Source: Actinoallomurus bryophytorum (GTDB lineage: Bacteria > Actinomycetota > Actinomycetes > Streptosporangiales > Streptosporangiaceae). Taken from it: a stretch of 64,000 nucleotides of DNA. Below are positions 1-64,000 of the stretch, piece after piece. The notes under the pieces were generated by a model. That model was not told the DNA's origin and did no database searches. It saw only the letters and a program-made list of their open reading frames with translations. The translations under genes and the position numbers were made by a program. Numbering within the stretch: the first letter of the stretch is position 1; every line of letters begins with the position of its first letter. The DNA lies in assembly GCF_006716425.1 (NCBI RefSeq), contig NZ_VFOZ01000002.1, positions 992,001 to 1,056,000 of the forward strand, given 5' to 3'.

Positions 1-263
1 TGCTGGTTCGCCGCCTGGCCGATGCGATCGAGACACCCGCTCATATGACGTGCCATCGCGCCGTCGATGATCTCGTCCATGTCATCGAAGTAGTAGTGGA
101 TCGCACTCTTCGTCAGGGGGCTGGCATCTGCCACGGTTCGCGCGGTACAGGCGGCCAGACCGTCACGGGCGAGGACCTCCGTGGCGGCTTCGATGATCTG
201 TTCCTGCTTGGCTCGCTGGTTCGGCGACCACCGCCTCGCCCGGTTCTCCGTGGATGACCCCAT
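1..263 (-). CDS. TetR/AcrR family regulator, N-terminal part (cut by window edge)
   Basis: The minus strand encodes about 87 residues from an ATG at 263 and runs off the left edge, so only the DNA-binding half is visible. It reads as a typical TetR helix-turn-helix: a basic N-terminus, then IIEAATEVLARDGLAACTAR, then TVADASPLTKSAIHYYF, the usual recognition helix followed by the YYF hallmark. The ligand-binding domain is outside the window, so the effector is unknown. The gene diverges from a VOC/LLM-oxidoreductase pair across an intergenic region with two matching palindromes (295-329), the usual layout for a repressor controlling itself and its neighbours. Family assignment is firm; the regulatory target is inferred. 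Confidence 0.88.
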   Translation of the reverse strand, partial: MGSSTENRARRWSPNQRAKQEQIIEAATEVLARDGLAACTARTVADASPLTKSAIHYYFDDMDEIIDGAMARHMSGCLDRIGQAANQ

Positions 264-294
264 GAGGGGGAGCGTACTCGCTCATTGCGCGATC

Positions 295-329
295 AGGACG
301 GTTGTCCTAACCTTCAGGACGCGTGTCCT
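295..329. promoter_or_regulatory. Twin palindromic operator, probable TetR binding sites
   Basis: Two 14-bp palindromes share the arms AGGAC/GTCCT: 295-308 (AGGACGGTTGTCCT) and 316-329 (AGGACGCGTGTCCT). Their starts are 21 bp apart, about two helical turns, so two dimers could sit on the same DNA face. They lie between the TetR start (263) and the VOC start (366). The repeats are seen directly; assignment to the adjacent TetR protein is inferred from position. Confidence 0.7.
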
Positions 330-365
330 AAGCCAGGCGCGCCGCCACGAGAGGAGAGGGTGATC

Positions 366-740
366 GTGACCCCACCATTCGTCTTCATGGATCTACGGAC
401 CGCCGATGTCGGGGCGTCGCGGCGCTTCTACACCGAGCTGTTCGACTGGACGGTCGCCGACGTCCCGGCCGGGCCCGCGGCGGTCCCGATGTTCGTTGAC
501 ACCGACGGCCCGTGGGGAGGCTTCACCGAGCTCGCGGGGGACGATGACCGGCGGCCACAGTGGATCCCGTACGCGACGGTGACCGGGCTGGAGGACACGA
601 CGAAGCGTGCGATACGGCTCGGTGCGAGCATCGTCCGGCCGAGGGTGGACCTCCCCGTCGGCTCGGTGATCGTCATCCAGGACCCGGCAGGCGCCACGAT
701 CGCCCTGTGGGAGCCCGCGGCCCCCAGCAGCACCTCATGA
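366..740 (+). CDS. VOC family (glyoxalase/bleomycin-resistance fold) protein
   Basis: This 124-residue protein has a single vicinal-oxygen-chelate module pattern: FVFMDLRTADVGASRRFYTE near the start, then GWT-like F-D-W, and a C-terminal VIQDPAGATIALWEP beta strand typical of the fold. VOC proteins are metal-dependent enzymes or binding proteins, and the substrate cannot be read from sequence. The GTG at 366 was chosen because GAGGAGAGG at 351-359 lies six bases upstream; an in-frame GTG at 360 and an ATG at 285 are alternatives, the latter running through the operator palindromes. The stop overlaps the next start as ATGA (737-740), so it is translationally coupled to the LLM oxidoreductase. 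Confidence 0.82.
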   Translation: MTPPFVFMDLRTADVGASRRFYTELFDWTVADVPAGPAAVPMFVDTDGPWGGFTELAGDDDRRPQWIPYATVTGLEDTTKRAIRLGASIVRPRVDLPVGSVIVIQDPAGATIALWEPAAPSSTS

Positions 741-1750
741 CGTCCCGCCCCGGTTACTCCTGTGCACTACCGGGGACGGCCGACGTCGTCGAGAAGGCCA
801 AGCTCGCCGAGCGACTCGGTTACCGCCGCGTCTGGCTGTTCGACTCGCCGGCCCTTCACGGTGACATGTGGGTGGCGCTTGCGCGCATCGCCGCCGGGAC
901 CGACCGGATCGGGCTCGCCACGGGTGTGGCCGTACCCGGTCTGCGTCACCCGATGGCCACCGCATCGGCCATCGGCTCCGTTCATGAACTCGCGCCCGGC
1001 CGCCTCGTCGTCGCCTTCGGGACCGGCTTCACGGCCCGGCACACGCTGGGGATGAAGCCCATCAGCTGGGCTGCCCTCACCTGCCACGTCCGGCAGGTAC
1101 GAGCGCTGCTGGACGGCGAAGTCGTCGATATCGACGGCGAGCCATGTCAGATGATGCAGTCGGCCGGCTCTGGGCCCCCGCGTCCGATCAACGTGCCTCT
1201 GTGGGTGGCGGCCTCGGGCCCGAAAGGAATCGGAGCGGCCCGAGAACTCAACGTGCCGGGCGTCGTGATGACCAGCATCCCGCCGCAGAGCGACCATGGA
1301 TCCGCCGACCCGTGGACGGAGCGCGCGTTGCTGAGGTTCGGCACCGTCCTACGCCCAGGCGAGGACCACACCAGCTCTCGTGTCATCGAGGCCGCCGGCC
1401 CCGGTTACGCCAGTATCGTTCACGCCGTGTGGCAGAACGCGAGCAACGCGGTCGATGCCCTGCCCGGCGGCAGGGCCTGGCGCGCCTCGATCGAAGCCGA
1501 ACGCCCCGAGGGCCACCGCCACCTGGTCGTCCACCAGGGTCATCTTTCCCAGCTGACCGAACGCGACCGCGGCGTCGTGGCCGCCGCCGGACCGGGAATT
1601 CTGGAACCGGGCTGGACGGGTGACGCCGCGTCCACCGCCGCCCGGTTCGAGGAGGCCGGCGCCGATGGAGTGACCGAGATCGTGTACGTCCCGGCAGGCC
1701 CGGACATTCCTGGTGAGCTCACGGCGTTCGCCGCGGCGGCCAACTCGTAA
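737..1750 (+). CDS. LLM-class (luciferase-like) flavin-dependent oxidoreductase
   Basis: This 337-residue protein resembles F420/FMN-dependent luciferase-like monooxygenases. It has AKLAERLGYRRVWLFDSPALHGDMWVALA at the N-terminus, TDRIGLATGV with a following PMATASAIGSVHELAPGR, and GTGFTARHTLGM. Family members use reduced flavin or F420 to oxidise or reduce small organic substrates; the substrate here is not recognisable. The ATG at 737 overlaps the VOC stop (ATGA), so the two form an operon beneath the twin palindromes. A longer in-frame ATG at 560 lies inside the VOC gene and lacks support. The product ends convergent with the DUF5997 gene. Confidence 0.85.
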   Translation: MTSRPGYSCALPGTADVVEKAKLAERLGYRRVWLFDSPALHGDMWVALARIAAGTDRIGLATGVAVPGLRHPMATASAIGSVHELAPGRLVVAFGTGFTARHTLGMKPISWAALTCHVRQVRALLDGEVVDIDGEPCQMMQSAGSGPPRPINVPLWVAASGPKGIGAARELNVPGVVMTSIPPQSDHGSADPWTERALLRFGTVLRPGEDHTSSRVIEAAGPGYASIVHAVWQNASNAVDALPGGRAWRASIEAERPEGHRHLVVHQGHLSQLTERDRGVVAAAGPGILEPGWTGDAASTAARFEEAGADGVTEIVYVPAGPDIPGELTAFAAAANS

Positions 1751-1838
1751 CCCGGCGCTGTACGGCAAGACCGATGTACGGACGAGCAGGCTTTCCGCCA
1801 CCGTGTCCTTCTCCAGAGACCGGCCTCGTTCCGGTGGG

Positions 1839-2228
1839 TCAGGCCTTGGCACGCTCCTGCTTGAGGCGGAGCTCATCTTGGCGGACCCGGGTCTGGATGG
1901 TCTGCTCGCGTTCCAGCCAGCCGGGCCTTTCGGCCTTCAAGGTCTCGATCTCGGCGGTGGTCAGAGGGCCGGTGATGTCGGCGCGGGCCAGGCCCGAGAT
2001 GGAGACGCGGAGCTTCGCGGCGACGACCTGGCGGGGATGGGGGCCCTCGCGGCGCAGGTCGGTGAGCCAAGAGGGCGGGTCGGCCTGGAGTGCGTTCAGC
2101 TCGTCACGGGAGACGACGCCCTCCTGGAACTCGGCGGGCGCTGCCGACAACAGGATCCCCAGCTTCTTGGCCGCGGTCGCGGGCTTCATGGTCTGCGGGG
2201 CCTTCGCCTTCGCCTTGGACGTGCTCAT
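1839..2228 (-). CDS. DUF5997 family protein
   Basis: This 129-residue protein matches the actinobacterial DUF5997 pattern: a Lys/Ala-rich N-terminus, TMKPATAAKKLGILL, then EFQEGVVSRDELNALQADPP, a HPRQVVAAKLRVSISGLAR segment and a charged C-terminus. The VAAKL-x-VSISGLAR segment looks like a small helix-turn-helix, but no DNA-binding function is established. The gene starts 55 bp from a divergent LysR-type effector-domain protein. I recall DUF5997 genes next to such proteins in other actinomycetes, so a functional link is plausible. No catalytic motif is visible. Confidence 0.85.
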   Translation of the reverse strand: MSTSKAKAKAPQTMKPATAAKKLGILLSAAPAEFQEGVVSRDELNALQADPPSWLTDLRREGPHPRQVVAAKLRVSISGLARADITGPLTTAEIETLKAERPGWLEREQTIQTRVRQDELRLKQERAKA

Positions 2229-2283
2229 GATCCCAAGAGTAGCCAGCAGGAGGGAGTCGTCCGGACGTGGTTAGGCTGAGAAG

Positions 2284-2967
2284 GTGACCACGAGTGAGTT
2301 CCGGCTGGCCTACGCGCCGGGAGTGACGCCCGGGAAATGGGCCCGGGTATGGGCCGAGCGGGTAAGGGACGTGCCGCTTCGGCTGATCCAGACGCCCGCC
2401 GCCGAGGCTGTTCTCCTGCTGCGGGACGGCGGCGTGGACGCGGCGTTCGTGCGCCTGCCCGTCGACCGCGAAGCTCTCCACGTGATCCCGCTGTACCTGG
2501 AGACGACCGTGATGGTGGTGCCGAAGGATCACGCGGCGGCCGCGTTCGAGGAGGTGGAGCTTGCCGACCTCGCCGACGAGCAGGTGTTCGAGCCGCTCGA
2601 CGAGGTCGTGGACTGGGCCGACCGGCCCGGGCAGCCCGCCTTCACCCGTCCCGAGAGCACGGCGGACGCGATCGAGCTGGTGGCGTCGGGGGCCGGCGTA
2701 CTACTGCTCCCTCAGTCTCTGGCCCGTCTCCACCACCGCAAAGACCTCACCTACCGCGCCGTGACCGACGCCCCTCAGTCCCAGATCGGCCTGGCCTGGC
2801 TCGAGGCCGAGACGACCGACCTCATGGAGGAACTGATCGGCATCGTCCGCGGCCGCACCCCCAACAGCTCCCGTGGCCGTACCCCCCAGCAGCCGCCCAC
2901 CCGTAAGAAGCCCCCGCAGAAGCGCTCCACCCCCCAACCTCGCCGCCGGACGCGCCGCCCGACGTGA
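2284..2967 (+). CDS. LysR-type substrate-binding domain protein without HTH
   Basis: This 227-residue protein corresponds to the effector-binding half of LysR regulators: FRLAYAPGVTPGKWARVW, an AAFVRLPVDREALHVIPLYLE strand, VMVVPKDHAAA, and SGAGVLLLPQSLARL near residue 140. There is no N-terminal winged-helix DNA-binding domain, and the first residues enter the Rossmann-like domain directly. The last 40 residues are a Pro/Arg/Lys-rich tail (TRKKPPQKR and similar) that could bind nucleic acid. The GTG start at 2284 is preceded by GAGAAG. The gene is divergent from DUF5997, and the two could form a split regulator (inference). Confidence 0.8.
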   Translation: MTTSEFRLAYAPGVTPGKWARVWAERVRDVPLRLIQTPAAEAVLLLRDGGVDAAFVRLPVDREALHVIPLYLETTVMVVPKDHAAAAFEEVELADLADEQVFEPLDEVVDWADRPGQPAFTRPESTADAIELVASGAGVLLLPQSLARLHHRKDLTYRAVTDAPQSQIGLAWLEAETTDLMEELIGIVRGRTPNSSRGRTPQQPPTRKKPPQKRSTPQPRRRTRRPT

Positions 2968-3025
2968 GTAGGCCGGTGCTGTGGTGGTCAACGGCGTCCG
3001 GACGAACTCACCGCGGCGACGCGGG

Positions 3026-5311
3026 TCACGCGGCCTTGAGGCGCTTCTGCTCCGCGGCCACGATTCGGCGCCGTAGTTCGGTCTCGGAGCCCGTGTCCAC
3101 CGCGTCCGGGGTCGCTTTCGCCATGTCGCTGCGGCGCGCGTACTCGTCGAACGCCTCGCGCTTGTCGGCCAGCAACTCGAGGACTCGCTGGTCGACGCTG
3201 TCCCCGCACAGCAGCCGGTGTACGTCCACGCGGCGCACCTGGCCCATCCGGTGCGCGCGGGCGATCGCCTGCTCCTCGATCGACGGCGTCAGCTGCGGCT
3301 CGGCGATGATGACCACCGACGCGGCCTGGATGTTCAGGCCCACGCCGCCCGCCTGGATCTGGGAGACCAGGACCGCAGGTCCCTTGGCGGCGGTGAACCC
3401 GTCCACCATCTCCTGGCGGCCCATCGGCGGGACGTCCCCGGTCAGCGGGCCGACGACGTGCACGCCCGGGACGCGATCACTCCCGGAGCCCAGTACCTGT
3501 GTCACCGTCTCCAGCACGTCGCGGAAGTAGGAGAACACCACGACCTTGCGCCCGCCGGCCGCGGCCTCGCTGACGATCTCCACCAGCCGCCGGAGCTTCG
3601 GCGACCCTTTCACCGTCCCCGGGTCGAACGCCGCCCGGCGCATCGCCATGAAGTTCCCCGCGAGGACCGCTTCCCGGTACGCCCGCAGCGTCGGTCCCTC
3701 GAGTGCCACCCATTCCTGGGTCTCCAACCGCGGCGGGAGCTCGCTGAGCACGTCTTCCTGGTTGCGTCGCAGGTAGACCGGTGCCACCGCCTCCCGGAAC
3801 CTGGTGCCGTCCAGCGCCTCGTCCGCGAGGTCCAGGTCCTCGGCGACCTCCGGGCGCAGGTGCCCGACCAGCACCCGGAACTCCCTCACCTTGTTCTCCA
3901 TCGGCGTCCCCGTCAGGAACAGCACCCGCCTGCTCAGCGCCGCCCATTCGCTGACCGCCTGCGTACGAAGAGCGTCCGGGTTCTTCACGTAGTGCGCCTC
4001 GTCGACGACCATCATCGCCACCGAGACGTCCAGGTCCTCCGGCATGGTGCGCAGCGCCTCGAACGTCGTGATCGCCACGCCGCCCCCGGCCATCCACTCC
4101 TGCTGGGCCGCCTCCCGTTTCTGGCCCGGCCCGTGCATGCGGCGGGCCTCCAGCAGCGTGTGCCGCTCAACCTCGCGAGCCCAGTTGACGACCACGCTCG
4201 CCGGGCAGACGACCAGGAAGTGCGTCGCGCCCTTGGCCGCCAGGTGGCACATCGCGGCCAGCGACTGCATCGTCTTGCCAAGGCCCATCTCGTCGCCGAG
4301 GATCACTCGCTCCTGAACCAGTGCGAACCTCGCGCCGAACGCCTGGTAGCCCCGCAGCGACGTCTTGAGGAGGGACCGGTCGAGGGGGAACACACGAACT
4401 TGCTCAGCGATATCGGCGGGGAGGAAGCCCTGGCCTGCCTCCTTGGTCGGATCGAGTCCGGCCACCTCGATCAGCAGGGCGTTGTAGGCGACCGGCCGGG
4501 CGAGGTAGTCGCTCCACAGCCGGGCGACCCTCGGTGCCTTTCGGGCCCTTTCCAGCTGAGACTCGGCTCTGGACAGGCGTTTGCGTGCCGCGGTGACCTT
4601 TTTGGAACTCAGGGTGGCGTCGAGCTGGGCGAGTGCGTCACGAGCTTCCTGCTTCTTCCGTTCGGAGAATGTGAGGAGCATCCTCCGGCGGCTCGCGCCG
4701 CGTGCCGCCGGGTCGAGGTGATGCCCGAGCTCACTTGCCAGCGGCCTCGGGTCCGGGCCCTTCATCACCGACCTGGTGCGTTCGTAGCGGCGCAAGGCGG
4801 CGATGAGCGCGGCCTGCTCGGGGGTGCGGGCGTCCGGCTCGATGCGTACGCGGGTGGTCTGCTCGACGGACTCCCGCATCTGCGATGCGGCGGCCATGAT
4901 CCGCTTGGCCGTCCTCCGGCGTACTCCGGGGATCCGCCTGAGCGCCTCCGCGCCGGCGGTGAGGACCGCGCCGACCGTTTCGAGGCCGGCGTCATTGAGG
5001 GGGGTGAACGTGACCGGGCGGCCCCGGACAAGCTCCCGGAGACGGTCCACTGGCACGGTGTCCAACTCGCCGGCGACGACCTGATCGCGCACCACTTCGT
5101 ACGCCCGTCGCGCGATCTCGCGGGATTCCTCAGGCGCGGCCAGGACCCCCTCGATGGCATCGTGGACCGCGCGGCCGTCGGAGACGACGGCGCGGGCCGC
5201 CCTTCCCGCGCTGAGGGGCTCGGCTTCGAGGGGCTTCTTCTCGGCCTTCGCAGGCTCCGTGTCGCTCGTCAGGTCCGCTGTGTGTGCCAAAGTGGTCGAG
5301 GCTCTCCGCAT
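3026..5311 (-). CDS. SNF2/RAD54-type DEAD/DEAH helicase-like ATPase
   Basis: About 761 residues. Walker A is GDEMGLGKT near residue 337, the DEAH box is VVDEAHYVKN near 437, a TGTPMEN motif III follows, and motif VI is EEQAIARAHRMGQ near the C-terminus: a complete SNF2 ATPase core. These enzymes translocate on double-stranded DNA and remodel protein-DNA complexes; a bacterial repair or recombination role is inferred. The N-terminal 300 residues include a helix-hairpin-helix-like segment (LRRIPGVRRRTAKRIM) and a coiled-coil-prone Arg/Glu-rich stretch. The start is uncertain: ATG at 5311 and TTG at 5290 are both in frame, and the longer ORF to 5587 looks non-coding upstream. It stands alone between unrelated genes. 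Confidence 0.88.
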   Translation of the reverse strand: MRRASTTLAHTADLTSDTEPAKAEKKPLEAEPLSAGRAARAVVSDGRAVHDAIEGVLAAPEESREIARRAYEVVRDQVVAGELDTVPVDRLRELVRGRPVTFTPLNDAGLETVGAVLTAGAEALRRIPGVRRRTAKRIMAAASQMRESVEQTTRVRIEPDARTPEQAALIAALRRYERTRSVMKGPDPRPLASELGHHLDPAARGASRRRMLLTFSERKKQEARDALAQLDATLSSKKVTAARKRLSRAESQLERARKAPRVARLWSDYLARPVAYNALLIEVAGLDPTKEAGQGFLPADIAEQVRVFPLDRSLLKTSLRGYQAFGARFALVQERVILGDEMGLGKTMQSLAAMCHLAAKGATHFLVVCPASVVVNWAREVERHTLLEARRMHGPGQKREAAQQEWMAGGGVAITTFEALRTMPEDLDVSVAMMVVDEAHYVKNPDALRTQAVSEWAALSRRVLFLTGTPMENKVREFRVLVGHLRPEVAEDLDLADEALDGTRFREAVAPVYLRRNQEDVLSELPPRLETQEWVALEGPTLRAYREAVLAGNFMAMRRAAFDPGTVKGSPKLRRLVEIVSEAAAGGRKVVVFSYFRDVLETVTQVLGSGSDRVPGVHVVGPLTGDVPPMGRQEMVDGFTAAKGPAVLVSQIQAGGVGLNIQAASVVIIAEPQLTPSIEEQAIARAHRMGQVRRVDVHRLLCGDSVDQRVLELLADKREAFDEYARRSDMAKATPDAVDTGSETELRRRIVAAEQKRLKAA

Positions 5312-5409
5312 TGGAACTGGCGATCGGGCAATTGCGAAGATAGAGGATATCGCCGACACATCGAGAATCTCGCTAGGTTTCCGTCGACGACAACATCCCT
5401 GCCAACGGC

Positions 5410-6204
5410 TCAGCCGCTGGCATGGGCGGTGTTGTCGAGCCAGTGCCGGACGAGGTCGATGTCGCCGTCGACGCTGATGTCGGTGGCTCCGCGGTCGGTG
5501 AGAGGAAGTCGCCGGGTCAAGGTCAGCAGCAGCGATCGTGCCGGGCCGGTCACCGTCACATCGGCCTGCCGGGTTCCGGGCTGCCACGCCGCCCCGTCAG
5601 GCCGCCGTTCGATGAACCAGGCGCCCGTGCCGTCGGTGGCCAGCCATTGCAGCGTCTGCCCGGTACCCCTGATGGCGTGAGCGGACTCGGACCGCTGCAT
5701 CTCCCACGTGGGGGAGGTGAGCATCGCGAGGTGGTTGCCGATGAGCGCGGCCGCGACGTCGGCGTCGACGTCGGCGGTCCGGCCCGCCGCGTCGGCCGCG
5801 TCGAAGCCGTGCACGACCGCCTCGTTGAGGAGGCTGGACATCCAGAATCGCGTCCCGGGCCGCTCGTCCCCCGCCGGGTTGAACACCGGCGCGTCGAGCG
5901 CGTCATCGGAGCACGCGTTCACGACCCGCCGCGCGGACTCCGACAGCCAAGCCTGCCACTCGCGGGGATCGGCAGGGAGCACGGCCATCTCCGAGGGCAG
6001 CTGGGTGGGGTCGGTGATGCGCCGCTCGATGATCTCCGCGACCCAGTGCTGGGTCTGGCCCACGTGCTCGACCAGGTCGGCGACGGTCCACTTCGGGGCC
6101 GTCGGCACGGCGGCGTCAGGTCCGGCCGCGGTCGCTGATTCCGCAAGACGCCGGGTGTGTTCGACGATCGCGCGCCGGGCGAGTTCCACGTTCAGGTCGG
6201 TCAT
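5410..6204 (-). CDS. Maleylpyruvate isomerase family mycothiol-dependent enzyme
   Basis: This 264-residue protein begins with the metal-binding helical (DinB-like) module of the mycothiol maleylpyruvate isomerase family: WTVADLVEHVGQTQHWVAEIIERR, then EAVVHGFDAADAAG, which carry the expected histidine ligands. A C-terminal half with SCP2-like strands follows (VTVTGPARSLLLTLTRRLPL). Members use mycothiol as thiol cofactor, consistent with an actinobacterium. The substrate is unknown; most paralogues are not true maleylpyruvate isomerases. The ATG at 6204 is preceded by GGAAAAGGG and matches the usual family N-terminus, so the longer ORF to 6267 was rejected. Confidence 0.86.
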   Translation of the reverse strand: MTDLNVELARRAIVEHTRRLAESATAAGPDAAVPTAPKWTVADLVEHVGQTQHWVAEIIERRITDPTQLPSEMAVLPADPREWQAWLSESARRVVNACSDDALDAPVFNPAGDERPGTRFWMSSLLNEAVVHGFDAADAAGRTADVDADVAAALIGNHLAMLTSPTWEMQRSESAHAIRGTGQTLQWLATDGTGAWFIERRPDGAAWQPGTRQADVTVTGPARSLLLTLTRRLPLTDRGATDISVDGDIDLVRHWLDNTAHASG

Positions 6205-6414
6205 TGGATTGCCCTTTTCCGTAGGTTCGTTGTGCTGTGTGTGACTCGGCGTGCCGGTCGAACTCATCGGTGATCCGTGGACCGGCGTATCGGCTTGCTG
6301 ATCATCTCCTGATCCGTCCGGTCGCTCGACGAGTCGGCCACGCTCGACGTCGTGAAACGCCGGCAGAACTCGGTGCCGCAGCCCGGTGCGGGGTCTCGGT
6401 GAACGCCGACCGGC

Positions 6415-6885
6415 TCAGTGGTAGCCGGTGATGCCGCCCTTGTCGTCGAAGACCACGATGTGGCCGCCGGCCGGTACGGCGCGGCCCTGCCGGGCGGTGT
6501 CGTTCCTGTCGTGATGGGCGGCGGGGCGCTGGAAGACGGTCTTCCCGGTGGTGCGATCGATGATCGCGACGCCGTCCCCCAGCGCGAACAGTGTGCCGTC
6601 CTGCACGGTCCAGTGGTGGTCCGGGACCGCCCAGCGGGGCTGCCCGGCCGCGGGCTGCGGCAACGTGAGGGCGGCACGGTGCGGCTGGGCTATCTTCTCG
6701 CCGGGATCCTGGGGCCCGGTACGCCGGACCGCGATGCCGGCGGCGACCAACCCGGCGGTGACGATCACGGCCGTGCCCGCGATGACGCGCCGCCTCCGCC
6801 TGCGGACCTTCGGACGCGACCGCGGTGGCTCCCTATCGCCGGGGCCGGTCGGCGACTGCGCGGGCGTTTCGGAGGATGCGGCCAT
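6415..6885 (-). CDS. Small single-pass membrane protein with PQQ-like strands
   Basis: About 156 residues. A polar N-terminus rich in Pro and Arg (about 30 residues) ends in KVRRRRRRV, followed by one hydrophobic helix (VIAGTAVIVTAGLVAAGIAV, residues near 32-51). The extracellular part contains repeats of the type GTLFALGDGVAIIDRTTGKTV and PAGGHIVVFDDKGGITGYH, which resemble blades of PQQ/YVTN beta-propellers. It is much too short for a full propeller, so it may be a remnant or a minimal domain. The start at 6885 was chosen because the extension to 7044 has no ribosome site. No function can be named. Confidence 0.6.
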   Translation of the reverse strand: MAASSETPAQSPTGPGDREPPRSRPKVRRRRRRVIAGTAVIVTAGLVAAGIAVRRTGPQDPGEKIAQPHRAALTLPQPAAGQPRWAVPDHHWTVQDGTLFALGDGVAIIDRTTGKTVFQRPAAHHDRNDTARQGRAVPAGGHIVVFDDKGGITGYH

Positions 6886-7055
6886 GCGGGGAATGTACGG
6901 ATGCGTCCGGGCGGCCGCCGACGTTTCAAGAGTTGCTGAAAGACCGGAATCGCGGCCCTCAGGTGGGCCGTTCACATCGCGGCGTGGAGGTGACGACAAC
7001 GATCCCTTCCACGGGCACAAGCCAACAACACTCCAAGCATCCACTCACCAGATGC

Positions 7056-7787
7056 CTAGGACGATATGGCCTCCAGGTCGGCCAGCATCTGTTTGCTTTC
7101 CATCCAGACCAGCGCGCAGCGGGCGGCGCCTGTGGGCGAGGCTCTGAAACGGATGGCGTCGGGTTCCACGTTCGTGTATCCGACGCGTTCGGCGAACCCG
7201 CCGTCGAGCACGGCCCCCTCCATCATGCTGATCGTGAAATCGGTGCGCCAGCGCGCAAACGCCCAGGCGCGAGAGATACGAGGGATGATCCGCCCAAGTC
7301 CCTTTCCCCGATAGTCGGGGCGGTACCAGCCTCCGCCGGAGAATGCCACGCGGCCCGAGATCCTGTCAGCGATCGGCGCCGTGATCTCGCACATGTCGCC
7401 TCTGCCGCGCGCGGACTCCGGATCGGCGTAGAACATCTTCAACGAGGCGGCTTGCGTCCGTAGGTTGGTGGTACGCCAGTCGTAGAACCGCGCCGCCTGC
7501 GCGGCGACCACGTCGCCGGCGGCATTTCGGCCGAGGAGGGCGAAGCCCGTCTCCGTGGTGATCCCACCCAGCTCAGGACGGAAGATCGGCACAAGCGATC
7601 GCCAGGTCGCGGCGTTGGCCGAATTGACGTTGAGAAGCTCCTCAAGCCGAGCGAAGGAGACGACGACCCCTCGACGCCGGGTTTCGGAATCGGCCCAGGC
7701 GAAGAAGCGCTGGAGCAGATCAACCGGGCCGTGGTCGACCTTGATGACATCGCGGAACGCGCCCGTCTGCGGCGAACGACCTGTCAT
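7056..7787 (-). CDS. GNAT-like acyltransferase, last gene of the LIV-importer operon
   Basis: This 243-residue protein carries GGGWYRPDYRGKGLGRIIPRISRAWA near residues 150-175, which fits the acetyl-CoA-binding motif A of GNAT acetyltransferases (R-G-K-G-L-G). The rest is poorly conserved and no substrate is evident. The ATG at 7787 overlaps the stop of the upstream amidohydrolase as ATGA, so it was preferred over an ATG 15 bases earlier. It is the last gene of the minus-strand operon that begins at 14300, so a role in modifying the imported compound or its product is plausible. Family assignment is moderate because only motif A is clear. Confidence 0.65.
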   Translation of the reverse strand: MTGRSPQTGAFRDVIKVDHGPVDLLQRFFAWADSETRRRGVVVSFARLEELLNVNSANAATWRSLVPIFRPELGGITTETGFALLGRNAAGDVVAAQAARFYDWRTTNLRTQAASLKMFYADPESARGRGDMCEITAPIADRISGRVAFSGGGWYRPDYRGKGLGRIIPRISRAWAFARWRTDFTISMMEGAVLDGGFAERVGYTNVEPDAIRFRASPTGAARCALVWMESKQMLADLEAISS

Positions 7788-8965
7788 CGATCCCCCTCCC
7801 ATGTCACAAGCCTGCCGTTCCTGACCGTGGCGCTCACCTGGCGCAGGGCCGTAATGTCGTCGAGTGGGTTGGCGGCGGTCGCGGTGAAGTCGGCGGCCTT
7901 GCCCGGCTCGATGGTTCCGCGGTTGAGGTGCTCGCCGAGCACTGTCGCGGCGGCGAGGGTCGCGGAGTGGAGTGCGTCGCGGGGTGTGAGGCCGGCGGTG
8001 ACGAGCAGGGCGAGTTCGTCGGCGATGGCCCCGTGCGGCAGACCGGGTACTCCCGCGTCGGTACCGGCCGCTATGGCGACGCCCGTCCTGAGGGCCGCAC
8101 GGACGGCCTCGCGAGCGTGTTGCGTGACGTCATGAGCGGTCGCGAGCATCTGATCGGTGAAGCCGAGCCGTGCCCCCCTACTGGTGTACGAGTGGTAGGC
8201 CGACAGCGTCGGCACCAGGGTGATGCCGGACGCTCGCATCCGCCGGGCCTGCTCGTCGGAGAGGTAGGCGCCGTGTTCGATGGAGTCGACCTTCGCCTCG
8301 ATCGCGCTGTCGATGCTCACCGGGCCGTAGGCGTGCGCGGCGATGGTCTTCCCTGCCCGGTGGGCGGCGCGGGCGGCCGCGCGCAGTTCCTCGGTCTCGA
8401 ACTCGGCGATGTAGGGGTCCTCGCCGTGACCGAACAGGCCTTCGGAGGCCATCACCTTGATCACGTCGGCGCCTTCCGCGAGTTCGGCCCGTACGGCACG
8501 TGTCACCTCCCACGGCCCGTCCGCCTGCACGCCGAGGTAGTTGGCGTGACCGCCGGTCATCGCGATGACGTTGCCGCTGGCGAAGATGCGCGGGCCGGAG
8601 ATCAGGCCGAGGCGTTCGGCGGTGGCGAGGTGCACGGCCATGCCGCGGCGTGAGCCGAGGTCCCGCACGGCCGTGACGCCCGCGCTCAGGTGGGCGCGGG
8701 TGTTCGCGACCCCGCGCAGCAGCGTCATCTCGTCAGGCTCGCGGCGTTGGAGTTCGTTCGGTACGGGGTCGCCGCTCCAGGTGAGGTGGACGTGTGCGTC
8801 GATGAGGCCGGGCATGACGGTCAGCGATCGCAGATCGTGCACAGGGGCCGTGCCCGCGGTGCCGTTGATCTCAGTGATCACGCCGTCCTGAACGTGGATG
8901 ACAGCGTCGTCGACGGGGTCCGCGGTCGCGCTGCTGATCAGGCGCCCGACGAGGAAGGCCGTCAC
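7784..8965 (-). CDS. Metal-dependent amidohydrolase (imidazolonepropionase/prolidase-like)
   Basis: This 393-residue amidohydrolase has the full metal set: MPGLIDAHVHL (HxH), VIKVMASEG with the bridging-Lys position, AAHAYGPVSI and DSIEHGAYLS (two His), and AAGTDAGVPGLPHG (the catalytic Asp). The family hydrolyses amide or ester bonds of small molecules, often dipeptides or carboxylated amines, with two bound metals. The GTG at 8965 overlaps the LivF stop (GTGA), and the stop overlaps the following GNAT-like gene. Its position behind a complete ABC importer suggests that it acts on the transported substrate in the cytoplasm. There is no signal peptide. Confidence 0.88.
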   Translation of the reverse strand: MTAFLVGRLISSATADPVDDAVIHVQDGVITEINGTAGTAPVHDLRSLTVMPGLIDAHVHLTWSGDPVPNELQRREPDEMTLLRGVANTRAHLSAGVTAVRDLGSRRGMAVHLATAERLGLISGPRIFASGNVIAMTGGHANYLGVQADGPWEVTRAVRAELAEGADVIKVMASEGLFGHGEDPYIAEFETEELRAAARAAHRAGKTIAAHAYGPVSIDSAIEAKVDSIEHGAYLSDEQARRMRASGITLVPTLSAYHSYTSRGARLGFTDQMLATAHDVTQHAREAVRAALRTGVAIAAGTDAGVPGLPHGAIADELALLVTAGLTPRDALHSATLAAATVLGEHLNRGTIEPGKAADFTATAANPLDDITALRQVSATVRNGRLVTWEGDR

Positions 8966-9624
8966 CGGACCACCTCGACGTCGGGGTGCAGCAATCCGCC
9001 GGTGAGCCGCAGGGTACGGTCGGCGACACCCTGGACGAGTCGCTGGTCCTGCTCGACCAGCAGCAGAGTGCATCCCCACTCGGTTCGGATGCGTCGCAGG
9101 TGGGCGAGTGTCTGGGCGGTGACGGCGGGGGCCAGACCGAGCGATGGTTCGTCGAGCATCAGCAGGCGGGGCCGCCCCATCAGCGCGCGGGCGATGGCCA
9201 GCATCTGCTGTTCGCCGCCGCTGAGCGTGCCGGCGCGTTGCGTTGCCCGCTCGGCCAGGCGCGGGAACATCTCATAGACCCGTGCTCTTACTTCGAGGCG
9301 CTCGTCGCGGGCGAGTCCGACGGCACCGACCGCGAGGTTGTCCGTGACGCTGAGCGAACCGAACACCCGGCGTCCCTCGGGAACATGCCCGACGCCCGCG
9401 CGCGCGAGATGCTCCGGGGCGAGGTGAGCGGGTGATCTACCGAGGACCGTGACCCGTCCCCGCTCCGGCTTGTGCAGCCCGCTGATCGTACGCAGGAGCG
9501 TCGTCTTGCCGGCGCCGTTGTTTCCGGTGACCGCCACGAACTCACCGTCGTCGACGCGCAACGACAGCCCGGCGAGGACCGGGCCATGGCCATGGTGGGC
9601 GTACAGGCCCTCGACCTCAAGCAA
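8962..9624 (-). CDS. livF: Branched-chain amino-acid-type ABC transporter ATPase (LivF-like)
   Basis: This 220-residue ABC ATPase has Walker A GNNGAGKTTLL, a Q-loop region followed by GVGHVPEGRRVFGSLSV (the VPEGR motif is characteristic of LivF), the signature LSGGEQQMLAIARALM, and Walker B LLMLDEPSLGLAP with a VEQD switch. It pairs with LivG to drive import through LivHM. The TTG at 9624 was chosen because GGAG lies seven bases upstream and it overlaps the LivG stop by eight bases; the longer ORF to 9723 reads through livG in another frame. True leucine specificity is not implied, because this paralogue family imports many carboxylated compounds. Confidence 0.88.
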   Translation of the reverse strand: MLEVEGLYAHHGHGPVLAGLSLRVDDGEFVAVTGNNGAGKTTLLRTISGLHKPERGRVTVLGRSPAHLAPEHLARAGVGHVPEGRRVFGSLSVTDNLAVGAVGLARDERLEVRARVYEMFPRLAERATQRAGTLSGGEQQMLAIARALMGRPRLLMLDEPSLGLAPAVTAQTLAHLRRIRTEWGCTLLLVEQDQRLVQGVADRTLRLTGGLLHPDVEVVR

Positions 9625-10336
9625 CGTGTTCTCCGAGATAGGTCGCCCGTACGGCGGGGTCCTGCTGGATTTCGGCGCTGGTTCCCTCGGCGAGGACGCG
9701 GCCGCTCGAGAAGACCACGACACGGTCGGTGAGGCGGTCGATGACCTCCATGATGTGCTCGATGACGACGAGGCTGAGCCCCCCGCGCCGCAGGCGGTTC
9801 AGCACGGTGACCGTGCGGTCGATCTCCTCGTCGGACAGGCCGGACATCATCTCGTCGAGGAGCAGGAGCCGGGGGTCGCCGACGATGCTCCGGGCGATCG
9901 CGACGAGCTTTTGGTGGCCGAGCGGCAGCGAACCCGCGATCCGTTGCGCGTCGTCGGCCATCCCCACCTCGGCGAGCGCCTCAAATGCGCGGCGGCGGGC
10001 CTGCCGCCGCGATCGATGCCGGACGGCCGCGGCGACGGCGACGTTCTCCAGTACGGTCATCGACTCGAAGAGTCCGACGTGTTGAAAGGTGCGCGCGATG
10101 CCCTCGCGGGCGAGCACTGCCGGTGAACGTCCGTCGATGCGGCGCTCGCCGAAGCGGACCGTGCCGGTCGTGGTCCTTACGGTCCCGGCGATGACGTTGA
10201 AGGCGGTGCTCTTGCCCGCACCGTTCGGACCGATCAGGCCGAGGATCTCCTGCTCGTCGACGTGGAGGCTCACCTTGTCCAGGGCGAGCAGTCCGCCGTA
10301 CCGGACCGTCACCTCCTGCAGCCTGAGCAGGCTCAT
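9617..10336 (-). CDS. livG: Branched-chain amino-acid-type ABC transporter ATPase (LivG-like)
   Basis: This 239-residue ATPase has Walker A GPNGAGKSTAFNVIAG, a GIARTFQHVGLFESMTVLENV Q-loop region typical of LivG, and Walker B RLLLLDEMMSGLSDEE with the switch VIEHIM. The ABC signature is degenerate (GSLPLGHQKLVAIARSI in place of LSGGQ), close to the LPYGQQR form often found in LivG. The gene overlaps livM by four bases (GTGA/ATGA type) and livF by eight, so the subunits are made together. It acts on the cytoplasmic face of the LivHM permease. Confidence 0.88.
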   Translation of the reverse strand: MSLLRLQEVTVRYGGLLALDKVSLHVDEQEILGLIGPNGAGKSTAFNVIAGTVRTTTGTVRFGERRIDGRSPAVLAREGIARTFQHVGLFESMTVLENVAVAAAVRHRSRRQARRRAFEALAEVGMADDAQRIAGSLPLGHQKLVAIARSIVGDPRLLLLDEMMSGLSDEEIDRTVTVLNRLRRGGLSLVVIEHIMEVIDRLTDRVVVFSSGRVLAEGTSAEIQQDPAVRATYLGEHVA

Positions 10337-11301
10337 GCGACCCTCCTCCTGTTCAATGCGGTTGCCGTCGCCGCGACGAGGTGGCTCGCGCCGCGCGGTT
10401 CGGTGGTCTGGACGGCCACGATGAGCAGCCCGAAGAGAAGTAGGCCGACTCCTGCGGGAAGTCCGGAGAATGCGGGGTTGAGCGTCTGCTGAACAGGGAT
10501 GAGGATCGCGGCACCGAGCACCGGTCCCCAGAAGGCGCGCAGTCCCCCGAAGACCGCGGGCATCGCGATCGAGATCGCCACCATCGAGCCGAAGGCGCTC
10601 GACGGGTCAATGAACGAGGTGTACTGGACGTAGGCGACTCCGACCAGGCTGGTCAGGGCCGCACTGATCACCAGAACCGTTATCTTCGCCCGGACGACCC
10701 GAACGCCCGCCGCGGACGCCGCCGCGCGGTCGTCTCTGACGGCCCGTGCGAACAGCCCCAGCGAGCTGGAGTCGACGAGGACGGCGACGACGAGAATTAC
10801 GGCGAGCAGCCCGGCCGCGAGGTAGTAACCGCCGACGGGACCGAACGACAGCAGCCGCCAGGAACTCCCGGTCAGCGGGATCGACACTCCTGCCGCCCCG
10901 CCGGTCAGGCTCCCGGCCCAGACCGCCACCTGCTCGAGCGTGAGCGTGGCGACGTAGGTGACCAGGACGAAGTACACGCCGGCCAGGCGTACCGAGGGCA
11001 GCGCCATGAGCAGTGCAGCCGCCACCGCCAAGGCGACCCCGAGTGCCGCCCCGTACCACGGGTTCCAGCCCAGGTCCTGGCGGGTCAGGGCGGTGGCGTA
11101 CGCGCCGAGGCCGAGGAAGATCGAGTGCCCGAACGAGAGCTGACCGCTGAGGCCTCCGACGAGGTTGTACGCGGTCGCGGCGCCGGCGAACAACAGGGTC
11201 AGCACGGCGATCGACAGGAACGACTGGGTGGAGATGAGCCAGTACGGCAGGGAGGCCACCACCACGAGGAAACCGGTGATCTGGAGGCAGCGTGCTTTCA
11301 T
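10333..11301 (-). CDS. livM: Branched-chain amino-acid-type ABC permease (LivM-like)
   Basis: This 322-residue polytopic membrane protein carries the LivM hallmark YNLVGGLSGQLSFGHSIFLGLGAYATAL near residues 45-75, repeated hydrophobic helices, and the cytoplasmic coupling loop DDRAAASAAGVRVVRAKITVLVISA near 190-215. It pairs with LivH as the heterodimeric membrane channel. The ATG at 11301 overlaps the livH stop by four bases. The translated C-terminus ends in a short basic tail. No signal of truncation. Confidence 0.88.
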   Translation of the reverse strand: MKARCLQITGFLVVVASLPYWLISTQSFLSIAVLTLLFAGAATAYNLVGGLSGQLSFGHSIFLGLGAYATALTRQDLGWNPWYGAALGVALAVAAALLMALPSVRLAGVYFVLVTYVATLTLEQVAVWAGSLTGGAAGVSIPLTGSSWRLLSFGPVGGYYLAAGLLAVILVVAVLVDSSSLGLFARAVRDDRAAASAAGVRVVRAKITVLVISAALTSLVGVAYVQYTSFIDPSSAFGSMVAISIAMPAVFGGLRAFWGPVLGAAILIPVQQTLNPAFSGLPAGVGLLLFGLLIVAVQTTEPRGASHLVAATATALNRRRVA

Positions 11302-12182
11302 GCCGGCCTCGCCGCGCCGAACAGGCCCTGCGGGCGGACGAGCAGAACGGCGATGAACACCGCGAAGACACCGACGTTCTGCACCTCGGGTGAGACGTAC
11401 GTGGCGGTGAACTGCTGGGCGATCGCGATCACCGGGCCGCCGACCACGGCACCGAGGACGTTGCGCATCCCGCCGAGAACAATGGCGACGAACGCGATCG
11501 TCATGAAGTTCACGCCGGCCGTCGGCGAGACCGGGTAGTAGGCGGTGATGACGCTGCCGGCCAGGGCCGTCAGCGCCAGACCGGCCGCGAAGGTCGCCGG
11601 GAGCAACCGGCGGGTCCGTACGCCGACCAGCGCCGCGACCTCCTGGTCGTCGACGACGGCGGCGATGACCTTGCCGAGCAGCGTACGTCTGAGCATGATC
11701 AGCAAACCCGCCAGCACCACGACGGCCAGCGCGAACGCGACGAGCTGCGCGAGGTTGACAGAGATCGAGCCGATCCTCAGGACGCGGTCGAGCGATGAGC
11801 CGACGACGCGCTGGTCCGGCCCGAAGCCGAGCATCAGTCCGTTCTCGATCATGATGCCGAGCGCGAACGTCACCGCGAGCTGGGCGACGTGCCGATCGTC
11901 CCCCCGGCTTCGCGGACGGTCCACCACGCGCCGGATCGCGACGGCGTAGATGGCCAGGCCGAGCAGGGCGACGACGCCGGCGACCAGGGGTGCTGCCGCC
12001 AGCGGGGCGATGCCGACCTGGCCGAGGACGACGGCGAGGTACATGCCGATGGTGACGAAGTCGCCGTGGGCGAAGTTCACGATGTTGGTCACGCCGAAGC
12101 TGAGCGCGAGGCCGGCGCTCACCAGGCTGTAGACCCCGCCAAGCAGCAGGCCGGTGATCAACGTCTGCAGGAAGGTCGACAC
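11298..12182 (-). CDS. livH: Branched-chain amino-acid-type ABC permease (LivH-like)
   Basis: This 294-residue membrane protein starts TFLQTLITGLLLGGVYSLVS, followed by GLALSFGVTNIVNFAHGDFV, the conserved LivH N-terminal motif (N-x-A-H-G). A coupling loop, VVDDQEVAALVGVRTRRLLP, lies near residue 185. The GTG at 12182 has GGAGG five bases upstream; an in-frame GTG at 12188 overlaps the livK stop but leaves no ribosome-site spacing. It forms the transmembrane pore with LivM. Substrate specificity is set mainly by the binding protein encoded just upstream. Confidence 0.88.
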   Translation of the reverse strand: MSTFLQTLITGLLLGGVYSLVSAGLALSFGVTNIVNFAHGDFVTIGMYLAVVLGQVGIAPLAAAPLVAGVVALLGLAIYAVAIRRVVDRPRSRGDDRHVAQLAVTFALGIMIENGLMLGFGPDQRVVGSSLDRVLRIGSISVNLAQLVAFALAVVVLAGLLIMLRRTLLGKVIAAVVDDQEVAALVGVRTRRLLPATFAAGLALTALAGSVITAYYPVSPTAGVNFMTIAFVAIVLGGMRNVLGAVVGGPVIAIAQQFTATYVSPEVQNVGVFAVFIAVLLVRPQGLFGAARPA

Positions 12183-12184
12183 GG

Positions 12185-13426
12185 TCACCTCCGCACGGGG
12201 GTGGTGGCCAGACTCGCCGGCCAGACCGTTCGCGGGCGCCCGTCCTGCCACTGGATCATGATCGGCGTGACCGCCGCGTTCGCCCCGGTCGCGTCGAAGC
12301 CGACCTTGCCCGGCGGCATCGAGGACGGCTCACCCGAGGTGAACGGCGCCTGCCGTAGCGCTGTGGCGACCTTGGCCGGATCGGTGCTCGCGGCCTTCTC
12401 CATCGCGGCCGCGACGAGGTGGACCGCGACCCATGTCTCGCCCGCCTCGTTCGGCATGAACGGAGCGCCGTACGCGCCGTGATACCGCTGTGCCACCTGC
12501 TGGACGCCGGGCAGCTTGAGGTCGTCGTTCCAGCCGGAGATGGCAAGGATCCCGTTCACGTCGGGGCCGAGCGAGGAGCCCAGGTCCGCGCCGAGGAAAC
12601 CGGTCCCGCCGCTGCCCACCACAGGAGTTTTGACGCCCCGGGCACGAAGCCCCTTGATGATCAGTGTGAGATCGGCCGCCGACCCGGCTCCGAAGATCGC
12701 ATCGGCGTGGCTCGCGGCGAGCGCGGTCACGATGGGCCCCGCGTCCGTGAGGCCTGGGGTGTACAGCTGATAGTCCGTGACCTTCAGGCCCTGCTGCGCG
12801 GCATACGTGCGCAGCGTCTCCGACTGGGCCTTCGACGCCGCGTCGTTGGAGGAGAAGACCGCCACATTCTTCGGCGTCCGCCCCTTGGCCAGGGCGAGGT
12901 AATCCTTGACCGCGGCGGGACCGGTCGCGCTCGTACCGGCGGGCAGCCTGAAGGTGTACTTGTATCCGCGTTGCACCAGCTGATCGATGAGTGACTGGGT
13001 GACGAACGGCACATGCTGGCGTTCGGCGACGGTCGAGGCGGTCAGCGACATGCTGCTCAGGAAGCATCCGACGATCGCCGCGGCATGGTCGGTGGTGATC
13101 AGTTTGGTGGTCGCGGTCTGTGCCTGGCTGGGATCGGTCGAACCCGTGTCCGCGGAGACGACGCGCAGCTTCGCTCCGCCCAGGGCATGGATGCCGCCCG
13201 CCGCGTTGATCTCGTCCACGGCCAGTTTCAGGCCGCGCAGGGAGTTCTGTCCGTTCTCCGCCCAGACTCCGGTGAGCGGATAGGGCGCTCCCAGGGTGAT
13301 ATCCCCGCCGGTCGTATGACTGGGCTTTTTCTGGATCGCGACCCCGCTACCGCAGGCCGCCAGCGAGAGGGACAGCACGAACGCCGAGGCGGTCGTGCGC
13401 ATGAATATCCGGCCTGTCAGGGCCAT
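12185..13426 (-). CDS. ABC transporter substrate-binding lipoprotein (LivK/periplasmic-binding-fold type I)
   Basis: This 413-residue protein has a lipoprotein signal peptide: a basic start, a hydrophobic run (ASAFVLSLSLAAC) and a lipobox with Cys near residue 24, so it is probably anchored outside the membrane. The mature part is a type I binding fold: ITLGAPYPLTGVWAENGQNSLRG, AVDEINAAGGI, and AAIVGCFLSSMSLTASTVAERQHVPFVTQS. GAGGAC lies before the ATG at 13426. It delivers the ligand to LivHM. The ligand is not predictable; the neighbouring phosphonoacetate hydrolase and phosphoesterase make a phosphonate or another small acid a candidate (inference). Confidence 0.88.
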   Translation of the reverse strand: MALTGRIFMRTTASAFVLSLSLAACGSGVAIQKKPSHTTGGDITLGAPYPLTGVWAENGQNSLRGLKLAVDEINAAGGIHALGGAKLRVVSADTGSTDPSQAQTATTKLITTDHAAAIVGCFLSSMSLTASTVAERQHVPFVTQSLIDQLVQRGYKYTFRLPAGTSATGPAAVKDYLALAKGRTPKNVAVFSSNDAASKAQSETLRTYAAQQGLKVTDYQLYTPGLTDAGPIVTALAASHADAIFGAGSAADLTLIIKGLRARGVKTPVVGSGGTGFLGADLGSSLGPDVNGILAISGWNDDLKLPGVQQVAQRYHGAYGAPFMPNEAGETWVAVHLVAAAMEKAASTDPAKVATALRQAPFTSGEPSSMPPGKVGFDATGANAAVTPIMIQWQDGRPRTVWPASLATTPVRR

Positions 13427-13445
13427 GGTGTCCTCACTAATCGGA

Positions 13446-14300
13446 TCAGTGAATTCGCCGGATGGACTGCGTGCGTCCACCGCGGATGTGCAACAGCACC
13501 GCCCCGAGTGACATCGGGCCGGTGGCGAGTTCGTACGGCGGCATGGTCGCCGGGTCGCCACCTTGCAGGGTGGTGACCCAATGGGCGGGATCGATGCCGG
13601 TGACCCCGCCGAGCCGCCCGGTCATGCCGACGTCGGTGACCAGGGCGGTGCCTTGGGGCAGGAGGTGCAGGTGGTGGGTGGCCTCGTGGGTGTGGGTGCC
13701 CAGGACGGCGGCCGCGTGCCCGGCGACGGCGTGGGCGAATGCCTGTTTCTCGCTGACCACGAGCCCGTGCAGGTCGACGATGACCGTGCCGGTCCTGGGC
13801 GCGGCGGTCCAGGACGGCCACAGCGGCTGGACACCGAGCGGCCGGTCGAGCCAGCGCTGGAACCTCGGTGCCGCTTCGACGACCGCCGACGTGCTCATCA
13901 GGTTGATGACGGTGACCTGTTGTCCCGCCATCTCGACGCGGACTGCGCCGTGCCCCGGTATGCCGGGTGGCATGTTCGCCGGACGCAGCACTCGGGGATG
14001 GGCCAGCGTGCGCTCGACCTCGGCCATGTCGCCGTCCCACGCGTGGTTACCGCTGGTGATCACGTCCACGCCGGACTGGAACAGCGCATCGACGATCTCA
14101 TGGCTCATCCCGAAGCCGGTGCGGATCTGCGGGCCGCTGCGCAGTGCGTTCTCCGCGTTGGCCACCACGAAGTCGACATCGTGCTCGCGCCGCAGCGCCG
14201 GCATCCGTTCGGCCACGTACGCCGCCGCCTCCGGGCCGACAATGTCGCCCAGAAACAGCACGTGTAGTTCCTCGATCGTCATGGGTTCAGTTATACTCAT
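13446..14300 (-). CDS. YmdB-like (TIGR00282-type) metallophosphoesterase
   Basis: This 284-residue calcineurin-like phosphoesterase resembles the YmdB/TIGR00282 family. It has VLFLGDIVGPEAAAYV (metal-binding GD), FVVANAENA (NAEN, the family hallmark), ITSGNHAWD (GNH), LMSTS, TVIVDLHGLVVSEKQAFAHAV and AVLGTHTHEATHH (GTHTH). All dinuclear metal ligands appear to be present. Known members cleave cyclic nucleotides or act as phosphodiesterases. It is the first gene of the operon, 19 bp upstream of the binding-protein gene, which makes a role in handling a phosphorus-containing substrate plausible. No clear ribosome site precedes ATG 14300, and ATG 14282 is an alternative. Confidence 0.85.
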   Translation of the reverse strand: MSITEPMTIEELHVLFLGDIVGPEAAAYVAERMPALRREHDVDFVVANAENALRSGPQIRTGFGMSHEIVDALFQSGVDVITSGNHAWDGDMAEVERTLAHPRVLRPANMPPGIPGHGAVRVEMAGQQVTVINLMSTSAVVEAAPRFQRWLDRPLGVQPLWPSWTAAPRTGTVIVDLHGLVVSEKQAFAHAVAGHAAAVLGTHTHEATHHLHLLPQGTALVTDVGMTGRLGGVTGIDPAHWVTTLQGGDPATMPPYELATGPMSLGAVLLHIRGGRTQSIRRIH

Positions 14301-14303
14301 CTA

Positions 14304-14317
14304 CACATCTACATGTG
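14304..14317. promoter_or_regulatory. Inverted repeat in the divergent phosphoesterase/gntR promoter
   Basis: CACAT-CTAC-ATGTG has perfect 5-bp arms around a 4-bp spacer, and the match extends imperfectly to CTACACAT/ATGTGATG. It sits between the two divergent starts, which are only 39 bp apart, so one bound dimer would block both. A second CATCTACA copy just upstream gives a direct repeat. Assignment to the neighbouring GntR/UTRA protein is inferred. Confidence 0.55.
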
Positions 14318-14339
14318 ATGAACGGAGATCCAACCTCAG

Positions 14340-15173
14340 ATGAACTCCGATCCCCTCGCGGCGGCCGGCACGCCGCTCCCACGTACTCCCGGGGTTGCGG
14401 TCTGGGAAGCGGTGCGCGCCGATCTGCTGTCCCGCATCAAGCGCGGCGACCATGCCCCCGACGAACAGCTGCCGAGCGAGACGGCGCTCGCCCAGAATTA
14501 CGGCGTCAACCGGCTGACCGTCCGCCGCGCCCTGAACGAGCTGGCTCGCGTCGGAGTACTGCGCACGATGCATGGAGTGGGGTCGTTCGTCGCTCCACAG
14601 CTCATGCGGCATCGCATCGACGACGGCCGGATCAGCCTGCTGGAGTCCATGAGCGGACGCGGCCACAACGTGACCCAGCACATTCTGGAGACCGTCGAAC
14701 ACCCCGGCCCACGGCGTGCGGCCGGAGTACCCGAGCTGGCACAGGTCGCCGGGTTCGGTCTCAGCGACCCGTCCGAGCTGTGGACGTTCCCCGACTTCCC
14801 CGGTCCGCTCATCGAACATCGATACGTTCTGGATCTCGATGAGACGCCCTGGTGCACGTCGTTCGCCGTGGTGCCGAAGGCCCTCGTCCCCGCCGACTGG
14901 GACGGCACCGAGAGCATCTTCTCCGCGCTCGCCAAAACCCACGGCCTCGCCGTCCGCCGCGATGACCGGCGTTTCTCCGCCATCCTCGCCGACACTCGGG
15001 ACGCCGCGCTGTTGCACGTCCCGGCCGGTGCCGCGCTGCTGCTGCTCAGCGGCACCAACGTCGACCAGGACGGCCGGATCGTCGCTTACATCGTCCACCA
15101 CATCCGCGGCGACCGAGCCGAGTACGCGCTGCGGGTACCGGGCCCCTCGATCGGTCCCGGCGAGGAGGCGTGA
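14340..15173 (+). CDS. GntR family regulator with UTRA effector domain (PhnF-like)
   Basis: This 277-residue protein has a winged-helix N-terminus: VWEAVRADLLSRIKRGDHAPDEQLPSETALAQNYGVNRLTVRRALNEL, the GntR/HutC consensus, near residues 20-70. A UTRA-type sensor domain occupies roughly 100-265, with LLHVPAGAALLLLSGTNVDQDG and IVAYIVHHIRGDRAEY, the usual UTRA ending. PhnF-type regulators of this subfamily control phosphonate genes. Its stop overlaps the ATG of phosphonoacetate hydrolase (TGATG), so both are co-expressed, and the divergent inverted repeat (14304-14317) is the likely operator. The effector is unknown. Confidence 0.9.
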   Translation: MNSDPLAAAGTPLPRTPGVAVWEAVRADLLSRIKRGDHAPDEQLPSETALAQNYGVNRLTVRRALNELARVGVLRTMHGVGSFVAPQLMRHRIDDGRISLLESMSGRGHNVTQHILETVEHPGPRRAAGVPELAQVAGFGLSDPSELWTFPDFPGPLIEHRYVLDLDETPWCTSFAVVPKALVPADWDGTESIFSALAKTHGLAVRRDDRRFSAILADTRDAALLHVPAGAALLLLSGTNVDQDGRIVAYIVHHIRGDRAEYALRVPGPSIGPGEEA

Positions 15174-16399
15174 TGCCCGGCACCGTGACGGTCAACGGGA
15201 CGACGTACGCCCTGCCACGGCGGCCCACCGTGGCGATCACCGTCGACGGGTGCGCGGTGGACTACCTCACCGCCGCCATCGACGGCGGCCACATGCCGCA
15301 CCTGGAAGCCCTGATCGCCGGGGGTGGGTTCAGCGCCGACGCGCTGTCGGAGATGCCCAGCCTGACCAACCCGAACAACATCTCCATCGTCACAGGAGTG
15401 GCGCCGGCGATACACGGAATCGTCGGGAACTACTACCGCGACTCCTCCGGAGCCGAGCGGCAGCTCACCGACCCCGCGGACCTCCGTGCCCCTTCGGTTC
15501 CCGCGGTCCTGCGCGATGCCGGTGTCCCGGTCCTGGTCGTCACCGCGAAGGAGAAACTCCGCCGTCTCCTCGCCGCCGGTGGCGTACCGGCCGTCAGCGT
15601 CGAGCACGCGGCGACGCAACCGATCGCCCCGTACGGCCTGGGCAGCGCCGCCGACCTGGTCGGACGCCCGGCCCCGCACATCTACGAGTGGGACGCCAGC
15701 ATCTACGCGCTCGACATCGGGCTCGCGGCCCACCGGCACGCCGGGCCTCTCGGCCTGCTGTACGTCTCCTTCACCGACTACGTCCAGCACCGCGAGCCTC
15801 CCGGTTCCGCGCTGGCCAACCGCTTCTACGCGGCTTTCGACGACCGCCTCGCCGAGTACCTGGACCTTGGTTTTCTCGTCGGCATCACCGCCGACCACGG
15901 CATGAACGCCAAGCATCACCCCGACGGCTCCCCACGGCTCGTCCACCTGGAGGACACTCTGCGCGCGGCCGGCCTGCACGGCCACGCCGTCCTGCCCATC
16001 ACCGACCCTTACGTCGCACACCACGGCTCGCTGGGGTCGTTCGCCTGGCTGTACGTCGACCCCGCCGGCCGCGACACCGCGATCGAGGTACTCGGCAACA
16101 CCCACGGCATCGCCGAGGTCTACACGGCCGCCGAGGCGGCGGCCGGCTTCGAACTCCCACCCGACCGGGTCGGAGACATCGCGGTCACCGCGAACAGAAA
16201 CACCGTCCTCGGCCGCTCCACGGCGTTCCACGCCGCGGCCCCGATACCCGCGAACCTGCGCTCACACGGCGGCAGCTACGAACAACGCATTCCGCTGATC
16301 CTGAGCGAGACACCATCGCCTGGCTACCTGAGCGCCCACCAGGACCGCCCATTCCGCAACCGGTACATCCTCGACATGCTGCTCAACGGCTGCGCCTAG
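15173..16399 (+). CDS. phnA: Phosphonoacetate hydrolase
   Basis: This 408-residue member of the alkaline phosphatase/NPP superfamily has all the positions known for phosphonoacetate hydrolase: AITVDGCAVDY (Asp25), PSLTNPNNISIVTG (Thr65 in the nucleophile position), FTDYVQHREPPGS (Asp and His), GITADHGMNAKHH (Asp-His) and SHGGSYEQRIPLIL (the C-terminal His). The enzyme cleaves the C-P bond of phosphonoacetate to acetate and phosphate using two zinc ions. The ATG at 15173 follows GAGGAGG and overlaps the gntR stop. An IS5-family element begins immediately after its TAG stop, leaving the product intact. Whether the LIV-type importer delivers its substrate is inference. Confidence 0.88.
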   Translation: MPGTVTVNGTTYALPRRPTVAITVDGCAVDYLTAAIDGGHMPHLEALIAGGGFSADALSEMPSLTNPNNISIVTGVAPAIHGIVGNYYRDSSGAERQLTDPADLRAPSVPAVLRDAGVPVLVVTAKEKLRRLLAAGGVPAVSVEHAATQPIAPYGLGSAADLVGRPAPHIYEWDASIYALDIGLAAHRHAGPLGLLYVSFTDYVQHREPPGSALANRFYAAFDDRLAEYLDLGFLVGITADHGMNAKHHPDGSPRLVHLEDTLRAAGLHGHAVLPITDPYVAHHGSLGSFAWLYVDPAGRDTAIEVLGNTHGIAEVYTAAEAAAGFELPPDRVGDIAVTANRNTVLGRSTAFHAAAPIPANLRSHGGSYEQRIPLILSETPSPGYLSAHQDRPFRNRYILDMLLNGCA

Positions 16400-16421
16400 G
16401 ACTTGTTTTGTGGATCTTGGT
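16396..16421 (+). repeat. Left end of IS: CTAG target duplication plus 22-bp inverted repeat
   Basis: CTAG at 16396-16399 is one copy of the target duplication and includes the phnA stop codon. The left terminal inverted repeat follows at 16400-16421 and matches the right end at 20 of 22 positions. Confidence 0.85.
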
Positions 16422-17330
16422 CGGTGAGTGTGGGTTGATGGCGTGTCATGGTGCGTCGTCATGAGTTGAGTGATGCCGCGTGGGCGCGGATCGAGCCGTT
16501 GTTGCCTGCTCATCCGCGTCAGGGCGGGCGGTGGCGGGATCACCGGCAGGTGGTCAACGGAATCGTGTGGAAGATCCGCACGGGCGCCGATTGGCGGGAC
16601 ATCCCGGAACGGTATGGGCCCTGGCAGACGGTCTATCAACGGTTCCGCTGCTGGTCCGCTGATGGGACCTGGGACCGCCTGCTCGAACACGTCCAGGTCC
16701 ACGATGATGCGATCGGTGAGGTGGACATGACGGGTGTGTGCGTGGACTCCACCATCGTGCGCGCTCATCAGCATTCCGCAGGCGCCCGCAAAAAGGGGAC
16801 CCTGCCGGGACGAACGGGCAGCAAGATCACCAAACGGACCGAGCGCTCGGACGATCCCGCGGCGGGCTGACCACCAAGGTCCACCTGGCCTGTGACGGAC
16901 GCGGCCTGCCGCTGGCGTTCGTGATCACGGGCGGCAACATCAACGACTGCACCCGCCTGATCCAGGTCATCGAAGCGATCCGGATCCCCCGCACCCACGC
17001 GGGGCGGCCGCGCGTCCGGCCGACCCACCTCATCGCCGACAAGGGCTATTCCACCAACAAGATCCGCCTCTACCTGCGCCGCCGCCGGATCCCGCACACC
17101 ATCCCCGAACGCCGTGACCAACTCGCCGTGCGCGCCCGGCGTGGTTGGCGCCGCTGCGGCTTCGACAAGGAGATCTACCGGCGCCGCAACGTCGTCGAAC
17201 GCTGCTTCGGCCACCTCAAACGCTTCCGCGGACTCGCCACCCGCTATGAAAAACTCGCCGCTCATTACCGGAGCGTGGTGACCATAGCCAGCCTCATCTT
17301 GTGGCTCAACCAAGATCCACAAAACAGGCC
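16400..17330 (+). mobile_element. IS5-family (IS427-like) insertion sequence, apparently intact
   Basis: The element is 931 bp and flanked by a CTAG duplication (16396-16399 and 17331-17334). The terminal inverted repeats are 16400-16421 and 17309-17330, sharing TTTTGTGGATCTTGGT. It carries one transposase split over two reading frames. The insertion lies in the convergent gap between phnA and a LysR gene; removing it and one CTAG restores phnA and its stop without any gap. The duplication and the near-perfect ends point to a fairly recent insertion. Confidence 0.92.
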
Positions 17331-17334
17331 CTAG
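16448..17334 (+). CDS. IS5-family DDE transposase made by -1 frameshifting
   Basis: Frame one (16448-16870) encodes the N-terminal part: RHELSDAAWARIEPLLP, DWRDIPERYGPWQTVYQRF and the first catalytic Asp in VCVDSTIVRAHQHSAGARKKG. The rest lies in the -1 frame and ends at 17334: RALGRSRGGLTTKVHLACDG, the second Asp in HLIADKGYSTNK and the Glu in NVVERCFGHLKRFRGLATRYEKL. The frames join at the run of five A and four G at 16790-16798 (codons AAA AAG GGG), because the shifted reading KGDPAG resembles related elements. The stop TAG is supplied by the right CTAG target copy. A mutation rather than programmed shifting cannot be excluded. Confidence 0.85.
17309..17334 (+). repeat. Right end of IS: inverted repeat plus CTAG target duplication
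   Basis: 17309-17330 is the right terminal inverted repeat, complementary to 16400-16421 at 20 of 22 positions. 17331-17334 is the second CTAG target copy and contains the transposase stop codon. Confidence 0.85.
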
Positions 17335-17341
17335 CCGGGTA

Positions 17342-18190
17342 CTACAGCAAGCTCGCGGTACGTACCAGCCCGGCGAGAGCCTGGGACCGGCTGTGCGGCG
17401 GCCACGCGATCACCGTTGTCACCGCGGGCGCGTCCAGCACCGGCACGGCGGTGAGGTCGCGGCGCAGATGGGTCCGGCACGACTCCGGCAGGACCGCCGC
17501 GGCCCGGCCGAGCGCGATCAGCTCGTACAACTGCGTGCTGTCCCGAGCCTCCGGGCCGGGGCCATCCGTGTACGTGCCGTCGGGGCCGGGCCAGCGCGGC
17601 AGCGGCAGGCCGGGCAGCGCGGTGACGTCGGCCATCGTCAGGTGGGCCCGGCCGGTGAAGGGGTGCCCGGCCGGCAGGACCACGACCTGCCCTTCCGTTC
17701 GCAGTTCTTCGGTGTCGAGCCCGGTCGTCGAGTCGAACGGCCGGTGCAGCAGCGCCACGTCGGCCCGCCCGTCGCGCAGCAACCGCTCCTGCTCGGCGAT
17801 CCCGCACAGGAGCACGTCGACGGTGACCGCGCCGGGTTCGGCGGCGTACGTGTCGAGCAGCTTCGACAGCAGTTCGCTGGACGCTCCGGCCTTCATGACG
17901 AGGACCAGGCCCGGGTGGCCGGTCGCGGCGAGGGCGGCGCGGCGGGTACGGCGGTCGGCGGCGTCGACCGCGTCGAGAGCCGCCCTGCCCTCGACCAGCA
18001 GCACCGACCCGGCCTCGGTCAGGGTGACGGTGCGGCTGGTGCGTTCCAGCAGCGCCACCCCGAGCCGCCGTTCGAGCTGCTGGATCGCCCGCGACAGCGG
18101 CGGCTGCGCGATGCCGAGCCGCTGCGCCGCCCGCCCGAAGTGCAGCTCTTCGGCGACCGCCACGAAGTAGCGCAGCTCCCGCGTCTCCAT
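17342..18190 (-). CDS. LysR family transcriptional regulator
   Basis: This 282-residue regulator has the standard LysR winged helix (ELRYFVAVAEELHFGRAAQRLGIAQPPLSRAIQQLERRLG, residues 5-43) followed by an effector domain with GLVLVMKAGASSELLSKLLDTY and LIALGRAAAVLPESC. It is divergent from a short-chain dehydrogenase gene; a T-N11-A inverted repeat at 18286-18304 lies between them and 55 bp before the SDR start. The usual LysR logic would be autorepression and inducer-dependent activation of the SDR. The 3' end lies eight bases from the IS target duplication, and the reading frame is intact. Confidence 0.9.
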   Translation of the reverse strand: METRELRYFVAVAEELHFGRAAQRLGIAQPPLSRAIQQLERRLGVALLERTSRTVTLTEAGSVLLVEGRAALDAVDAADRRTRRAALAATGHPGLVLVMKAGASSELLSKLLDTYAAEPGAVTVDVLLCGIAEQERLLRDGRADVALLHRPFDSTTGLDTEELRTEGQVVVLPAGHPFTGRAHLTMADVTALPGLPLPRWPGPDGTYTDGPGPEARDSTQLYELIALGRAAAVLPESCRTHLRRDLTAVPVLDAPAVTTVIAWPPHSRSQALAGLVRTASLL

Positions 18191-18285
18191 GCCGCCACGC
18201 TACCCGGCGGGACGGCCCGTCCCCCGCCGCCGAAAGCCGGTACGTGGACCCGGCGAAGATGACGGGAAGGCCGCCGAGCCTGGGT

Positions 18286-18304
18286 CGATACCGGGGAGGT
18301 ATCG
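18286..18304. promoter_or_regulatory. LysR-type T-N11-A inverted repeat
   Basis: CGATACC-GGGGA-GGTATCG has perfect 7-bp arms and a 5-bp spacer. It contains the ATACC-N5-GGTAT pattern expected of a LysR box and sits between the divergent LysR and SDR genes. The palindrome is seen directly; its function is inferred from family practice. Confidence 0.68.
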
Positions 18305-18358
18305 CTGCCCACCCAGACGGTGTTGGAGCGCTCGCCGGGGCGCGGACAGGATCAGATC

Positions 18359-19090
18359 ATGAGCCAACAGACGATCGCGCTGGTCACCGGCGCGAACAAG
18401 GGGATCGGGTACGAGATCGCGGCCGGCCTGGGTGCTCTCGGCTGGAGCGTCGGCGTCGGCGCACGGGACGACGAACGCCGGGAAGCCGCCGTGGAGAAAC
18501 TGCGGGCCGCCGGAACCGACGCGTTCGGCGTGCCCCTCGACGTGACCGGCGACGCGAGCGTGGCCGCCGCCGTCGGGCTGGTCGAGGAGCGCGCCGGCCG
18601 CCTCGACGTACTCATCAACAACGCCGGCGTGACTGGCGGCATGCGGCAGGAGCCCACCACGACCGACCTCGCGGCCGTACGGACGGCCGTGGAGACCAAC
18701 GTGATCGGCGTCATCCGCGTCACCAACGCGATGCTGCCGCTGCTGCGGCGCTCGGCGTCGCCGCGGATCGTGAACATGTCCAGCTCCGTCGGCTCCCTCA
18801 CCCGGCAGACCGAATCCACCGGCGGTTCGGGGACGGGCCCGCTGTCCGTCGCGTACGCGCCGTCCAAGACGTTCCTCAACGCCGTCACCGTCCAGTACGC
18901 CAAGGAGCTGCGCGACACGAACATCCTGATCAACGCCGCCTGCCCCGGCTACTGCGCGACCGACCTCAACGGCTTCCGCGGCGTCCGTACCCCCGAACAG
19001 GGCGCGGCGATCGCGATCCGGCTCGCGACCCTGCCCGACGACGGCCCGAGCGGCGGGTTCTTCGAGGACGCCGGGGTGGTGCCCTGGTGA
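18359..19090 (+). CDS. SDR family NAD(P)-dependent oxidoreductase
   Basis: This 243-residue classical short-chain dehydrogenase has the cofactor motif TGANKGIG (residues 11-18), LDVTGDAS, the NNAG motif in LINNAGVTGG, active-site Ser in NMSSSVGS and YAPSK (Tyr/Lys), then CPGYCATDLNG. It resembles carbonyl reductase-like actinobacterial SDRs; the substrate is unknown. The ATG at 18359 is preceded by GGACAGG, and the longer start at 18320 has no better site. It is divergent from a LysR regulator with a T-N11-A operator in the promoter region, so inducible expression is likely. Confidence 0.9.
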   Translation: MSQQTIALVTGANKGIGYEIAAGLGALGWSVGVGARDDERREAAVEKLRAAGTDAFGVPLDVTGDASVAAAVGLVEERAGRLDVLINNAGVTGGMRQEPTTTDLAAVRTAVETNVIGVIRVTNAMLPLLRRSASPRIVNMSSSVGSLTRQTESTGGSGTGPLSVAYAPSKTFLNAVTVQYAKELRDTNILINAACPGYCATDLNGFRGVRTPEQGAAIAIRLATLPDDGPSGGFFEDAGVVPW

Positions 19091-19119
19091 CACACGCGGG
19101 CCGTCGAACGGCCGCGCCC

Positions 19120-20208
19120 TCAGGCGGGGCGTGCGGCTCGGGCGGCCGCGGCGAAGTCGGGCAGGGCGCTGCCCGGGACCAGGGACAGGTTGTACAGCGC
19201 GATGTCGGAGGCACCGGCATCCAGCACCACACGTACGTCCGCGGCGAGGCGTTCGCCCGTGCGGTCCGGGCTCCAGTTGAGCGAGGCGAGCAGCGGGCGG
19301 TCGCCGGCGAGGGCCGCCAGGCCCGCGAAGCGTGCGGTGAGCGCTTCGCCGGTCAGCGTGCCGCAGCCGACGCCCACCGCGTCCACGGCCTTGAACGCGC
19401 TCGGGTCCGCGCCCTGGAGGGCCGCCGTCTCCGGGTCCTCGAAGACCAGCGAGCGCACGGCCGTGTCCTGCCGATGTGCGGCGGCCGCCGTGGCCTCGAC
19501 CAGCCGCCGGGTGCCCTCCGCGCGTACCGTGCGCAGCGTGCCGGTCCCCTCCTGGTCCAGCGCCTGGCGCCGGAGGTCGTCCGGGTCGTGGCCGAGTTCT
19601 TCCATCAGGCGCGCGCAGGCGCCGCAGAAGCACTGCCCGGCCAGCGCACGCGCCGTGCCGGTCGGCGGTGCGAGCTCCAGGGAGATGACGTACGAGGGGT
19701 CCCACGCGGCGTAGAGGGCGGACTCCAGCTCGACCAGGTCGGGGTCGAACTGCGCGCACACATCCGTGACCAGGGCCGCGGCGTACGAGACGACGTCCGG
19801 ATTGCTCGGGCACAGCGCGTGGATGGTGGGCGTGCCGTCCAGCGTGCGGGCGGCCAGGTCCGGGTGCGCGGCGACCACCGGGTCATCGTGCAGCACCACC
19901 GTCCACGCGTGGAAGCGCAGGCCGTACCGTCTCGCCTCCTCGCGCAGCTCGCGCAGGGCGGTGATCTCCTGGTCGGCCGCGATCGCGACGGGACGCAGCC
20001 GTCCGTACCCCTCGTCCGACGGGCGGAAGTAGGTGATGCCGGGCGCGGAGTACCGTACGACGCCGTGGCGGGCGAACCACCGGCGCGCCGGGTGGTAGCG
20101 GACCGCCACCGCGATGGCGTCGGCGCCCAGCTCCGCGGCCAGCTCGCACAGCCGGGCCGGGCCGGTCAGCACGGCGTCCTCGGGGTAGCAGAAGACCTGT
20201 ACGGTCAC
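19120..20208 (-). CDS. Hypothetical TIM-barrel-like protein with a CxCxxC motif
   Basis: This 362-residue protein is not assigned to a named family. Alternating strands and helices such as GADAIAVAVRYHP, RFHAWTVVLHDDP, IHALCPSNPDVVSYAAALV and FDPDLVELESALYAAWDP resemble TIM-barrel glycoside-hydrolase-like proteins with acidic residues at strand ends. The segment GQCFCGACARLMEELG near residue 190 has three closely spaced cysteines that could bind metal or a cluster. The GTG at 20208 follows GAGGAG by six bases, so it is preferred over the ORF start at 20238. It lies alone between an SDR and a cupin gene. Fold and activity are inference only. Confidence 0.7.
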   Translation of the reverse strand: MTVQVFCYPEDAVLTGPARLCELAAELGADAIAVAVRYHPARRWFARHGVVRYSAPGITYFRPSDEGYGRLRPVAIAADQEITALRELREEARRYGLRFHAWTVVLHDDPVVAAHPDLAARTLDGTPTIHALCPSNPDVVSYAAALVTDVCAQFDPDLVELESALYAAWDPSYVISLELAPPTGTARALAGQCFCGACARLMEELGHDPDDLRRQALDQEGTGTLRTVRAEGTRRLVEATAAAAHRQDTAVRSLVFEDPETAALQGADPSAFKAVDAVGVGCGTLTGEALTARFAGLAALAGDRPLLASLNWSPDRTGERLAADVRVVLDAGASDIALYNLSLVPGSALPDFAAAARAARPA

Positions 20209-20278
20209 GCGCAACTCCTCGTCTCGGGTGATCGTCAAGCATTCCGCACCCCGCCGGGATCCAGTACGGCGGCCGGCC

Positions 20279-20614
20279 TCAGGATCCGGTCTTGGCGACC
20301 GTCAGGAGGATGACGGAGTCCTCGATGGCCTCCACGCTGTGCCGCGCGTCCGGGACGATGATCAGGTCGCCCGAACGCCCCTCCCACGCGTCGCCCTTGG
20401 CGGCCAGGCGCACCCGGCCCCGCAGGACGAACACCGTCGCCTCGCCGGGGTTCTCGTGCTCCGCCATCGACCGGCCGGCGGCGAGCGCGATGAGGGTCTG
20501 CCTCAGTACGCGCTCGTGGCCCCCGTAGACGGTGCTGGAGCTACGTCCTGTCGTGTCGGATCCGGCCCGGTTCGAGTGCTCTCGTGCCAGGGCGTCCAGC
20601 GACATCTTCTGCAT
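20279..20614 (-). CDS. Small cupin-domain protein
   Basis: This 111-residue single-domain cupin has the two conserved strands ALAAGRSMAEHENPGEATVFVLRGRVRLAAKG and GRSGDLIIVPDARHSVEAIED. Only some of the usual metal ligands (His-x3-Glu in motif 1, His in motif 2) are visible, so it may be a binding rather than catalytic protein. The start is ATG 20614 (MQKMS); the frame is open further upstream but unlike cupins. It is separated by 56 bp from the TetR gene upstream on the same strand. Role unknown. Confidence 0.78.
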   Translation of the reverse strand: MQKMSLDALAREHSNRAGSDTTGRSSSTVYGGHERVLRQTLIALAAGRSMAEHENPGEATVFVLRGRVRLAAKGDAWEGRSGDLIIVPDARHSVEAIEDSVILLTVAKTGS

Positions 20615-20670
20615 GCCGCCAGTCTGACAGCGGCGCCACCCGGACGCCCTCACCGGGCGTGCGCGAGCCG

Positions 20671-21282
20671 TTACGCCTCGAGAGGGCAGAGGCCGTTGAG
20701 GAACAGGCCGACGTAGTACTCGCCCACCTCACGCGGACCCATCGGACCGTCCGGATGCCACCAGGTGCTCAGCTGGTGCACGCCACCGAAGAAGAAGTTC
20801 ACCGCCAGGTCGGCCGGCACGTCCGGCCGGAAGGCCCCGGACCGCTGTCCCTCCTCCACGAGGGACCGGAAGCGCTCGTGGTACCGGCGGCGTTCGGCGC
20901 GTACGGCCTTGCGCTTGTCCTTCGGCAGCAGGTGCATCGAGCGGAAGAAGACGGTCAGCTCGTCCAGGTGTTCGCAGCTCGTGCCGATGACGTCGACGGC
21001 CGCCGCGCGCAGCCGTTCCTCCGGCGTGCCCGTACCGCCCGCGAGCCGTTCGAGCCGCTCGGCCTGCAGTGCGAGCAGGCGGTGGTAGATCTCGTACAGC
21101 AGGTCGTCCTTGGCGGCGAAGTAGTGGTACATCGCCCCCTTGGTGACACCGGCGGCCGTGACGATCTCCTGCACCGAGGTGTTCTCATAACCGTTCTCGG
21201 CGAACAGGTGCGTCGCCGCCCGGAGCAGCCGCTCCGGCAGTGGGCTCACCGGCCCGGCGTCCTCCGCCGTCCCCTGGGTCAT
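20671..21282 (-). CDS. TetR/AcrR family regulator (acyl-CoA metabolism type)
   Basis: This 203-residue TetR protein has the helix-turn-helix LLRAATHLFAENGYENTSVQEIVTAAGVTKGAMYHYFAAKDDLL (residues 18-60), then an all-helical ligand domain ending FFGGVHQLSTWWHPDGPMGPREVGEYYVGLFLNGL, typical of regulators sensing acyl-CoA or CoA-linked compounds. It lies 13 bp downstream of an acyl-CoA dehydrogenase gene on the same strand, and the operon promoter contains a 20-bp perfect palindrome at 22541-22560. Autoregulation of the dehydrogenase-TetR operon by this protein is the simplest reading. Confidence 0.9.
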   Translation of the reverse strand: MTQGTAEDAGPVSPLPERLLRAATHLFAENGYENTSVQEIVTAAGVTKGAMYHYFAAKDDLLYEIYHRLLALQAERLERLAGGTGTPEERLRAAAVDVIGTSCEHLDELTVFFRSMHLLPKDKRKAVRAERRRYHERFRSLVEEGQRSGAFRPDVPADLAVNFFFGGVHQLSTWWHPDGPMGPREVGEYYVGLFLNGLCPLEA

Positions 21283-21295
21283 GGCACGGTCGCGC

Positions 21296-22513
21296 TCAGC
21301 GGTTCCGGTACGGGGCGAGCTCGCGCCGGGCGATCGAGCGTTTGTGCACCTCGTCGGGGCCGTCGGCCAGGTGCAACGTCCGCATGCCCGCCCAGAGTTC
21401 GGCGAGCGGGAAGTCCTGGGACACTCCCCCGCCGCCGTGCGCCTGGATCGCCCGGTCGATGACCCAGCTCGCCATCTCCGGCACCGCCGCCTTGATGGCC
21501 GAGACCTCGACGCGCGCGCCCTTGTTGCCGACCGTGTCCATCAGCCACGCGGTCTTGAGCACCAGCAGCCGGGCCTGCTCGATCCTGATCCGCGACTCGG
21601 CGATCCATTCCTGGACCACACCCTGGTCGGCGATGGGCGCGCCGAAGGCGACCCGCGAGGTCACCCGCTCGCACATCAGCTCCAGCGCGCGCTCGGCCAT
21701 GCCGATGGCGCGCATGCAGTGGTGGATGCGGCCGGGCCCGAGGCGCTCCTGGGCGATGCGGAAGCCTTCGCCCTCGCCGAGCAGGATGTTGTTCGCCGGC
21801 ACGCGTACGTCCGCGAAGCCCACCTCGGCGTGCCCGCCGTGCGTGCTGTCGTCGTAGCCGAACACCGAGAGCCCGCGCTCGACGGTGACTCCGGGGGTGT
21901 CCCTGGGCACGAGCACCATGCTCTGCCGCCGGTACGCCGGGCCGTCCGGGTCGGTCACGCCCATCACGATGAGGATCTCGCAGTCGGGGCTGAGCGCTCC
22001 GGAGGACCACCACTTGCGGCCGTTCAGGACGTACTCGTCGCCGTCGCGCTCGATGCGCAACGCGATGTTGGCGGCGTCGGAGGAGGCCACGGCGGGCTCG
22101 GTCATGCAGAACGCCGACCGGATCGCGCCGTCCAGGAGCGGCTCCAGCCACCGCTGACGCTGCTCCTGGGTGCCGAACATGGCGAGGATCTCCATGTTCC
22201 CGGTGTCGGGGGCGGCGCAGTTGAGGGCGACCGGCGCGACCTTCGGCGACCGTCCCATGATCTCGGCGAGCGGGGCGTACTGGAGGTTCGTCAGCCCGGC
22301 GCCGTACGGCTCGTGCGGGAGGAAGAGGTTCCACAGGCCGCGTTTGCGCGCCTCGGTCTTGAGCTCCTCCACGACCGGCGGAGCCGCCCACGGGTCGGTA
22401 CGCTCACGGGCCTGCGCGGCGTAGACCGGCTCGGCGGGATAGACGTGGGAGTCCATGAACTCCAGCAGCCGGTCCCGGTAGTCGCTGGTCGTCGAGTCGT
22501 ATCCGAAATCCAT
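21296..22513 (-). CDS. Acyl-CoA dehydrogenase
   Basis: This 405-residue flavoprotein has ACAD signatures: [38 protein letters not shown] around residues 135-170, [20 protein letters not shown], and the C-terminal [41 protein letters not shown], with the DGPDEVH variant of the usual DG(T/P)xEV motif. It oxidises an acyl-CoA thioester at C2-C3 using FAD. The ATG at 22513 follows GGAGGA by seven bases; the extended ORF to 23017 runs into the FGGY kinase region and was rejected. A TetR gene follows it, and the operator sits 28 bp upstream. Confidence 0.9.
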
Positions 22514-22540
22514 ATCCGCGTCCTCCGCGAGCGCCCAGGC

Positions 22541-22560
22541 CATACCGACCAGTCGGTATG
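22541..22560. promoter_or_regulatory. 20-bp palindromic TetR operator
   Basis: CATACCGAC-CA-GTCGGTATG has two perfect 9-bp arms with a 2-bp spacer. It lies 28 bp upstream of the acyl-CoA dehydrogenase ATG, where it would overlap the promoter. The ACCGAC/GTCGGT core is common in operators of TetR regulators of fatty-acid and CoA-thioester metabolism, so the TetR protein of the same operon is the likely ligand. Confidence 0.78.
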
Positions 22561-22636
22561 TCGCCACAGTAGGCCGGAGGGGGCGGGGCGTCAATGCGCC
22601 GCCCTCCTGCCGCCGGCCGGCGAGACCGCGACGGCG

Positions 22637-22666
22637 CCGTGCGTTCCGGTGTGCCGGAACGCACGG
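22637..22666. other. Perfect 13-bp stem-loop in the divergent ACAD/kinase intergenic region
   Basis: CCGTGCGTTCCGG and CCGGAACGCACGG form a perfect 13-bp stem with a TGTG loop. No U-tract follows on either strand. It lies between two divergently transcribed genes, where a terminator is not needed, so a second operator, an mRNA leader structure for the kinase transcript or a small RNA are possible. Nothing else recognisable was seen in the 370-bp gap besides the 22541-22560 operator. Confidence 0.6.
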
Positions 22667-22882
22667 GCCCGGTGGGCGGAATTCTGCCTGCTCGCCGTTC
22701 CCGGACAGGGGGCGGCCCCTCCTCTGGAGTACGCAAGAACGGGGTGATGCCGCGCGCCGTCGGCCACCACCCACCGGGCGATGCGGGCCGCCGTCCACGA
22801 ATACCAGGCAGAATCGGTGACGGACCCGTGACATCGGGGCGCTCCGCGTCCCGATGTCGGTGGCACGTGGGAAGGTGCCCGG

Positions 22883-24364
22883 ATGAGCCTGCTGCTCGGA
22901 GTCGACATCGGCACCTCGAGTTCCAAAGGAGTGCTGACCACTCCGGACGGCGAGGTGGTCGCGACGGCGGTACGCGAGCACGCCGTGTCCCGCCCGCACC
23001 CGGGCTGGGCCGAGCACGACGCCCGCGACGTGTGGTGGGAGGGGTTCGCCACCGTCACCCGCGAGCTGCTCCCCCGTGCCGGCGGTACCCCGATCTCGGG
23101 CGTCGGTGTCAGCGGGATCGGGCCGTGCGCGCTGCCCGCGACCGCCGCGGGCGAGCCGCTGCGGCCGGCCATCCTGTACGGCGTGGACACCCGCTCGGTC
23201 GCCGAGATCGAGGAGCTGACCGCGCGGTACGGCGCCGAGGCGATCATCGAACGCGGCGGGTCACCGCTGACCACCCAGGCGGTCGGGCCCAAGCTGGCCT
23301 GGCTGCGCCGCCACGAGCCCGACGTGTGGCGGCGGACCCGGCGGCTGTTCATGGCCGGTTCGTACCTCGTGCACGAGCTGACCGGAAACTACGTCCTCGA
23401 CCACCACTCCGCGAGCCAGTGCTCGCCCCTGTACGACAGCCGTGAGCACGACTGGATCGGCGACTGGGCCGAGGAGATCGCGCCCGGCCTCCGGCTGCCC
23501 CCGCTCGCCTGGCCCGGTGAGGTCGCGGGCACGGTCACCGAGGCGGCGGCGGCGCGTACCGGGCTGCGGGCGGGCGTCCCCGTCACCGCCGGGACCATCG
23601 ACGCGTGGGCCGAGGCGGTGAGCGTCGGCGTGACCGAGCCCGGCGACGTCATGGTGATGTACGGCACGACGATGTTCCTGATCGAGGTCCTCGCGGAACG
23701 CCGCACCTGGCCCGGGCTCTGGGGCACGGTCGGTGTCACGCCGGGCACCTACGACCTGGCGGCGGGCATGGCCACCTCGGGCGCGGTCACCGACTGGCTG
23801 CGCGCGCTGACCGGGGCCGCGTACGAGGAGCTGATCGAGGAGGCGCGGGCGGCGGGACACGGAGCCGGCGGGCTGGTCATGCTCCCCTACTTCGCCGGCG
23901 AGCGGACACCGCTGTTCGACCCGGACGCGCGGGGGCTCGTTCTCGGGCTGACGCTCCACCACGGCCGCGGGCACCTCTACCGTGCCGCGCTGGAGGGCAC
24001 CGCCTTCGGCGTGCGGCACAACCTGGAGGCGATGCGGTCGGCCGGCGGTACGGCACGGCGGCTCGTCGCGGTCGGCGGCGGCACCAAGGGCGGGCTGTGG
24101 ACACAGATCGTCTCCGATGTGCTCGGCCGTGAGCAGGTCATGCCCACGGTGACGATCGGCGCCTGCTACGGCGACGCGCTCCTCGCCGCGCGCGCCGTCG
24201 GGCTGGCGGACGGGGAGGGCTGGAACCCAGCGGCGAGCACGGTCGAGCCGGACCCGGCCGCCGGGGAGATCTATGACGCGCTGTACGCGGTGTACCGCGA
24301 CCTGTACCCCGCGACGCGTGACGCGGCGCACACCCTCGCGGCGCTGTCCCACGAGCCCGGCTGA
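22883..24364 (+). CDS. FGGY family carbohydrate kinase (xylulokinase-like)
   Basis: This 493-residue sugar kinase has the N-terminal phosphate motif [15 protein letters not shown], the central catalytic Asp region [21 protein letters not shown], a domain-two motif [18 protein letters not shown] and [20 protein letters not shown], the FGGY ATP-binding signature. Members phosphorylate sugars such as xylulose, ribulose or glycerol; the exact sugar cannot be decided. The ATG at 22883 lies after a GGAAGG site. It stands alone and no sugar transporter or isomerase is adjacent. It is followed by a short terminator-like hairpin and a convergent gene. Confidence 0.88.
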
Positions 24365-24374
24365 CCGGCGGACG

Positions 24375-24391
24375 CGGGCTCCAAGAGCCCG
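24375..24391 (+). terminator. Short terminator-like hairpin after the FGGY kinase
   Basis: CGGGCTC-CAA-GAGCCCG forms a 7-bp GC-rich stem with a 3-base loop ten bases past the kinase stop. No U-tract follows, as is common in high-GC actinobacteria. It sits in a convergent gap and could serve as terminator. Confidence 0.45.
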
Positions 24392-24503
24392 GACGGACAG
24401 GGCGTGTGCCCGGCGGAGCGGGGAGCCGGTCTGGTTCGGACGGCGACCGACGACAACGCGGCCAGGCGCCACCCGGCGGGCCCCGGCATGACCGCGCGGG
24501 CTC

Positions 24504-25082
24504 CTACTGGGCCCGGCCCTTCTCGTCGCCCCGATCGACATCGAGGCCGACGACGGACTCGCAGCGATTGCACCGCCATTCGGCGATGACCGACTCGGAG
24601 CCCATGTCACGTGTCCGGTAGGGCTTAGTGATCTTTTTCCGCCGCATTCCGTACCCACAGCTCGAATGCATCATCAGACCGCACTCATGGCACGGCCACA
24701 CGTCGTGTCCGTGGCGGTCGCAGCCGGGGCAGACCGGACTGTCGTACGTGCCGAGGGGGTCGGCGTCGGACCGCCAGCCGCGTTCGAGGTCGAGGTACTC
24801 GTCCTCGGGCCAGTGGTGGTCGGCGAGCCAGGCGAGGTACTCCTCGGCGCCCGCGGCGAGGTTGGCCGTCATGGATTCGGGATGCCGCCATGCGTGGTCA
24901 GCGGGTATGTGGTCCCGGCGGCGGACCGCCATGACCGGCACGAGGGCGAGGAGGGCGAGGGGCAGCAGCAGGGCCGAGACGATCATGAGTCGGCGTCCGC
25001 GCGCGTGCTCGAGTCGTCGGTGACGCGTCGTCGCGGCAATGCTGCGGGGGGCACTGCGGTTCCCACGGGGGCGTCCTTTCAT
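24504..25082 (-). CDS. Membrane-anchored protein with a C4HC3 (PHD-finger-like) zinc motif
   Basis: 192 residues. A basic N-terminus is followed by one hydrophobic helix (residues 33-53) and a central linker rich in Trp, Asp and His (WLADHHWPEDEYLDLERGW). The C-terminal part has eight potential zinc ligands: Cys118-x2-Cys121, Cys131-x2-Cys134, His139-x2-Cys142, Cys171-x2-Cys174. The spacing and order (C4HC3), plus Trp169 two residues before Cys171, match the consensus of eukaryotic PHD fingers; treble-clef or C1-like domains are alternatives. An internal ATG at 24986 would start exactly at the membrane helix. Function unknown; a cytoplasmic zinc domain recruiting a partner to the membrane is a guess. 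Confidence 0.72.
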   Translation of the reverse strand: MKGRPRGNRSAPRSIAATTRHRRLEHARGRRLMIVSALLLPLALLALVPVMAVRRRDHIPADHAWRHPESMTANLAAGAEEYLAWLADHHWPEDEYLDLERGWRSDADPLGTYDSPVCPGCDRHGHDVWPCHECGLMMHSSCGYGMRRKKITKPYRTRDMGSESVIAEWRCNRCESVVGLDVDRGDEKGRAQ

Positions 25083-25348
25083 GAGTCACTGCTGGGGGAG
25101 AAAGATCACAAGGACCCTGGTCCACACGCACGTGGGGTTGTTCACAAAGAGGTATGAACAGTATCGAATCCCGCGTTGGCTAGGAAATCGATCAAACAAT
25201 TTAGTGATCATTTCCCGAATCGCCATTGGTCGCGATCAGAGCCTCTTCATGATCGAAAAAGGCCCGCGGAGACACCGGATCCGGTCCGTCGCCGACCCGC
25301 GTATCGGCGGGCCGATAGGGCGGGCGGCGACGGGCCGGGCGATCCGGC

Positions 25349-25939
25349 TCAGGTCCGCCGGGAGCCCTTCAGCCGCATCGCGTGCTCGACGATGGCGATG
25401 AGGACCTGGACGGCGGACTCGCGCCGGCGCACGTCGCACATGACGATCGGCACGCCCGGGTCGAGGTCGAGCGCCACCCGGACCCGCGCCTCGCCGTACC
25501 TGGGGGCGCCGTCGAAGTGGTTGACCGCCACCACGAACGGCGTGCGGCGCTGCTCGAAGAAGTCGATCGCGCCGAAGCAGTCCGTCAGCCGCCGCGTGTC
25601 GGCCAGCACGATGGCGCCGACCGCGCCGCGGGCGAGGCCCTCCCACATGAACCAGAAGCGCTTCTGCCCGGGAGTGCCGAACAGGTACAGCACGATGTTG
25701 CTCTCGAAGGTGATGCGGCCGAAGTCCATGGCCACCGTCGTGGACTCTTTGGGCTGCATGCCGGTGACGTCGTCGAGAGCGTGTCCCGCCTCGCTGCGCG
25801 CCCCCTCCGTCCGCAACGGGCGGATCTCACTCGCCGTGCTCACGAGCGTGGTCTTGCCGACGCCGAAGCCGCCGGCGATCAGGATCTTGATTGCGACCGG
25901 CCGGGCGCCGGGGGGCCGTTCAAAGAGAGTGGAGCTCAT
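25349..25939 (-). CDS. Conservon GTPase (CvnD-like, ATP/GTP-binding protein)
   Basis: This 196-residue small Ras-like GTPase of the conservon type has the P-loop AGGFGVGKTTLVST (residues 20-33), STTVAMDFGRITF (switch region), FGTPGQKRFWFMWEGL (DxxG-equivalent TPG), and VAVNHFDG in place of NKxD. These proteins act with a membrane histidine kinase, a roadblock protein and a DUF742 protein in a G-protein-like membrane signalling complex. The ATG at 25939 overlaps the end of the DUF742 gene by 20 bases, the usual conservon arrangement. It is the last gene of the minus-strand conservon. Confidence 0.92.
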   Translation of the reverse strand: MSSTLFERPPGARPVAIKILIAGGFGVGKTTLVSTASEIRPLRTEGARSEAGHALDDVTGMQPKESTTVAMDFGRITFESNIVLYLFGTPGQKRFWFMWEGLARGAVGAIVLADTRRLTDCFGAIDFFEQRRTPFVVAVNHFDGAPRYGEARVRVALDLDPGVPIVMCDVRRRESAVQVLIAIVEHAMRLKGSRRT

Positions 25940-26294
25940 CCAACACCATGCGGAGTACCGCCTCATCGCGCGCGAATTCGGACGGCGTGGGAGTGCTCAC
26001 CCTCGCCAGTCCCTTGTCTCTGAGATCTCCGATCAGAACACGGACCACGCCGAGTGGCAGGTCCAGGTCCGAGGCCAGGTCCGCGACCGTGATCGGCTGC
26101 CGGCAGCGGGAGAGGAGACGCAGGTGCTCCGATTCGAGCCACCTGCGGTCCATCTTCGACGGCGCGGCCCCGACGACGACGGCGACCAGGTCCAGTTGCC
26201 GTCCCTGTGAGCGAGTCCGTCCCCGTGTGACGGCGTACGGCCGGACCACCGGTCCCGCCGCGTCATCGAACCATCGCCGTCTCCGCTCGCCCAC
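25920..26294 (-). CDS. Conservon DUF742 protein (CvnC-like)
   Basis: This 124-residue DUF742 protein has the usual N-terminal WFDDAAGPVVRPYAVTRGRTR, then LVAVVVG and a winged-helix-like HLRLLSRCRQPITVADLASDLDLPLGVVRVLIGDL. CvnC proteins are small accessory factors of the conservon signalling complex and may interact with the GTPase or DNA. The GTG start at 26294 lies six bases after the roadblock gene. No unusual feature. Confidence 0.92.
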   Translation of the reverse strand: MGERRRRWFDDAAGPVVRPYAVTRGRTRSQGRQLDLVAVVVGAAPSKMDRRWLESEHLRLLSRCRQPITVADLASDLDLPLGVVRVLIGDLRDKGLARVSTPTPSEFARDEAVLRMVLDELHSL

Positions 26295-26300
26295 CGGAGA

Positions 26301-26714
26301 TCACCCCCCGCCCGGCGTTCCACCTGCCGACCTCGGCGCCGTCGCGAGATGCCGGCGTACCCGCTTGACCAGCCGGGTCATCTCGTACGCGATCAGGCCG
26401 ATGTTCGCCTCGCCTTCGGCCAGCACGGCCAGACAGGACCCGTCTCCGGCCGCCATCACGAACACGAACGCCGACTCCAGCTCGATGACCGTCTGGCGGA
26501 TCTCCCCGCCGCCGAAGGTATCGCTGACGCTGCGCGCCAGGCTGTGGAATCCGGCCGCGAGCGCGGCAAGATGCTCGGCGTCGGCGAGAACGATACCTCG
26601 CGACATGCCCATCGGCACGCCGTCACCGGACAGGATCATCGCCTGCCGAACCTGGGCGACCCGGCCGACGAGATCATCCAGCAACCAGTTCAGCTCACCG
26701 GTCGTGTCGAGCAT
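26301..26714 (-). CDS. Conservon roadblock/LC7 protein (CvnB-like)
   Basis: This 137-residue roadblock/LC7-domain protein has LNWLLDDLVGRVAQVRQAMILSGDGVPMGMSRGI (first helix and strand), EHLAALAAGFHSLARSVSDTFGGG, and CLAVLAEGEANIGLIAYEMTRLVKRV at the end. Roadblock proteins act with small GTPases as GAP- or GEF-like partners, and in conservons they bridge kinase and GTPase. The stop is six bases before the DUF742 start and the start is 22 bases from the kinase stop. Confidence 0.93.
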   Translation of the reverse strand: MLDTTGELNWLLDDLVGRVAQVRQAMILSGDGVPMGMSRGIVLADAEHLAALAAGFHSLARSVSDTFGGGEIRQTVIELESAFVFVMAAGDGSCLAVLAEGEANIGLIAYEMTRLVKRVRRHLATAPRSAGGTPGGG

Positions 26715-26736
26715 TCGCCCTCGCCTTCCAAGGAAC

Positions 26737-28971
26737 TCACTCGTCGGGTTCTTCTTCCTCGCGTCCGCGCGTCCAACCCTCTTGGAGCGAGGCCATCAGC
26801 GAACGAGTCTCCTCCGGCGGCCGGGTGGTCGGCGAGCCCGTGCCCGCCGGACCGGGCGGAGGTGCGTCGTCGCGCAGCTGCGGGGCGAGGTTCGCCTGGC
26901 GGACGCGCCGCGGCAGCTCGGGTGCGCCGGGATCGGTACGGTCGCCGGTGGCACCGAGCGCCCGCACCGGACCGCTGATGCGCGGCCCGGACGACTCCCC
27001 CGTCTCGGCGGGGCGCCATGCGGAGGACGGCTCGTCGGACCAGGTCTGGTCGTAGTCCGAGCCCTCGTCCCCGGCGATGAAGTCCAGGGGGATCATCACG
27101 TTGGCGCGTGCGCCACCGTACGGCGACGTCGTCAGCCGTACGGTGATCCCGTGCCGTTCGGCCAGCCTGCCCACGATGAACAGGCCGAGACGGTCGCTGT
27201 CCGCCAGGTCGAACTCCGGCGGATGTGACAGCCGGTGGTTCGCGTCGGCGAGCTCGGCCTCGTTCATGCCGATGCCGAGGTCCTCGATCTCGACGGCGTA
27301 CCCCATGGCGGCCAGCTCACCGCGTACGTGGACCGGTGCGGGGGGCGGTGAGAAGGCGGTGGCGTTCTCGATCAGCTCGGCCAGCAGATGGGTGACGTCG
27401 GCGACGACGGCGCCATCGAGCGCGGCGGGCGTCGCGGCGTCCACGACGACACGGGTGTAGTCCTCCACCTCGGCGATGGCGGCGCGCAGGATGTCACGTA
27501 CGACCACTGGATGGCGCCAGCCGCGCGCGGGCGGCGCCCCGGACAGGATCACCAGGCCCTCCGCGTGACGCCGCATGCGGGTCGTGAGGTGGTCGAGGGC
27601 GAACAGGTCCTCCAGGGAGTCCGGGTCCGACGCCTCCCGCTCCATGGTGTCGAGCATGCTGAGCTGACGGTGCAGCAGCGACTGGCTGCGCCACGCGAGG
27701 TTGAGGAAGACCTGGCTGATGCCCTGCCGCAGGCGCGCCTCGCCGATGGCCGACTGCACGGCGGTCCGCTGCAGCGTGCTCAGGGCGTCGGCGACCCTGG
27801 AGACCTCCTTGCTCCGGCCCACCGTGATCGGCGGGACCTCGGCGTCGACGTCGACCTTCTCCCCTGCCCTGAGCCGCTTGATCACCTGCGGCAGCCGATC
27901 CCCGGCCAGGTCGAGGGCGGCCCGCTCCAGGCCGACGAGCTCTCGTGCCAGGCTCCGGCCGAAGAACACCGACACCGCGATCGACAGGGCGACGGCGAGC
28001 AGACCGAACCCGGCCGCCGCATACAACAGGAACATGATCCGGTCGCCGATCGGCTTGGCCTCGGCGGTGAGGACGGCGCCGGCGCGTTCGGTCGCCTGCG
28101 GCCACGTCCTGGTCAGCGGTGCGACCGTGGACCGCCAGGTATCCGCCTTCGGCGCGAGCGACGCTCTGGCGCCACCCGCGACAATGGTGTCCTCCAGGCT
28201 ACGGAGGGTGGTGAACTCCGACGAGCCCGCGAGCAGATCCAGCGGGCCACGCAGGCTGGGCTTCATGTCCGCGAGTCCGGTATCAACCAAATAGCGCTCA
28301 TTGTCCGCACTCCGCGCGAACAGGGTGAACTCCGCGCCGGTGAATCGGCGCTCGCGCCTGGCCAGCGCCGCCGCCACGAGCGCGTTCTCGCGCATCACGA
28401 ACTCCTGGGCGGTGCTCACCGAGCCGATCGCGGTGCCCTGCCGGTAGACGTCCGGATCATTGATCAGCACAACGCTGCCGAAAAGACGAAGAAGTGACTC
28501 GATCACGGTGCTGTAGTCATTGACCGCACCCAGCGCGTCCACGCTGCCCGTGTCGACCTGCGCGCGTACGCCGGGCAGCCCGTCGAGCCCGGTCAGGAGC
28601 TCGTCGAGGCGATGTCTCGTCGTATCGCTCATCGCCGGTCGCGCCTGGCCGCTAAGGGCCGACCGGCGGAACGCGTTCTCCGCCGCGTCGGTGGCGGCCC
28701 GCGCGGTGGTGACGGCGCCGCGGTCCTTTCCGCCACTACTCACTAACACCGCGGCCGCGACGCGCTCCTGCTGCAAAGTGGCCACAAGTGTGGTGACCGG
28801 CACGGCGACCTTACGGTACGTGGTCGATGCCTCGTATTTCCCGTAGGCGTCCTGGGCAGTGAGATAGGCGGCGAAGGCCCAGAGCGCCGCAAGGGACAGC
28901 AACGGCACCAAGAGGAGAACCAGCAACCTCAGCCGGAGCGACCGCCGTGCGGAATGCCTGTAGGAAGCCAT
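26737..28971 (-). CDS. Conservon sensor histidine kinase with NIT-type sensor domain (CvnA-like)
   Basis: 744 residues. There is one transmembrane helix near residues 14-38 and a second at 311-336, enclosing a helical extracellular domain (about 40-300) of the nitrate/nitrite-sensing (NIT) type. A HAMP-like linker follows, then a degenerate dimerisation region (LNLAWRSQSLLHRQLSMLDTMEREASDPD), and an HATPase with N-box LLAELIENATAFSPP near 530, DLGIGM, and RLGLFIVGRLAERHGI near 595. The usual phosphoacceptor motif is unclear, as in other CvnA proteins, so signalling may occur through ATPase-roadblock-GTPase contacts. The last 120 residues are Pro/Gly-rich. It is first of the four-gene minus-strand conservon. 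Confidence 0.92.
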   Translation of the reverse strand: MASYRHSARRSLRLRLLVLLLVPLLSLAALWAFAAYLTAQDAYGKYEASTTYRKVAVPVTTLVATLQQERVAAAVLVSSGGKDRGAVTTARAATDAAENAFRRSALSGQARPAMSDTTRHRLDELLTGLDGLPGVRAQVDTGSVDALGAVNDYSTVIESLLRLFGSVVLINDPDVYRQGTAIGSVSTAQEFVMRENALVAAALARRERRFTGAEFTLFARSADNERYLVDTGLADMKPSLRGPLDLLAGSSEFTTLRSLEDTIVAGGARASLAPKADTWRSTVAPLTRTWPQATERAGAVLTAEAKPIGDRIMFLLYAAAGFGLLAVALSIAVSVFFGRSLARELVGLERAALDLAGDRLPQVIKRLRAGEKVDVDAEVPPITVGRSKEVSRVADALSTLQRTAVQSAIGEARLRQGISQVFLNLAWRSQSLLHRQLSMLDTMEREASDPDSLEDLFALDHLTTRMRRHAEGLVILSGAPPARGWRHPVVVRDILRAAIAEVEDYTRVVVDAATPAALDGAVVADVTHLLAELIENATAFSPPPAPVHVRGELAAMGYAVEIEDLGIGMNEAELADANHRLSHPPEFDLADSDRLGLFIVGRLAERHGITVRLTTSPYGGARANVMIPLDFIAGDEGSDYDQTWSDEPSSAWRPAETGESSGPRISGPVRALGATGDRTDPGAPELPRRVRQANLAPQLRDDAPPPGPAGTGSPTTRPPEETRSLMASLQEGWTRGREEEEPDE

Positions 28972-29150
28972 GGCAGCCTTATCGGTTTAAGCGAGTGCCC
29001 AAAGACACCGCCCTTGGAGCAAGATTCCCCGAGAGGGTAAATGGCACCACATTAGTCACCCTGGTGGCAACTCACCGCAATCATCGACTTCCGGTATATC
29101 TGAATCTCCCCTTCGGGGCACCGATCGATCCGGCGGGTGAGGCCGCTCCG

Positions 29151-29603
29151 TCACCAGTCCTCGGTCTGCTCCACCGCGACCTCGACCAGACCCTCGCCGG
29201 TCTGCTCGTAGCGCCTCATCGTGCTGAGCGGAGGCGAGTAGACGTGGACGCTGACGGCAGGGGCACCGGAGGCATTACGCACGTCATGGACGTAGTCGAC
29301 GCCGAACGCCCATGACTGGCCCGCCTCAACGGTGCGCGTCTCGCCCGGCTCGCGCTCCTCGAGGCTGCCGAGGACGACCGTGAAGGCACCCTCGGACTCG
29401 CCGTGGTCGTGGAACCCCGTGGCCTGGCCCGGCAGCCAGCTGATCAGCCAGACCTCGTGGTCGGCGTCCTGGTGCAGGCGCTCGTACCAGCGCCCGTCGG
29501 CGCTCAGCCGGACGCGGTGCAGCCATTCCTCGGGCCGGTCGGCGAGCGACTTGGCGATCTCGGCGAGCCGGGGCGTGGTCGACGTGATGGTGGCGGCGGT
29601 CAT
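29151..29603 (-). CDS. Cysteine dioxygenase family protein
   Basis: This 150-residue cupin of the type I cysteine dioxygenase family has the iron motif GFHDHGESEGAFTVVLGSLEE (His-x-His) and a second-motif His in VDYVHDVRNASG. Eukaryotic-type enzymes oxidise cysteine to cysteine sulfinate with O2 and a non-heme iron; bacterial members may use related thiols. The ATG at 29603 follows AGAGAGACC. A leader peptide ORF (29650-29736) lies 46 bases upstream on the same strand and ends Cys-Arg, so expression may respond to cysteine supply (inference). Confidence 0.88.
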   Translation of the reverse strand: MTAATITSTTPRLAEIAKSLADRPEEWLHRVRLSADGRWYERLHQDADHEVWLISWLPGQATGFHDHGESEGAFTVVLGSLEEREPGETRTVEAGQSWAFGVDYVHDVRNASGAPAVSVHVYSPPLSTMRRYEQTGEGLVEVAVEQTEDW

Positions 29604-29649
29604 TCTCGGTCTCTCTTCTCTGGGTGGGCGAGCGGTCTTGGGGAACCGG

Positions 29650-29736
29650 TCACCGACACAGCGCGCTGGCCTGCCGTCGTAGATCGACGTGCAGGCGTGC
29701 GTGGAAGCGCGCATCAAGGGAAGCGCCGAGAAGCAT
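29650..29736 (-). CDS. Putative leader peptide upstream of cysteine dioxygenase
   Basis: A 28-residue ORF starts at ATG 29736 and ends at TGA 29650-29652. Its C-terminal half, LHVDLRRQASALCR, closely resembles the small actinobacterial 'putative leader peptide' family found before sulfur and cysteine genes, with a Cys next to the end. It lies 46 bases before the dioxygenase start. Ribosome stalling on Cys could control downstream translation or transcription. Similarity is from memory of the family; function is inferred. Confidence 0.72.
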   Translation of the reverse strand: MLLGASLDARFHARLHVDLRRQASALCR

Positions 29737-29910
29737 TCCCCCAGCTTGGAGCACATTGCCTACTAAGTCAACTGGAAACATAGAGATCGCGTACGGCGCC
29801 GGTGCGTGCAACGCCGCGCGCGAACCGTCCGCCGACGCCGCCGGCCCGCTCATCGATGCCGAGTCGGGCGTATCCATGGCGCGCCGCCGCGCCGTGGTTA
29901 TCGTCCTCGC

Positions 29911-31839
29911 ATGTGCGAAGGCCTGATCGCCGGGCAGTACCTGCTCATCGAGCAGGTGGGCAGGGGCGGCTTCGCGGTGGTCTGGCGCGCACGCGACGAA
30001 GTTCTCCAGCGTGACGTCGCGGCCAAACAGTTGTTCCTGCCGCCGTACCTCACCGACGAGCAGCGCCGCGAACACCGCGAGCGGACTCTCCGCGAGGCGC
30101 GTTCGGCGGCCAGGCTCGCCCATCCCGGCGTCGTGACCGTCCATGACGTGGTCGAGCACGAGGGCGTCCCGTGGATCATCATGGAGTTCGTCCATGGACG
30201 CACTCTGGGCGAGATCGTGCGTACGGACGGCCCGCTCACGCCGGGGCGGGCGGCCGAGGTCGGGCTGCGGCTGCTGGACGCGCTGTGCGCCGCACACGCG
30301 GCCGGGGTGCTCCACCGCGACGTCAAGCCGAGCAACGTCATCATCGGCGACCGGCGTGTGGTCCTCGGCGACTTCGGTATCGCCCGGATCGAGGGCGACA
30401 CGGAGCTGACCCAGTCCGGCATCGTCATGGGCGCCCCGGCCTACACCGCGCCCGAACGTGCCCGCGGCGAGCCCGCCTTGGCCGCCTCGGACCTGTGGTC
30501 CCTGGGCGCCACGCTCTTCTACGCCGTCGAGGGGCGCCGGGCGTTCCGCGGGCCGAACCCGAACGCGACCTTCCACGCCATCCTGACGTGCGAGCCCGCT
30601 CCCCTGCGGCGTGCCGGTCCACTGGCCCCGGTCATCGAGGGCCTGTTGCGCAAGGACGCCGCCGCCCGGATGAACGCCGGAGAGGCCGCCGAGCTGCTCG
30701 CCGACGCCGCCGGCGCCCACGACCGTGTATCCGTGCCGCCGCACCTGCCCGGGCGGGCTCTGCCCGGCCACGGCCGGCGGCATCGGTGGCGGGAGGCGAC
30801 CCGCCCGACATCGGATCTCCCCGCTCCGCGCCGTCCACGGCCCCATCCGGTACGCCGTCCCGCCGTGGCCGCCCTCTCCTTCACCGCGCTCGCCGTCCTG
30901 CTGCTGAGCAACGCGCTGCGCGTGGACGATCCGCGGCGCCGTCCCGCGGCGTCGTACCGCACCCCACCGGCGCACCCACGCCTGACCGCGACGCTGCCGG
31001 CCGGGCGGGGCGAGATCCTCAGCGTGGTGTTCAGCCCGGACGGCAGGACCATCGCGACGGGCGGCCGGGACCGTGCCGTACGGCTCTGGACCGTCGCCGG
31101 CCACCGCATGGCGGGAACACTCGCCGGGCACCGTGATCCGGTCTCGACGGTGGCGTTCAGCCCGGACGGCAGAACGCTCGCCACCGGCGGCCACGACGGT
31201 GAGGTGATCCTCTGGAACGCCCCCGGTCACCGCGCGATCGCCACTCTCAGCACGCACGGCCGGAGTGTGGGCGCGCTGACCTTCAGCCCGGACGGCTCCG
31301 TCCTGGCGACCGCGGGCGACGCCGTACGCCTGTGGAACGTCGCCCGGCACCGAAAGGTCCGATCGCTGCCCGCCACCGGGGAGAACCTCCGCGCCGCCTC
31401 GTTCGGCCCGCACGGCACGACCCTTGCCACCGCGGGCACCAGGACCGTACGCCTGTGGCACGTCACGGGCCGCAGCCGACCCGCCACGGTCACCCGGCTG
31501 ACGTCGCCGTCCGGCGGAATGGCGTTCAGCGGGGACGGGAGGATGCTCGCCGGCGGCAACGACGAACGCGGCGTCCGGCTCTGGGACGTCGGCGGCCACC
31601 GGCTGCTGACCACGGTGCCCGGCGCCCACGCGAACGCCGTCGCCTTCAGCCCGGACGGCCACACCCTGGCCTGCGCGAGCGGGCAGGCCGTACTCCTGTG
31701 GAACACCACGACCGGCACCCCCGCCGCCCGCCTCGACGCGGGCACGCGAACGGTCGAGGCGATCGCCTTCAGCCCGGACGGCAAGACCCTCGCGACGGCG
31801 GGCGACGACGCCGCCGTACGCCTGTGGCACCTCCCCTGA
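29911..31839 (+). CDS. Serine/threonine protein kinase fused to a seven-bladed WD40 propeller
   Basis: 642 residues. The kinase domain (about 8-275) has the glycine loop VGRGGFAVVWRA, Lys near 39, HRDVKPSN with catalytic Asp near 136, DFGIARIEGD near 153, and APEYT-type activation-segment features (GAPAYTAPERARG). A basic linker leads to one membrane helix (residues near 316-338). Seven repeats of the FSPDG-xx-LATGG-x-VRLW type cover about 366-642, enough for one complete beta-propeller, which by topology faces outward. This is a typical actinobacterial receptor kinase with a propeller sensor; ligand and substrates are unknown. The ATG at 29911 lacks a clear ribosome site. Confidence 0.92.
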   Translation: MCEGLIAGQYLLIEQVGRGGFAVVWRARDEVLQRDVAAKQLFLPPYLTDEQRREHRERTLREARSAARLAHPGVVTVHDVVEHEGVPWIIMEFVHGRTLGEIVRTDGPLTPGRAAEVGLRLLDALCAAHAAGVLHRDVKPSNVIIGDRRVVLGDFGIARIEGDTELTQSGIVMGAPAYTAPERARGEPALAASDLWSLGATLFYAVEGRRAFRGPNPNATFHAILTCEPAPLRRAGPLAPVIEGLLRKDAAARMNAGEAAELLADAAGAHDRVSVPPHLPGRALPGHGRRHRWREATRPTSDLPAPRRPRPHPVRRPAVAALSFTALAVLLLSNALRVDDPRRRPAASYRTPPAHPRLTATLPAGRGEILSVVFSPDGRTIATGGRDRAVRLWTVAGHRMAGTLAGHRDPVSTVAFSPDGRTLATGGHDGEVILWNAPGHRAIATLSTHGRSVGALTFSPDGSVLATAGDAVRLWNVARHRKVRSLPATGENLRAASFGPHGTTLATAGTRTVRLWHVTGRSRPATVTRLTSPSGGMAFSGDGRMLAGGNDERGVRLWDVGGHRLLTTVPGAHANAVAFSPDGHTLACASGQAVLLWNTTTGTPAARLDAGTRTVEAIAFSPDGKTLATAGDDAAVRLWHLP

Positions 31840-31908
31840 CCACCGGCCCTGCCCCCGGCCGCACGAATCGGATCATGTGCCTCCCTGTGCTAGCCTTCAT
31901 TGCGTTCT

Positions 31909-31982
31909 CGGGACGTAGCGCAGCTTGGTAGCGCATTTGACTGGGGGTCAAAGGGTCGTGGGTTCGAATCCCGCCGTCCCGA
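31909..31982 (+). tRNA. tRNA-Pro(GGG)
   Basis: The 74-base sequence folds as a cloverleaf. The acceptor stem CGGGACG (31909-31915) pairs with CGTCCCG (31975-31981) and is followed by discriminator A. The D-arm is GCGCAGCTTGGTAGCGC, the anticodon arm TTGACTGGGGGTCAA has anticodon GGG (Pro), and the T-arm is CGTGGGTTCGAATCCCGC. CCA is not encoded. It lies between the kinase gene and a strong hairpin at 32021-32058. Confidence 0.97.
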
Positions 31983-32020
31983 CCGAGATCAGAGGACGCT
32001 CGCGTCACTGAGTGACTTGT

Positions 32021-32058
32021 GTGGGAGGAACGCCGGAAGTGTTCGGCGTCCCTCCCAC
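32021..32058. terminator. Strong hairpin between tRNA-Pro and the histidine kinase gene
   Basis: GTGGGAGG and CCTCCCAC pair, and after one mismatch ACGCCG pairs with CGGCGT, giving a 14-bp interrupted stem with an eight-base loop. It sits 39 bp downstream of the tRNA and 18 bp from the 3' end of the minus-strand histidine kinase gene, so it could terminate both. A weak T-rich tract follows on the plus strand. Confidence 0.72.
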
Positions 32059-32075
32059 TGTCATTTCCTGGCCGG

Positions 32076-33329
32076 TCAACCCGAGCGGGGGATCGTCGCG
32101 AGGAGTGTCGTACCTCCGGCGACGGGGCTGGTGATCCGGATGGTGCCACCGAGGGCTTCGACGCGGTCCTTGAGGCCGGTCAGGCCGGTTCCCCGGGCCG
32201 CGTCGGCTCCTCCGACACCGTCGTCACGTACCGACAGCCGGACCTTTGAATCCTCCTGGTCGAGATCGATGCGCACGTTCGTCGCGTAGGCGTGCTTGAG
32301 CGCGTTCGTCAGCGCTTCCGATGCGACGTAGTAAATGGCCACTTCGAGTTCTTCGGGGAGGCGCCCGTCCACGTCGATATGTAGTCCGACGGGGCCGGGG
32401 AAACGAGAGACGAGTGCTTCGAGGGCGGCATCCAGGCCGTCTCGTGTCAGTACGGGCGGCTGCAGTCCCGTCGAGATCCCCTGGAGCTCGTCGAGGGTGT
32501 CCGACAGGCCCTCGGCGGTGTCGGCCAGCCGCTGTCTGAGCTCCTGCTGCTCGGGGGGCACGCGCGCCTCGGTCTCGCGCATCTGGAGCGCGAGTGAGAT
32601 GAGGTGCTGTTGTACTCCATCGTGCAGGTCGCGCTCGATGCTGCGCCGGGCCGCGTCGGCGCTGTCGACGAGGCGGGCACGGGAGGCGATGAGCTCTCCG
32701 CGGGTCTCGGCCTGGGTGATCGCGCAGTTCAGGAGTTCCAGGAACTTGCCCATGCGTTCTTCGGTGTCGTCCGGCGGTGGCCCGGAGCCGAGATACAGGG
32801 CGGACATCGTGCCCCACAGGCGATCGTCGACGATGACGGGGCAGGCCACGATGTGGCCGATGCTGCGCTCTCTGTGCCAGCCGCCGATGTCGCCACCGAT
32901 GATCGCGGTCGCCCGCCGGGCCGGCCGGTGACTCCGCAGCGCCTCCGCCGACGGGGTGTCCTCCCCCGGTGACCAGCGGCCACCGAAAGGGACACCGATA
33001 TCGGGCGTACCGGCGGCGCGCCAGAGCGTGACGATCGACATGGTCTGGTCGATCTCGCAGCGGTTGATCGCGGTGTAGTCCGCTCTGATCAACGAACCGA
33101 GTGCGCTGGCGGCCGCGTTGAAGATCACTGATGGTGAGGACCCGCGAGCGACCAGGGTCGCGACATACTGCAGCGCGCCCCGTTCCTCCGCCAGCTGGCG
33201 GACTTCGCTGACCTCGGTCCGCCAGGGGCGCACTGCTGCGTCCAATGAGGTCCGCATGGCCTGCAGGCGACTGGTGATCGGTCTTCGCACATCGATCGCC
33301 GCCCACGGGCGCGAGGCTCGTGCATCCAT
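32076..33329 (-). CDS. GAF-domain sensor histidine kinase, HisKA_3 (NarL-partner) type, orphan
   Basis: 417 residues, soluble. A GAF-like domain occupies about residues 60-210 (IFNAAASALGSLIRADYTAINR; IIGGDIGGWHRERSIGHIVACPVIVDDRLWGTMSALY). The HisKA_3 helix is AARRSIERDLHDGVQQHLISLALQMRETE with the phospho-His in DLHDG near 245, then an HATPase with YYVASEALTNALKHAYATNVRID and GTGLTGLKDRVEALGGTI. Such kinases phosphorylate NarL-type response regulators, but none is adjacent, so it is an orphan here. The ATG at 33329 follows AAGGACG. The GAF domain could sense a small ligand or redox state. Confidence 0.9.
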   Translation of the reverse strand: MDARASRPWAAIDVRRPITSRLQAMRTSLDAAVRPWRTEVSEVRQLAEERGALQYVATLVARGSSPSVIFNAAASALGSLIRADYTAINRCEIDQTMSIVTLWRAAGTPDIGVPFGGRWSPGEDTPSAEALRSHRPARRATAIIGGDIGGWHRERSIGHIVACPVIVDDRLWGTMSALYLGSGPPPDDTEERMGKFLELLNCAITQAETRGELIASRARLVDSADAARRSIERDLHDGVQQHLISLALQMRETEARVPPEQQELRQRLADTAEGLSDTLDELQGISTGLQPPVLTRDGLDAALEALVSRFPGPVGLHIDVDGRLPEELEVAIYYVASEALTNALKHAYATNVRIDLDQEDSKVRLSVRDDGVGGADAARGTGLTGLKDRVEALGGTIRITSPVAGGTTLLATIPRSG

Positions 33330-33459
33330 GGCTCGTCCTTCCAGCCGGCAGGCGCCGGCTGGATCGATGGCTGACCAGCTCACTGTACGAATGATGACGG
33401 TGCGTGCACAACCACGGCTCAGCGGATGATCTGCCTCTGCCGGCTCACGTCCAGTGCGG

Positions 33460-33489
33460 GGGCCGGGCGCCCTTCGCGGGGCCCGGCCC
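33460..33489. terminator. GC-rich hairpin downstream of the DUF6069 gene
   Basis: GGGCCGGGC and GCCCGGCCC form a 9-bp stem with a 12-base loop, 118 bases past the DUF6069 stop and before the histidine kinase gene on the same strand. There is no U-tract on the minus strand. It is a possible terminator. Nothing else recognisable was found in 33330-33606. Confidence 0.4.
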
Positions 33490-33606
33490 TGGTTCTCTTG
33501 CCGAGGCAGTCCCGCCACGCCTCTTCCCGGTGCTTCTCTTCCGCGTCGGCGGAGAAGGCGGGGTGGGCGACGCCGTCCCGGCGCTCCCTCGTCTTCGGAG
33601 GGACGA

Positions 33607-34035
33607 TCAGCGCCGGCCGAGCCGGAAGACCGGCATGAGTACGGCGGCCACGGCGGCGTGGATCAAGACGAGCATGACCTTGGTGTCACCCGTGGCCTGC
33701 TCGATGGCGATCGGCACGAGCGACAGGAGGAGCACGCCCCCGGCCAGCGCGGTCCAGATGCCCCTGGCCCGCCGGACGTACCGCTCCAGCAGGGCGAGCG
33801 CGGCCCAGCCGAGCAGGGAGAACACGAGGGTGAAGGCGACGATCTCCGGCAGGATGAGCTGGTGCGCCTGCGCCTTTCCGGGGTCGGTGAGCATGAAGTC
33901 GGTGCCCATCGCGCGGGCCGCGACGTAGAGGGTGCCGGTGGTCACGACGGCGGCACCGACCGCGATGGCCCTGAGGCGGCGAGGGCTGGTGGTGGTGGAT
34001 CGTGCGGCCTGCGGAAGCGTGGTCGTGGCGGTCAT
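33607..34035 (-). CDS. DUF6069 family membrane protein
   Basis: This 142-residue protein has four hydrophobic helices: AIAVGAAVVTTGTLYVAARAM, ILPEIVAFTLVFSLLGWAALALLERY, GIWTALAGGVLLLSLVPIAI and VMLVLIHAAVAAVLMPVFRLGRR, with a loop containing ARAMGTDFMLTDPG typical of DUF6069. Function unknown. The ATG at 34035 follows GGAGGATTG. A short GACAA/TTGTC palindrome lies about 100 bp upstream (34133-34148) and may be an operator for a regulator encoded elsewhere. Confidence 0.82.
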   Translation of the reverse strand: MTATTTLPQAARSTTTSPRRLRAIAVGAAVVTTGTLYVAARAMGTDFMLTDPGKAQAHQLILPEIVAFTLVFSLLGWAALALLERYVRRARGIWTALAGGVLLLSLVPIAIEQATGDTKVMLVLIHAAVAAVLMPVFRLGRR

Positions 34036-34132
34036 GTCAATCCTCCGTGTGCTGTTCCTTCGCCGGCGTGGCGGTGGTGTGCGGTCGGGTCTTCGATCAC
34101 TGCCACTTCGAACATGCGAGAAGCGTCGCACC

Positions 34133-34148
34133 GACAAGTTTTTTTGTC
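34133..34148. promoter_or_regulatory. GACAA-N6-TTGTC palindrome upstream of the DUF6069 gene
   Basis: GACAA GTTTTT TTGTC on the plus strand has 5-bp arms around an A/T tract that stands out in this GC-rich DNA. On the minus strand it reads TTGACA followed by an A-run, so it may also hold a -35 element. It lies about 98 bp upstream of the DUF6069 start. No regulator is adjacent; the role is inferred. Confidence 0.42.
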
Positions 34149-34202
34149 AAGACATCCAGGGTTGTCGGATGGGGAACCAAGAGTCGACAGGAAGACCGGG
34201 CA

Positions 34203-34304
34203 GACCCGGGACCGGCACGGTCGCCCCTGGGGCCACACGGCCCGAACTTCAGGGTTGCGCAGGCAACCTCTGTAGCCGCGCGGGCGGACCTGGGACCGGC
34301 ACGG
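34203..34304. repeat. Degenerate 84-bp-spaced repeat in a 630-bp gene-free stretch
   Basis: GACC(C/T)GGGACCGGCACGG occurs at 34203-34220 and 34287-34304, exactly 84 bp apart, with weaker similarity between (GAACTTCAGGGTT and CTTCAGGGG). The stretch 34036-34669 contains no supported gene. It holds the palindrome at 34133-34148, this repeat, an A/T-rich tract near 34465-34500 and the upstream region of the plus-strand conservon. It is too short and degenerate for CRISPR. Confidence 0.5.
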
Positions 34305-34669
34305 ACAGCCTCGGTAGCGGCCGCGGGCACCTTTGGGGGCGTGGCATGGGGCGGGCTTCAGGGGCCGGATTGCGCCCCGGCGGTCCCGCGCCCAAGCGTG
34401 CTCCGACCTACACGGCGTACGGCGCCCGGCCCGGCGGGTCGGTCGCCCCCCCCAAGGCCGACCAACAAAATGCCCACAAAATACATAAAAACGACAATTC
34501 GGACGGATGACCTAAGAGGCTATAGAGGTCACCCATAAGTGCCAGGCCACCAGCCCGCCGTCGACCGGGTGTTAGGCATCACTCAAATACAGAGTGTTTC
34601 CATACATGTGCGGATTACTCAGTATTGTGACCCTGTTGTCGACCGGTCCCCCCTGTACCAAGGACGCCG

Positions 34670-36376
34670 ATGTCTGAGTTCCCCCTACCTGCCGCTGTTG
34701 CCGAACGCCAAGACGCTGGGCGTCATGGCAGGCCATCCGGCCGAGGTAAACGTCGCTCCATCAGCGTAAACGCCCTCCATCTGTACATTTCCATCATCCC
34801 CACCGCCGTTATGGCGTTCCTGGGGGCGGTCGCGGTGATGGAACTGCTCGTGGCGGGATCCTCGTCGCCGAAGGCTCGTCTGACACTGGTCGTCATCGCC
34901 GCGGCAGCGGTGGTCGTCATCGGCGCCGCGGTCTTCGGGGCGGACACCGCGACGCGGCGGGAACGGCAGATATTCGGTCATCCCGCTACCAACCCGGAGG
35001 ACCTGCAGCGGCGACTCGGTGAGCTGGGGTTCCTGGTCTCCCGTGGCCGGCAGGACCTGCAGGGGCTGGCGGAGCGGATCGCGGCCGGTGAGACGCCGCC
35101 GCCCAATGCCGCCGAATCCCGGCCCGCCGCGACCAGTGACCCCTTCGTACGTCTCGGGCATGAGATACAGAAAGCCCAGAACGAGGCCTGGAACGCCATC
35201 ATCGGCGCGGCCGGTACGAGCGCCGGCGGCGGGGGCAACGTTCCCGCGCAGCGCGTTGAGATCTTCGTCAACCTGGCCCGCCGGATGCAGTCGCTGTCCC
35301 ACCGGGCGATCAAGGGTCTCGACGAGCTGGAGAACCAGGTCGAGGACCCGGATCTGCTCAAGGGCCTGTTCAGGGTGGACCACCTCAGCACCCGCATGCG
35401 CCGTCAGGCCGAGAGTCTCGCGGTCATCGGCGGGGCCGCCTCCCGGCGTCAGTGGAGCAGGCCGGTGACCATGTACGAGGTGCTCCGTTCGGCCATCGCC
35501 GAGGTCGAGCACTACAACCGCGTCAAGGTCGTGCCGCCCGTCGAGGGGACCCTGGACGGCGGAGCGGTCGCGGACGTCATCCACCTGCTCGCCGAGCTCG
35601 TCGAGAACGCCACCAAGTTCGCGCCACCGCACACGCAGGTGCTCCTCCGCGCCGAACCCGTCACGGCCGGACTCGCCATCGAGATCGAGGACCGCGGCCT
35701 CGGCATCCCGCGGGAGAACCAGCGACAGCTGAACGACCTGCTCATCGATCTCGAGCGAGTCGACATCGACGAGCTGCTGCACGACGGCCGCATCGGGCTC
35801 CTCGTGGTCTCGGCCCTGTCACGCCGGCACAGCGTCGCCGTCAAGCTCCAGACGAACCTGTACGGCGGCACGCAGGCCACCATCGTGATCCCGAAGGAAC
35901 TGATCGGCTCGGAGGAGGAGCTGGAGGCCCACGCCCAGCCCAAGGCCCAGCCGGAGCCCGTGGGGGCCCTCACCACCGGAACGTCGGCCCTCCCCTCGGC
36001 CGCCGACCTCTCGCCGTCGATGCCTCTGTCCGGTTCCGGGCAGGGCGCCGCCACGATGGCTCCGGTGCCGGGCGGCCACGACGCCGCCGCTCACTTCGGC
36101 GAGACGTCCACCCCGGCGTGGGAGCCCCAGAGCACCTCCCCCCAGCCACAACCCCAGGCCCAGCAGCCTGAGCAGCGACCCGGCGGTGACCGGCGCCCGG
36201 ACCTGCCTAGACGCCACGCTCAGGCGAGCCTTGCGCCCGAACTGCTCACCACCCCCGCCCCCCCGGCCGACGAACCGGAGCCCGATCACAATCCAGGACT
36301 GATGGCGGCATTCAAGAAGGGAATGCGCAGCGGCCAGGAAGAGGGCCCCGGGGACGAGGCCGGTAGCACTGACTGA
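34670..36376 (+). CDS. Conservon sensor histidine kinase-like ATPase (CvnA-like, second conservon)
   Basis: 568 residues. Two closely spaced membrane helices (near 38-63 and 71-91) leave almost no extracellular loop, so unlike the kinase at 26737 it has no large sensor domain. A helical region follows (VEIFVNLARRMQSLSHRAIKGLDELENQVEDPDLLKGLFRVDHLSTRMRR), then an HATPase with LLAELVENATKFAPP near 310, DRGLGIP near 340 and GRIGLLVVSALSRRHSV near 370. The last 170 residues are Pro/Gln-rich and probably disordered. The ATG at 34670 follows AAGGACGCC. First gene of the plus-strand conservon. Confidence 0.92.
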   Translation: MSEFPLPAAVAERQDAGRHGRPSGRGKRRSISVNALHLYISIIPTAVMAFLGAVAVMELLVAGSSSPKARLTLVVIAAAAVVVIGAAVFGADTATRRERQIFGHPATNPEDLQRRLGELGFLVSRGRQDLQGLAERIAAGETPPPNAAESRPAATSDPFVRLGHEIQKAQNEAWNAIIGAAGTSAGGGGNVPAQRVEIFVNLARRMQSLSHRAIKGLDELENQVEDPDLLKGLFRVDHLSTRMRRQAESLAVIGGAASRRQWSRPVTMYEVLRSAIAEVEHYNRVKVVPPVEGTLDGGAVADVIHLLAELVENATKFAPPHTQVLLRAEPVTAGLAIEIEDRGLGIPRENQRQLNDLLIDLERVDIDELLHDGRIGLLVVSALSRRHSVAVKLQTNLYGGTQATIVIPKELIGSEEELEAHAQPKAQPEPVGALTTGTSALPSAADLSPSMPLSGSGQGAATMAPVPGGHDAAAHFGETSTPAWEPQSTSPQPQPQAQQPEQRPGGDRRPDLPRRHAQASLAPELLTTPAPPADEPEPDHNPGLMAAFKKGMRSGQEEGPGDEAGSTD

Positions 36377-36405
36377 TGGAACACCACATATATAAGGAGC
36401 GTCCA

Positions 36406-36837
36406 TTGAGCGCCGTCTCCCCGAACCAGGCTCCAGATCTAGCTTGGCTGCTGAAGGGTCTGGCCGAGGAGGTCCCCGTCATCAGGGGCAGTGTCCTGCT
36501 GTCCTCCGACGGAATGTTGAAAGCCGCCCATGGCCTTGATCGTGCCAGCTCGGAACAGTTCGCGGCACTCGCGTCCGGACTGTTCTCGATAGCACGGAGC
36601 GCCGGGACGAAGTTCGACAACAGCAACGAGGTCCGGCAGGTGGTGGCGGAGCTGAAGTCCAGCCAGCTGTTCATCTCGTGGGCCGGCTTCAACTCCGTAC
36701 TCGCGGTCTTGGCGAAGGGGGAGGCCGACCCGGCCGTCGTCGGTTTCGAGATGGCCCGGCTGATCAAGGCCGTCCGGCCCTTCCTCGACACGGCGGCACG
36801 GCCGCCGGCCACCGCCCCGGGCGACCGGAACCCATGA
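36406..36837 (+). CDS. Conservon roadblock/LC7 protein (CvnB-like, second conservon)
   Basis: About 143 residues from TTG 36406, which has AAGGAG (36394-36399) six bases upstream; an in-frame ATG at 36376 overlaps the kinase end and would add ten unrelated residues. Roadblock features: LAWLLKGLAEEVPVIRGSVLLSSDGMLKAAHGL, QFAALASGLFSIARSAG and NSVLAVLAKGEADPAVVGFEMARLIKAV. It bridges kinase and GTPase in the conservon model. The stop overlaps the DUF742 start (ATGA). Confidence 0.92.
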   Translation: MSAVSPNQAPDLAWLLKGLAEEVPVIRGSVLLSSDGMLKAAHGLDRASSEQFAALASGLFSIARSAGTKFDNSNEVRQVVAELKSSQLFISWAGFNSVLAVLAKGEADPAVVGFEMARLIKAVRPFLDTAARPPATAPGDRNP

Positions 36838-37205
36838 GTACGACACCCGACGATGACGAAGTATGGCTCGATGACGACGCGGGCCCCCTTATCCGCCCGT
36901 ACACGGTCAACGCGGGCCGCACCCAACCCACCGTGGAACTGGATCTGCTCTCGCTGGTGATCGCGACCGGGCAGGCGAGCTCACGCACGGACCCCGAGCA
37001 CCTCAAGGTGCTCGGGCTGTGCCACAAGCCGCTCTCGGTCGCCGAGGTGGCGGCCTACATGCGCCTTCCCGTGATGGTCACCAAAGTCCTGCTCGCCGAT
37101 CTCGTGGACTGTGAGGCCATGACCATGCGGGCCCCGCGTCCCACTTCGGGCTCCACCGACCGAGTTCTACTGGAGAAACTGCTCGATGGCCTACAACGAA
37201 TCTGA
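36834..37205 (+). CDS. Conservon DUF742 protein (CvnC-like, second conservon)
   Basis: 123 residues. The acidic N-terminus DDDEVWLDDDAGPLIRPYTVNAGRT leads into LLSLVIATG and a winged-helix-like segment HLKVLGLCHKPLSVAEVAAYMRLPVMVTKVLLADLVD. It starts in the ATGA overlap with the roadblock gene and overlaps the GTPase gene by 20 bases, the same geometry as the minus-strand conservon. Accessory factor of the signalling complex. Confidence 0.92.
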   Translation: MSTTPDDDEVWLDDDAGPLIRPYTVNAGRTQPTVELDLLSLVIATGQASSRTDPEHLKVLGLCHKPLSVAEVAAYMRLPVMVTKVLLADLVDCEAMTMRAPRPTSGSTDRVLLEKLLDGLQRI

Positions 37206-37767
37206 GGTGTTCCCCACCCAGGTCAAGATCCTGATCGCCGGCGGCTTCGGCGTCGGGAAGACGACATTCGTCGGCGCGGCGAGTGAGATCGAACCCCTGA
37301 GCACGGAGGAGCTCATCACCGCGGCCAGTGTCGGCGTCGACAGTCTCTCGGGAGTGGAGAACAAGTCCGCGACCACCGTCGCCCTCGACTTCGGCCGCAT
37401 CACCATCGACCAGCACGGCATCGTGCTCTATCTGTTCGGCACGCCCGGGCAGGAGCGTTTCTGGTTCATGTGGGACGAGCTGTCAGCCGGGGCCCTGGGT
37501 GCGATCGTCATGGCCGACACCCGGCGGCTGCAGGCGTCCTTCGAGGCCATCGACTTCTTCGAGAACCGCGGCATCCAGTTCCTCGTCGCCGTCAACGAGT
37601 TCGACGGCGCGTTCCGCTACGAACCCGAAGAGGTACGCGCCGCGCTCGAACTCAACGCGCGCGTGCCGATCGTGTTGTGCGACGCCCGGGACAAGCAGTC
37701 CGCCACGTCGGCGCTCAGATCCCTCATCAAGCATCTGCTCACCGCCGTGCCCTCCCCATCCGTCTAG
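37186..37767 (+). CDS. Conservon GTPase (CvnD-like, second conservon)
   Basis: 193 residues. The P-loop is AGGFGVGKTTFVGAAS, the switch region SATTVALDFGRITID, FGTPGQERFWFMWDEL contains the TPGQE motif with the Gln-Glu pair of active GTPases, and VAVNEFDG is the base-recognition variant. About 60 percent of the residues I compared by eye match the CvnD of the minus-strand conservon, so the two operons are paralogous. It is co-translated with the DUF742 gene and followed by a GAF protein. Confidence 0.92.
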   Translation: MAYNESEVFPTQVKILIAGGFGVGKTTFVGAASEIEPLSTEELITAASVGVDSLSGVENKSATTVALDFGRITIDQHGIVLYLFGTPGQERFWFMWDELSAGALGAIVMADTRRLQASFEAIDFFENRGIQFLVAVNEFDGAFRYEPEEVRAALELNARVPIVLCDARDKQSATSALRSLIKHLLTAVPSPSV

Positions 37768-37802
37768 TCCACCCCGCAGCCTGCCCACCCATGGAGATCG
37801 CT

Positions 37803-38378
37803 GTGACGTACGAACAGATATACGAGCCCAACGGCCATCTGCTGACGCCCGTTGATCACGAAGTTCCGAAGCGGGAGGCACGGCTGCGAGAACTGGGGCT
37901 GGGCAAGGCTCCGGATCGCGAGTTGGACGAGTTCTCCCGTGAGCTCGCCGAGGTCGCACGGCAGCTCTCAGGGGCCGAAAGTGCTCCGTTCGCGATGGTG
38001 AACTTCGTGACGGACCGGCAGTACCTGGCCGGCGTGTACCTGCCACCGGGCTCCGAGGGAGTCGGCGCCGCGCTCCTCGGCAGGGAGGCGCCCCTCGATC
38101 TCGGTTTCTGCCCGCACGTCGTCGTTCGGCGTAAGGCACTGGTCCTGGACGACGTGTGCGACTACCCGCGCTTCGCGGGCAATCCGATCGTCGACAAGCT
38201 CGGCATCCGTACGTACGTCGGAGCACCGTTGATCGACCGCACGGGCACGGCTCTCGGGACGGTCTGCATCGTGGACAACGAGCCGCGCCCGTGGGGTCAT
38301 CCTGGTCTCAACCTCATCAAGGAGAAGGCGGCCGAGCTGATGCAACGGATTCAACGGCGCGAGGGTCTGCCGGGGTAG
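37803..38378 (+). CDS. GAF domain protein linked to the second conservon
   Basis: 191 residues from GTG 37803, with GGAG six bases upstream; ATG 37791 is in frame but has no ribosome site. The GAF domain covers about residues 40-185: ELDEFSRELAEVARQLSGAESAPFAMVNFVTDRQYLAGVY, LGFCPHVVVRRKALVLDDVCDYPRFAGNPIVDKLGIRTYVGAPLIDRTGTALGTVCIVD. The Cys-Pro-His and C-D-Y-P-R motifs are common in GAF domains placed next to conservons. It occupies the place where some conservons carry a cytochrome P450 (CvnE) and could be the sensory input or output of the complex (inference). Confidence 0.88.
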   Translation: MTYEQIYEPNGHLLTPVDHEVPKREARLRELGLGKAPDRELDEFSRELAEVARQLSGAESAPFAMVNFVTDRQYLAGVYLPPGSEGVGAALLGREAPLDLGFCPHVVVRRKALVLDDVCDYPRFAGNPIVDKLGIRTYVGAPLIDRTGTALGTVCIVDNEPRPWGHPGLNLIKEKAAELMQRIQRREGLPG

Positions 38379-38419
38379 CCGCACAGCTCGTCGCGGCCTC
38401 CCTCCGGCGTGAGCTCTGG

Positions 38420-39922
38420 TCAGGTCATGGTGGGGCTGGGAATCGAGCGGGAGTGCAGGTCGCCGGCCGACCATGAGCCGGCTTCGTCGTCGGTGTCGAG
38501 GATGCCTGAGGCCAGAAGGTCGAACTCTGTGGCGACGCCGGTGATGTCGGTCTTGAGGAACGCGATAGCGGTTCGGACCCTGTCAGGGTCTGGACCGGTC
38601 TCGGCAGACCACCGCATGACCTGGGTGATCGCGAACAGGTAGGCGATGGCGCGGCCGGCCAGCACCTGATGTTCCTGTCCCAGGGGACGATCGAGGAAGC
38701 CCAGATTCCCCCGGAGCGCCGCGACGGCCGGCGCTGTGAGCGGCCAGGCGGCCAGGAAACCGCTGAGCGTGCGTCCGGACAGGCGGGCCAGGCAGTATTC
38801 GGTGAGCTGCTGGCTGAGCAGATCATTGTTGCCGTCGAAGATCGGGAAGACCCGGGCGTCCAGGGCCGCCTGGGCCGCGATGTTGGTGGGCGAGCCGCTG
38901 CGATAGCCCTCTCCGCCGGCCAGCTGCTGGTAGTGCAGCGCCGCGCTCAGGATCCGTTCGGTGGCGACGGTCTTGATGGCCTGTACGGCGGGGAACGCGG
39001 AGGTCATGTCGGCCTTGAGGTCCAGCCGCGTCTGCAGATGGTGGTTGAGCGCCTCACAGATGGTGTACGAGGTGTCGATGGCCGCGAGCCGGTAGCGAGC
39101 GAACCGGATCGCCGACAACGGCGCACGCCCGATGGTGCGGGTCTCGGCGTACATGTGCGCTTCGCGGCTCACACGGCGGAGGAAGCCGCACCCCATCGCC
39201 GCCATCATCGCCCGCGACGCCATGAGTATCTCCACCATGGTGCTCAGATCCCTCTTCTCAGCACCGATCCGCCGATGCCGGGGGACGATCGCGTCGATGT
39301 CGTTGAGGCCGTAGTCGACCGCCTTCAGGCCCACCGGCTCATAGCGCTCCACGGTACGGAAACCCTCACTGCGCTTGACGATGAAGAAGCCGTACTCGCG
39401 GCGCCCGGCGTCATCGTTCTTCGCACTGACCACCCACCAGTGGGCGGATTGGCTGAGGGCCTGCCAGTGTTTGCGGCCACGGATCCGGTAGCCCTCACCG
39501 GCCTCCTCGAACGTGGTGGTCATGCCGGACATGGCCGAGCCACATCCCGGCTCGGTCGCGGCGAACCCGGCCAGCAGCGGGTCGCTTCCGGAGAACAGCG
39601 GCAGGATCTCCTGTTTGGCCTGCTCGCCCGCCCACATCACGATGGGCCGGAGCGCCAGGGCCGTGTTGACCGCCGCGTGCACACCGAGTGGAAGGTTCCA
39701 CTCCGAGATGGCCTCCACGACCCGGCACATCTCCAGATGGCTGTCGCGGCCTCCGTACTCCCTGGGCAGAGCCGGAAGCAGTACGCCACTCCCCACGAGT
39801 AGCGCCCAGTCGTCGGCGGGAAGATTCTGCTGTGGATAGCTTGCGGAGTCGAACTTGGACGCGACCGCTTCGATGCCAGCGATGAACTCGTTCGTCGACA
39901 GAGACAGTAGAGCCTTGCTCAT
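38420..39922 (-). CDS. Acyl-CoA dehydrogenase-like flavoprotein
   Basis: 500 residues, longer than a standard ACAD. The N-terminal helical domain has LVGSGVLLPALPREYGGRDSHLEMCRVVEAISEWNLPLGVH, the beta domain ATEPGCGSAMSGMTTTFEEAGEGYRIRGRKHWQALSQSAHWWVV, and the C-terminal part YQQLAGGEGYRSGSPTNIAAQAALDARVFPIFDGNNDLLSQQL, where the usual GTxE catalytic region is replaced by FDGNNDLL. That departure and the extra C-terminal 100 residues suggest a specialised reaction, perhaps in secondary or lipid metabolism. It stands alone after the conservon, convergent with the GAF gene, with a 700-bp gene-free region upstream. Confidence 0.85.
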   Translation of the reverse strand: MSKALLSLSTNEFIAGIEAVASKFDSASYPQQNLPADDWALLVGSGVLLPALPREYGGRDSHLEMCRVVEAISEWNLPLGVHAAVNTALALRPIVMWAGEQAKQEILPLFSGSDPLLAGFAATEPGCGSAMSGMTTTFEEAGEGYRIRGRKHWQALSQSAHWWVVSAKNDDAGRREYGFFIVKRSEGFRTVERYEPVGLKAVDYGLNDIDAIVPRHRRIGAEKRDLSTMVEILMASRAMMAAMGCGFLRRVSREAHMYAETRTIGRAPLSAIRFARYRLAAIDTSYTICEALNHHLQTRLDLKADMTSAFPAVQAIKTVATERILSAALHYQQLAGGEGYRSGSPTNIAAQAALDARVFPIFDGNNDLLSQQLTEYCLARLSGRTLSGFLAAWPLTAPAVAALRGNLGFLDRPLGQEHQVLAGRAIAYLFAITQVMRWSAETGPDPDRVRTAIAFLKTDITGVATEFDLLASGILDTDDEAGSWSAGDLHSRSIPSPTMT

Positions 39923-40533
39923 TGGTGTCCGCTCTCACAGGTCGGGGTGTCAGTAAGGGGAAGGAGTCAGGTCCCGACGTCTATGAACGCCTTAACGGGC
40001 GATTCATGGCGAGATAGCCGATCACGCGTACCTCCTGCCGAAGTGTCCTGTTTCCCGGTGCGGTCTACAGGGATCATCGTGAATATTTCGGTCACAAAAT
40101 GCAAGGCATCTCTGGCTAGCTGTAATCACCCATCGCATGACGACAGCCGTAACCGGCGTATCGGCCTTGACGGCCTGTTGATCTTAGTTTTCACTCGTGA
40201 GCTTGACGAACGGCGCGGGGCGGGAGCCCCGGGACAGACCGTGCCAAAGGCCTCATGTGGCCGCACTTTGGTATCGACAGGATCCCGAATAAGTGATCAT
40301 CCGGGCGCATACCGACACGGGGGCACGGGGATCCCCAAGCTCAGGCGACCACGCCTGGGCTGGGCGTTCATGACGCAGCCGAACGGGCCCGGCCGTCAGC
40401 GACATCTGACCGAAATTGTCAAGCGTGGGGCGTACAGGGCCGCATGTGGCCACCGGGTACGCCGATTCGGCGCCGGCCAGGCGCGTTCGAGACCGCAGGG
40501 CGCGCCCGGCGGGCAGCGTTCCGGTGGCAGGCA
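39923..40533. other. Gene-free stretch upstream of the acyl-CoA dehydrogenase-like gene
   Basis: No ORF here has both credible codon use and a ribosome site. The part near 40060-40200 has lower GC than its surroundings (GTGAATATTTCGGTCAC, TTGATCTTAGTTTTC), consistent with promoter DNA for the minus-strand dehydrogenase-like gene. No repeats, tRNA or riboswitch could be recognised. Confidence 0.45.
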
Positions 40534-40589
40534 AGGCCGAGGAGGGACTCGGCCTCGACTAGGCCGCCGACCGGCGGCGATGCCGCCGG
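40534..40589 (-). terminator. Two adjacent hairpins downstream of der
   Basis: CCGGCGGC-GAT-GCCGCCGG (40571-40589) has an 8-bp stem and a 3-base loop, 38 bases after the der stop. AGGCCGAG-GAGGGA-CTCGGCCT (40534-40555) follows with another 8-bp stem. Both are GC-rich and lack a U-tract. Together they are a likely terminator for the cmk-der transcript. Confidence 0.6.
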
Positions 40590-40626
40590 ACGCCGCGCGG
40601 CGGCGTGGTCCTGTCCGCGCGGGTTC

Positions 40627-42015
40627 TTACTTGCGGGAGCGCTTCTCCCGGATCTTCATGCTGATCTCGATGGGGGTGCCGTCGAACCCGAACTCCTCGC
40701 GGAGCCTGCGCTCGATGAAACGGCGGTAGCCCTCCTCGAGGAAGCCGGTCGTGAACAGCACGAACCGCGGTGGCTGCACGCCCGCCTGTGTGGCGAACAT
40801 CACCCGCGGCTGCTTTCCGCCCCGCACGGGGTGCGGCTTGGCGGCGATCAGGTCGGACATGAAGGAGTTGAGCCTGGCGGTCGGCACGCGCTCGCCCCAG
40901 CCCGCCAGGGCCGTCTCGATGCCCGGCACGAGCTTCTCCACGTGGCGGCCCGTACGGGCCGAGATGTTGACGCGCGGCGCCCAGCGGGCGTGGTGGAGCT
41001 GCCGGTCGATCTCGCGGTCGAGGAAGTGACGGCGCTCCTCGTCGACGAGGTCCCACTTGTTGAACGCCAGGACCAGCGAACGGCCCGACTCGATCACCAT
41101 CGAGATGATCCGCAGGTCCTGCTCGGCGAGCGGCTCGCTCGCGTCCACCAGGACGACCGCGACCTCGGAGCGGTCCAGCGCGGACTGGGTGCGCAGCGTG
41201 GCGTAGAAGTCGGCGCCCTGGTTCTCCCGTGCTCGCCGGCGGATACCGGCCGTGTCGACGAACTTCCAGGTCTGGCCGCCCAGCTCGATCAGCTCGTCCA
41301 CCGGGTCACGTGTGGTGCCGGCGACGGAGTCGACGACCACGCGGTTTTCCCCGGCGAGCTTGTTGAGCAGGCTCGACTTGCCGACGTTGGGCCGGCCGAG
41401 CAGGGCGATGCGGCGCGGGCCACCGGCGACACCGAAGGTCTCCGGCGGTGCCTCCTCGGGCAGTGCGTGCAGCACGGCGTCGAGCAGGTCACCGCTCCCC
41501 CGGCCGTGCAGGGCCGAGACGGTGAGCGGCTCGCCGAGGCCGAGGGACCACAGCAGGGTGGCGTCCGACTCGGCCCGGGAGTCGTCGACCTTGTTGGCGG
41601 TGAGGACGACCGGCTTCTTGGACCGCCGCAGGACGTCCGCGACGGCCTCGTCGGTGTCGGTGGCGCCGACGGTGGCGTCCACCACGAACAGGACGACGTC
41701 GGCCGCGTCGACCGCCAGGCGCGCCTGGTCGGCGACGGCGGCGGCGAGGCCCTCGGCGTTCGGCTCCCAGCCGCCCGTGTCGAGGACGGTGAACCGCCGG
41801 CCGCCCCAGGCGGCGTCGTAGGCGACCCGGTCGCGGGTCACGCCGGGTACGTCCTCCACGACCGCCTCGCGGCGGCCGAGAATGCGGTTGACCAGCGTGG
41901 ACTTACCGACGTTCGGCCGTCCTACGACGGCCACGACCGGTGGAGGGGCGACGTCGTGCTCGACGTCATCGGCGACCCCGATGACGTCGGCGTGCTGGAT
42001 CTCGGTCTCGCTCAC
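40627..42015 (-). CDS. der: Ribosome biogenesis GTPase Der (EngA)
   Basis: This 462-residue tandem-GTPase protein has two G domains, each with GRPNVGKS (near 31 and 207), DTGGWE / DTAGIR switch motifs, TANKVDD and FNKWDLVD (NKxD), and a C-terminal KH-like domain ending [12 protein letters not shown]. Der is an essential 50S-subunit assembly factor. The GTG start at 42015 overlaps the cmk stop (GTGA), so the two are translationally coupled. This is the usual actinobacterial cmk-der order. Confidence 0.97.
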
Positions 42016-42713
42016 GGGCTTTCCTCGCTGGACAGCGCCTCGCGAACCGCTCCAACGGTCCCTCCGGCCCTATTCGCTATATGGACGATTTCGCTGATGA
42101 CCTCGGAAAGACCGAGGCTGGAGGTGTCGACCTCGACCGCGTCGGCCGCCCGCGTCAGAGGGTCGGTCTTGCGGGTGGAGTCGAGACGGTCACGGCGGGC
42201 CATGTCGGCCTGGGTCGCCAAGACGGTCGCGCCGGTCAGCTCCCTGCTGCGGCGCCGCGCGCGTACCTCGGGGCTCGCGGTGAGGTAGATCTTCACCGGG
42301 GCGTCCGGGGCGACCACGGTGCCGATGTCACGGCCCTCCACGACGATACCCCCGGCGCCGATGATCTCCCGCTGCAGCGCCACCAGGCGCTCGCGCACCT
42401 CCGGAACCGCGGCGACGGCGCTCACCGCGCCGGTGACCTCGGAACCGCGGATGGGCCCGGAGACGTCGGTGCCGTCCACGGAGATCTCCGGGGAGTCCGG
42501 GTCCGTGCCGCAGGACAGGCCGGGCTCGCCCGCGCGGGCCGCGACCGCGGACGGATCGTCCACCGGGACGCCCTCGCGCAGCATCCACCACGTCATGGCG
42601 CGGTACATCGCGCCCGTGTCGAGGTAACGCAGCCCCAGGGCGCGTGCCACGCCCTTGGACACGCTGGACTTGCCCGAACCCGACGGGCCGTCCATGGCGA
42701 TGACGAGCGTCAC
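42012..42713 (-). CDS. cmk: Cytidylate kinase
   Basis: 233 residues. The P-loop is [37 protein letters not shown], and further CMP-kinase motifs are [33 protein letters not shown] and a C-terminal [15 protein letters not shown]. It phosphorylates CMP and dCMP to the diphosphates. The GTG at 42713 follows GAGAGG; the longer ORF to 42851 would run through the divergent GntR operator. It precedes der with a stop/start overlap and is divergent from gntR-MFS, which separates it from tyrA, its usual upstream neighbour. Confidence 0.95.
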
Positions 42714-42814
42714 GTGTGAATCCTCTCCCGTACCGACCGGCCAACGTATGAGGCTACCGGTCCGCCGGGCCGGGTTGATCCGAACATCGAACACCCCGCC
42801 ACCGGAGGCATACG

Positions 42815-42839
42815 TCTTGTATGTAACATAGATACAAGA
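42815..42839. promoter_or_regulatory. Inverted repeat over the gntR start, probable GntR operator
   Basis: TCTTGTAT-N9-ATACAAGA has perfect 8-bp arms and a 9-bp spacer that itself contains TATGT-A-ACATA overlapping the arms. It covers the region immediately before, and the first base of, the gntR ATG (42839), which has no ribosome site and may be leaderless. Binding of the GntR protein here would block its own expression; the target assignment is inferred. Confidence 0.65.
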
Positions 42840-43462
42840 TGACCACAGCAACCTCCCGGGCCTACGACCACGTGAAGCAGGCCATCCTCGACCGCGCCTA
42901 CCCGGGCGGCGCCTTGCTCAGCGAGGGCGAGATCGCCTCCGAGGTCGGGGTGTCCCGCACCCCCGTACGCGAGGCGCTGCTGCGGCTCGAGACCGAGGGG
43001 CTCGTACGCCTCTACCCGAAGCGCGGTGCGCTGGTCCTGCCCGTCTCCCCCCAGGAGGTCTCCGACGTGCTGGAGACCAGAGAGCTGGTGGAGACCTTCA
43101 CCGCCGGCCGGGCCACCATCGGCCCCGAGCTCGTCGCGGAGCTCACAAGGCTCCTGGAGGCCATGCGCGAGCACTCTGGCGCCGCCGACGCCAAGGAGTT
43201 CGCCCACGCCGACCGCTGCTTCCACCGCACGCTCGTCGCGGCCGCGGGCAACGCGATCCTCACCCAGCTGTACGACTCGCTGCGCGACCGGCAGCTGCGC
43301 ATGGCCCGGCTGACCGCCAGCGACCCCGTACGCGCCGCCGATGCGATCAGGGACCACTCGGAGATCCTGGAGGCCGTGCGCTCGGGCGACCGCCGGCGGA
43401 TCCGCGCCGCGATCCACCGCCACCTCCAGACCGCCGGGGCGGCGCTTCACGGCCGCTCCTGA
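42839..43462 (+). CDS. GntR family regulator, FadR/FCD subfamily
   Basis: 207 residues. The winged helix is AYDHVKQAILDRAYPGGALLSEGEIASEVGVSRTPVREALLRLETEGLVRLYPKRGALV (residues 8-68), followed by an all-helical FCD domain with TRELVETFTAG, FAHADRCFHRTLVAAAGNAIL and IRDHSEILEAVRSGDRRRIRAAIHRHL, which contain the His and Asp residues that bind metal in FCD domains. Such regulators sense carboxylates. It lies 75 bp upstream of an MFS transporter on the same strand, so it probably controls that gene and itself. Confidence 0.92.
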   Translation: MTTATSRAYDHVKQAILDRAYPGGALLSEGEIASEVGVSRTPVREALLRLETEGLVRLYPKRGALVLPVSPQEVSDVLETRELVETFTAGRATIGPELVAELTRLLEAMREHSGAADAKEFAHADRCFHRTLVAAAGNAILTQLYDSLRDRQLRMARLTASDPVRAADAIRDHSEILEAVRSGDRRRIRAAIHRHLQTAGAALHGRS

Positions 43463-43537
43463 CCACCGGTTCACACCAGCCCCCCGAAAACCCCCTGCCG
43501 CAGGCGGAGTACGACCCCTGCCCCCGAAAGGTGAGAA

Positions 43538-44965
43538 GTGAATCTCGCGGTCCTGTCGCCGCCCCGTCCCGACACCGGCCCCCACCCGCTCGGCGGCCGC
43601 CGCGCCTGGAGCATCTGGGCCGTCGGCGCGCTCGTCTACCTGGTCGCCTTCTTCCAGCGTACGAGCCTGGGCGTCGCCGCCCTGGCCGCCCAGCAACGCT
43701 TCGACCTCGGCGCGACCGCGCTGTCCGCCTTCGCCATCCTCCAGCTGGGCGTCTACCTGGTGATGCAGATCCCGGCCGGCATCATGGCCGACCGGTTCGG
43801 CCCGCGCCGGATGCTGGTCGCGGCACTGCTGTCCATGGCCGTCGGCGAGGTGCTGTTCGCGTCCGCGACCTCGATGCCGCTCGCCGTGCTCGGCCGGGCA
43901 CTCGTCGGCCTCGGTGACGCCTTCACCTTCATCAGCGTCATCCGGCTGGCCGCCTCGTGGTTCCCTCGCCGCCGGTTCGCGCTGCTGACCGCGCTCACGG
44001 CGATGGCCGGGGCGCTCGGCCAGGTCTCCGGCACCGTCCCGCTGTCGGCGTCACTGCGCGCGTACGGCTGGACCCCGACCTTCCTCGGCACCGCCGTCCT
44101 CAGCGCGGTACTGGCGGTGGCCGTGGGGTGGTGGATTCGCGACCATCCGGGCGGCACGTCTATGGAACGTTCCAGAACGACCGCCCCGATCCTCACGGAT
44201 CTGCGCACGACGCTGGCACAGGGCGGCACGCGTACCGCCCTTTGGGTGCACTTCACCCTGATGTCCTCGTTCATGGTGCTGGCGACGCTGTGGGGCTACC
44301 CGTACCTGGTCGAGGGGCTCGGGATGGCGCCGGGCCCCGCCCGGCTCACGCTGACGCTGACCGCCGCGGCGCCGCTGGCCGTCGCGCCCGCCATGGGATG
44401 GGTGGCCGGCCACCGGCCCGCCCTGCGCGGACGCCTGATCGTCTCGGTCGCCGCCGCGCTCGCCGTCGTCTGGATCGTCGCGATCACCTGGCCGGGCGGC
44501 CGGCTGCCCGTGCCGCTGGCCGTGGCGCTCGTCCTGGTCAGCGCCACCGGCAGCGCGGCGTCGATGCTGGCCTTCGACCTCGCGCGTGACGCGAACCCGC
44601 CGAGCCGCGGCGGAATGGCCTCCGGTGTCGTCAACATCGGCGGGTTCTCCGCCGCGATGACCGCCTCGCTCGCCGCGGGAGCGCTGCTGGACGCCACCGG
44701 GGGGCACTACGACGCCCCGTCGTTCCAGCTCGCCTTCGCTCCGATCACCTGCATGATCGTGCTCGGCAGCGTGCGCATCGCGTTCTTGCGGCTGTGGCGC
44801 ACGCCGCCCCCCGCCATGCCCGCGGTCGAGCTCAGCCGGGAACCGACCAGCCACGCGCCCGTAGTTCGTCGGCGAGGCGCTGTGCCGCGGCCGGCATCAC
44901 ACTCACCTCGACCACACCGACCGGGCGGCCGGGCGAGTGCTCGATCGTCACGTCCTCGATGTTGA
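43538..44965 (+). CDS. MFS transporter
   Basis: 475 residues with twelve predicted membrane helices. The first half has SIWAVGALVYLVAFFQRTSLGVAAL and the MFS motif GIMADRFGPRRM between helices 2 and 3. The second half includes LWVHFTLMSSFMVLATLWGYPYLVEGLG and GMASGVVNIGGFSAAMTASLAAGALL. It resembles metabolite permeases of the anion/carboxylate type. The GTG at 43538 follows AAAGGTGAGA. The last 45 residues (Arg/Pro/Ser-rich) run antisense through the end of tyrA, so the true C-terminus or an earlier stop may have been lost. Likely under the GntR regulator upstream. Confidence 0.88.
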   Translation: MNLAVLSPPRPDTGPHPLGGRRAWSIWAVGALVYLVAFFQRTSLGVAALAAQQRFDLGATALSAFAILQLGVYLVMQIPAGIMADRFGPRRMLVAALLSMAVGEVLFASATSMPLAVLGRALVGLGDAFTFISVIRLAASWFPRRRFALLTALTAMAGALGQVSGTVPLSASLRAYGWTPTFLGTAVLSAVLAVAVGWWIRDHPGGTSMERSRTTAPILTDLRTTLAQGGTRTALWVHFTLMSSFMVLATLWGYPYLVEGLGMAPGPARLTLTLTAAAPLAVAPAMGWVAGHRPALRGRLIVSVAAALAVVWIVAITWPGGRLPVPLAVALVLVSATGSAASMLAFDLARDANPPSRGGMASGVVNIGGFSAAMTASLAAGALLDATGGHYDAPSFQLAFAPITCMIVLGSVRIAFLRLWRTPPPAMPAVELSREPTSHAPVVRRRGAVPRPASHSPRPHRPGGRASARSSRPRC

Positions 44966-45902
44966 CGCCGGCGACCCCGGCGGCCTGGAAGAGCAGGGCC
45001 AGCTCACCGGGCCGGTCGGGAATGAGGACCGGGACGACGGCGTAGGTGCCGGCGCGGTCGCCGTGCTTGCCCGGCAGCCGCCGGCGGCCGGCACCGCCGC
45101 GCTTCAGCAGCTCGGTCACGGCGGTCTCCCCGCCCTCGCGCAGCGCCGCGGCGGTGTCGGCGAGGTCGGCGGCGACCGCGTCGATGACGTCGGCCACCGG
45201 GGCCGCGTTCGAGCTCAGGATGCCGATCCACAGCTCGGGGTCGCTGCCGGCGATGCGGGTGACGTCGCGTATCCCCTGCCCCGCCAGGCCGAGGGCGACC
45301 TCCGGCGCGGCCTCGAGCCGGGCCGCGACGGCGGCGGCGGCCACGTGCGGGCCGTGCGAGACGAGCGCGACGGCCCGGTCGTGCTCGTCGGCGCCGACCA
45401 CGACGGTCTGCGCGCCGCAGGACTCGGCCAGCGCGGTCACGGCGTCGAGGGCCGGCCCGGTGGTCTCCGGCGTCGGGCACAGCGCCCAGGGCCGGCCGAG
45501 GAACAGGTCGGCGCGTGCCGCGGCCGGGCCGGAGCGCTCACGGCCCGCGAGGGGATGTCCCGCGACGAAGCAGGTGAGGTCGCAGCCGAGCTCGGCGGCC
45601 TCGCGCAGCGGGCGGGACTTGACGCTCGCGACGTCGGTGTAGACCCGCGCGAGATCGCGCTTCTGGGCGTCCAGCAGAGTCGCGGCGACGGCCGCCGGCG
45701 GGACCGCCAGCACCGCGATGTCCGCGGGACCGGCGTTCTCGGGAAGGGGAACCCCGGCGCCCAGCTCGGCCGCCATGCGCACGGACGCCGCGTCACGGTC
45801 GGCGAGCCACACCTCGTCACCGCGCCCGCGCAGGGCGAGCGCCACCGAGGTCCCGATCAACCCGGTGCCGATGACGACCACCCGCCGTGATTCGACGATC
45901 AC
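44832..45902 (-). CDS. tyrA: Prephenate dehydrogenase
   Basis: 356 residues. The NAD-binding motif is VVVIGTGLIGTSVALALRGRG, then YTDVASVKS, FVAGHPLAGRERSGPAAARADLF (GHPLAG with the catalytic His), and a C-terminal ACT-like domain (TYAVVPVLIPDRPGELALLFQAAGVAGVNIEDVTIEH). It converts prephenate to 4-hydroxyphenylpyruvate in tyrosine biosynthesis. The GTG at 45902 follows GGAGG by five bases. In other actinomycetes it usually lies between aroH and cmk; here the monooxygenase island separates it from aroH. Its 3' end overlaps the MFS gene by 134 bp on the opposite strand. Confidence 0.94.
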   Translation of the reverse strand: MIVESRRVVVIGTGLIGTSVALALRGRGDEVWLADRDAASVRMAAELGAGVPLPENAGPADIAVLAVPPAAVAATLLDAQKRDLARVYTDVASVKSRPLREAAELGCDLTCFVAGHPLAGRERSGPAAARADLFLGRPWALCPTPETTGPALDAVTALAESCGAQTVVVGADEHDRAVALVSHGPHVAAAAVAARLEAAPEVALGLAGQGIRDVTRIAGSDPELWIGILSSNAAPVADVIDAVAADLADTAAALREGGETAVTELLKRGGAGRRRLPGKHGDRAGTYAVVPVLIPDRPGELALLFQAAGVAGVNIEDVTIEHSPGRPVGVVEVSVMPAAAQRLADELRARGWSVPG

Positions 45903-45972
45903 TCTCACCTCCGCGTGAACTCTCAGGGTATCGACAACCCCAGGAGCCCATGCGGGCGTGGCAGTACGGTGC

Positions 45973-47703
45973 CTAGGCGCGCGAGCGGATCTCCAGGCCG
46001 AAGGCGCGGATCTTCCGGTAGATCGTCGCGCGGGAGATGCCGAGCCGTGCCGCGGCCTTGCGCTTGTCGCCGCCGGACTCATCGAGCGCGCGGGAGATCG
46101 CGTCGCGTTCGATCGCCTCCATCGGGGTCAGCACGTGCCGGCTGGTCGTGTGGGCCTCGTCGGGCAGGTCACCGGGCTCGATCCGGCCGGTGGGCCGGGC
46201 GGCGACGGCCGCCTGCACCACCCGGTCGAGCTGGGCGACGTTGCCGGGCCAGGGTGAGCGCAGCAGCGTGTGCATCGCCTGGGGTGAGCAGACCAGGCGA
46301 CGGTGCGCGGCGTGCCGGCGCAGCAGCACGGGCACGATGTCACGTACGTCGTCGATGCGGTGCCGCAGCGGCGGGACGACGAGCGACTCGGCGAAGTGGG
46401 CGAGGAGCGAGTGGGGCAGGCTCGCGGGTCCGGTCACGGTGCCGACCACCCAGGCGCGGAGCGCCGCGGGCTCGAGCAGGCCGGCGAGCTCGACCGCGGC
46501 CTCGGCGGGCAGCCGGTCGAGGTGCCGCAGCACGACCGTGGCCATCGGCGCGCCGAGGTCGGAGCGCAGCCGGCCCATCCAGTGGGCGGTGTCGCCGCGC
46601 AGGTCCGCCGCCTCGAAGACGGCGAACCTCGCCGCCGGGTTGAGTCGCCGGTGCATGGCGCGGACGACGGCGAGCTTGCCGACGCCCTCCTCCCCGCGCA
46701 GCAGCAGCCACGAGCGGGACCGGCAGGCCGCCTCCACGATCTGGCAGACCCGTGTCCATCCCGGGCTCCCGCCGGCCACGCCGGGGGGCGGCGCGGAGGC
46801 CGGTCTCCCGGCCGGCGCGTCGCCGACGACGTGGATCTCCATGACGGCGCCGCCGCCCATCGCGGGCCGGCACCGGAGCCGTACGGTGTGGCCCTGCGAC
46901 AGCAGGATCTCCTCGCTGACGTCGCGGGACCCGGCGAGCAGCTCGTCGGCGCGCTCACGCAGCAGCTGGTGGTCGCTCGGCGCGAGGAGACGCGCGGCGG
47001 CGGCGTTCACGATGACCAGGTCGCCGGCCACGCTGAAGATCGCTCCCCGGCCACCGCGCGCCGTCGCCATGAACTCCCGCAGCAGGGCGCGCTCCCGCTC
47101 GCTGCCGCCCTCGCCGAGGCGCTGCTCGATCAGCGTGGCCGTCTCCTGTACGAGCGCGGGCATCAGCGGGTTGGCGTGGTCGGAACGCGTCGTCAGGTCG
47201 ATGATGCCCTCCAGCCGGCCCGACAGCGGGTCGCGGATGGGCGCGCCGGCGCACGACATGAGCTGCAGGCGGTCGGTGAAGTGCTCCGCGCCGAACACGC
47301 AGGAGACCTGGCCCTGCTCGATCGCGGTGCCGATGCCGTTGGTGCCGACGTGCTCCTCGGCGTAGCTGAAGCCGGGTGCGAGCGAGATCTCGTCGAGGCG
47401 GCGCTCCAGGCCGTTGTCGTCCACCCGGCGGTCCAGTACGAGGCCGTGGGCGTCGGTGAGGATCACGCTGGTGTTCGTGCCGGTGAGCTGGCGCTGCAGC
47501 CGGTCCAGGACCGGGCGGGCGGCGCGTACGAGGCGGGTGTCGAAGTCCAGGTCGGGCCGGTAGGGCATGTCGAGGTCGTCGGGCGCGACCCCCCAGAAGC
47601 GCGAACGCTTCCAGGACGCCAGGATCTCCTCGCGCACCTGTGGTGCCCGGTCGCTGGCCAGGAAGCTCTCCCGGGCGCGCGCGACCGTGAATTCGTCTCC
47701 CAC
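45973..47703 (-). CDS. mimR: MimR/AcoR-like transcriptional activator of the monooxygenase operon
   Basis: 576 residues. The N-terminal part fits GAF/PAS sensor regions (LASWKRSRFWGV; VLTDAHGLVLDRRVDDNGLERRLDEISLAPGFSYAEEHVGTNGIGTAIEQG), a degenerate AAA+ domain follows (LLLRGEEGVGKLAVVRAMHRR near 345), and a Fis helix-turn-helix closes the protein (DKRKAAARLGISRATIYRKIRAFGLE). The AAA+ part has no GAFTGA loop, so contact with sigma-54 is unlikely, which fits actinobacteria lacking it. It is divergent from the monooxygenase genes. The start is uncertain: GTG 47703 matches the family N-terminus, while TTG 47751 is also open. Confidence 0.88.
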   Translation of the reverse strand: MGDEFTVARARESFLASDRAPQVREEILASWKRSRFWGVAPDDLDMPYRPDLDFDTRLVRAARPVLDRLQRQLTGTNTSVILTDAHGLVLDRRVDDNGLERRLDEISLAPGFSYAEEHVGTNGIGTAIEQGQVSCVFGAEHFTDRLQLMSCAGAPIRDPLSGRLEGIIDLTTRSDHANPLMPALVQETATLIEQRLGEGGSERERALLREFMATARGGRGAIFSVAGDLVIVNAAAARLLAPSDHQLLRERADELLAGSRDVSEEILLSQGHTVRLRCRPAMGGGAVMEIHVVGDAPAGRPASAPPPGVAGGSPGWTRVCQIVEAACRSRSWLLLRGEEGVGKLAVVRAMHRRLNPAARFAVFEAADLRGDTAHWMGRLRSDLGAPMATVVLRHLDRLPAEAAVELAGLLEPAALRAWVVGTVTGPASLPHSLLAHFAESLVVPPLRHRIDDVRDIVPVLLRRHAAHRRLVCSPQAMHTLLRSPWPGNVAQLDRVVQAAVAARPTGRIEPGDLPDEAHTTSRHVLTPMEAIERDAISRALDESGGDKRKAAARLGISRATIYRKIRAFGLEIRSRA

Positions 47704-47824
47704 CGCCGATCGGTCCCCTCTGAACTCGTGGATGACTCGGAGGCGTCCCAAAAAGATCGACTACCGGCGCTTATACGGGGCTTTCGCCGTGTCCCCACCG
47801 TAAGTGAACATCCGGACGCGGCTC

Positions 47825-47839
47825 GTCTCAAGATGAGAC
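47825..47839. promoter_or_regulatory. Inverted repeat in the mimR-mimA divergent promoter
   Basis: GTCTCA-AGA-TGAGAC has perfect 6-bp arms and a 3-bp spacer, 79 bp upstream of the mimA start. The 214-bp gap also holds a direct repeat CGTGTCCCC(A/G)CCG at 47788-47800 and 47871-47883. No -24/-12 sigma-54 promoter (TGGC-N8-TTGC) was found. It is a candidate MimR site; function inferred. Confidence 0.5.
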
Positions 47840-47917
47840 CGTCTTTCTTCTCTATTGGGGGTGCTATTGGCGTGTCCCCGCCGGAGCACGTACCGGCGCC
47901 TCTGCACGGGAGGTCAC

Positions 47918-49552
47918 GTGAGCAGGCAGAGCCTGACGAAGGCGCATCAGAAGATCACCGAGCTGTCGTGGGAGCCCACCTTCGCGACACCGGCGGAGCG
48001 GTACGCCACCGACTACCGGTTCGACAAGTCGCCCAAGAAGGACCCGCTGAAGCAGATCCTGCGCTCCTACTTCCCGATGGAGGAGGAGAAGGACAACCGC
48101 GTCTACGGCGCGATGGACGGCGCGATACGCGGCAACATGTTCCGCCAGGTCCAGCAGCGCTGGATGGAGTGGCAGAAGCTCTTCCTGTCGATCATCCCGT
48201 TCCCGGAGATCTCGGCGGCGCGCGCCATGCCGATGTCGATCGGCGCCGTGCCGAACCCGCAGATCCACAACGGCCTCGCCGTGCAGATGATCGACGAGGT
48301 ACGGCACTCGACGATCCAGATGAACCTCAAGCGCCTGTACATGAACCACTACATCGACCCGGCCGGGTTCGACATCAGCGAGAAGGCGTTCTCCAACTGC
48401 TACGCCGGCACGATCGGCCGCCAGTTCGGTGAGGGTTTCATCACCGGTGACGCGATCACCGCCGCGAACGTCTACCTGACCGTGGTCGCCGAGACCGCCT
48501 TCACCAACACGCTCTTCGTCGCGATGCCGTCGGAGGCCGCGGCCAACGGCGACTACCTGCTGCCCACCGTCTTCCACTCGGTGCAGTCCGACGAGTCGCG
48601 CCACATCAGCAACGGCTACTCCATCCTGCTCATGGCCCTCGCGGACGAGCAGAACCGCCAGCTCCTCGAACGCGACCTGCGCTACGCCTGGTGGAACAAC
48701 CACTGCGTCGTGGACGCCGCGATCGGCACGTTCATCGAGTACGGCACCAAGGACCGCCGCAAGGACCGCGAGAGCTACGCGGAGATGTGGCGCCGCTGGA
48801 TCTACGACGACTACTACCGCAGCTACCTCATCCCGCTGGAGAAGTACGGCCTGGTCATCCCGCACGACCTCGTCGAGAAGGCCTGGGACCGGATCTGGAA
48901 CCAGGGCTACGTGCATAAGGTCGCGCAGTTCTTCGCCACCGGCTGGCCGGTGAACTACTGGCGCATCGACGGCATGACGGACGCGGACTTCGAGTGGTTC
49001 GAGACCAAGTACCCCGGCTGGTACGACCAGTACGGCAGGTGGTGGGAGGCCTACAACCGGCTCAGCCGCCCGAACGGCCACAAGCCGATCGCGTTCGAGG
49101 ACGTCGGCTACCAGTACCCCCACCGCTGCTGGACCTGCATGGTCCCCTGCCTGATCCGCGAGGACATCGTCTGCGACGAGGTCGACGGGCAGTGGCGTAC
49201 GTACTGCTCCGAGACGTGTCACTGGACCGACAAGACCGCGTTCCGGCCGGAGTACGAGGGCCGCCCGACGCCGTCGATGGGACGGCTGACCGGCAAACGC
49301 GAGTGGGAGACGCTTTACCACAACTGGGATCTCGCCGACATCATCACCGACCTCGGGTACGTGCGCGACGACGGCAAGACCCTGATCCCCCAGCCGCACC
49401 TCGACCTCGGCGACCCGAAGAAGCTCTGGACCCTCGACGACGTACGCGGGCTGCCGTTCCCGAGCCCGAACGTGACGCTGAACGAGATGTCCGACGCCGA
49501 GCGCGAACGCTTCATCGCCGAGTACAAGGTCCACCCGAACCGCACTCCCTGA
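47918..49552 (+). CDS. mimA: Propane 2-monooxygenase (Mim/Prm) hydroxylase large subunit
   Basis: 544 residues, the usual length of MimA/PrmA. The di-iron ligands are all visible: Glu97 ([11 protein letters not shown]), Glu127-x2-His130 (IDEVRHST), Glu192 (VAETAF) and Glu226-x2-His229 ([10 protein letters not shown]). This group 5 soluble di-iron monooxygenase hydroxylates propane and similar compounds at C2; related Mim enzymes also oxidise acetone or phenol. The GTG at 47918 follows GGGAGG and gives the family start [21 protein letters not shown]; the ORF start at 47855 was rejected. The C-terminal region has several Cys ([13 protein letters not shown]), as in homologues. Confidence 0.95.
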
Positions 49553-49573
49553 CCAGCGCCGGAGGGCAAGACC

Positions 49574-50611
49574 GTGGGCGACAAGCACCGGGTCAGGTTC
49601 GAGCCGGTCGACATCGAGATCGAGGTCGACGAGGACGAGACGATCCTCGACGCCGCGTTCCGTCAGGGCGTCATGCTCATGCACGGCTGCAAGGAGGGCC
49701 AGTGCTCGGCGTGCAAGTCCTTCCTGCTCGACGGCGACCTGCAGATGGAGCGCTACTCCACGTTCGCGCTCGCCGACTACGAGAGCGAGGAGGGCTACGT
49801 CCTGCTCTGCCGGGGCCACGCCTACAGCGACCTCGAGGTCGAGCTGATCAACTACGACGAGGACATGATCCGCGCCGGGGTGCCGATCCAGCTCGTGAAC
49901 ACCGAGGTCGCGGCCATCGAGGAGCTGACGCACGACATCGTGCACCTGCGGCTGACGTGCGTGTCACCACGGGAGCTGGCCTTCAATCCCGGCCAGTACG
50001 CCGACGTGCGGATCCCCGGCACCGAGCACTGGCGATCGTTCTCGATGGCGAACACCCCGTCCACCGACCACCAGGCCGACTTCGTCATCAAGCGCTACCC
50101 GGGCGGGCACTTCTCCGGCCTGCTCGACGGCGGCCTGTCGGTCGGCGACGCCCTCGACATCAAGGGTCCGTACGGGACGTTCACCCTACGCGAGAGCGAC
50201 CGCGACCTGGTCATGATCGGCGGCGGCGCGGGCATGGCGCCCATCCTGTCGCTGCTCACGCACCTGCGTGAGCAGGGCATCGACCGCAGGACCACCTTCT
50301 ACTACGGCGGCCGTACGGCGCGTGACCTGTTCTACCTCGACCGGATGGACGAGCTGTCCGAGGTGCTCTCCCGGTTCTCCTTCGTCGCCGCCCTGTCGGA
50401 GGAGACCGGAGTCGCCGGGGCCGAAGAGGGCCTGATCACCGACGTCGTCGACCGGCTGGAGACCGACCTGTCCGGCGCCGACGCCTACCTGTGCGGGCCG
50501 CCACCGATGGTCGAGGCCGCGATCGAGCTGATGGCCGCCAAGGGCGTGCCGGAGGGGCGGGTCTTCTACGACAAGTTCACCACCACAGCCAGCGCAGACG
50601 AACCAACGTGA
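49574..50611 (+). CDS. mimB: Propane monooxygenase reductase
   Basis: This 345-residue fusion of ferredoxin and flavin reductase has the 2Fe-2S ligands Cys39, Cys44, Cys47 (GCKEGQCSACK) and Cys79 (LLCRG), then the FAD domain (WRSFSMANTPS, RxYS-like), and the NAD site (MIGGGAGMAPILSLLTHL) and CGPPPM near the C-terminus. It passes electrons from NAD(P)H to the hydroxylase. The GTG at 49574 follows GGAGGG. It lies 21 bases after mimA and before mimC. Confidence 0.95.
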   Translation: MGDKHRVRFEPVDIEIEVDEDETILDAAFRQGVMLMHGCKEGQCSACKSFLLDGDLQMERYSTFALADYESEEGYVLLCRGHAYSDLEVELINYDEDMIRAGVPIQLVNTEVAAIEELTHDIVHLRLTCVSPRELAFNPGQYADVRIPGTEHWRSFSMANTPSTDHQADFVIKRYPGGHFSGLLDGGLSVGDALDIKGPYGTFTLRESDRDLVMIGGGAGMAPILSLLTHLREQGIDRRTTFYYGGRTARDLFYLDRMDELSEVLSRFSFVAALSEETGVAGAEEGLITDVVDRLETDLSGADAYLCGPPPMVEAAIELMAAKGVPEGRVFYDKFTTTASADEPT

Positions 50612-50622
50612 GGAGGAAGCCG

Positions 50623-51732
50623 ATGTCGACTCCCCCGACCAGGTCGGGTACGCGTGATTTTCCCAAACCGGAGTTCACCGACGCCGAGGCCGGCGCCCTG
50701 GAGTTCCCGAGCTCGACGAGCCGCAGCTACAACTACTTCACCCCCGCGCGCATGCGGGCCTCGATGTACGAAGACGTCACCGTCGACGTGCAGCCCGACC
50801 CCGAACGCCATCTCCTGCAGGGGTGGATCTACGCCTTCGCCGACGGCCAGGCCGGTTATCCGAAGGACTGGACCGAGCTGAGGTCCTCGGACTGGCACAC
50901 GTTCCTGGACCCCAACGGGGAGTGGGAACAGACCATCTACCGCAACAACGCGAGCGCCGTACGCCAGGTGCAGAACAACCTGGCGAACGCCAAGGCGGCG
51001 AACGCGTACGGCGCCTGGGCACCGGGATGGAAGGAGTTCGTCGCCCGCCACGTGGGCGCCTGGATGCACGCCGAGCACGGCCTGGGCATGCACCTGTTCA
51101 TCGCGATCCAGCGCTCCGCGCCCACCAACATGATCAACAACGCCATGTCGGTGAACGCCGCGCACAAGCTGCGCTTCGCCCAGGACCTCGCGCTGTACAA
51201 CCTCGACCTCACCGAGAACATCGACGGCTTCGACGGCGCGGTCCACCGCGAGGTGTGGCAGGACGACGAGATCTGGCAGCCGGTACGGGAGAACGTCGAG
51301 CGGCTCACCGCGATCGTGGACTGGGCCGAGGCGCTCTTCGCCACCAACGTGGTCTTCGAGTCGCTGGTCGGCGAGCTGTTCCGCAGTGAGCTGGTCATGC
51401 AGATCGCGGCGCGGAACGGCGACTACACGACCCCGACGATCATGGGCGTCGGGGAGAACGACCACACCCGCGACAGCGGCTACACACGGGCGCTGTTCAC
51501 CATGCTCGTCGCCGACGAGACGCACGGCGCGCACAACATCGAGACCCTGGAGGCCTGGACCGAACGCTGGCTGCCGGTGAGCCTCGCCGCGGCCCGCCAC
51601 CTCCAGCCGCTGTGGTCACAGCCCGCAGAGCGGGTCATCCGCTTCGAGGACTCACTCGACCGGGCCAAGGACCGGCTGCGCGGCGTCCTCGCCGACCTGC
51701 GCCTGAGCGAGCCGAAGGAGCTGACCTCGTGA
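50623..51732 (+). CDS. mimC: Propane monooxygenase hydroxylase small subunit
   Basis: 369 residues, the length of MimC/PrmC. Characteristic stretches are [92 protein letters not shown] and [19 protein letters not shown]. It has the ferritin-like fold of the beta subunit but lacks a complete di-iron site. The ATG at 50623 has AGGAGGAAG before it. It forms the alpha-beta hydroxylase with MimA. The stop overlaps mimD (GTGA). Confidence 0.95.
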
Positions 51733-52070
51733 GTACGTATGAGTTCCAGCGGACTTCCTCCGGCAAGTGCGGCGTCACGCTGATGAACAACCAGGTCGGC
51801 TACGTCGTCGCGCAGGTGATGCGCGGCAAGGAGGGCGTCAAGGTCTCGGAGTATCCCTCGATGATCCGGGTCGACGGCGCCACCAAGCTCGTCTTCGACT
51901 TCGACGAGATCTCCGACGTCCTGGGCTTCGAGTTCGCCGTGCCCGACTTCGAGGAGATCATGTCCACCCACTACGGGCGGATGGTCCACCTCGACGACCA
52001 GACCGTGCTGTTCGCCAACCCCGAGGACGCGGCGGAGTACATCGACTTCGACCTGCGTCCGGTCCAGTAA
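51729..52070 (+). CDS. mimD: Propane monooxygenase coupling (effector) protein
   Basis: 113 residues, the size of MimD/Prm[48 protein letters not shown] and [25 protein letters not shown] match coupling proteins of soluble di-iron monooxygenases. It binds the hydroxylase and tunes substrate access and electron transfer; it has no cofactor. The GTG at 51729 overlaps the mimC stop. Essential for activity in related systems (established for the family). Confidence 0.95.
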
Positions 52071-52155
52071 CGGCCCCCCTCTACGCCCTGTGCGGCGCGC
52101 ACCACGATGCGCGCCGCACCGGGTGATCTGGTTTCTCCCCCCGAGAGGTCATCTC

Positions 52156-53177
52156 ATGTACGAGAAGGACGGCACCGGCTACTACATCGTCGACGGGCAC
52201 GTGCACTTCTGGAACGCCGGCGCGGACAACCGCAACCGCTTCGGCGAGGGCTTCATCGAGTGCTTCTATGGCTACCACTCGTCCCTGTCACCCGAAGAGT
52301 GGCTGTGGACCAAGGACAAGTTCGACCGGTACACCGAGCAGGACATGATCCACGACCTGTTCGAGGTCGGCTACGCGGACAAGGCGATCTTCCAGCCCAC
52401 GTACCTGAAGGACTTCTTCCCCGGCGGCTTCAACACGATCGAGCAGAACGCCGAGATCGCCGCGCGGCACCCCGACCGGTTCGTCGTGAACGGCGCCTTC
52501 GACCCGCGCGACGGCGAGCTCGGACTCCGGCGGCTGGAGGAGGACCACCGGCGGCACGGGATCAAGGGCGTCAAGCTCTACACCGCCGAGTGGAAGGGCT
52601 CCTCGCGCGGCTACAAGCTGTCGGACGCCTCGGCCCTGCGCTACCTGGAGAAGTGCCAGGAGCTGGGCATCACCAACATCCACGTCCACAAGGGCCCGAC
52701 GATCTGGCCGCTCGACCGCGACGCCTTCGACGTGAAGGACGTCGACGTCGCCGCCACCGAGTTCCCCGGCCTGAACTTCATCGTCGAGCACTGCGGGCTC
52801 CCCCGGCTGGACGACTTCTGCTGGATCGCCACGCAGGAGCCGAACGTCCTCGGCGGGCTCGCGGTGGCCATCCCGTTCATCCACAGCCGGCCGCGGTACT
52901 TCGCCAAGGTCATCGGCGAGCTGCTGTTCTGGCTCGGCGAGGACCGGATCACGTTCGCCAGCGACTACGCCATCTGGCAGCCCAAGTGGCTCGTGGAGAA
53001 GTTCGTCGACTTCCAGATCCCCGAGGACATGCAGGGCGAGTACGGGCGGCTCACCACCGACGTCAAGCGCAAGATCCTCGGCCTGAACGCCGCACGCCTG
53101 TACGACCTGAAGGTCCCGGACGAGCTGCGGGCCGCGGGCGACGGCTCGGGCACGGTCGCCTCGCCCGAGGCCGCGGT

Positions 53178-53181
<4 letters not shown>
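52156..53181 (+). CDS. Amidohydrolase-family protein of the propane monooxygenase operon
   Basis: 341 residues. The amidohydrolase (ACMSD-like) metal set comprises VDGHVHFWNAG (HxH), ITNIHVHKGP (His), FIVEHCGLPRLDDF (His) and TFASDYAIWQPKW (Asp). Orthologues occur beside mim/prm genes in mycobacteria and rhodococci, where deletion experiments point to a role in making or maturing the hydroxylase rather than a known catabolic step. The ATG at 52156 follows GAGAGGTC. Separated from mimD by 85 bp and linked to the DUF59 gene by ATGA, so it belongs to the operon. Confidence 0.9.
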
Positions 53182-57761
<4,580 letters not shown>

Positions 57762-57773
57762 CCCGCACGGGGG

Positions 57774-58136
57774 TCACTGCGCGATGTCGACCCGGAGCGC
57801 GGTCGCACCGCGCAGGTAGACGTGCTGGATGTCCGAGCGCGGCCGGTCGGCCTCGATGTGGGCCATCAGCCGGATCACCCGGGGCAGCGCGTGGGGTACG
57901 TCGATCTCGCTCGCGCAGAGCAGCGGGACGTCGTGGAAGCCGAGCTTGCGCGCGGCGAGCGCCGGGAACTCCGCGGTCACGTCGGGGGTCGCGGTGAAGA
58001 TGACGCTGATGACGTCGTCGGTCGTCAAGGCGTTACGGGTCATCACCTCGGTGACGAGCTCCGTTGTGGCCTCGAGTATCTGGTCACGATCGTCAGCGTC
58101 GATCTGGATGGCACCACGCACCGCTAGTACCGCCAC
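57774..58136 (-). CDS. aroH: Chorismate mutase (AroH class)
   Basis: 120 residues, the usual length of monofunctional AroH. VRGAIQIDADDRDQILEATTELVTEVMTRNALTTDDVISVIFTATPDVTAEFPALAARKLGF contains the active-site Arg and the conserved Glu, and MAHIEADRPRSDIQHVYLRGATALR ends the trimeric fold. It converts chorismate to prephenate, feeding TyrA. In related genomes aroH and tyrA are adjacent; here 11.8 kb of monooxygenase island separates them. It lies just downstream of rluB. Confidence 0.94.
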   Translation of the reverse strand: MAVLAVRGAIQIDADDRDQILEATTELVTEVMTRNALTTDDVISVIFTATPDVTAEFPALAARKLGFHDVPLLCASEIDVPHALPRVIRLMAHIEADRPRSDIQHVYLRGATALRVDIAQ

Positions 58137-58184
58137 GAAACACCTCTTTCATGAACTTTCGCCCGCTCATCCGTGTACTCGGGA

Positions 58185-58922
58185 TCAGAGCTCGACCGCC
58201 GCGTACAGCTCACCGATCTCCTGCATGGTGAGCGCCCGGATCGTGCCCGACCGCAGACGGCCGAGTTTGACCGGCCCGAACTCGGTGCGGGCGAGTTGCT
58301 GCACCGGATGACCAGCCTCGGCGAGCAGGCGCCGCACGATGTGCTTACGGCCCTCGTGAAGGGTCACCTCAACGAGGATTCGCTTGCCGACCTGGTCGAA
58401 CACGCGGAAGTCATCGGCTTTGGCGAAACCATCCGCGAGCTTGACGCCCTTTTTGAGCCTCCTTCCGAGATCACGGCCGATCGGCCCGTGGATCTCGGCG
58501 AGGTAGGTCTTGGATACACCGTATCGCGGGTGCATGAGGCGGTTCGCGAGCTCACCGTCGTTGGTGAGCAGCAGCAATCCCTCGGTGTCGGTGTCGAGAC
58601 GGCCGACGTGGAACAGCCGCTCGGGCACGTCACCGACATAGGTCATCAGCGACTTGCGGCCCTTGGGGTCGGACATGGTGCTGACCACGCCCGCGGGCTT
58701 GTTGAGCATGTAGTAGCGCAGCTCGGTACGGGTGGGGATGCGCTTGCCGTCCACGTGGATGACGGCCTGCTGGGGGTCGACGCGGGCGCCGAACCAGGTG
58801 ATCTTCTCTCCGTCGACGGTCACCCGCCCGGCCGCGATCAGGTCATCGCAGGCGCGCCGGCTGGCCACGCCGGCCTCGGCGAGCACCTTCTGGAGCCGTA
58901 CGCCCTCGTTGGTCTGGTTCAC
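58185..58922 (-). CDS. rluB: 23S rRNA pseudouridine synthase (RluB-like)
   Basis: 245 residues. An S4 RNA-binding domain opens the protein (VRLQKVLAEAGVASRRACDDLIAAGRVTVDG), and the catalytic motif GRLDTDTEGLLLLTNDGELANRLMHP contains the essential Asp near residue 110. KLGRLRSGTIRALTMQEIGELY closes it. It modifies large-subunit rRNA uridine. The start (58922) overlaps the scpB stop (ATGA type), the standard actinobacterial order scpA-scpB-rluB. Confidence 0.95.
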   Translation of the reverse strand: MNQTNEGVRLQKVLAEAGVASRRACDDLIAAGRVTVDGEKITWFGARVDPQQAVIHVDGKRIPTRTELRYYMLNKPAGVVSTMSDPKGRKSLMTYVGDVPERLFHVGRLDTDTEGLLLLTNDGELANRLMHPRYGVSKTYLAEIHGPIGRDLGRRLKKGVKLADGFAKADDFRVFDQVGKRILVEVTLHEGRKHIVRRLLAEAGHPVQQLARTEFGPVKLGRLRSGTIRALTMQEIGELYAAVEL

Positions 58923-59782
58923 TGCTGTAGTTCCTCTATGCCTTCCAGGTCATCGGGCAGGTAGGGGGCGAGCTCGGGCAGCTCGTCCACGGTGTTCAGG
59001 CCGAGCCGCTCGAGAAAGTAGGTGGTCGTCCGGTAGAGCACCGCCTGGTGCTCCGGGTCGTGGCCCGCCTCCTCGATGAGTCCCCGCATCGTCAGCGTGC
59101 GGATCACGCCGTCGCTGTTGACTCCTCGGATCGCCGAGATCCGCGCCCGGTTCACCGGCTGGCGGTAGGCGATGACGGCGAGGGTCTCCAGCGCTGCCTG
59201 CGTCAGCCGCGCCGCCTGGCCGTCCCGCACGAACCGCTCGACGAGGGGGGCGCAGACGTCTCGAGTGTAGAACCGCCAGCCGCCTGCGATCTCCCTTAGG
59301 TCGAACCCCCGGGCCTGCTCGGTGTATTCCGCCGCCAGCTCCCGCAGCGTGGCGGCGACCTCGTCCCGCGGCCGTTCGAGGATCTGGGCGAGGGTCACCT
59401 CGGGCACCGGCTCGTCCACGACGAGCAGGATCGCCTCCAGCCCGGCGCGCAGCGGCGGCTCGGCCGCGGCGCCCTCGGGCGCGTCGAACAGCGCCCCCGG
59501 CTCCACGGCGTCCACCGGAGCGGCCTCTTCCGCCGGAGCGACCTCGTCCACCGGGACGACCTCTTCAGCTTCCGCCGGGACGACCTCGTCCGCCAGGACG
59601 GCCCCTTCCGCTTCCGCCGGGACGACCTCGTCCGCCAGGACGGCCCCTTCCACCTCCGCAAGGACGGCCTTGTCCGCGGGCTCGGTGTGCGCCGCTTCGC
59701 CCTCATCGGCCGCGCCGGAGGGTGCCACGCCGGCGAGGGGCTCCTCACCGGAGTCGCCGGGCTCCGGTGTCATGTCAGTCAT
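58919..59782 (-). CDS. scpB: Segregation and condensation protein B
   Basis: 287 residues. The C-terminal 190 residues form the tandem winged-helix ScpB fold (GLEAILLVVDEPVPEVTLAQILERPRDEVAATLRELAAEY; ETLAVIAYRQPVNRARISAIRGVNSDGVIRTLTMRGLIEEAG). It binds ScpA and SMC for chromosome condensation. The N-terminal 100 residues are Glu/Ala/Val-rich with near-exact repeats of EGAVLADEVVPAEA and probably disordered; the coding DNA contains a 42-bp tandem repeat (59571-59652). ATG 59782 overlaps the end of scpA. Confidence 0.94.
   Translation of the reverse strand: MTDMTPEPGDSGEEPLAGVAPSGAADEGEAAHTEPADKAVLAEVEGAVLADEVVPAEAEGAVLADEVVPAEAEEVVPVDEVAPAEEAAPVDAVEPGALFDAPEGAAAEPPLRAGLEAILLVVDEPVPEVTLAQILERPRDEVAATLRELAAEYTEQARGFDLREIAGGWRFYTRDVCAPLVERFVRDGQAARLTQAALETLAVIAYRQPVNRARISAIRGVNSDGVIRTLTMRGLIEEAGHDPEHQAVLYRTTTYFLERLGLNTVDELPELAPYLPDDLEGIEELQQ
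59571..59652. repeat. Tandem 42-bp repeat inside scpB
   Basis: Two copies (59571-59610 and 59613-59652) of a 40-base identical unit lie 42 bp apart, encoding the EGAVLADEVVPAEA-type repeats on the minus strand. More diverged copies flank them (PAEAEEVVPVDEVAPAEE). Because the period is a multiple of three, expansion or contraction would keep the frame. Confidence 0.85.
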
Positions 59783-60623
59783 CGTTCTTCTCCACCGGTC
59801 GTCCTGAGTAGTCATCGCCGACGAGGATCTCGCCGTCCTCGGTGCCGGTCCAGGTGATGTACAGCTCGCCCAGGGGCTCCAGCTGCTCCAGCGAGACCAC
59901 CTGCTCGCGGTAGAGCTCGAGGACGGCCAGGAAGCGGGCGACGATCTCGAAGGTGCCGGCGCAGTCGGCGGTCAGGGCGCGGAACGTCGTGCGCTCCAGG
60001 CGGCGTAGCCGCTCCACCAGCAGGCGCCCCTGCTCCCGTACGCTCGCCTGCGGCGCGTAGATGTGCTCGACCGAGACGGTCGGCACGGGTTTGGGCGCCA
60101 GGGTCTTGGCGGCCAGCCGGGCGAACTCCGCCGGGCCCAGGCCGATGAGCACCTCCGGCAGGAGGTTGGCGAACCTCGGCTCCATCGGCACCGTACGGGC
60201 GAAGCGGCGCGACTCCCGTGCGATCCGGCCCGAGAAGACCGCGGCGACCTCCTTGTACGCGCGGTACTGCAGGAGCCGTGCGAACAGCAGGTCGCGGGCC
60301 TCCAGCAGGGCCAGGTCCTCTTCGTCCTCCACCTCACCGGAGGGCAGCAGCCGCGCGGCCTTCAGGTCGAGGAGGGTGGCGGCGACCAGCAGGAAGTAGC
60401 TCGCCTGGTCCAGGTCCCACTCACGGCCGTAGGAGCGGATGAAGGAGATGAACTCGTCGGTGACCTTGTGGAGGGACACCTCGGTGATGTCGAGCTTGTG
60501 CTTGGCGATGAGGCCGAGGAGCAGGTCGAAGGGACCCTCGAAGTTGTCGAGGTGCACCTCGAATCCGCGCTTGTGCTCCTCCGGGGCCGGCTCACTCACC
60601 TGGTCAACGGTAGTGGAGGCCAC
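59775..60623 (-). CDS. scpA: Segregation and condensation protein A
   Basis: About 282 residues. The N-terminal SMC-binding helix region is FEVHLDNFEGPFDLLLGLIAKHKLDITEVSLHKVTDEFISF, then ASYFLLVAATLLDLKAARLLP, and a C-terminal winged helix with EIVARFLAVLELYREQVVSLEQLEPLGELYITW. It is the kleisin of the SMC-ScpAB condensin. The start is uncertain: GTG 60623 follows GGGGAG, with an in-frame GTG nearer EPAPEEHKRGFEV as alternative. The stop overlaps scpB. Confidence 0.94.
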   Translation of the reverse strand: MASTTVDQVSEPAPEEHKRGFEVHLDNFEGPFDLLLGLIAKHKLDITEVSLHKVTDEFISFIRSYGREWDLDQASYFLLVAATLLDLKAARLLPSGEVEDEEDLALLEARDLLFARLLQYRAYKEVAAVFSGRIARESRRFARTVPMEPRFANLLPEVLIGLGPAEFARLAAKTLAPKPVPTVSVEHIYAPQASVREQGRLLVERLRRLERTTFRALTADCAGTFEIVARFLAVLELYREQVVSLEQLEPLGELYITWTGTEDGEILVGDDYSGRPVEKNDD

Positions 60624-60716
60624 GCACTCCCCTGCCGCCTGCACGCGGAATGGTCCGCGGAGCGGGCATCCCGTGGCGGGCCTCCGGTGCGGTCACGACG
60701 ACCGCACCGGAAAGGC

Positions 60717-61649
60717 TCACATGAGGGAATGCCACCTCTGGAGTACCTCCTTGGCGAGTTCCCGGTAGGCGTTAGCGCCCATGGACGACGGGTCGAAGCG
60801 GGTGATGGGCTCACCCACGACGGTCGCGTCCGGGAACCGGACCGTGCGGTTGATGACCGTGTGGAAGACCTGCTCGCCGAAGGCGTCCACGATGCGGCCG
60901 AGCACCTCACGGGTGTGGAGGGTGCGGGAGTCGTACATCGTCGCCAGGAAGCCGTCGATGGCCAGCTCCTGGTTGAGCCGGCCCTGGACCTTCTCGATCG
61001 TCTCCATGAGCAGCGCGACACCGCGCATCGCGAAGTATTCGCACTCGAGAGGGACGAGAACGCCTTGGCTGGCGGTCAGCGCGTTGACGGTCAGCAGACC
61101 GAGCGAGGGCTGACAGTCGATCATGATGTAGTCGTAGTCGGCCACGACCGGCTTGAGCAGACCCCCGAGGATGTACTCGCGGCCGACCTCGTGGACGAGC
61201 TGGACCTCCGCGCCGGACAGGTCGATGTTGCTGGGCAGCAGGTCCATGCCCTCGACGCTGGTCTCCAGGATGACCTCTTCGGTCTCCACGCCCCGCTCCA
61301 TGAGCAGGTTGTAGATCGTGAGGTCGAGCTGGCGCGGGTCGCCCTTGCCCAGTCCCACCGACAGCGCGCCCTGGGGGTCGAAGTCGACGAGGAGAACGCG
61401 ACGGCCCTGCTCGGCCAATGCGGCGCCCAGATTTATGGTCGTCGTCGTCTTGCCGACGCCGCCCTTCTGGTTGCAGACCGAGACGATGCGTGCGGGCCCG
61501 TGCTCGGCCACAGGCGGCGGATCGGGGAACGACGGCTTGGGACGCTGCGTCGGGCCTAGCGGCGCGGCGTCACGCGGATCGGTCGCGATCGCGGTCGAGA
61601 GCGCCCTTTCGGATCGTGCTCTCTCCTGCTGCGCGCTGATGTCAGTCAC
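60717..61649 (-). CDS. ParA/Soj-type chromosome-partition ATPase (no ParB partner here)
   Basis: 310 residues. The deviant Walker A is CNQKGGVGKTTTTINLGAALAEQGRRVLLVDFDPQGALSVGLG near residue 60, then YDYIMIDCQPSLGLLTVNALTASQGVLVPLECEYFAMRG and IDGFLATMYDSRTLHTREVLGRI, all typical of ParA. It lies at the conserved scpA-parA-xerD locus, separate from the origin-proximal parAB, and has no parB beside it. The first 50 residues are a variable polar extension. It may act with condensin or another cargo; function is inferred. Confidence 0.93.
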   Translation of the reverse strand: MTDISAQQERARSERALSTAIATDPRDAAPLGPTQRPKPSFPDPPPVAEHGPARIVSVCNQKGGVGKTTTTINLGAALAEQGRRVLLVDFDPQGALSVGLGKGDPRQLDLTIYNLLMERGVETEEVILETSVEGMDLLPSNIDLSGAEVQLVHEVGREYILGGLLKPVVADYDYIMIDCQPSLGLLTVNALTASQGVLVPLECEYFAMRGVALLMETIEKVQGRLNQELAIDGFLATMYDSRTLHTREVLGRIVDAFGEQVFHTVINRTVRFPDATVVGEPITRFDPSSMGANAYRELAKEVLQRWHSLM

Positions 61650-61755
61650 CAGCTACTCGAACCTCCCCGGCGACCCTCGGTTTACCAACAGGATGGGGAC
61701 TCTATGGCCTGTCAAGTACTGCGGCAAGGCGGCACACCGGCCACTGCGGGATTGG

Positions 61756-62703
61756 TCAGACGTTGGCCCGCGGATGTGCCGAAGCGTAGACGTCACGCAG
61801 CCGATCGACGGTGACCAGAGTGTAGATCTGGGTCGTCGCCGGTGACGCGTGGCCCAGCAACTCCTGGACCACCCTAACGTCGGCGCCGCCGTCGAGGAGG
61901 TGCGTCGCGAAAGAGTGCCGAAGAGTGTGCGGCGAGACGTCCGTCAGCTCCGCGCGCCCGGCCGCCGACCGCAGCGTCGACCAGGCACTCTGCCGGGAAA
62001 GCCGGCCGCCGCGCGCGTTGAGGAACAGCGCGGCGCCGCCCTGGCCACCGGCGTTCAGGACCGGGCGTGCCCGCAGGAGATAGGCCTCCAGCGCCTCTCG
62101 CGCGTACCGGCCCACCGGGACGACCCGGTCCTTGGCCCCCTTGCCGTGCAGGCGCACGACGGCGTCGGCGAGGTCGACGTCGCCGACCTCCAGGCCGACC
62201 GCCTCGGAGATCCGCGCGCCGGTGCCGTAAAGAAGCTCCAGCAGCGCACGGTCGCGAAGGTCGCGCTCGGTGCCGCCCGGACCGGCGGCGGCGAGAAGGC
62301 GCTCCACGTCCTCGATCGTGATCGCCTTCGGCGGGCGCCGCGGGGGCGCCGGCGGCCTGACGCCCTGTGCCGGGTCGACCGCCGACAGTCCCTCGCGTAC
62401 GGCGAAACGGTGCAGGCCGCGCACGGCCACCACGGCGCGCGCGGCGGACCCCGCGGCGAGCGGCGGGTGCAGGTCGTCGCCCTCGCGCAGTCCGGTCAGG
62501 AAGGACACCACGTCGTCCTCACCGACCTGGCCGATCTCCATACGGCCGCGCGCGACCAGGACATCGACGTAGCGGCGCAGGTCGCGCCGGTAGGAGCTGA
62601 GGGTGTTCGCGGCCAGGCCACGATCGACCGCGAGGTGGTCGAGGTAGCTGCGGACCTCGGCCCGCAGCGCTCGGCCGAGCTCTTCACCGGCGGCGGATAT
62701 CAG
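61756..62703 (-). CDS. xerD: Tyrosine recombinase XerD with apparent CTG start
   Basis: About 315 residues when read from CTG 62703. The catalytic set is complete: Arg in [12 protein letters not shown], Lys in [13 protein letters not shown], His-x2-Arg in [14 protein letters not shown], His in [14 protein letters not shown], and the nucleophile Tyr. XerD with XerC resolves chromosome dimers at dif. The N-terminal core-binding domain ([21 protein letters not shown], then [16 protein letters not shown]) lies upstream of the first ATG (62541), and no ATG, GTG or TTG precedes it before an in-frame TGA at 62713-62715. CTG 62703 has GAGG six bases upstream. Alternatives are a non-canonical start, a sequencing error, or a truncated form from 62541. 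Confidence 0.85.
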
Positions 62704-62742
62704 TGCGGCACCTCATCCCGGCAGGTCGTTGCGGTAGGCGGG

Positions 62743-63381
62743 TCACCCCTCGGGGGCGTCGGGTGCGCGAAGGTCGCGATAGCCCGTGGCCCGGGCGGCG
62801 TAGACCGACAAGATACCCATCACCGCAAGGGGATTGTGTAGGTCACCACGCCTCACCGCGGCGACCGCCTCCTCCAGCGGCACCCAGGCGACCGGCATGC
62901 CGGCCTCCTCGTGGATGCGCTCGAAGTCGACCTCGTCCGCGGGGATCTCGGTGAGCCCGCGCGCGAGGAAGACGCGTACGCGCTCGTTGGTCATCCCGGG
63001 CGAGGTGAAGACGTCCAGGAGCGTGTGCCACTCGCGTGCCCGGTAGCCGGCCTCCTCGGCGAGCTCGCGCGCCGCCGTACGCCAGGTGGGCTCACCGTCG
63101 ACGTCACGCAGCCCGGCGGGCGGCTCCCACAGCAGGCGGCCGACGGGATGGCGGTACTGCCGGATGAGGAGCACGCGTTCGTCGTCGTCCAGGCCGATCA
63201 CGCCGACCGACCCGGGGTGCACGACGATGTCGCGTTCGGCGATCTCGGTCGTGTCGCCGTTCGGCATCCGGACCCGGTCGGTCCGTACCTGGACGACGCG
63301 GCCCTTGAACCTTTCCTCGCTGCCGGCGACCTCCCACTGCTCCGGGACGTCGACCGGCCCCGTACCGCCGGTAGCGGTCAC
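62743..63381 (-). CDS. NUDIX hydrolase (ADP-ribose pyrophosphatase-like)
   Basis: 212 residues. The Nudix box [24 protein letters not shown] (G-x5-E-x7-REx2EEx-G) lies near residue 115, after [55 protein letters not shown]. It resembles ADP-ribose pyrophosphatases, which cleave ADP-ribose to AMP and ribose 5-phosphate using metals. The GTG at 63381 overlaps the pyrG stop (GTGA), so it is coupled to pyrG, a conserved actinobacterial arrangement. The ORF extension to 63846 reads pyrG in the wrong frame. Confidence 0.92.
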
Positions 63382-64000
63382 TTCTTTCCGTCCAGGGCGG
63401 CGGCGACGAGCCCGGCGAACAGCGGGTGCGGGCGCGTCGGCCGGGACCGGAACTCCGGGTGCGCCTGCGTTCCGACGTAGAACGGGTGCTGGTCGCGTGG
63501 CAGCTCGGCGTACTCGACGAGGCGCCCGTCGGGCGACAGCCCGGAGAAGACGACACCGGCCGCGGTCAGGTCGTCGCGGTAGGCGTTGTTGACCTCGTAG
63601 CGGTGCCGGTGGCGTTCTTCGACCTTCTCCGCGCCGCCGTACAGCTCTCGCACCAGCGAGTCGTCGGCGAGGTTGGCGGGGTAGAGCCCGAGGCGCATCG
63701 TGCCGCCCATGTCGCGCTCGCCCGCGACGACGTCGATCTGGTCGGCCATGGTCGCGATGACCGGGTCGGCGGCCTTCTCGTCGAACTCGGCGCTGTTGGC
63801 CTCGGTCAGGCCGGCGAGCGAACGCGCCGCCTCGATGACCATGCACTGCAGACCGAGGCAGATGCCGAGCGTGGGGATGCGGTTCTCGCGGGCGTGCCGG
63901 ACGGCGCCGACCTTGCCCTCGATGCCGCGCACGCCGAAGCCGCCGGGGACCAGGATCCCGTCGACGCCCTTCAGCTCCCGCGCGGCCGACTCGGGCGTCT
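63378..64000 (-). CDS. pyrG: CTP synthase, C-terminal glutaminase half (cut by window edge)
   Basis: About 207 residues to the right edge. This is the class I glutamine amidotransferase domain of Pyr[26 protein letters not shown], the nucleophile Cys in [46 protein letters not shown], and the His-Glu pair in [23 protein letters not shown]. PyrG makes CTP from UTP, ATP and glutamine. The synthetase half is outside the window. It opens the pyrG-nudix-xerD core cluster, and its stop overlaps the NUDIX start. Confidence 0.95.

Follow-up and report, generated by a model that had tools for sequence, protein, structure and literature searches.

PHD fingers are regarded as eukaryotic chromatin readers, and the question raised by this locus is whether a small membrane protein of Actinoallomurus bryophytorum, encoded in the window (the whole 64,000-nucleotide stretch of DNA analyzed here), carries one. 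The reading put forward here, for which belief and doubt are evenly balanced, is that of a small membrane-anchored adaptor with a binuclear PHD-type treble clef; its zinc domain is not a demonstrated PHD finger, and probably no histone reader. The features on which this reading draws are collected in the table below.

Coordinates of the zinc-protein gene, its parts and its upstream elements in the window
Feature	Position	Strand	Remarks
Open reading frame as first noted	24504-25082	(-)	192 aa
Coding sequence, revised (probable start)	24504..24986	(-)	160 aa + stop; holds the membrane segment, the acidic module and the zinc domain; based on 30-homologue alignment and leader coupling
Single membrane segment (predicted), residues 2-21, then RRR	24924..24983	(-)	hydropathy 2.57 over residues 1-19
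PESMT...EEYLAWLADHHWPEDEYLDLE module, residues 36-71	24774..24881	(-)	common to zinc-less paralogues; resembles C-terminal end of CutA1
Eight-ligand zinc domain (putative), residues 82-151	24534..24743	(-)	C86 C89 / C99 C102 / H107 C110 / C139 C142, W137; 35/35 invariant; Pfam scan
Leader open reading frame, 27 codons	24983..25066	(-)	GTG start, AAAGGA Shine-Dalgarno; TGA overlaps main ATG by 4 bases
Promoter-like element TGATCGATTTCCT...GATTCGATACTGTTC	25156..25194	(-)	conserved; single exact copy in genome

The initial annotation had described a 192-aa reading frame with eight Cys/His ligands in the order and spacing of a PHD finger, and the frame and the positions of its Cys, His and Trp residues are as described there. 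The spacing C-x2-C-x9-C-x2-C-x4-H-x2-C-x28-C-x2-C is exact, and the Trp two residues before the seventh ligand, named there as a PHD hallmark, is present in the window protein and in 35/35 distinct domains. When all 561 six-frame open stretches of the window (at least 60 aa) were searched with a relaxed PHD pattern, the zinc-protein frame was the single hit; the pattern was never produced by 2000 residue shuffles of each open stretch, nor by any of 200,000 shuffles of the zinc-protein frame itself. Conservation of the ligands in homologues, proposed earlier as a check, bore the motif out: the eight ligands and the Trp were invariant in all 30 aligned proteins and in the 35 distinct domains, which came from 36 of the 49 genomes with a zinc domain (two via L002 and L003). 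The C4HC3 order and spacing recurred in every one of the 35, with ligands 2 and 3 always separated by 9 residues and ligands 6 and 7 by 28 residues in 33 domains, 27 in one and 29 in one. A single TGA was flagged within the match in two genomes (G114 and G066), where the frames read are open through the zinc domain. The PHD-patterned domain is probably binuclear.

The length of the protein required revision. The aligned start of the 30 homologues corresponds to M33 of the 192-aa frame. A start codon at the first Met of that frame is present in the window and three other Actinoallomurus sequences and missing in 4/8 (L002, L003, L006, and L007). All 8/8 have a leader open reading frame, 23-32 codons long and preceded by a Shine-Dalgarno sequence, the TGA of which overlaps the main start by 4 bases as ATGA or GTGA. 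Because half of these sequences lack the upstream start codon and the leader overlaps position 24986 in all of them, translation probably begins at 24986, giving 160 rather than 192 residues, and the first 32 codons of the longer frame are probably left untranslated. Residues are accordingly numbered here 32 lower than in the initial annotation (C86 ... C142, W137). The ratio of substitutions indicates that the gene is under purifying selection, with dN below dS in 9/9 pairs tested (e.g., 0.075 vs 0.560).

Since the leader and main reading frames overlap by 4 bases, they are probably translationally coupled; a 3-codon leader, GTG-AGG-ACA-TGA, occupied the corresponding place in 5/5 sequences of genus g67. 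The promoter-like element sits 170-208 bases upstream of the start at 24986 and is kept across three genera; the orthologues of genera g38 and g67 are preceded by a related form, TTCTTGTAGCGTTC. A search of six genomes for the g38/g67 element, with one mismatch allowed, returned one copy in four genomes and two copies in two, as against one match for a backwards control; all six genomes had a copy directly upstream of the zinc-protein gene. A related element, TAGCGTTC, is also carried by the zinc-less paralogue of g38. The gene seems to be served by a promoter of its own, and this, together with the coupled leader, probably keeps its dose within narrow bounds.

The distribution of the gene points to a previously unnamed, lineage-restricted family present in some soil actinobacteria, as delimited by sequence searches. 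The zinc domain was found in five genera of one family, in 49 of the 297 genomes sampled (8 Actinoallomurus [g1], 34 g38, 5 g67, 1 g51, and 1 g66), and the gene was present in 8/8 Actinoallomurus genomes. At a threshold of E 0.01 the family search matched 69/297 genomes; three of the additional genomes, all g38, matched in the N-terminal module only, and 17 gave matches only at E 1.7e-5 or weaker. The weak matches that were read were not accepted as homologues; in 11 of these 17 genomes they looked CutA1-like in seven and chance-like in four. Altogether 14 weak stretches were read, comprising those from the 11 genomes, a second match in G264 (which also has a strong match) and two from a search of the class, and they resolved into six CutA1-like proteins, a seventh CutA1-like fragment judged by eye, and seven chance-like frames; of the six CutA1-like proteins, the two that were scanned are CutA1 in Pfam. 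Wider searches matched 31/200 genomes of the order, three of them weakly (E 0.005-0.007), and 6/394 genomes of the class with 9 candidates scored per genome, namely four known members and two weak chance-like matches. A class search with the module only matched 2/246 genomes, both known members. None of 148 genomes of the class exceeded the Pfam PHD cut-off, in a search that also missed the zinc protein and is blind to diverged cases.

Whether the motif reflects a PHD-type fold was addressed with sequence profiles, for which all E-values were marginal and none was significant by itself. The window protein gave no match above a curated cut-off in Pfam (families listed up to E 10) or NCBIfam; the Pfam PHD profile (PF00628) aligned across all eight ligands with 7.6 bits against a cut-off of 24 (E 5.3), and PHD_2 reached E 0.015. 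Among the 51 Pfam families touched when the 35 domains were scanned, PHD was touched most often (32/35; best E 0.0022), followed by Cas12f1-like_TNB and HalOD2 (31/35 each), zf-RING_15, which is KIAA1045/PHF24, and zf-UBP (24/35 each), and then zinc ribbons and C1. The cross-braced treble clefs zf-RING_15/KIAA1045, C1, RING_16 and Prok-RING_1 were among the best 25, and types other than PHD and RING (Cas12f1-like_TNB, HalOD2, zf-UBP, and zinc ribbons) were touched nearly as often as PHD. Searched against the PDB, the domain profile ranked PHF24/KIAA1045 first (E 0.082 and 0.33, all eight ligands aligned) and the Pygopus PHD finger fifth, with ligands 3-6 out of register. GATA-1/GATA-4 matched at E 0.38 over 43 residues without a gap; their four zinc ligands coincide with C86, C89, H107 and C110 at the same x17 spacing. 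In binuclear treble clefs, as described in PMC4999995, the mononuclear site is occupied by the first zinc, and the hairpin turn together with an extension of the core holds the second; because the first zinc keeps the mononuclear site, the GATA register agrees with an interleaved pairing of the ligands.

These searches also bear on a more generic arrangement, in which two short zinc ribbons or knuckles follow each other in sequence (C86, C89, C99, and C102, then H107, C110, C139, and C142) with no relation to PHD fingers. The mononuclear zinc ribbon eL43 was the best of all pairwise hhalign comparisons (P 5.6e-6), aligned to ligands 1-4 only, and was marginally first in a PDB search with the full-length profile (E 0.082 vs 0.10); several ribbon families also appeared in the Pfam scan. 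The corresponding hhalign values were P 6e-5 for PHF24 (ligands 1-6 only), P 5e-5 for Pygopus (second half only) and P 6e-4 for GATA-4, and as the templates other than Yippee had been chosen for their best scores, their advantage over shuffles is partly one of selection. Two successive ribbons would, however, leave unexplained the full PHD spacing, the invariant Trp, and profile alignments with PHF24 and Pfam PHD that extend over the whole set of eight ligands. We regard this arrangement as decidedly unlikely.

Structure prediction pointed in another direction. The domain as modelled by AlphaFold2 from no more than three close sequences (pLDDT 77.6) weakly resembled beta-tent folds rather than a PHD finger. 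The domain might be a Yippee/Mis18/CULT-like beta-tent with a second zinc site, in which one zinc would be held by C86/C89 and C139/C142 at the apex of two beta sheets and another by C99, C102, H107 and C110 within the first hairpin; it would then serve as a membrane-bound cradle for small ligands or peptides. In sequence, the one beta-tent member compared, Yippee-like 5, gave an hhalign probability of 0.9 and P 0.06, with 34/150 shuffles scoring as well, which does not indicate a relation, and PHD was ahead of it by three orders of magnitude in P. No PHD structure was among the matches listed (the best 50 from each of two fold-search programs for each of two models), an absence that excludes nothing. 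We hold the beta-tent, cradle included, to be doubtful yet deserving of attention. The PHD-like reading of the initial annotation survived in part: a membrane protein does carry a conserved eight-ligand motif with the order, spacing and Trp of a PHD finger, and PHD is the family most touched in Pfam, whereas no profile cut-off was passed by the window protein and the predicted model is weakly tent-like.

The gene neighborhood raised the further idea that the zinc protein is an accessory input protein, of the CvnE/CvnF kind, of an adjacent conservon (an actinobacterial G protein system). A complete conservon lies directly upstream at 25349-28971 (-), consisting of CvnA (a histidine kinase with NIT and HATPase domains), roadblock CvnB, DUF742 CvnC and the GTPase CvnD. 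The zinc-protein gene was located downstream of a conservon on the same strand in 7/7 Actinoallomurus neighborhoods, directly in six and at a distance of ~2 kb in L036, with the Pfam assignment of the conservon made on the window copy and the position of the gene in L035-L037 taken from the 297-genome search. Such a constant position would suit an accessory role. The role would also go with a CvnA lacking an NIT domain, but CvnA at 26737-28971 has one (E 6.9e-36), and neither GAF (CvnF) nor P450 (CvnE) was among the seven Pfam families listed for the zinc protein up to E 10. The conservon accompanied the zinc protein in only one of three genera examined. In g38 its neighbors are instead a DUF5999 gene (in the same cluster in 9/10 neighborhoods; E 8.4e-35 for one scanned) and a zinc-less paralogue, and in g67 a long gene that is Tex-like by eye. 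In L038 (10135-12097), as in several other g38 neighborhoods, the zinc protein, the DUF5999 gene and the zinc-less paralogue lie close together. Because of the promoter-like element of its own and the NIT-bearing CvnA, besides the other neighbors elsewhere, an accessory role was rejected as the main reading and appears very unlikely; the zinc protein is probably not a dedicated part of the neighboring conservon.

The remainder of the protein is consistent with a membrane-anchored adaptor. The single membrane helix that had been noted ahead of the zinc motif is visible as one hydrophobic segment (residues ~2-21) followed by Arg-Arg-Arg, and since this Arg cluster follows the segment, the positive-inside rule would place the C-terminal part in the cytosol. 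Between the membrane segment and the zinc domain sits an acidic module (PESMT...EEYLAWLADHHWPxDEYLDLE; net charge -8 over residues 41-81). In 9/22 neighborhoods examined, all nine from g38, a total of eleven proteins had the module but lacked the zinc domain. Absence of the ligands went with absence of the whole domain, the proteins of L051 and L052, two of the three module-only g38 genomes, ending just past the module. The zinc-less paralogues retain both the membrane segment and the module, which makes the zinc domain separable from them. CutA1 (PF03091) was compared because it surfaced in the searches: hhalign paired the module, PESMTAxLxxGxEEYLAWL, with PEIIATPIVAGSxEYLxWI at the C-terminus of CutA1 (probability 81, P 1.2e-5, with 0/100 column shuffles as good), but the alignment covers only 27 columns and includes no CutA1 core. 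This likeness may be a case of convergence.

In the adaptor model, two zinc ions would be bound in the interleaved manner of a PHD-type treble clef, one by C86, C89, H107 and C110 and the other by C99, C102, C139 and C142, and the domain would act as a protein-interaction module holding a cytosolic partner at the membrane. A basic stretch within it, MRRKKITKPYRTR (net charge +6 over residues 111-128), may dock onto an acidic surface. One candidate partner, a guess, is the acidic module, either that of the g38 paralogue or that in a second copy of the zinc protein itself. A stronger version, in which the domain would be a genuine bacterial PHD finger, tethered to the membrane and reading an acidic peptide other than a histone, with the zinc-less sister protein's DEYLELE tail as one possibility, seems unlikely to us. 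Histone reading is unsupported, and nothing in the sequences speaks in its favor. The residue two positions before the His ligand, which we take to be the site of the methyl-lysine cage Trp in BPTF and ING2, is L, M, V, I or T in 35/35 domains and never aromatic; this speaks against a trimethyl-lysine reader only.

The phrase "bacterial PHD finger" was not found in the literature searched, and no title on bacterial PHD fingers was among the related-wording matches listed. A bacterial membrane protein with a conserved PHD-pattern domain, accompanied by natural zinc-less sister proteins that serve as built-in controls, would make it possible to test how old binuclear treble clefs are and what they were first used for. 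If a bacterial PHD finger does read an acidic peptide, bacteria would be using the PHD fold to read peptides in a setting other than chromatin; should the domain instead prove to be a beta-tent bearing a second zinc site, it would represent a new variant of that fold.

Among known zinc domains, a 2011 study by Burroughs et al. is said, going by its title, to provide a precedent for binuclear treble clefs in prokaryotes. Prok-RING_1 (PF14446) is a distant comparison, touched by only 4/35 domains (best E 0.033). With the Mis18/Yippee/CULT beta-tents, the domain shares the weak likeness of its predicted model and two CxxC pairs ~50 residues apart, but the published fold has one zinc and eight strands, and the one member compared lent no sequence support. 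The Pygopus PHD finger (PDB 3zpv) has in common with the bacterial domain the first CxxC and, around the last two ligands, the string AEW-x-C-x2-C, but the match, with its shifted middle ligands, stands at E 2. The best solved match across all eight ligands is the PHD finger of PHF24/KIAA1045 (PDB 1wil and 5xht; zf-RING_15). The bacterial domain differs from it in continuing into a conserved SVVGLDVD tail and in sitting on a membrane segment, and the match (E 0.08) is not significant, but the two agree in the order of their eight ligands and almost in the spacing, and in both the third ligand belongs to a Pro-Cys, the sixth and seventh ligands are separated by a long loop, and a Trp stands two residues before the seventh.
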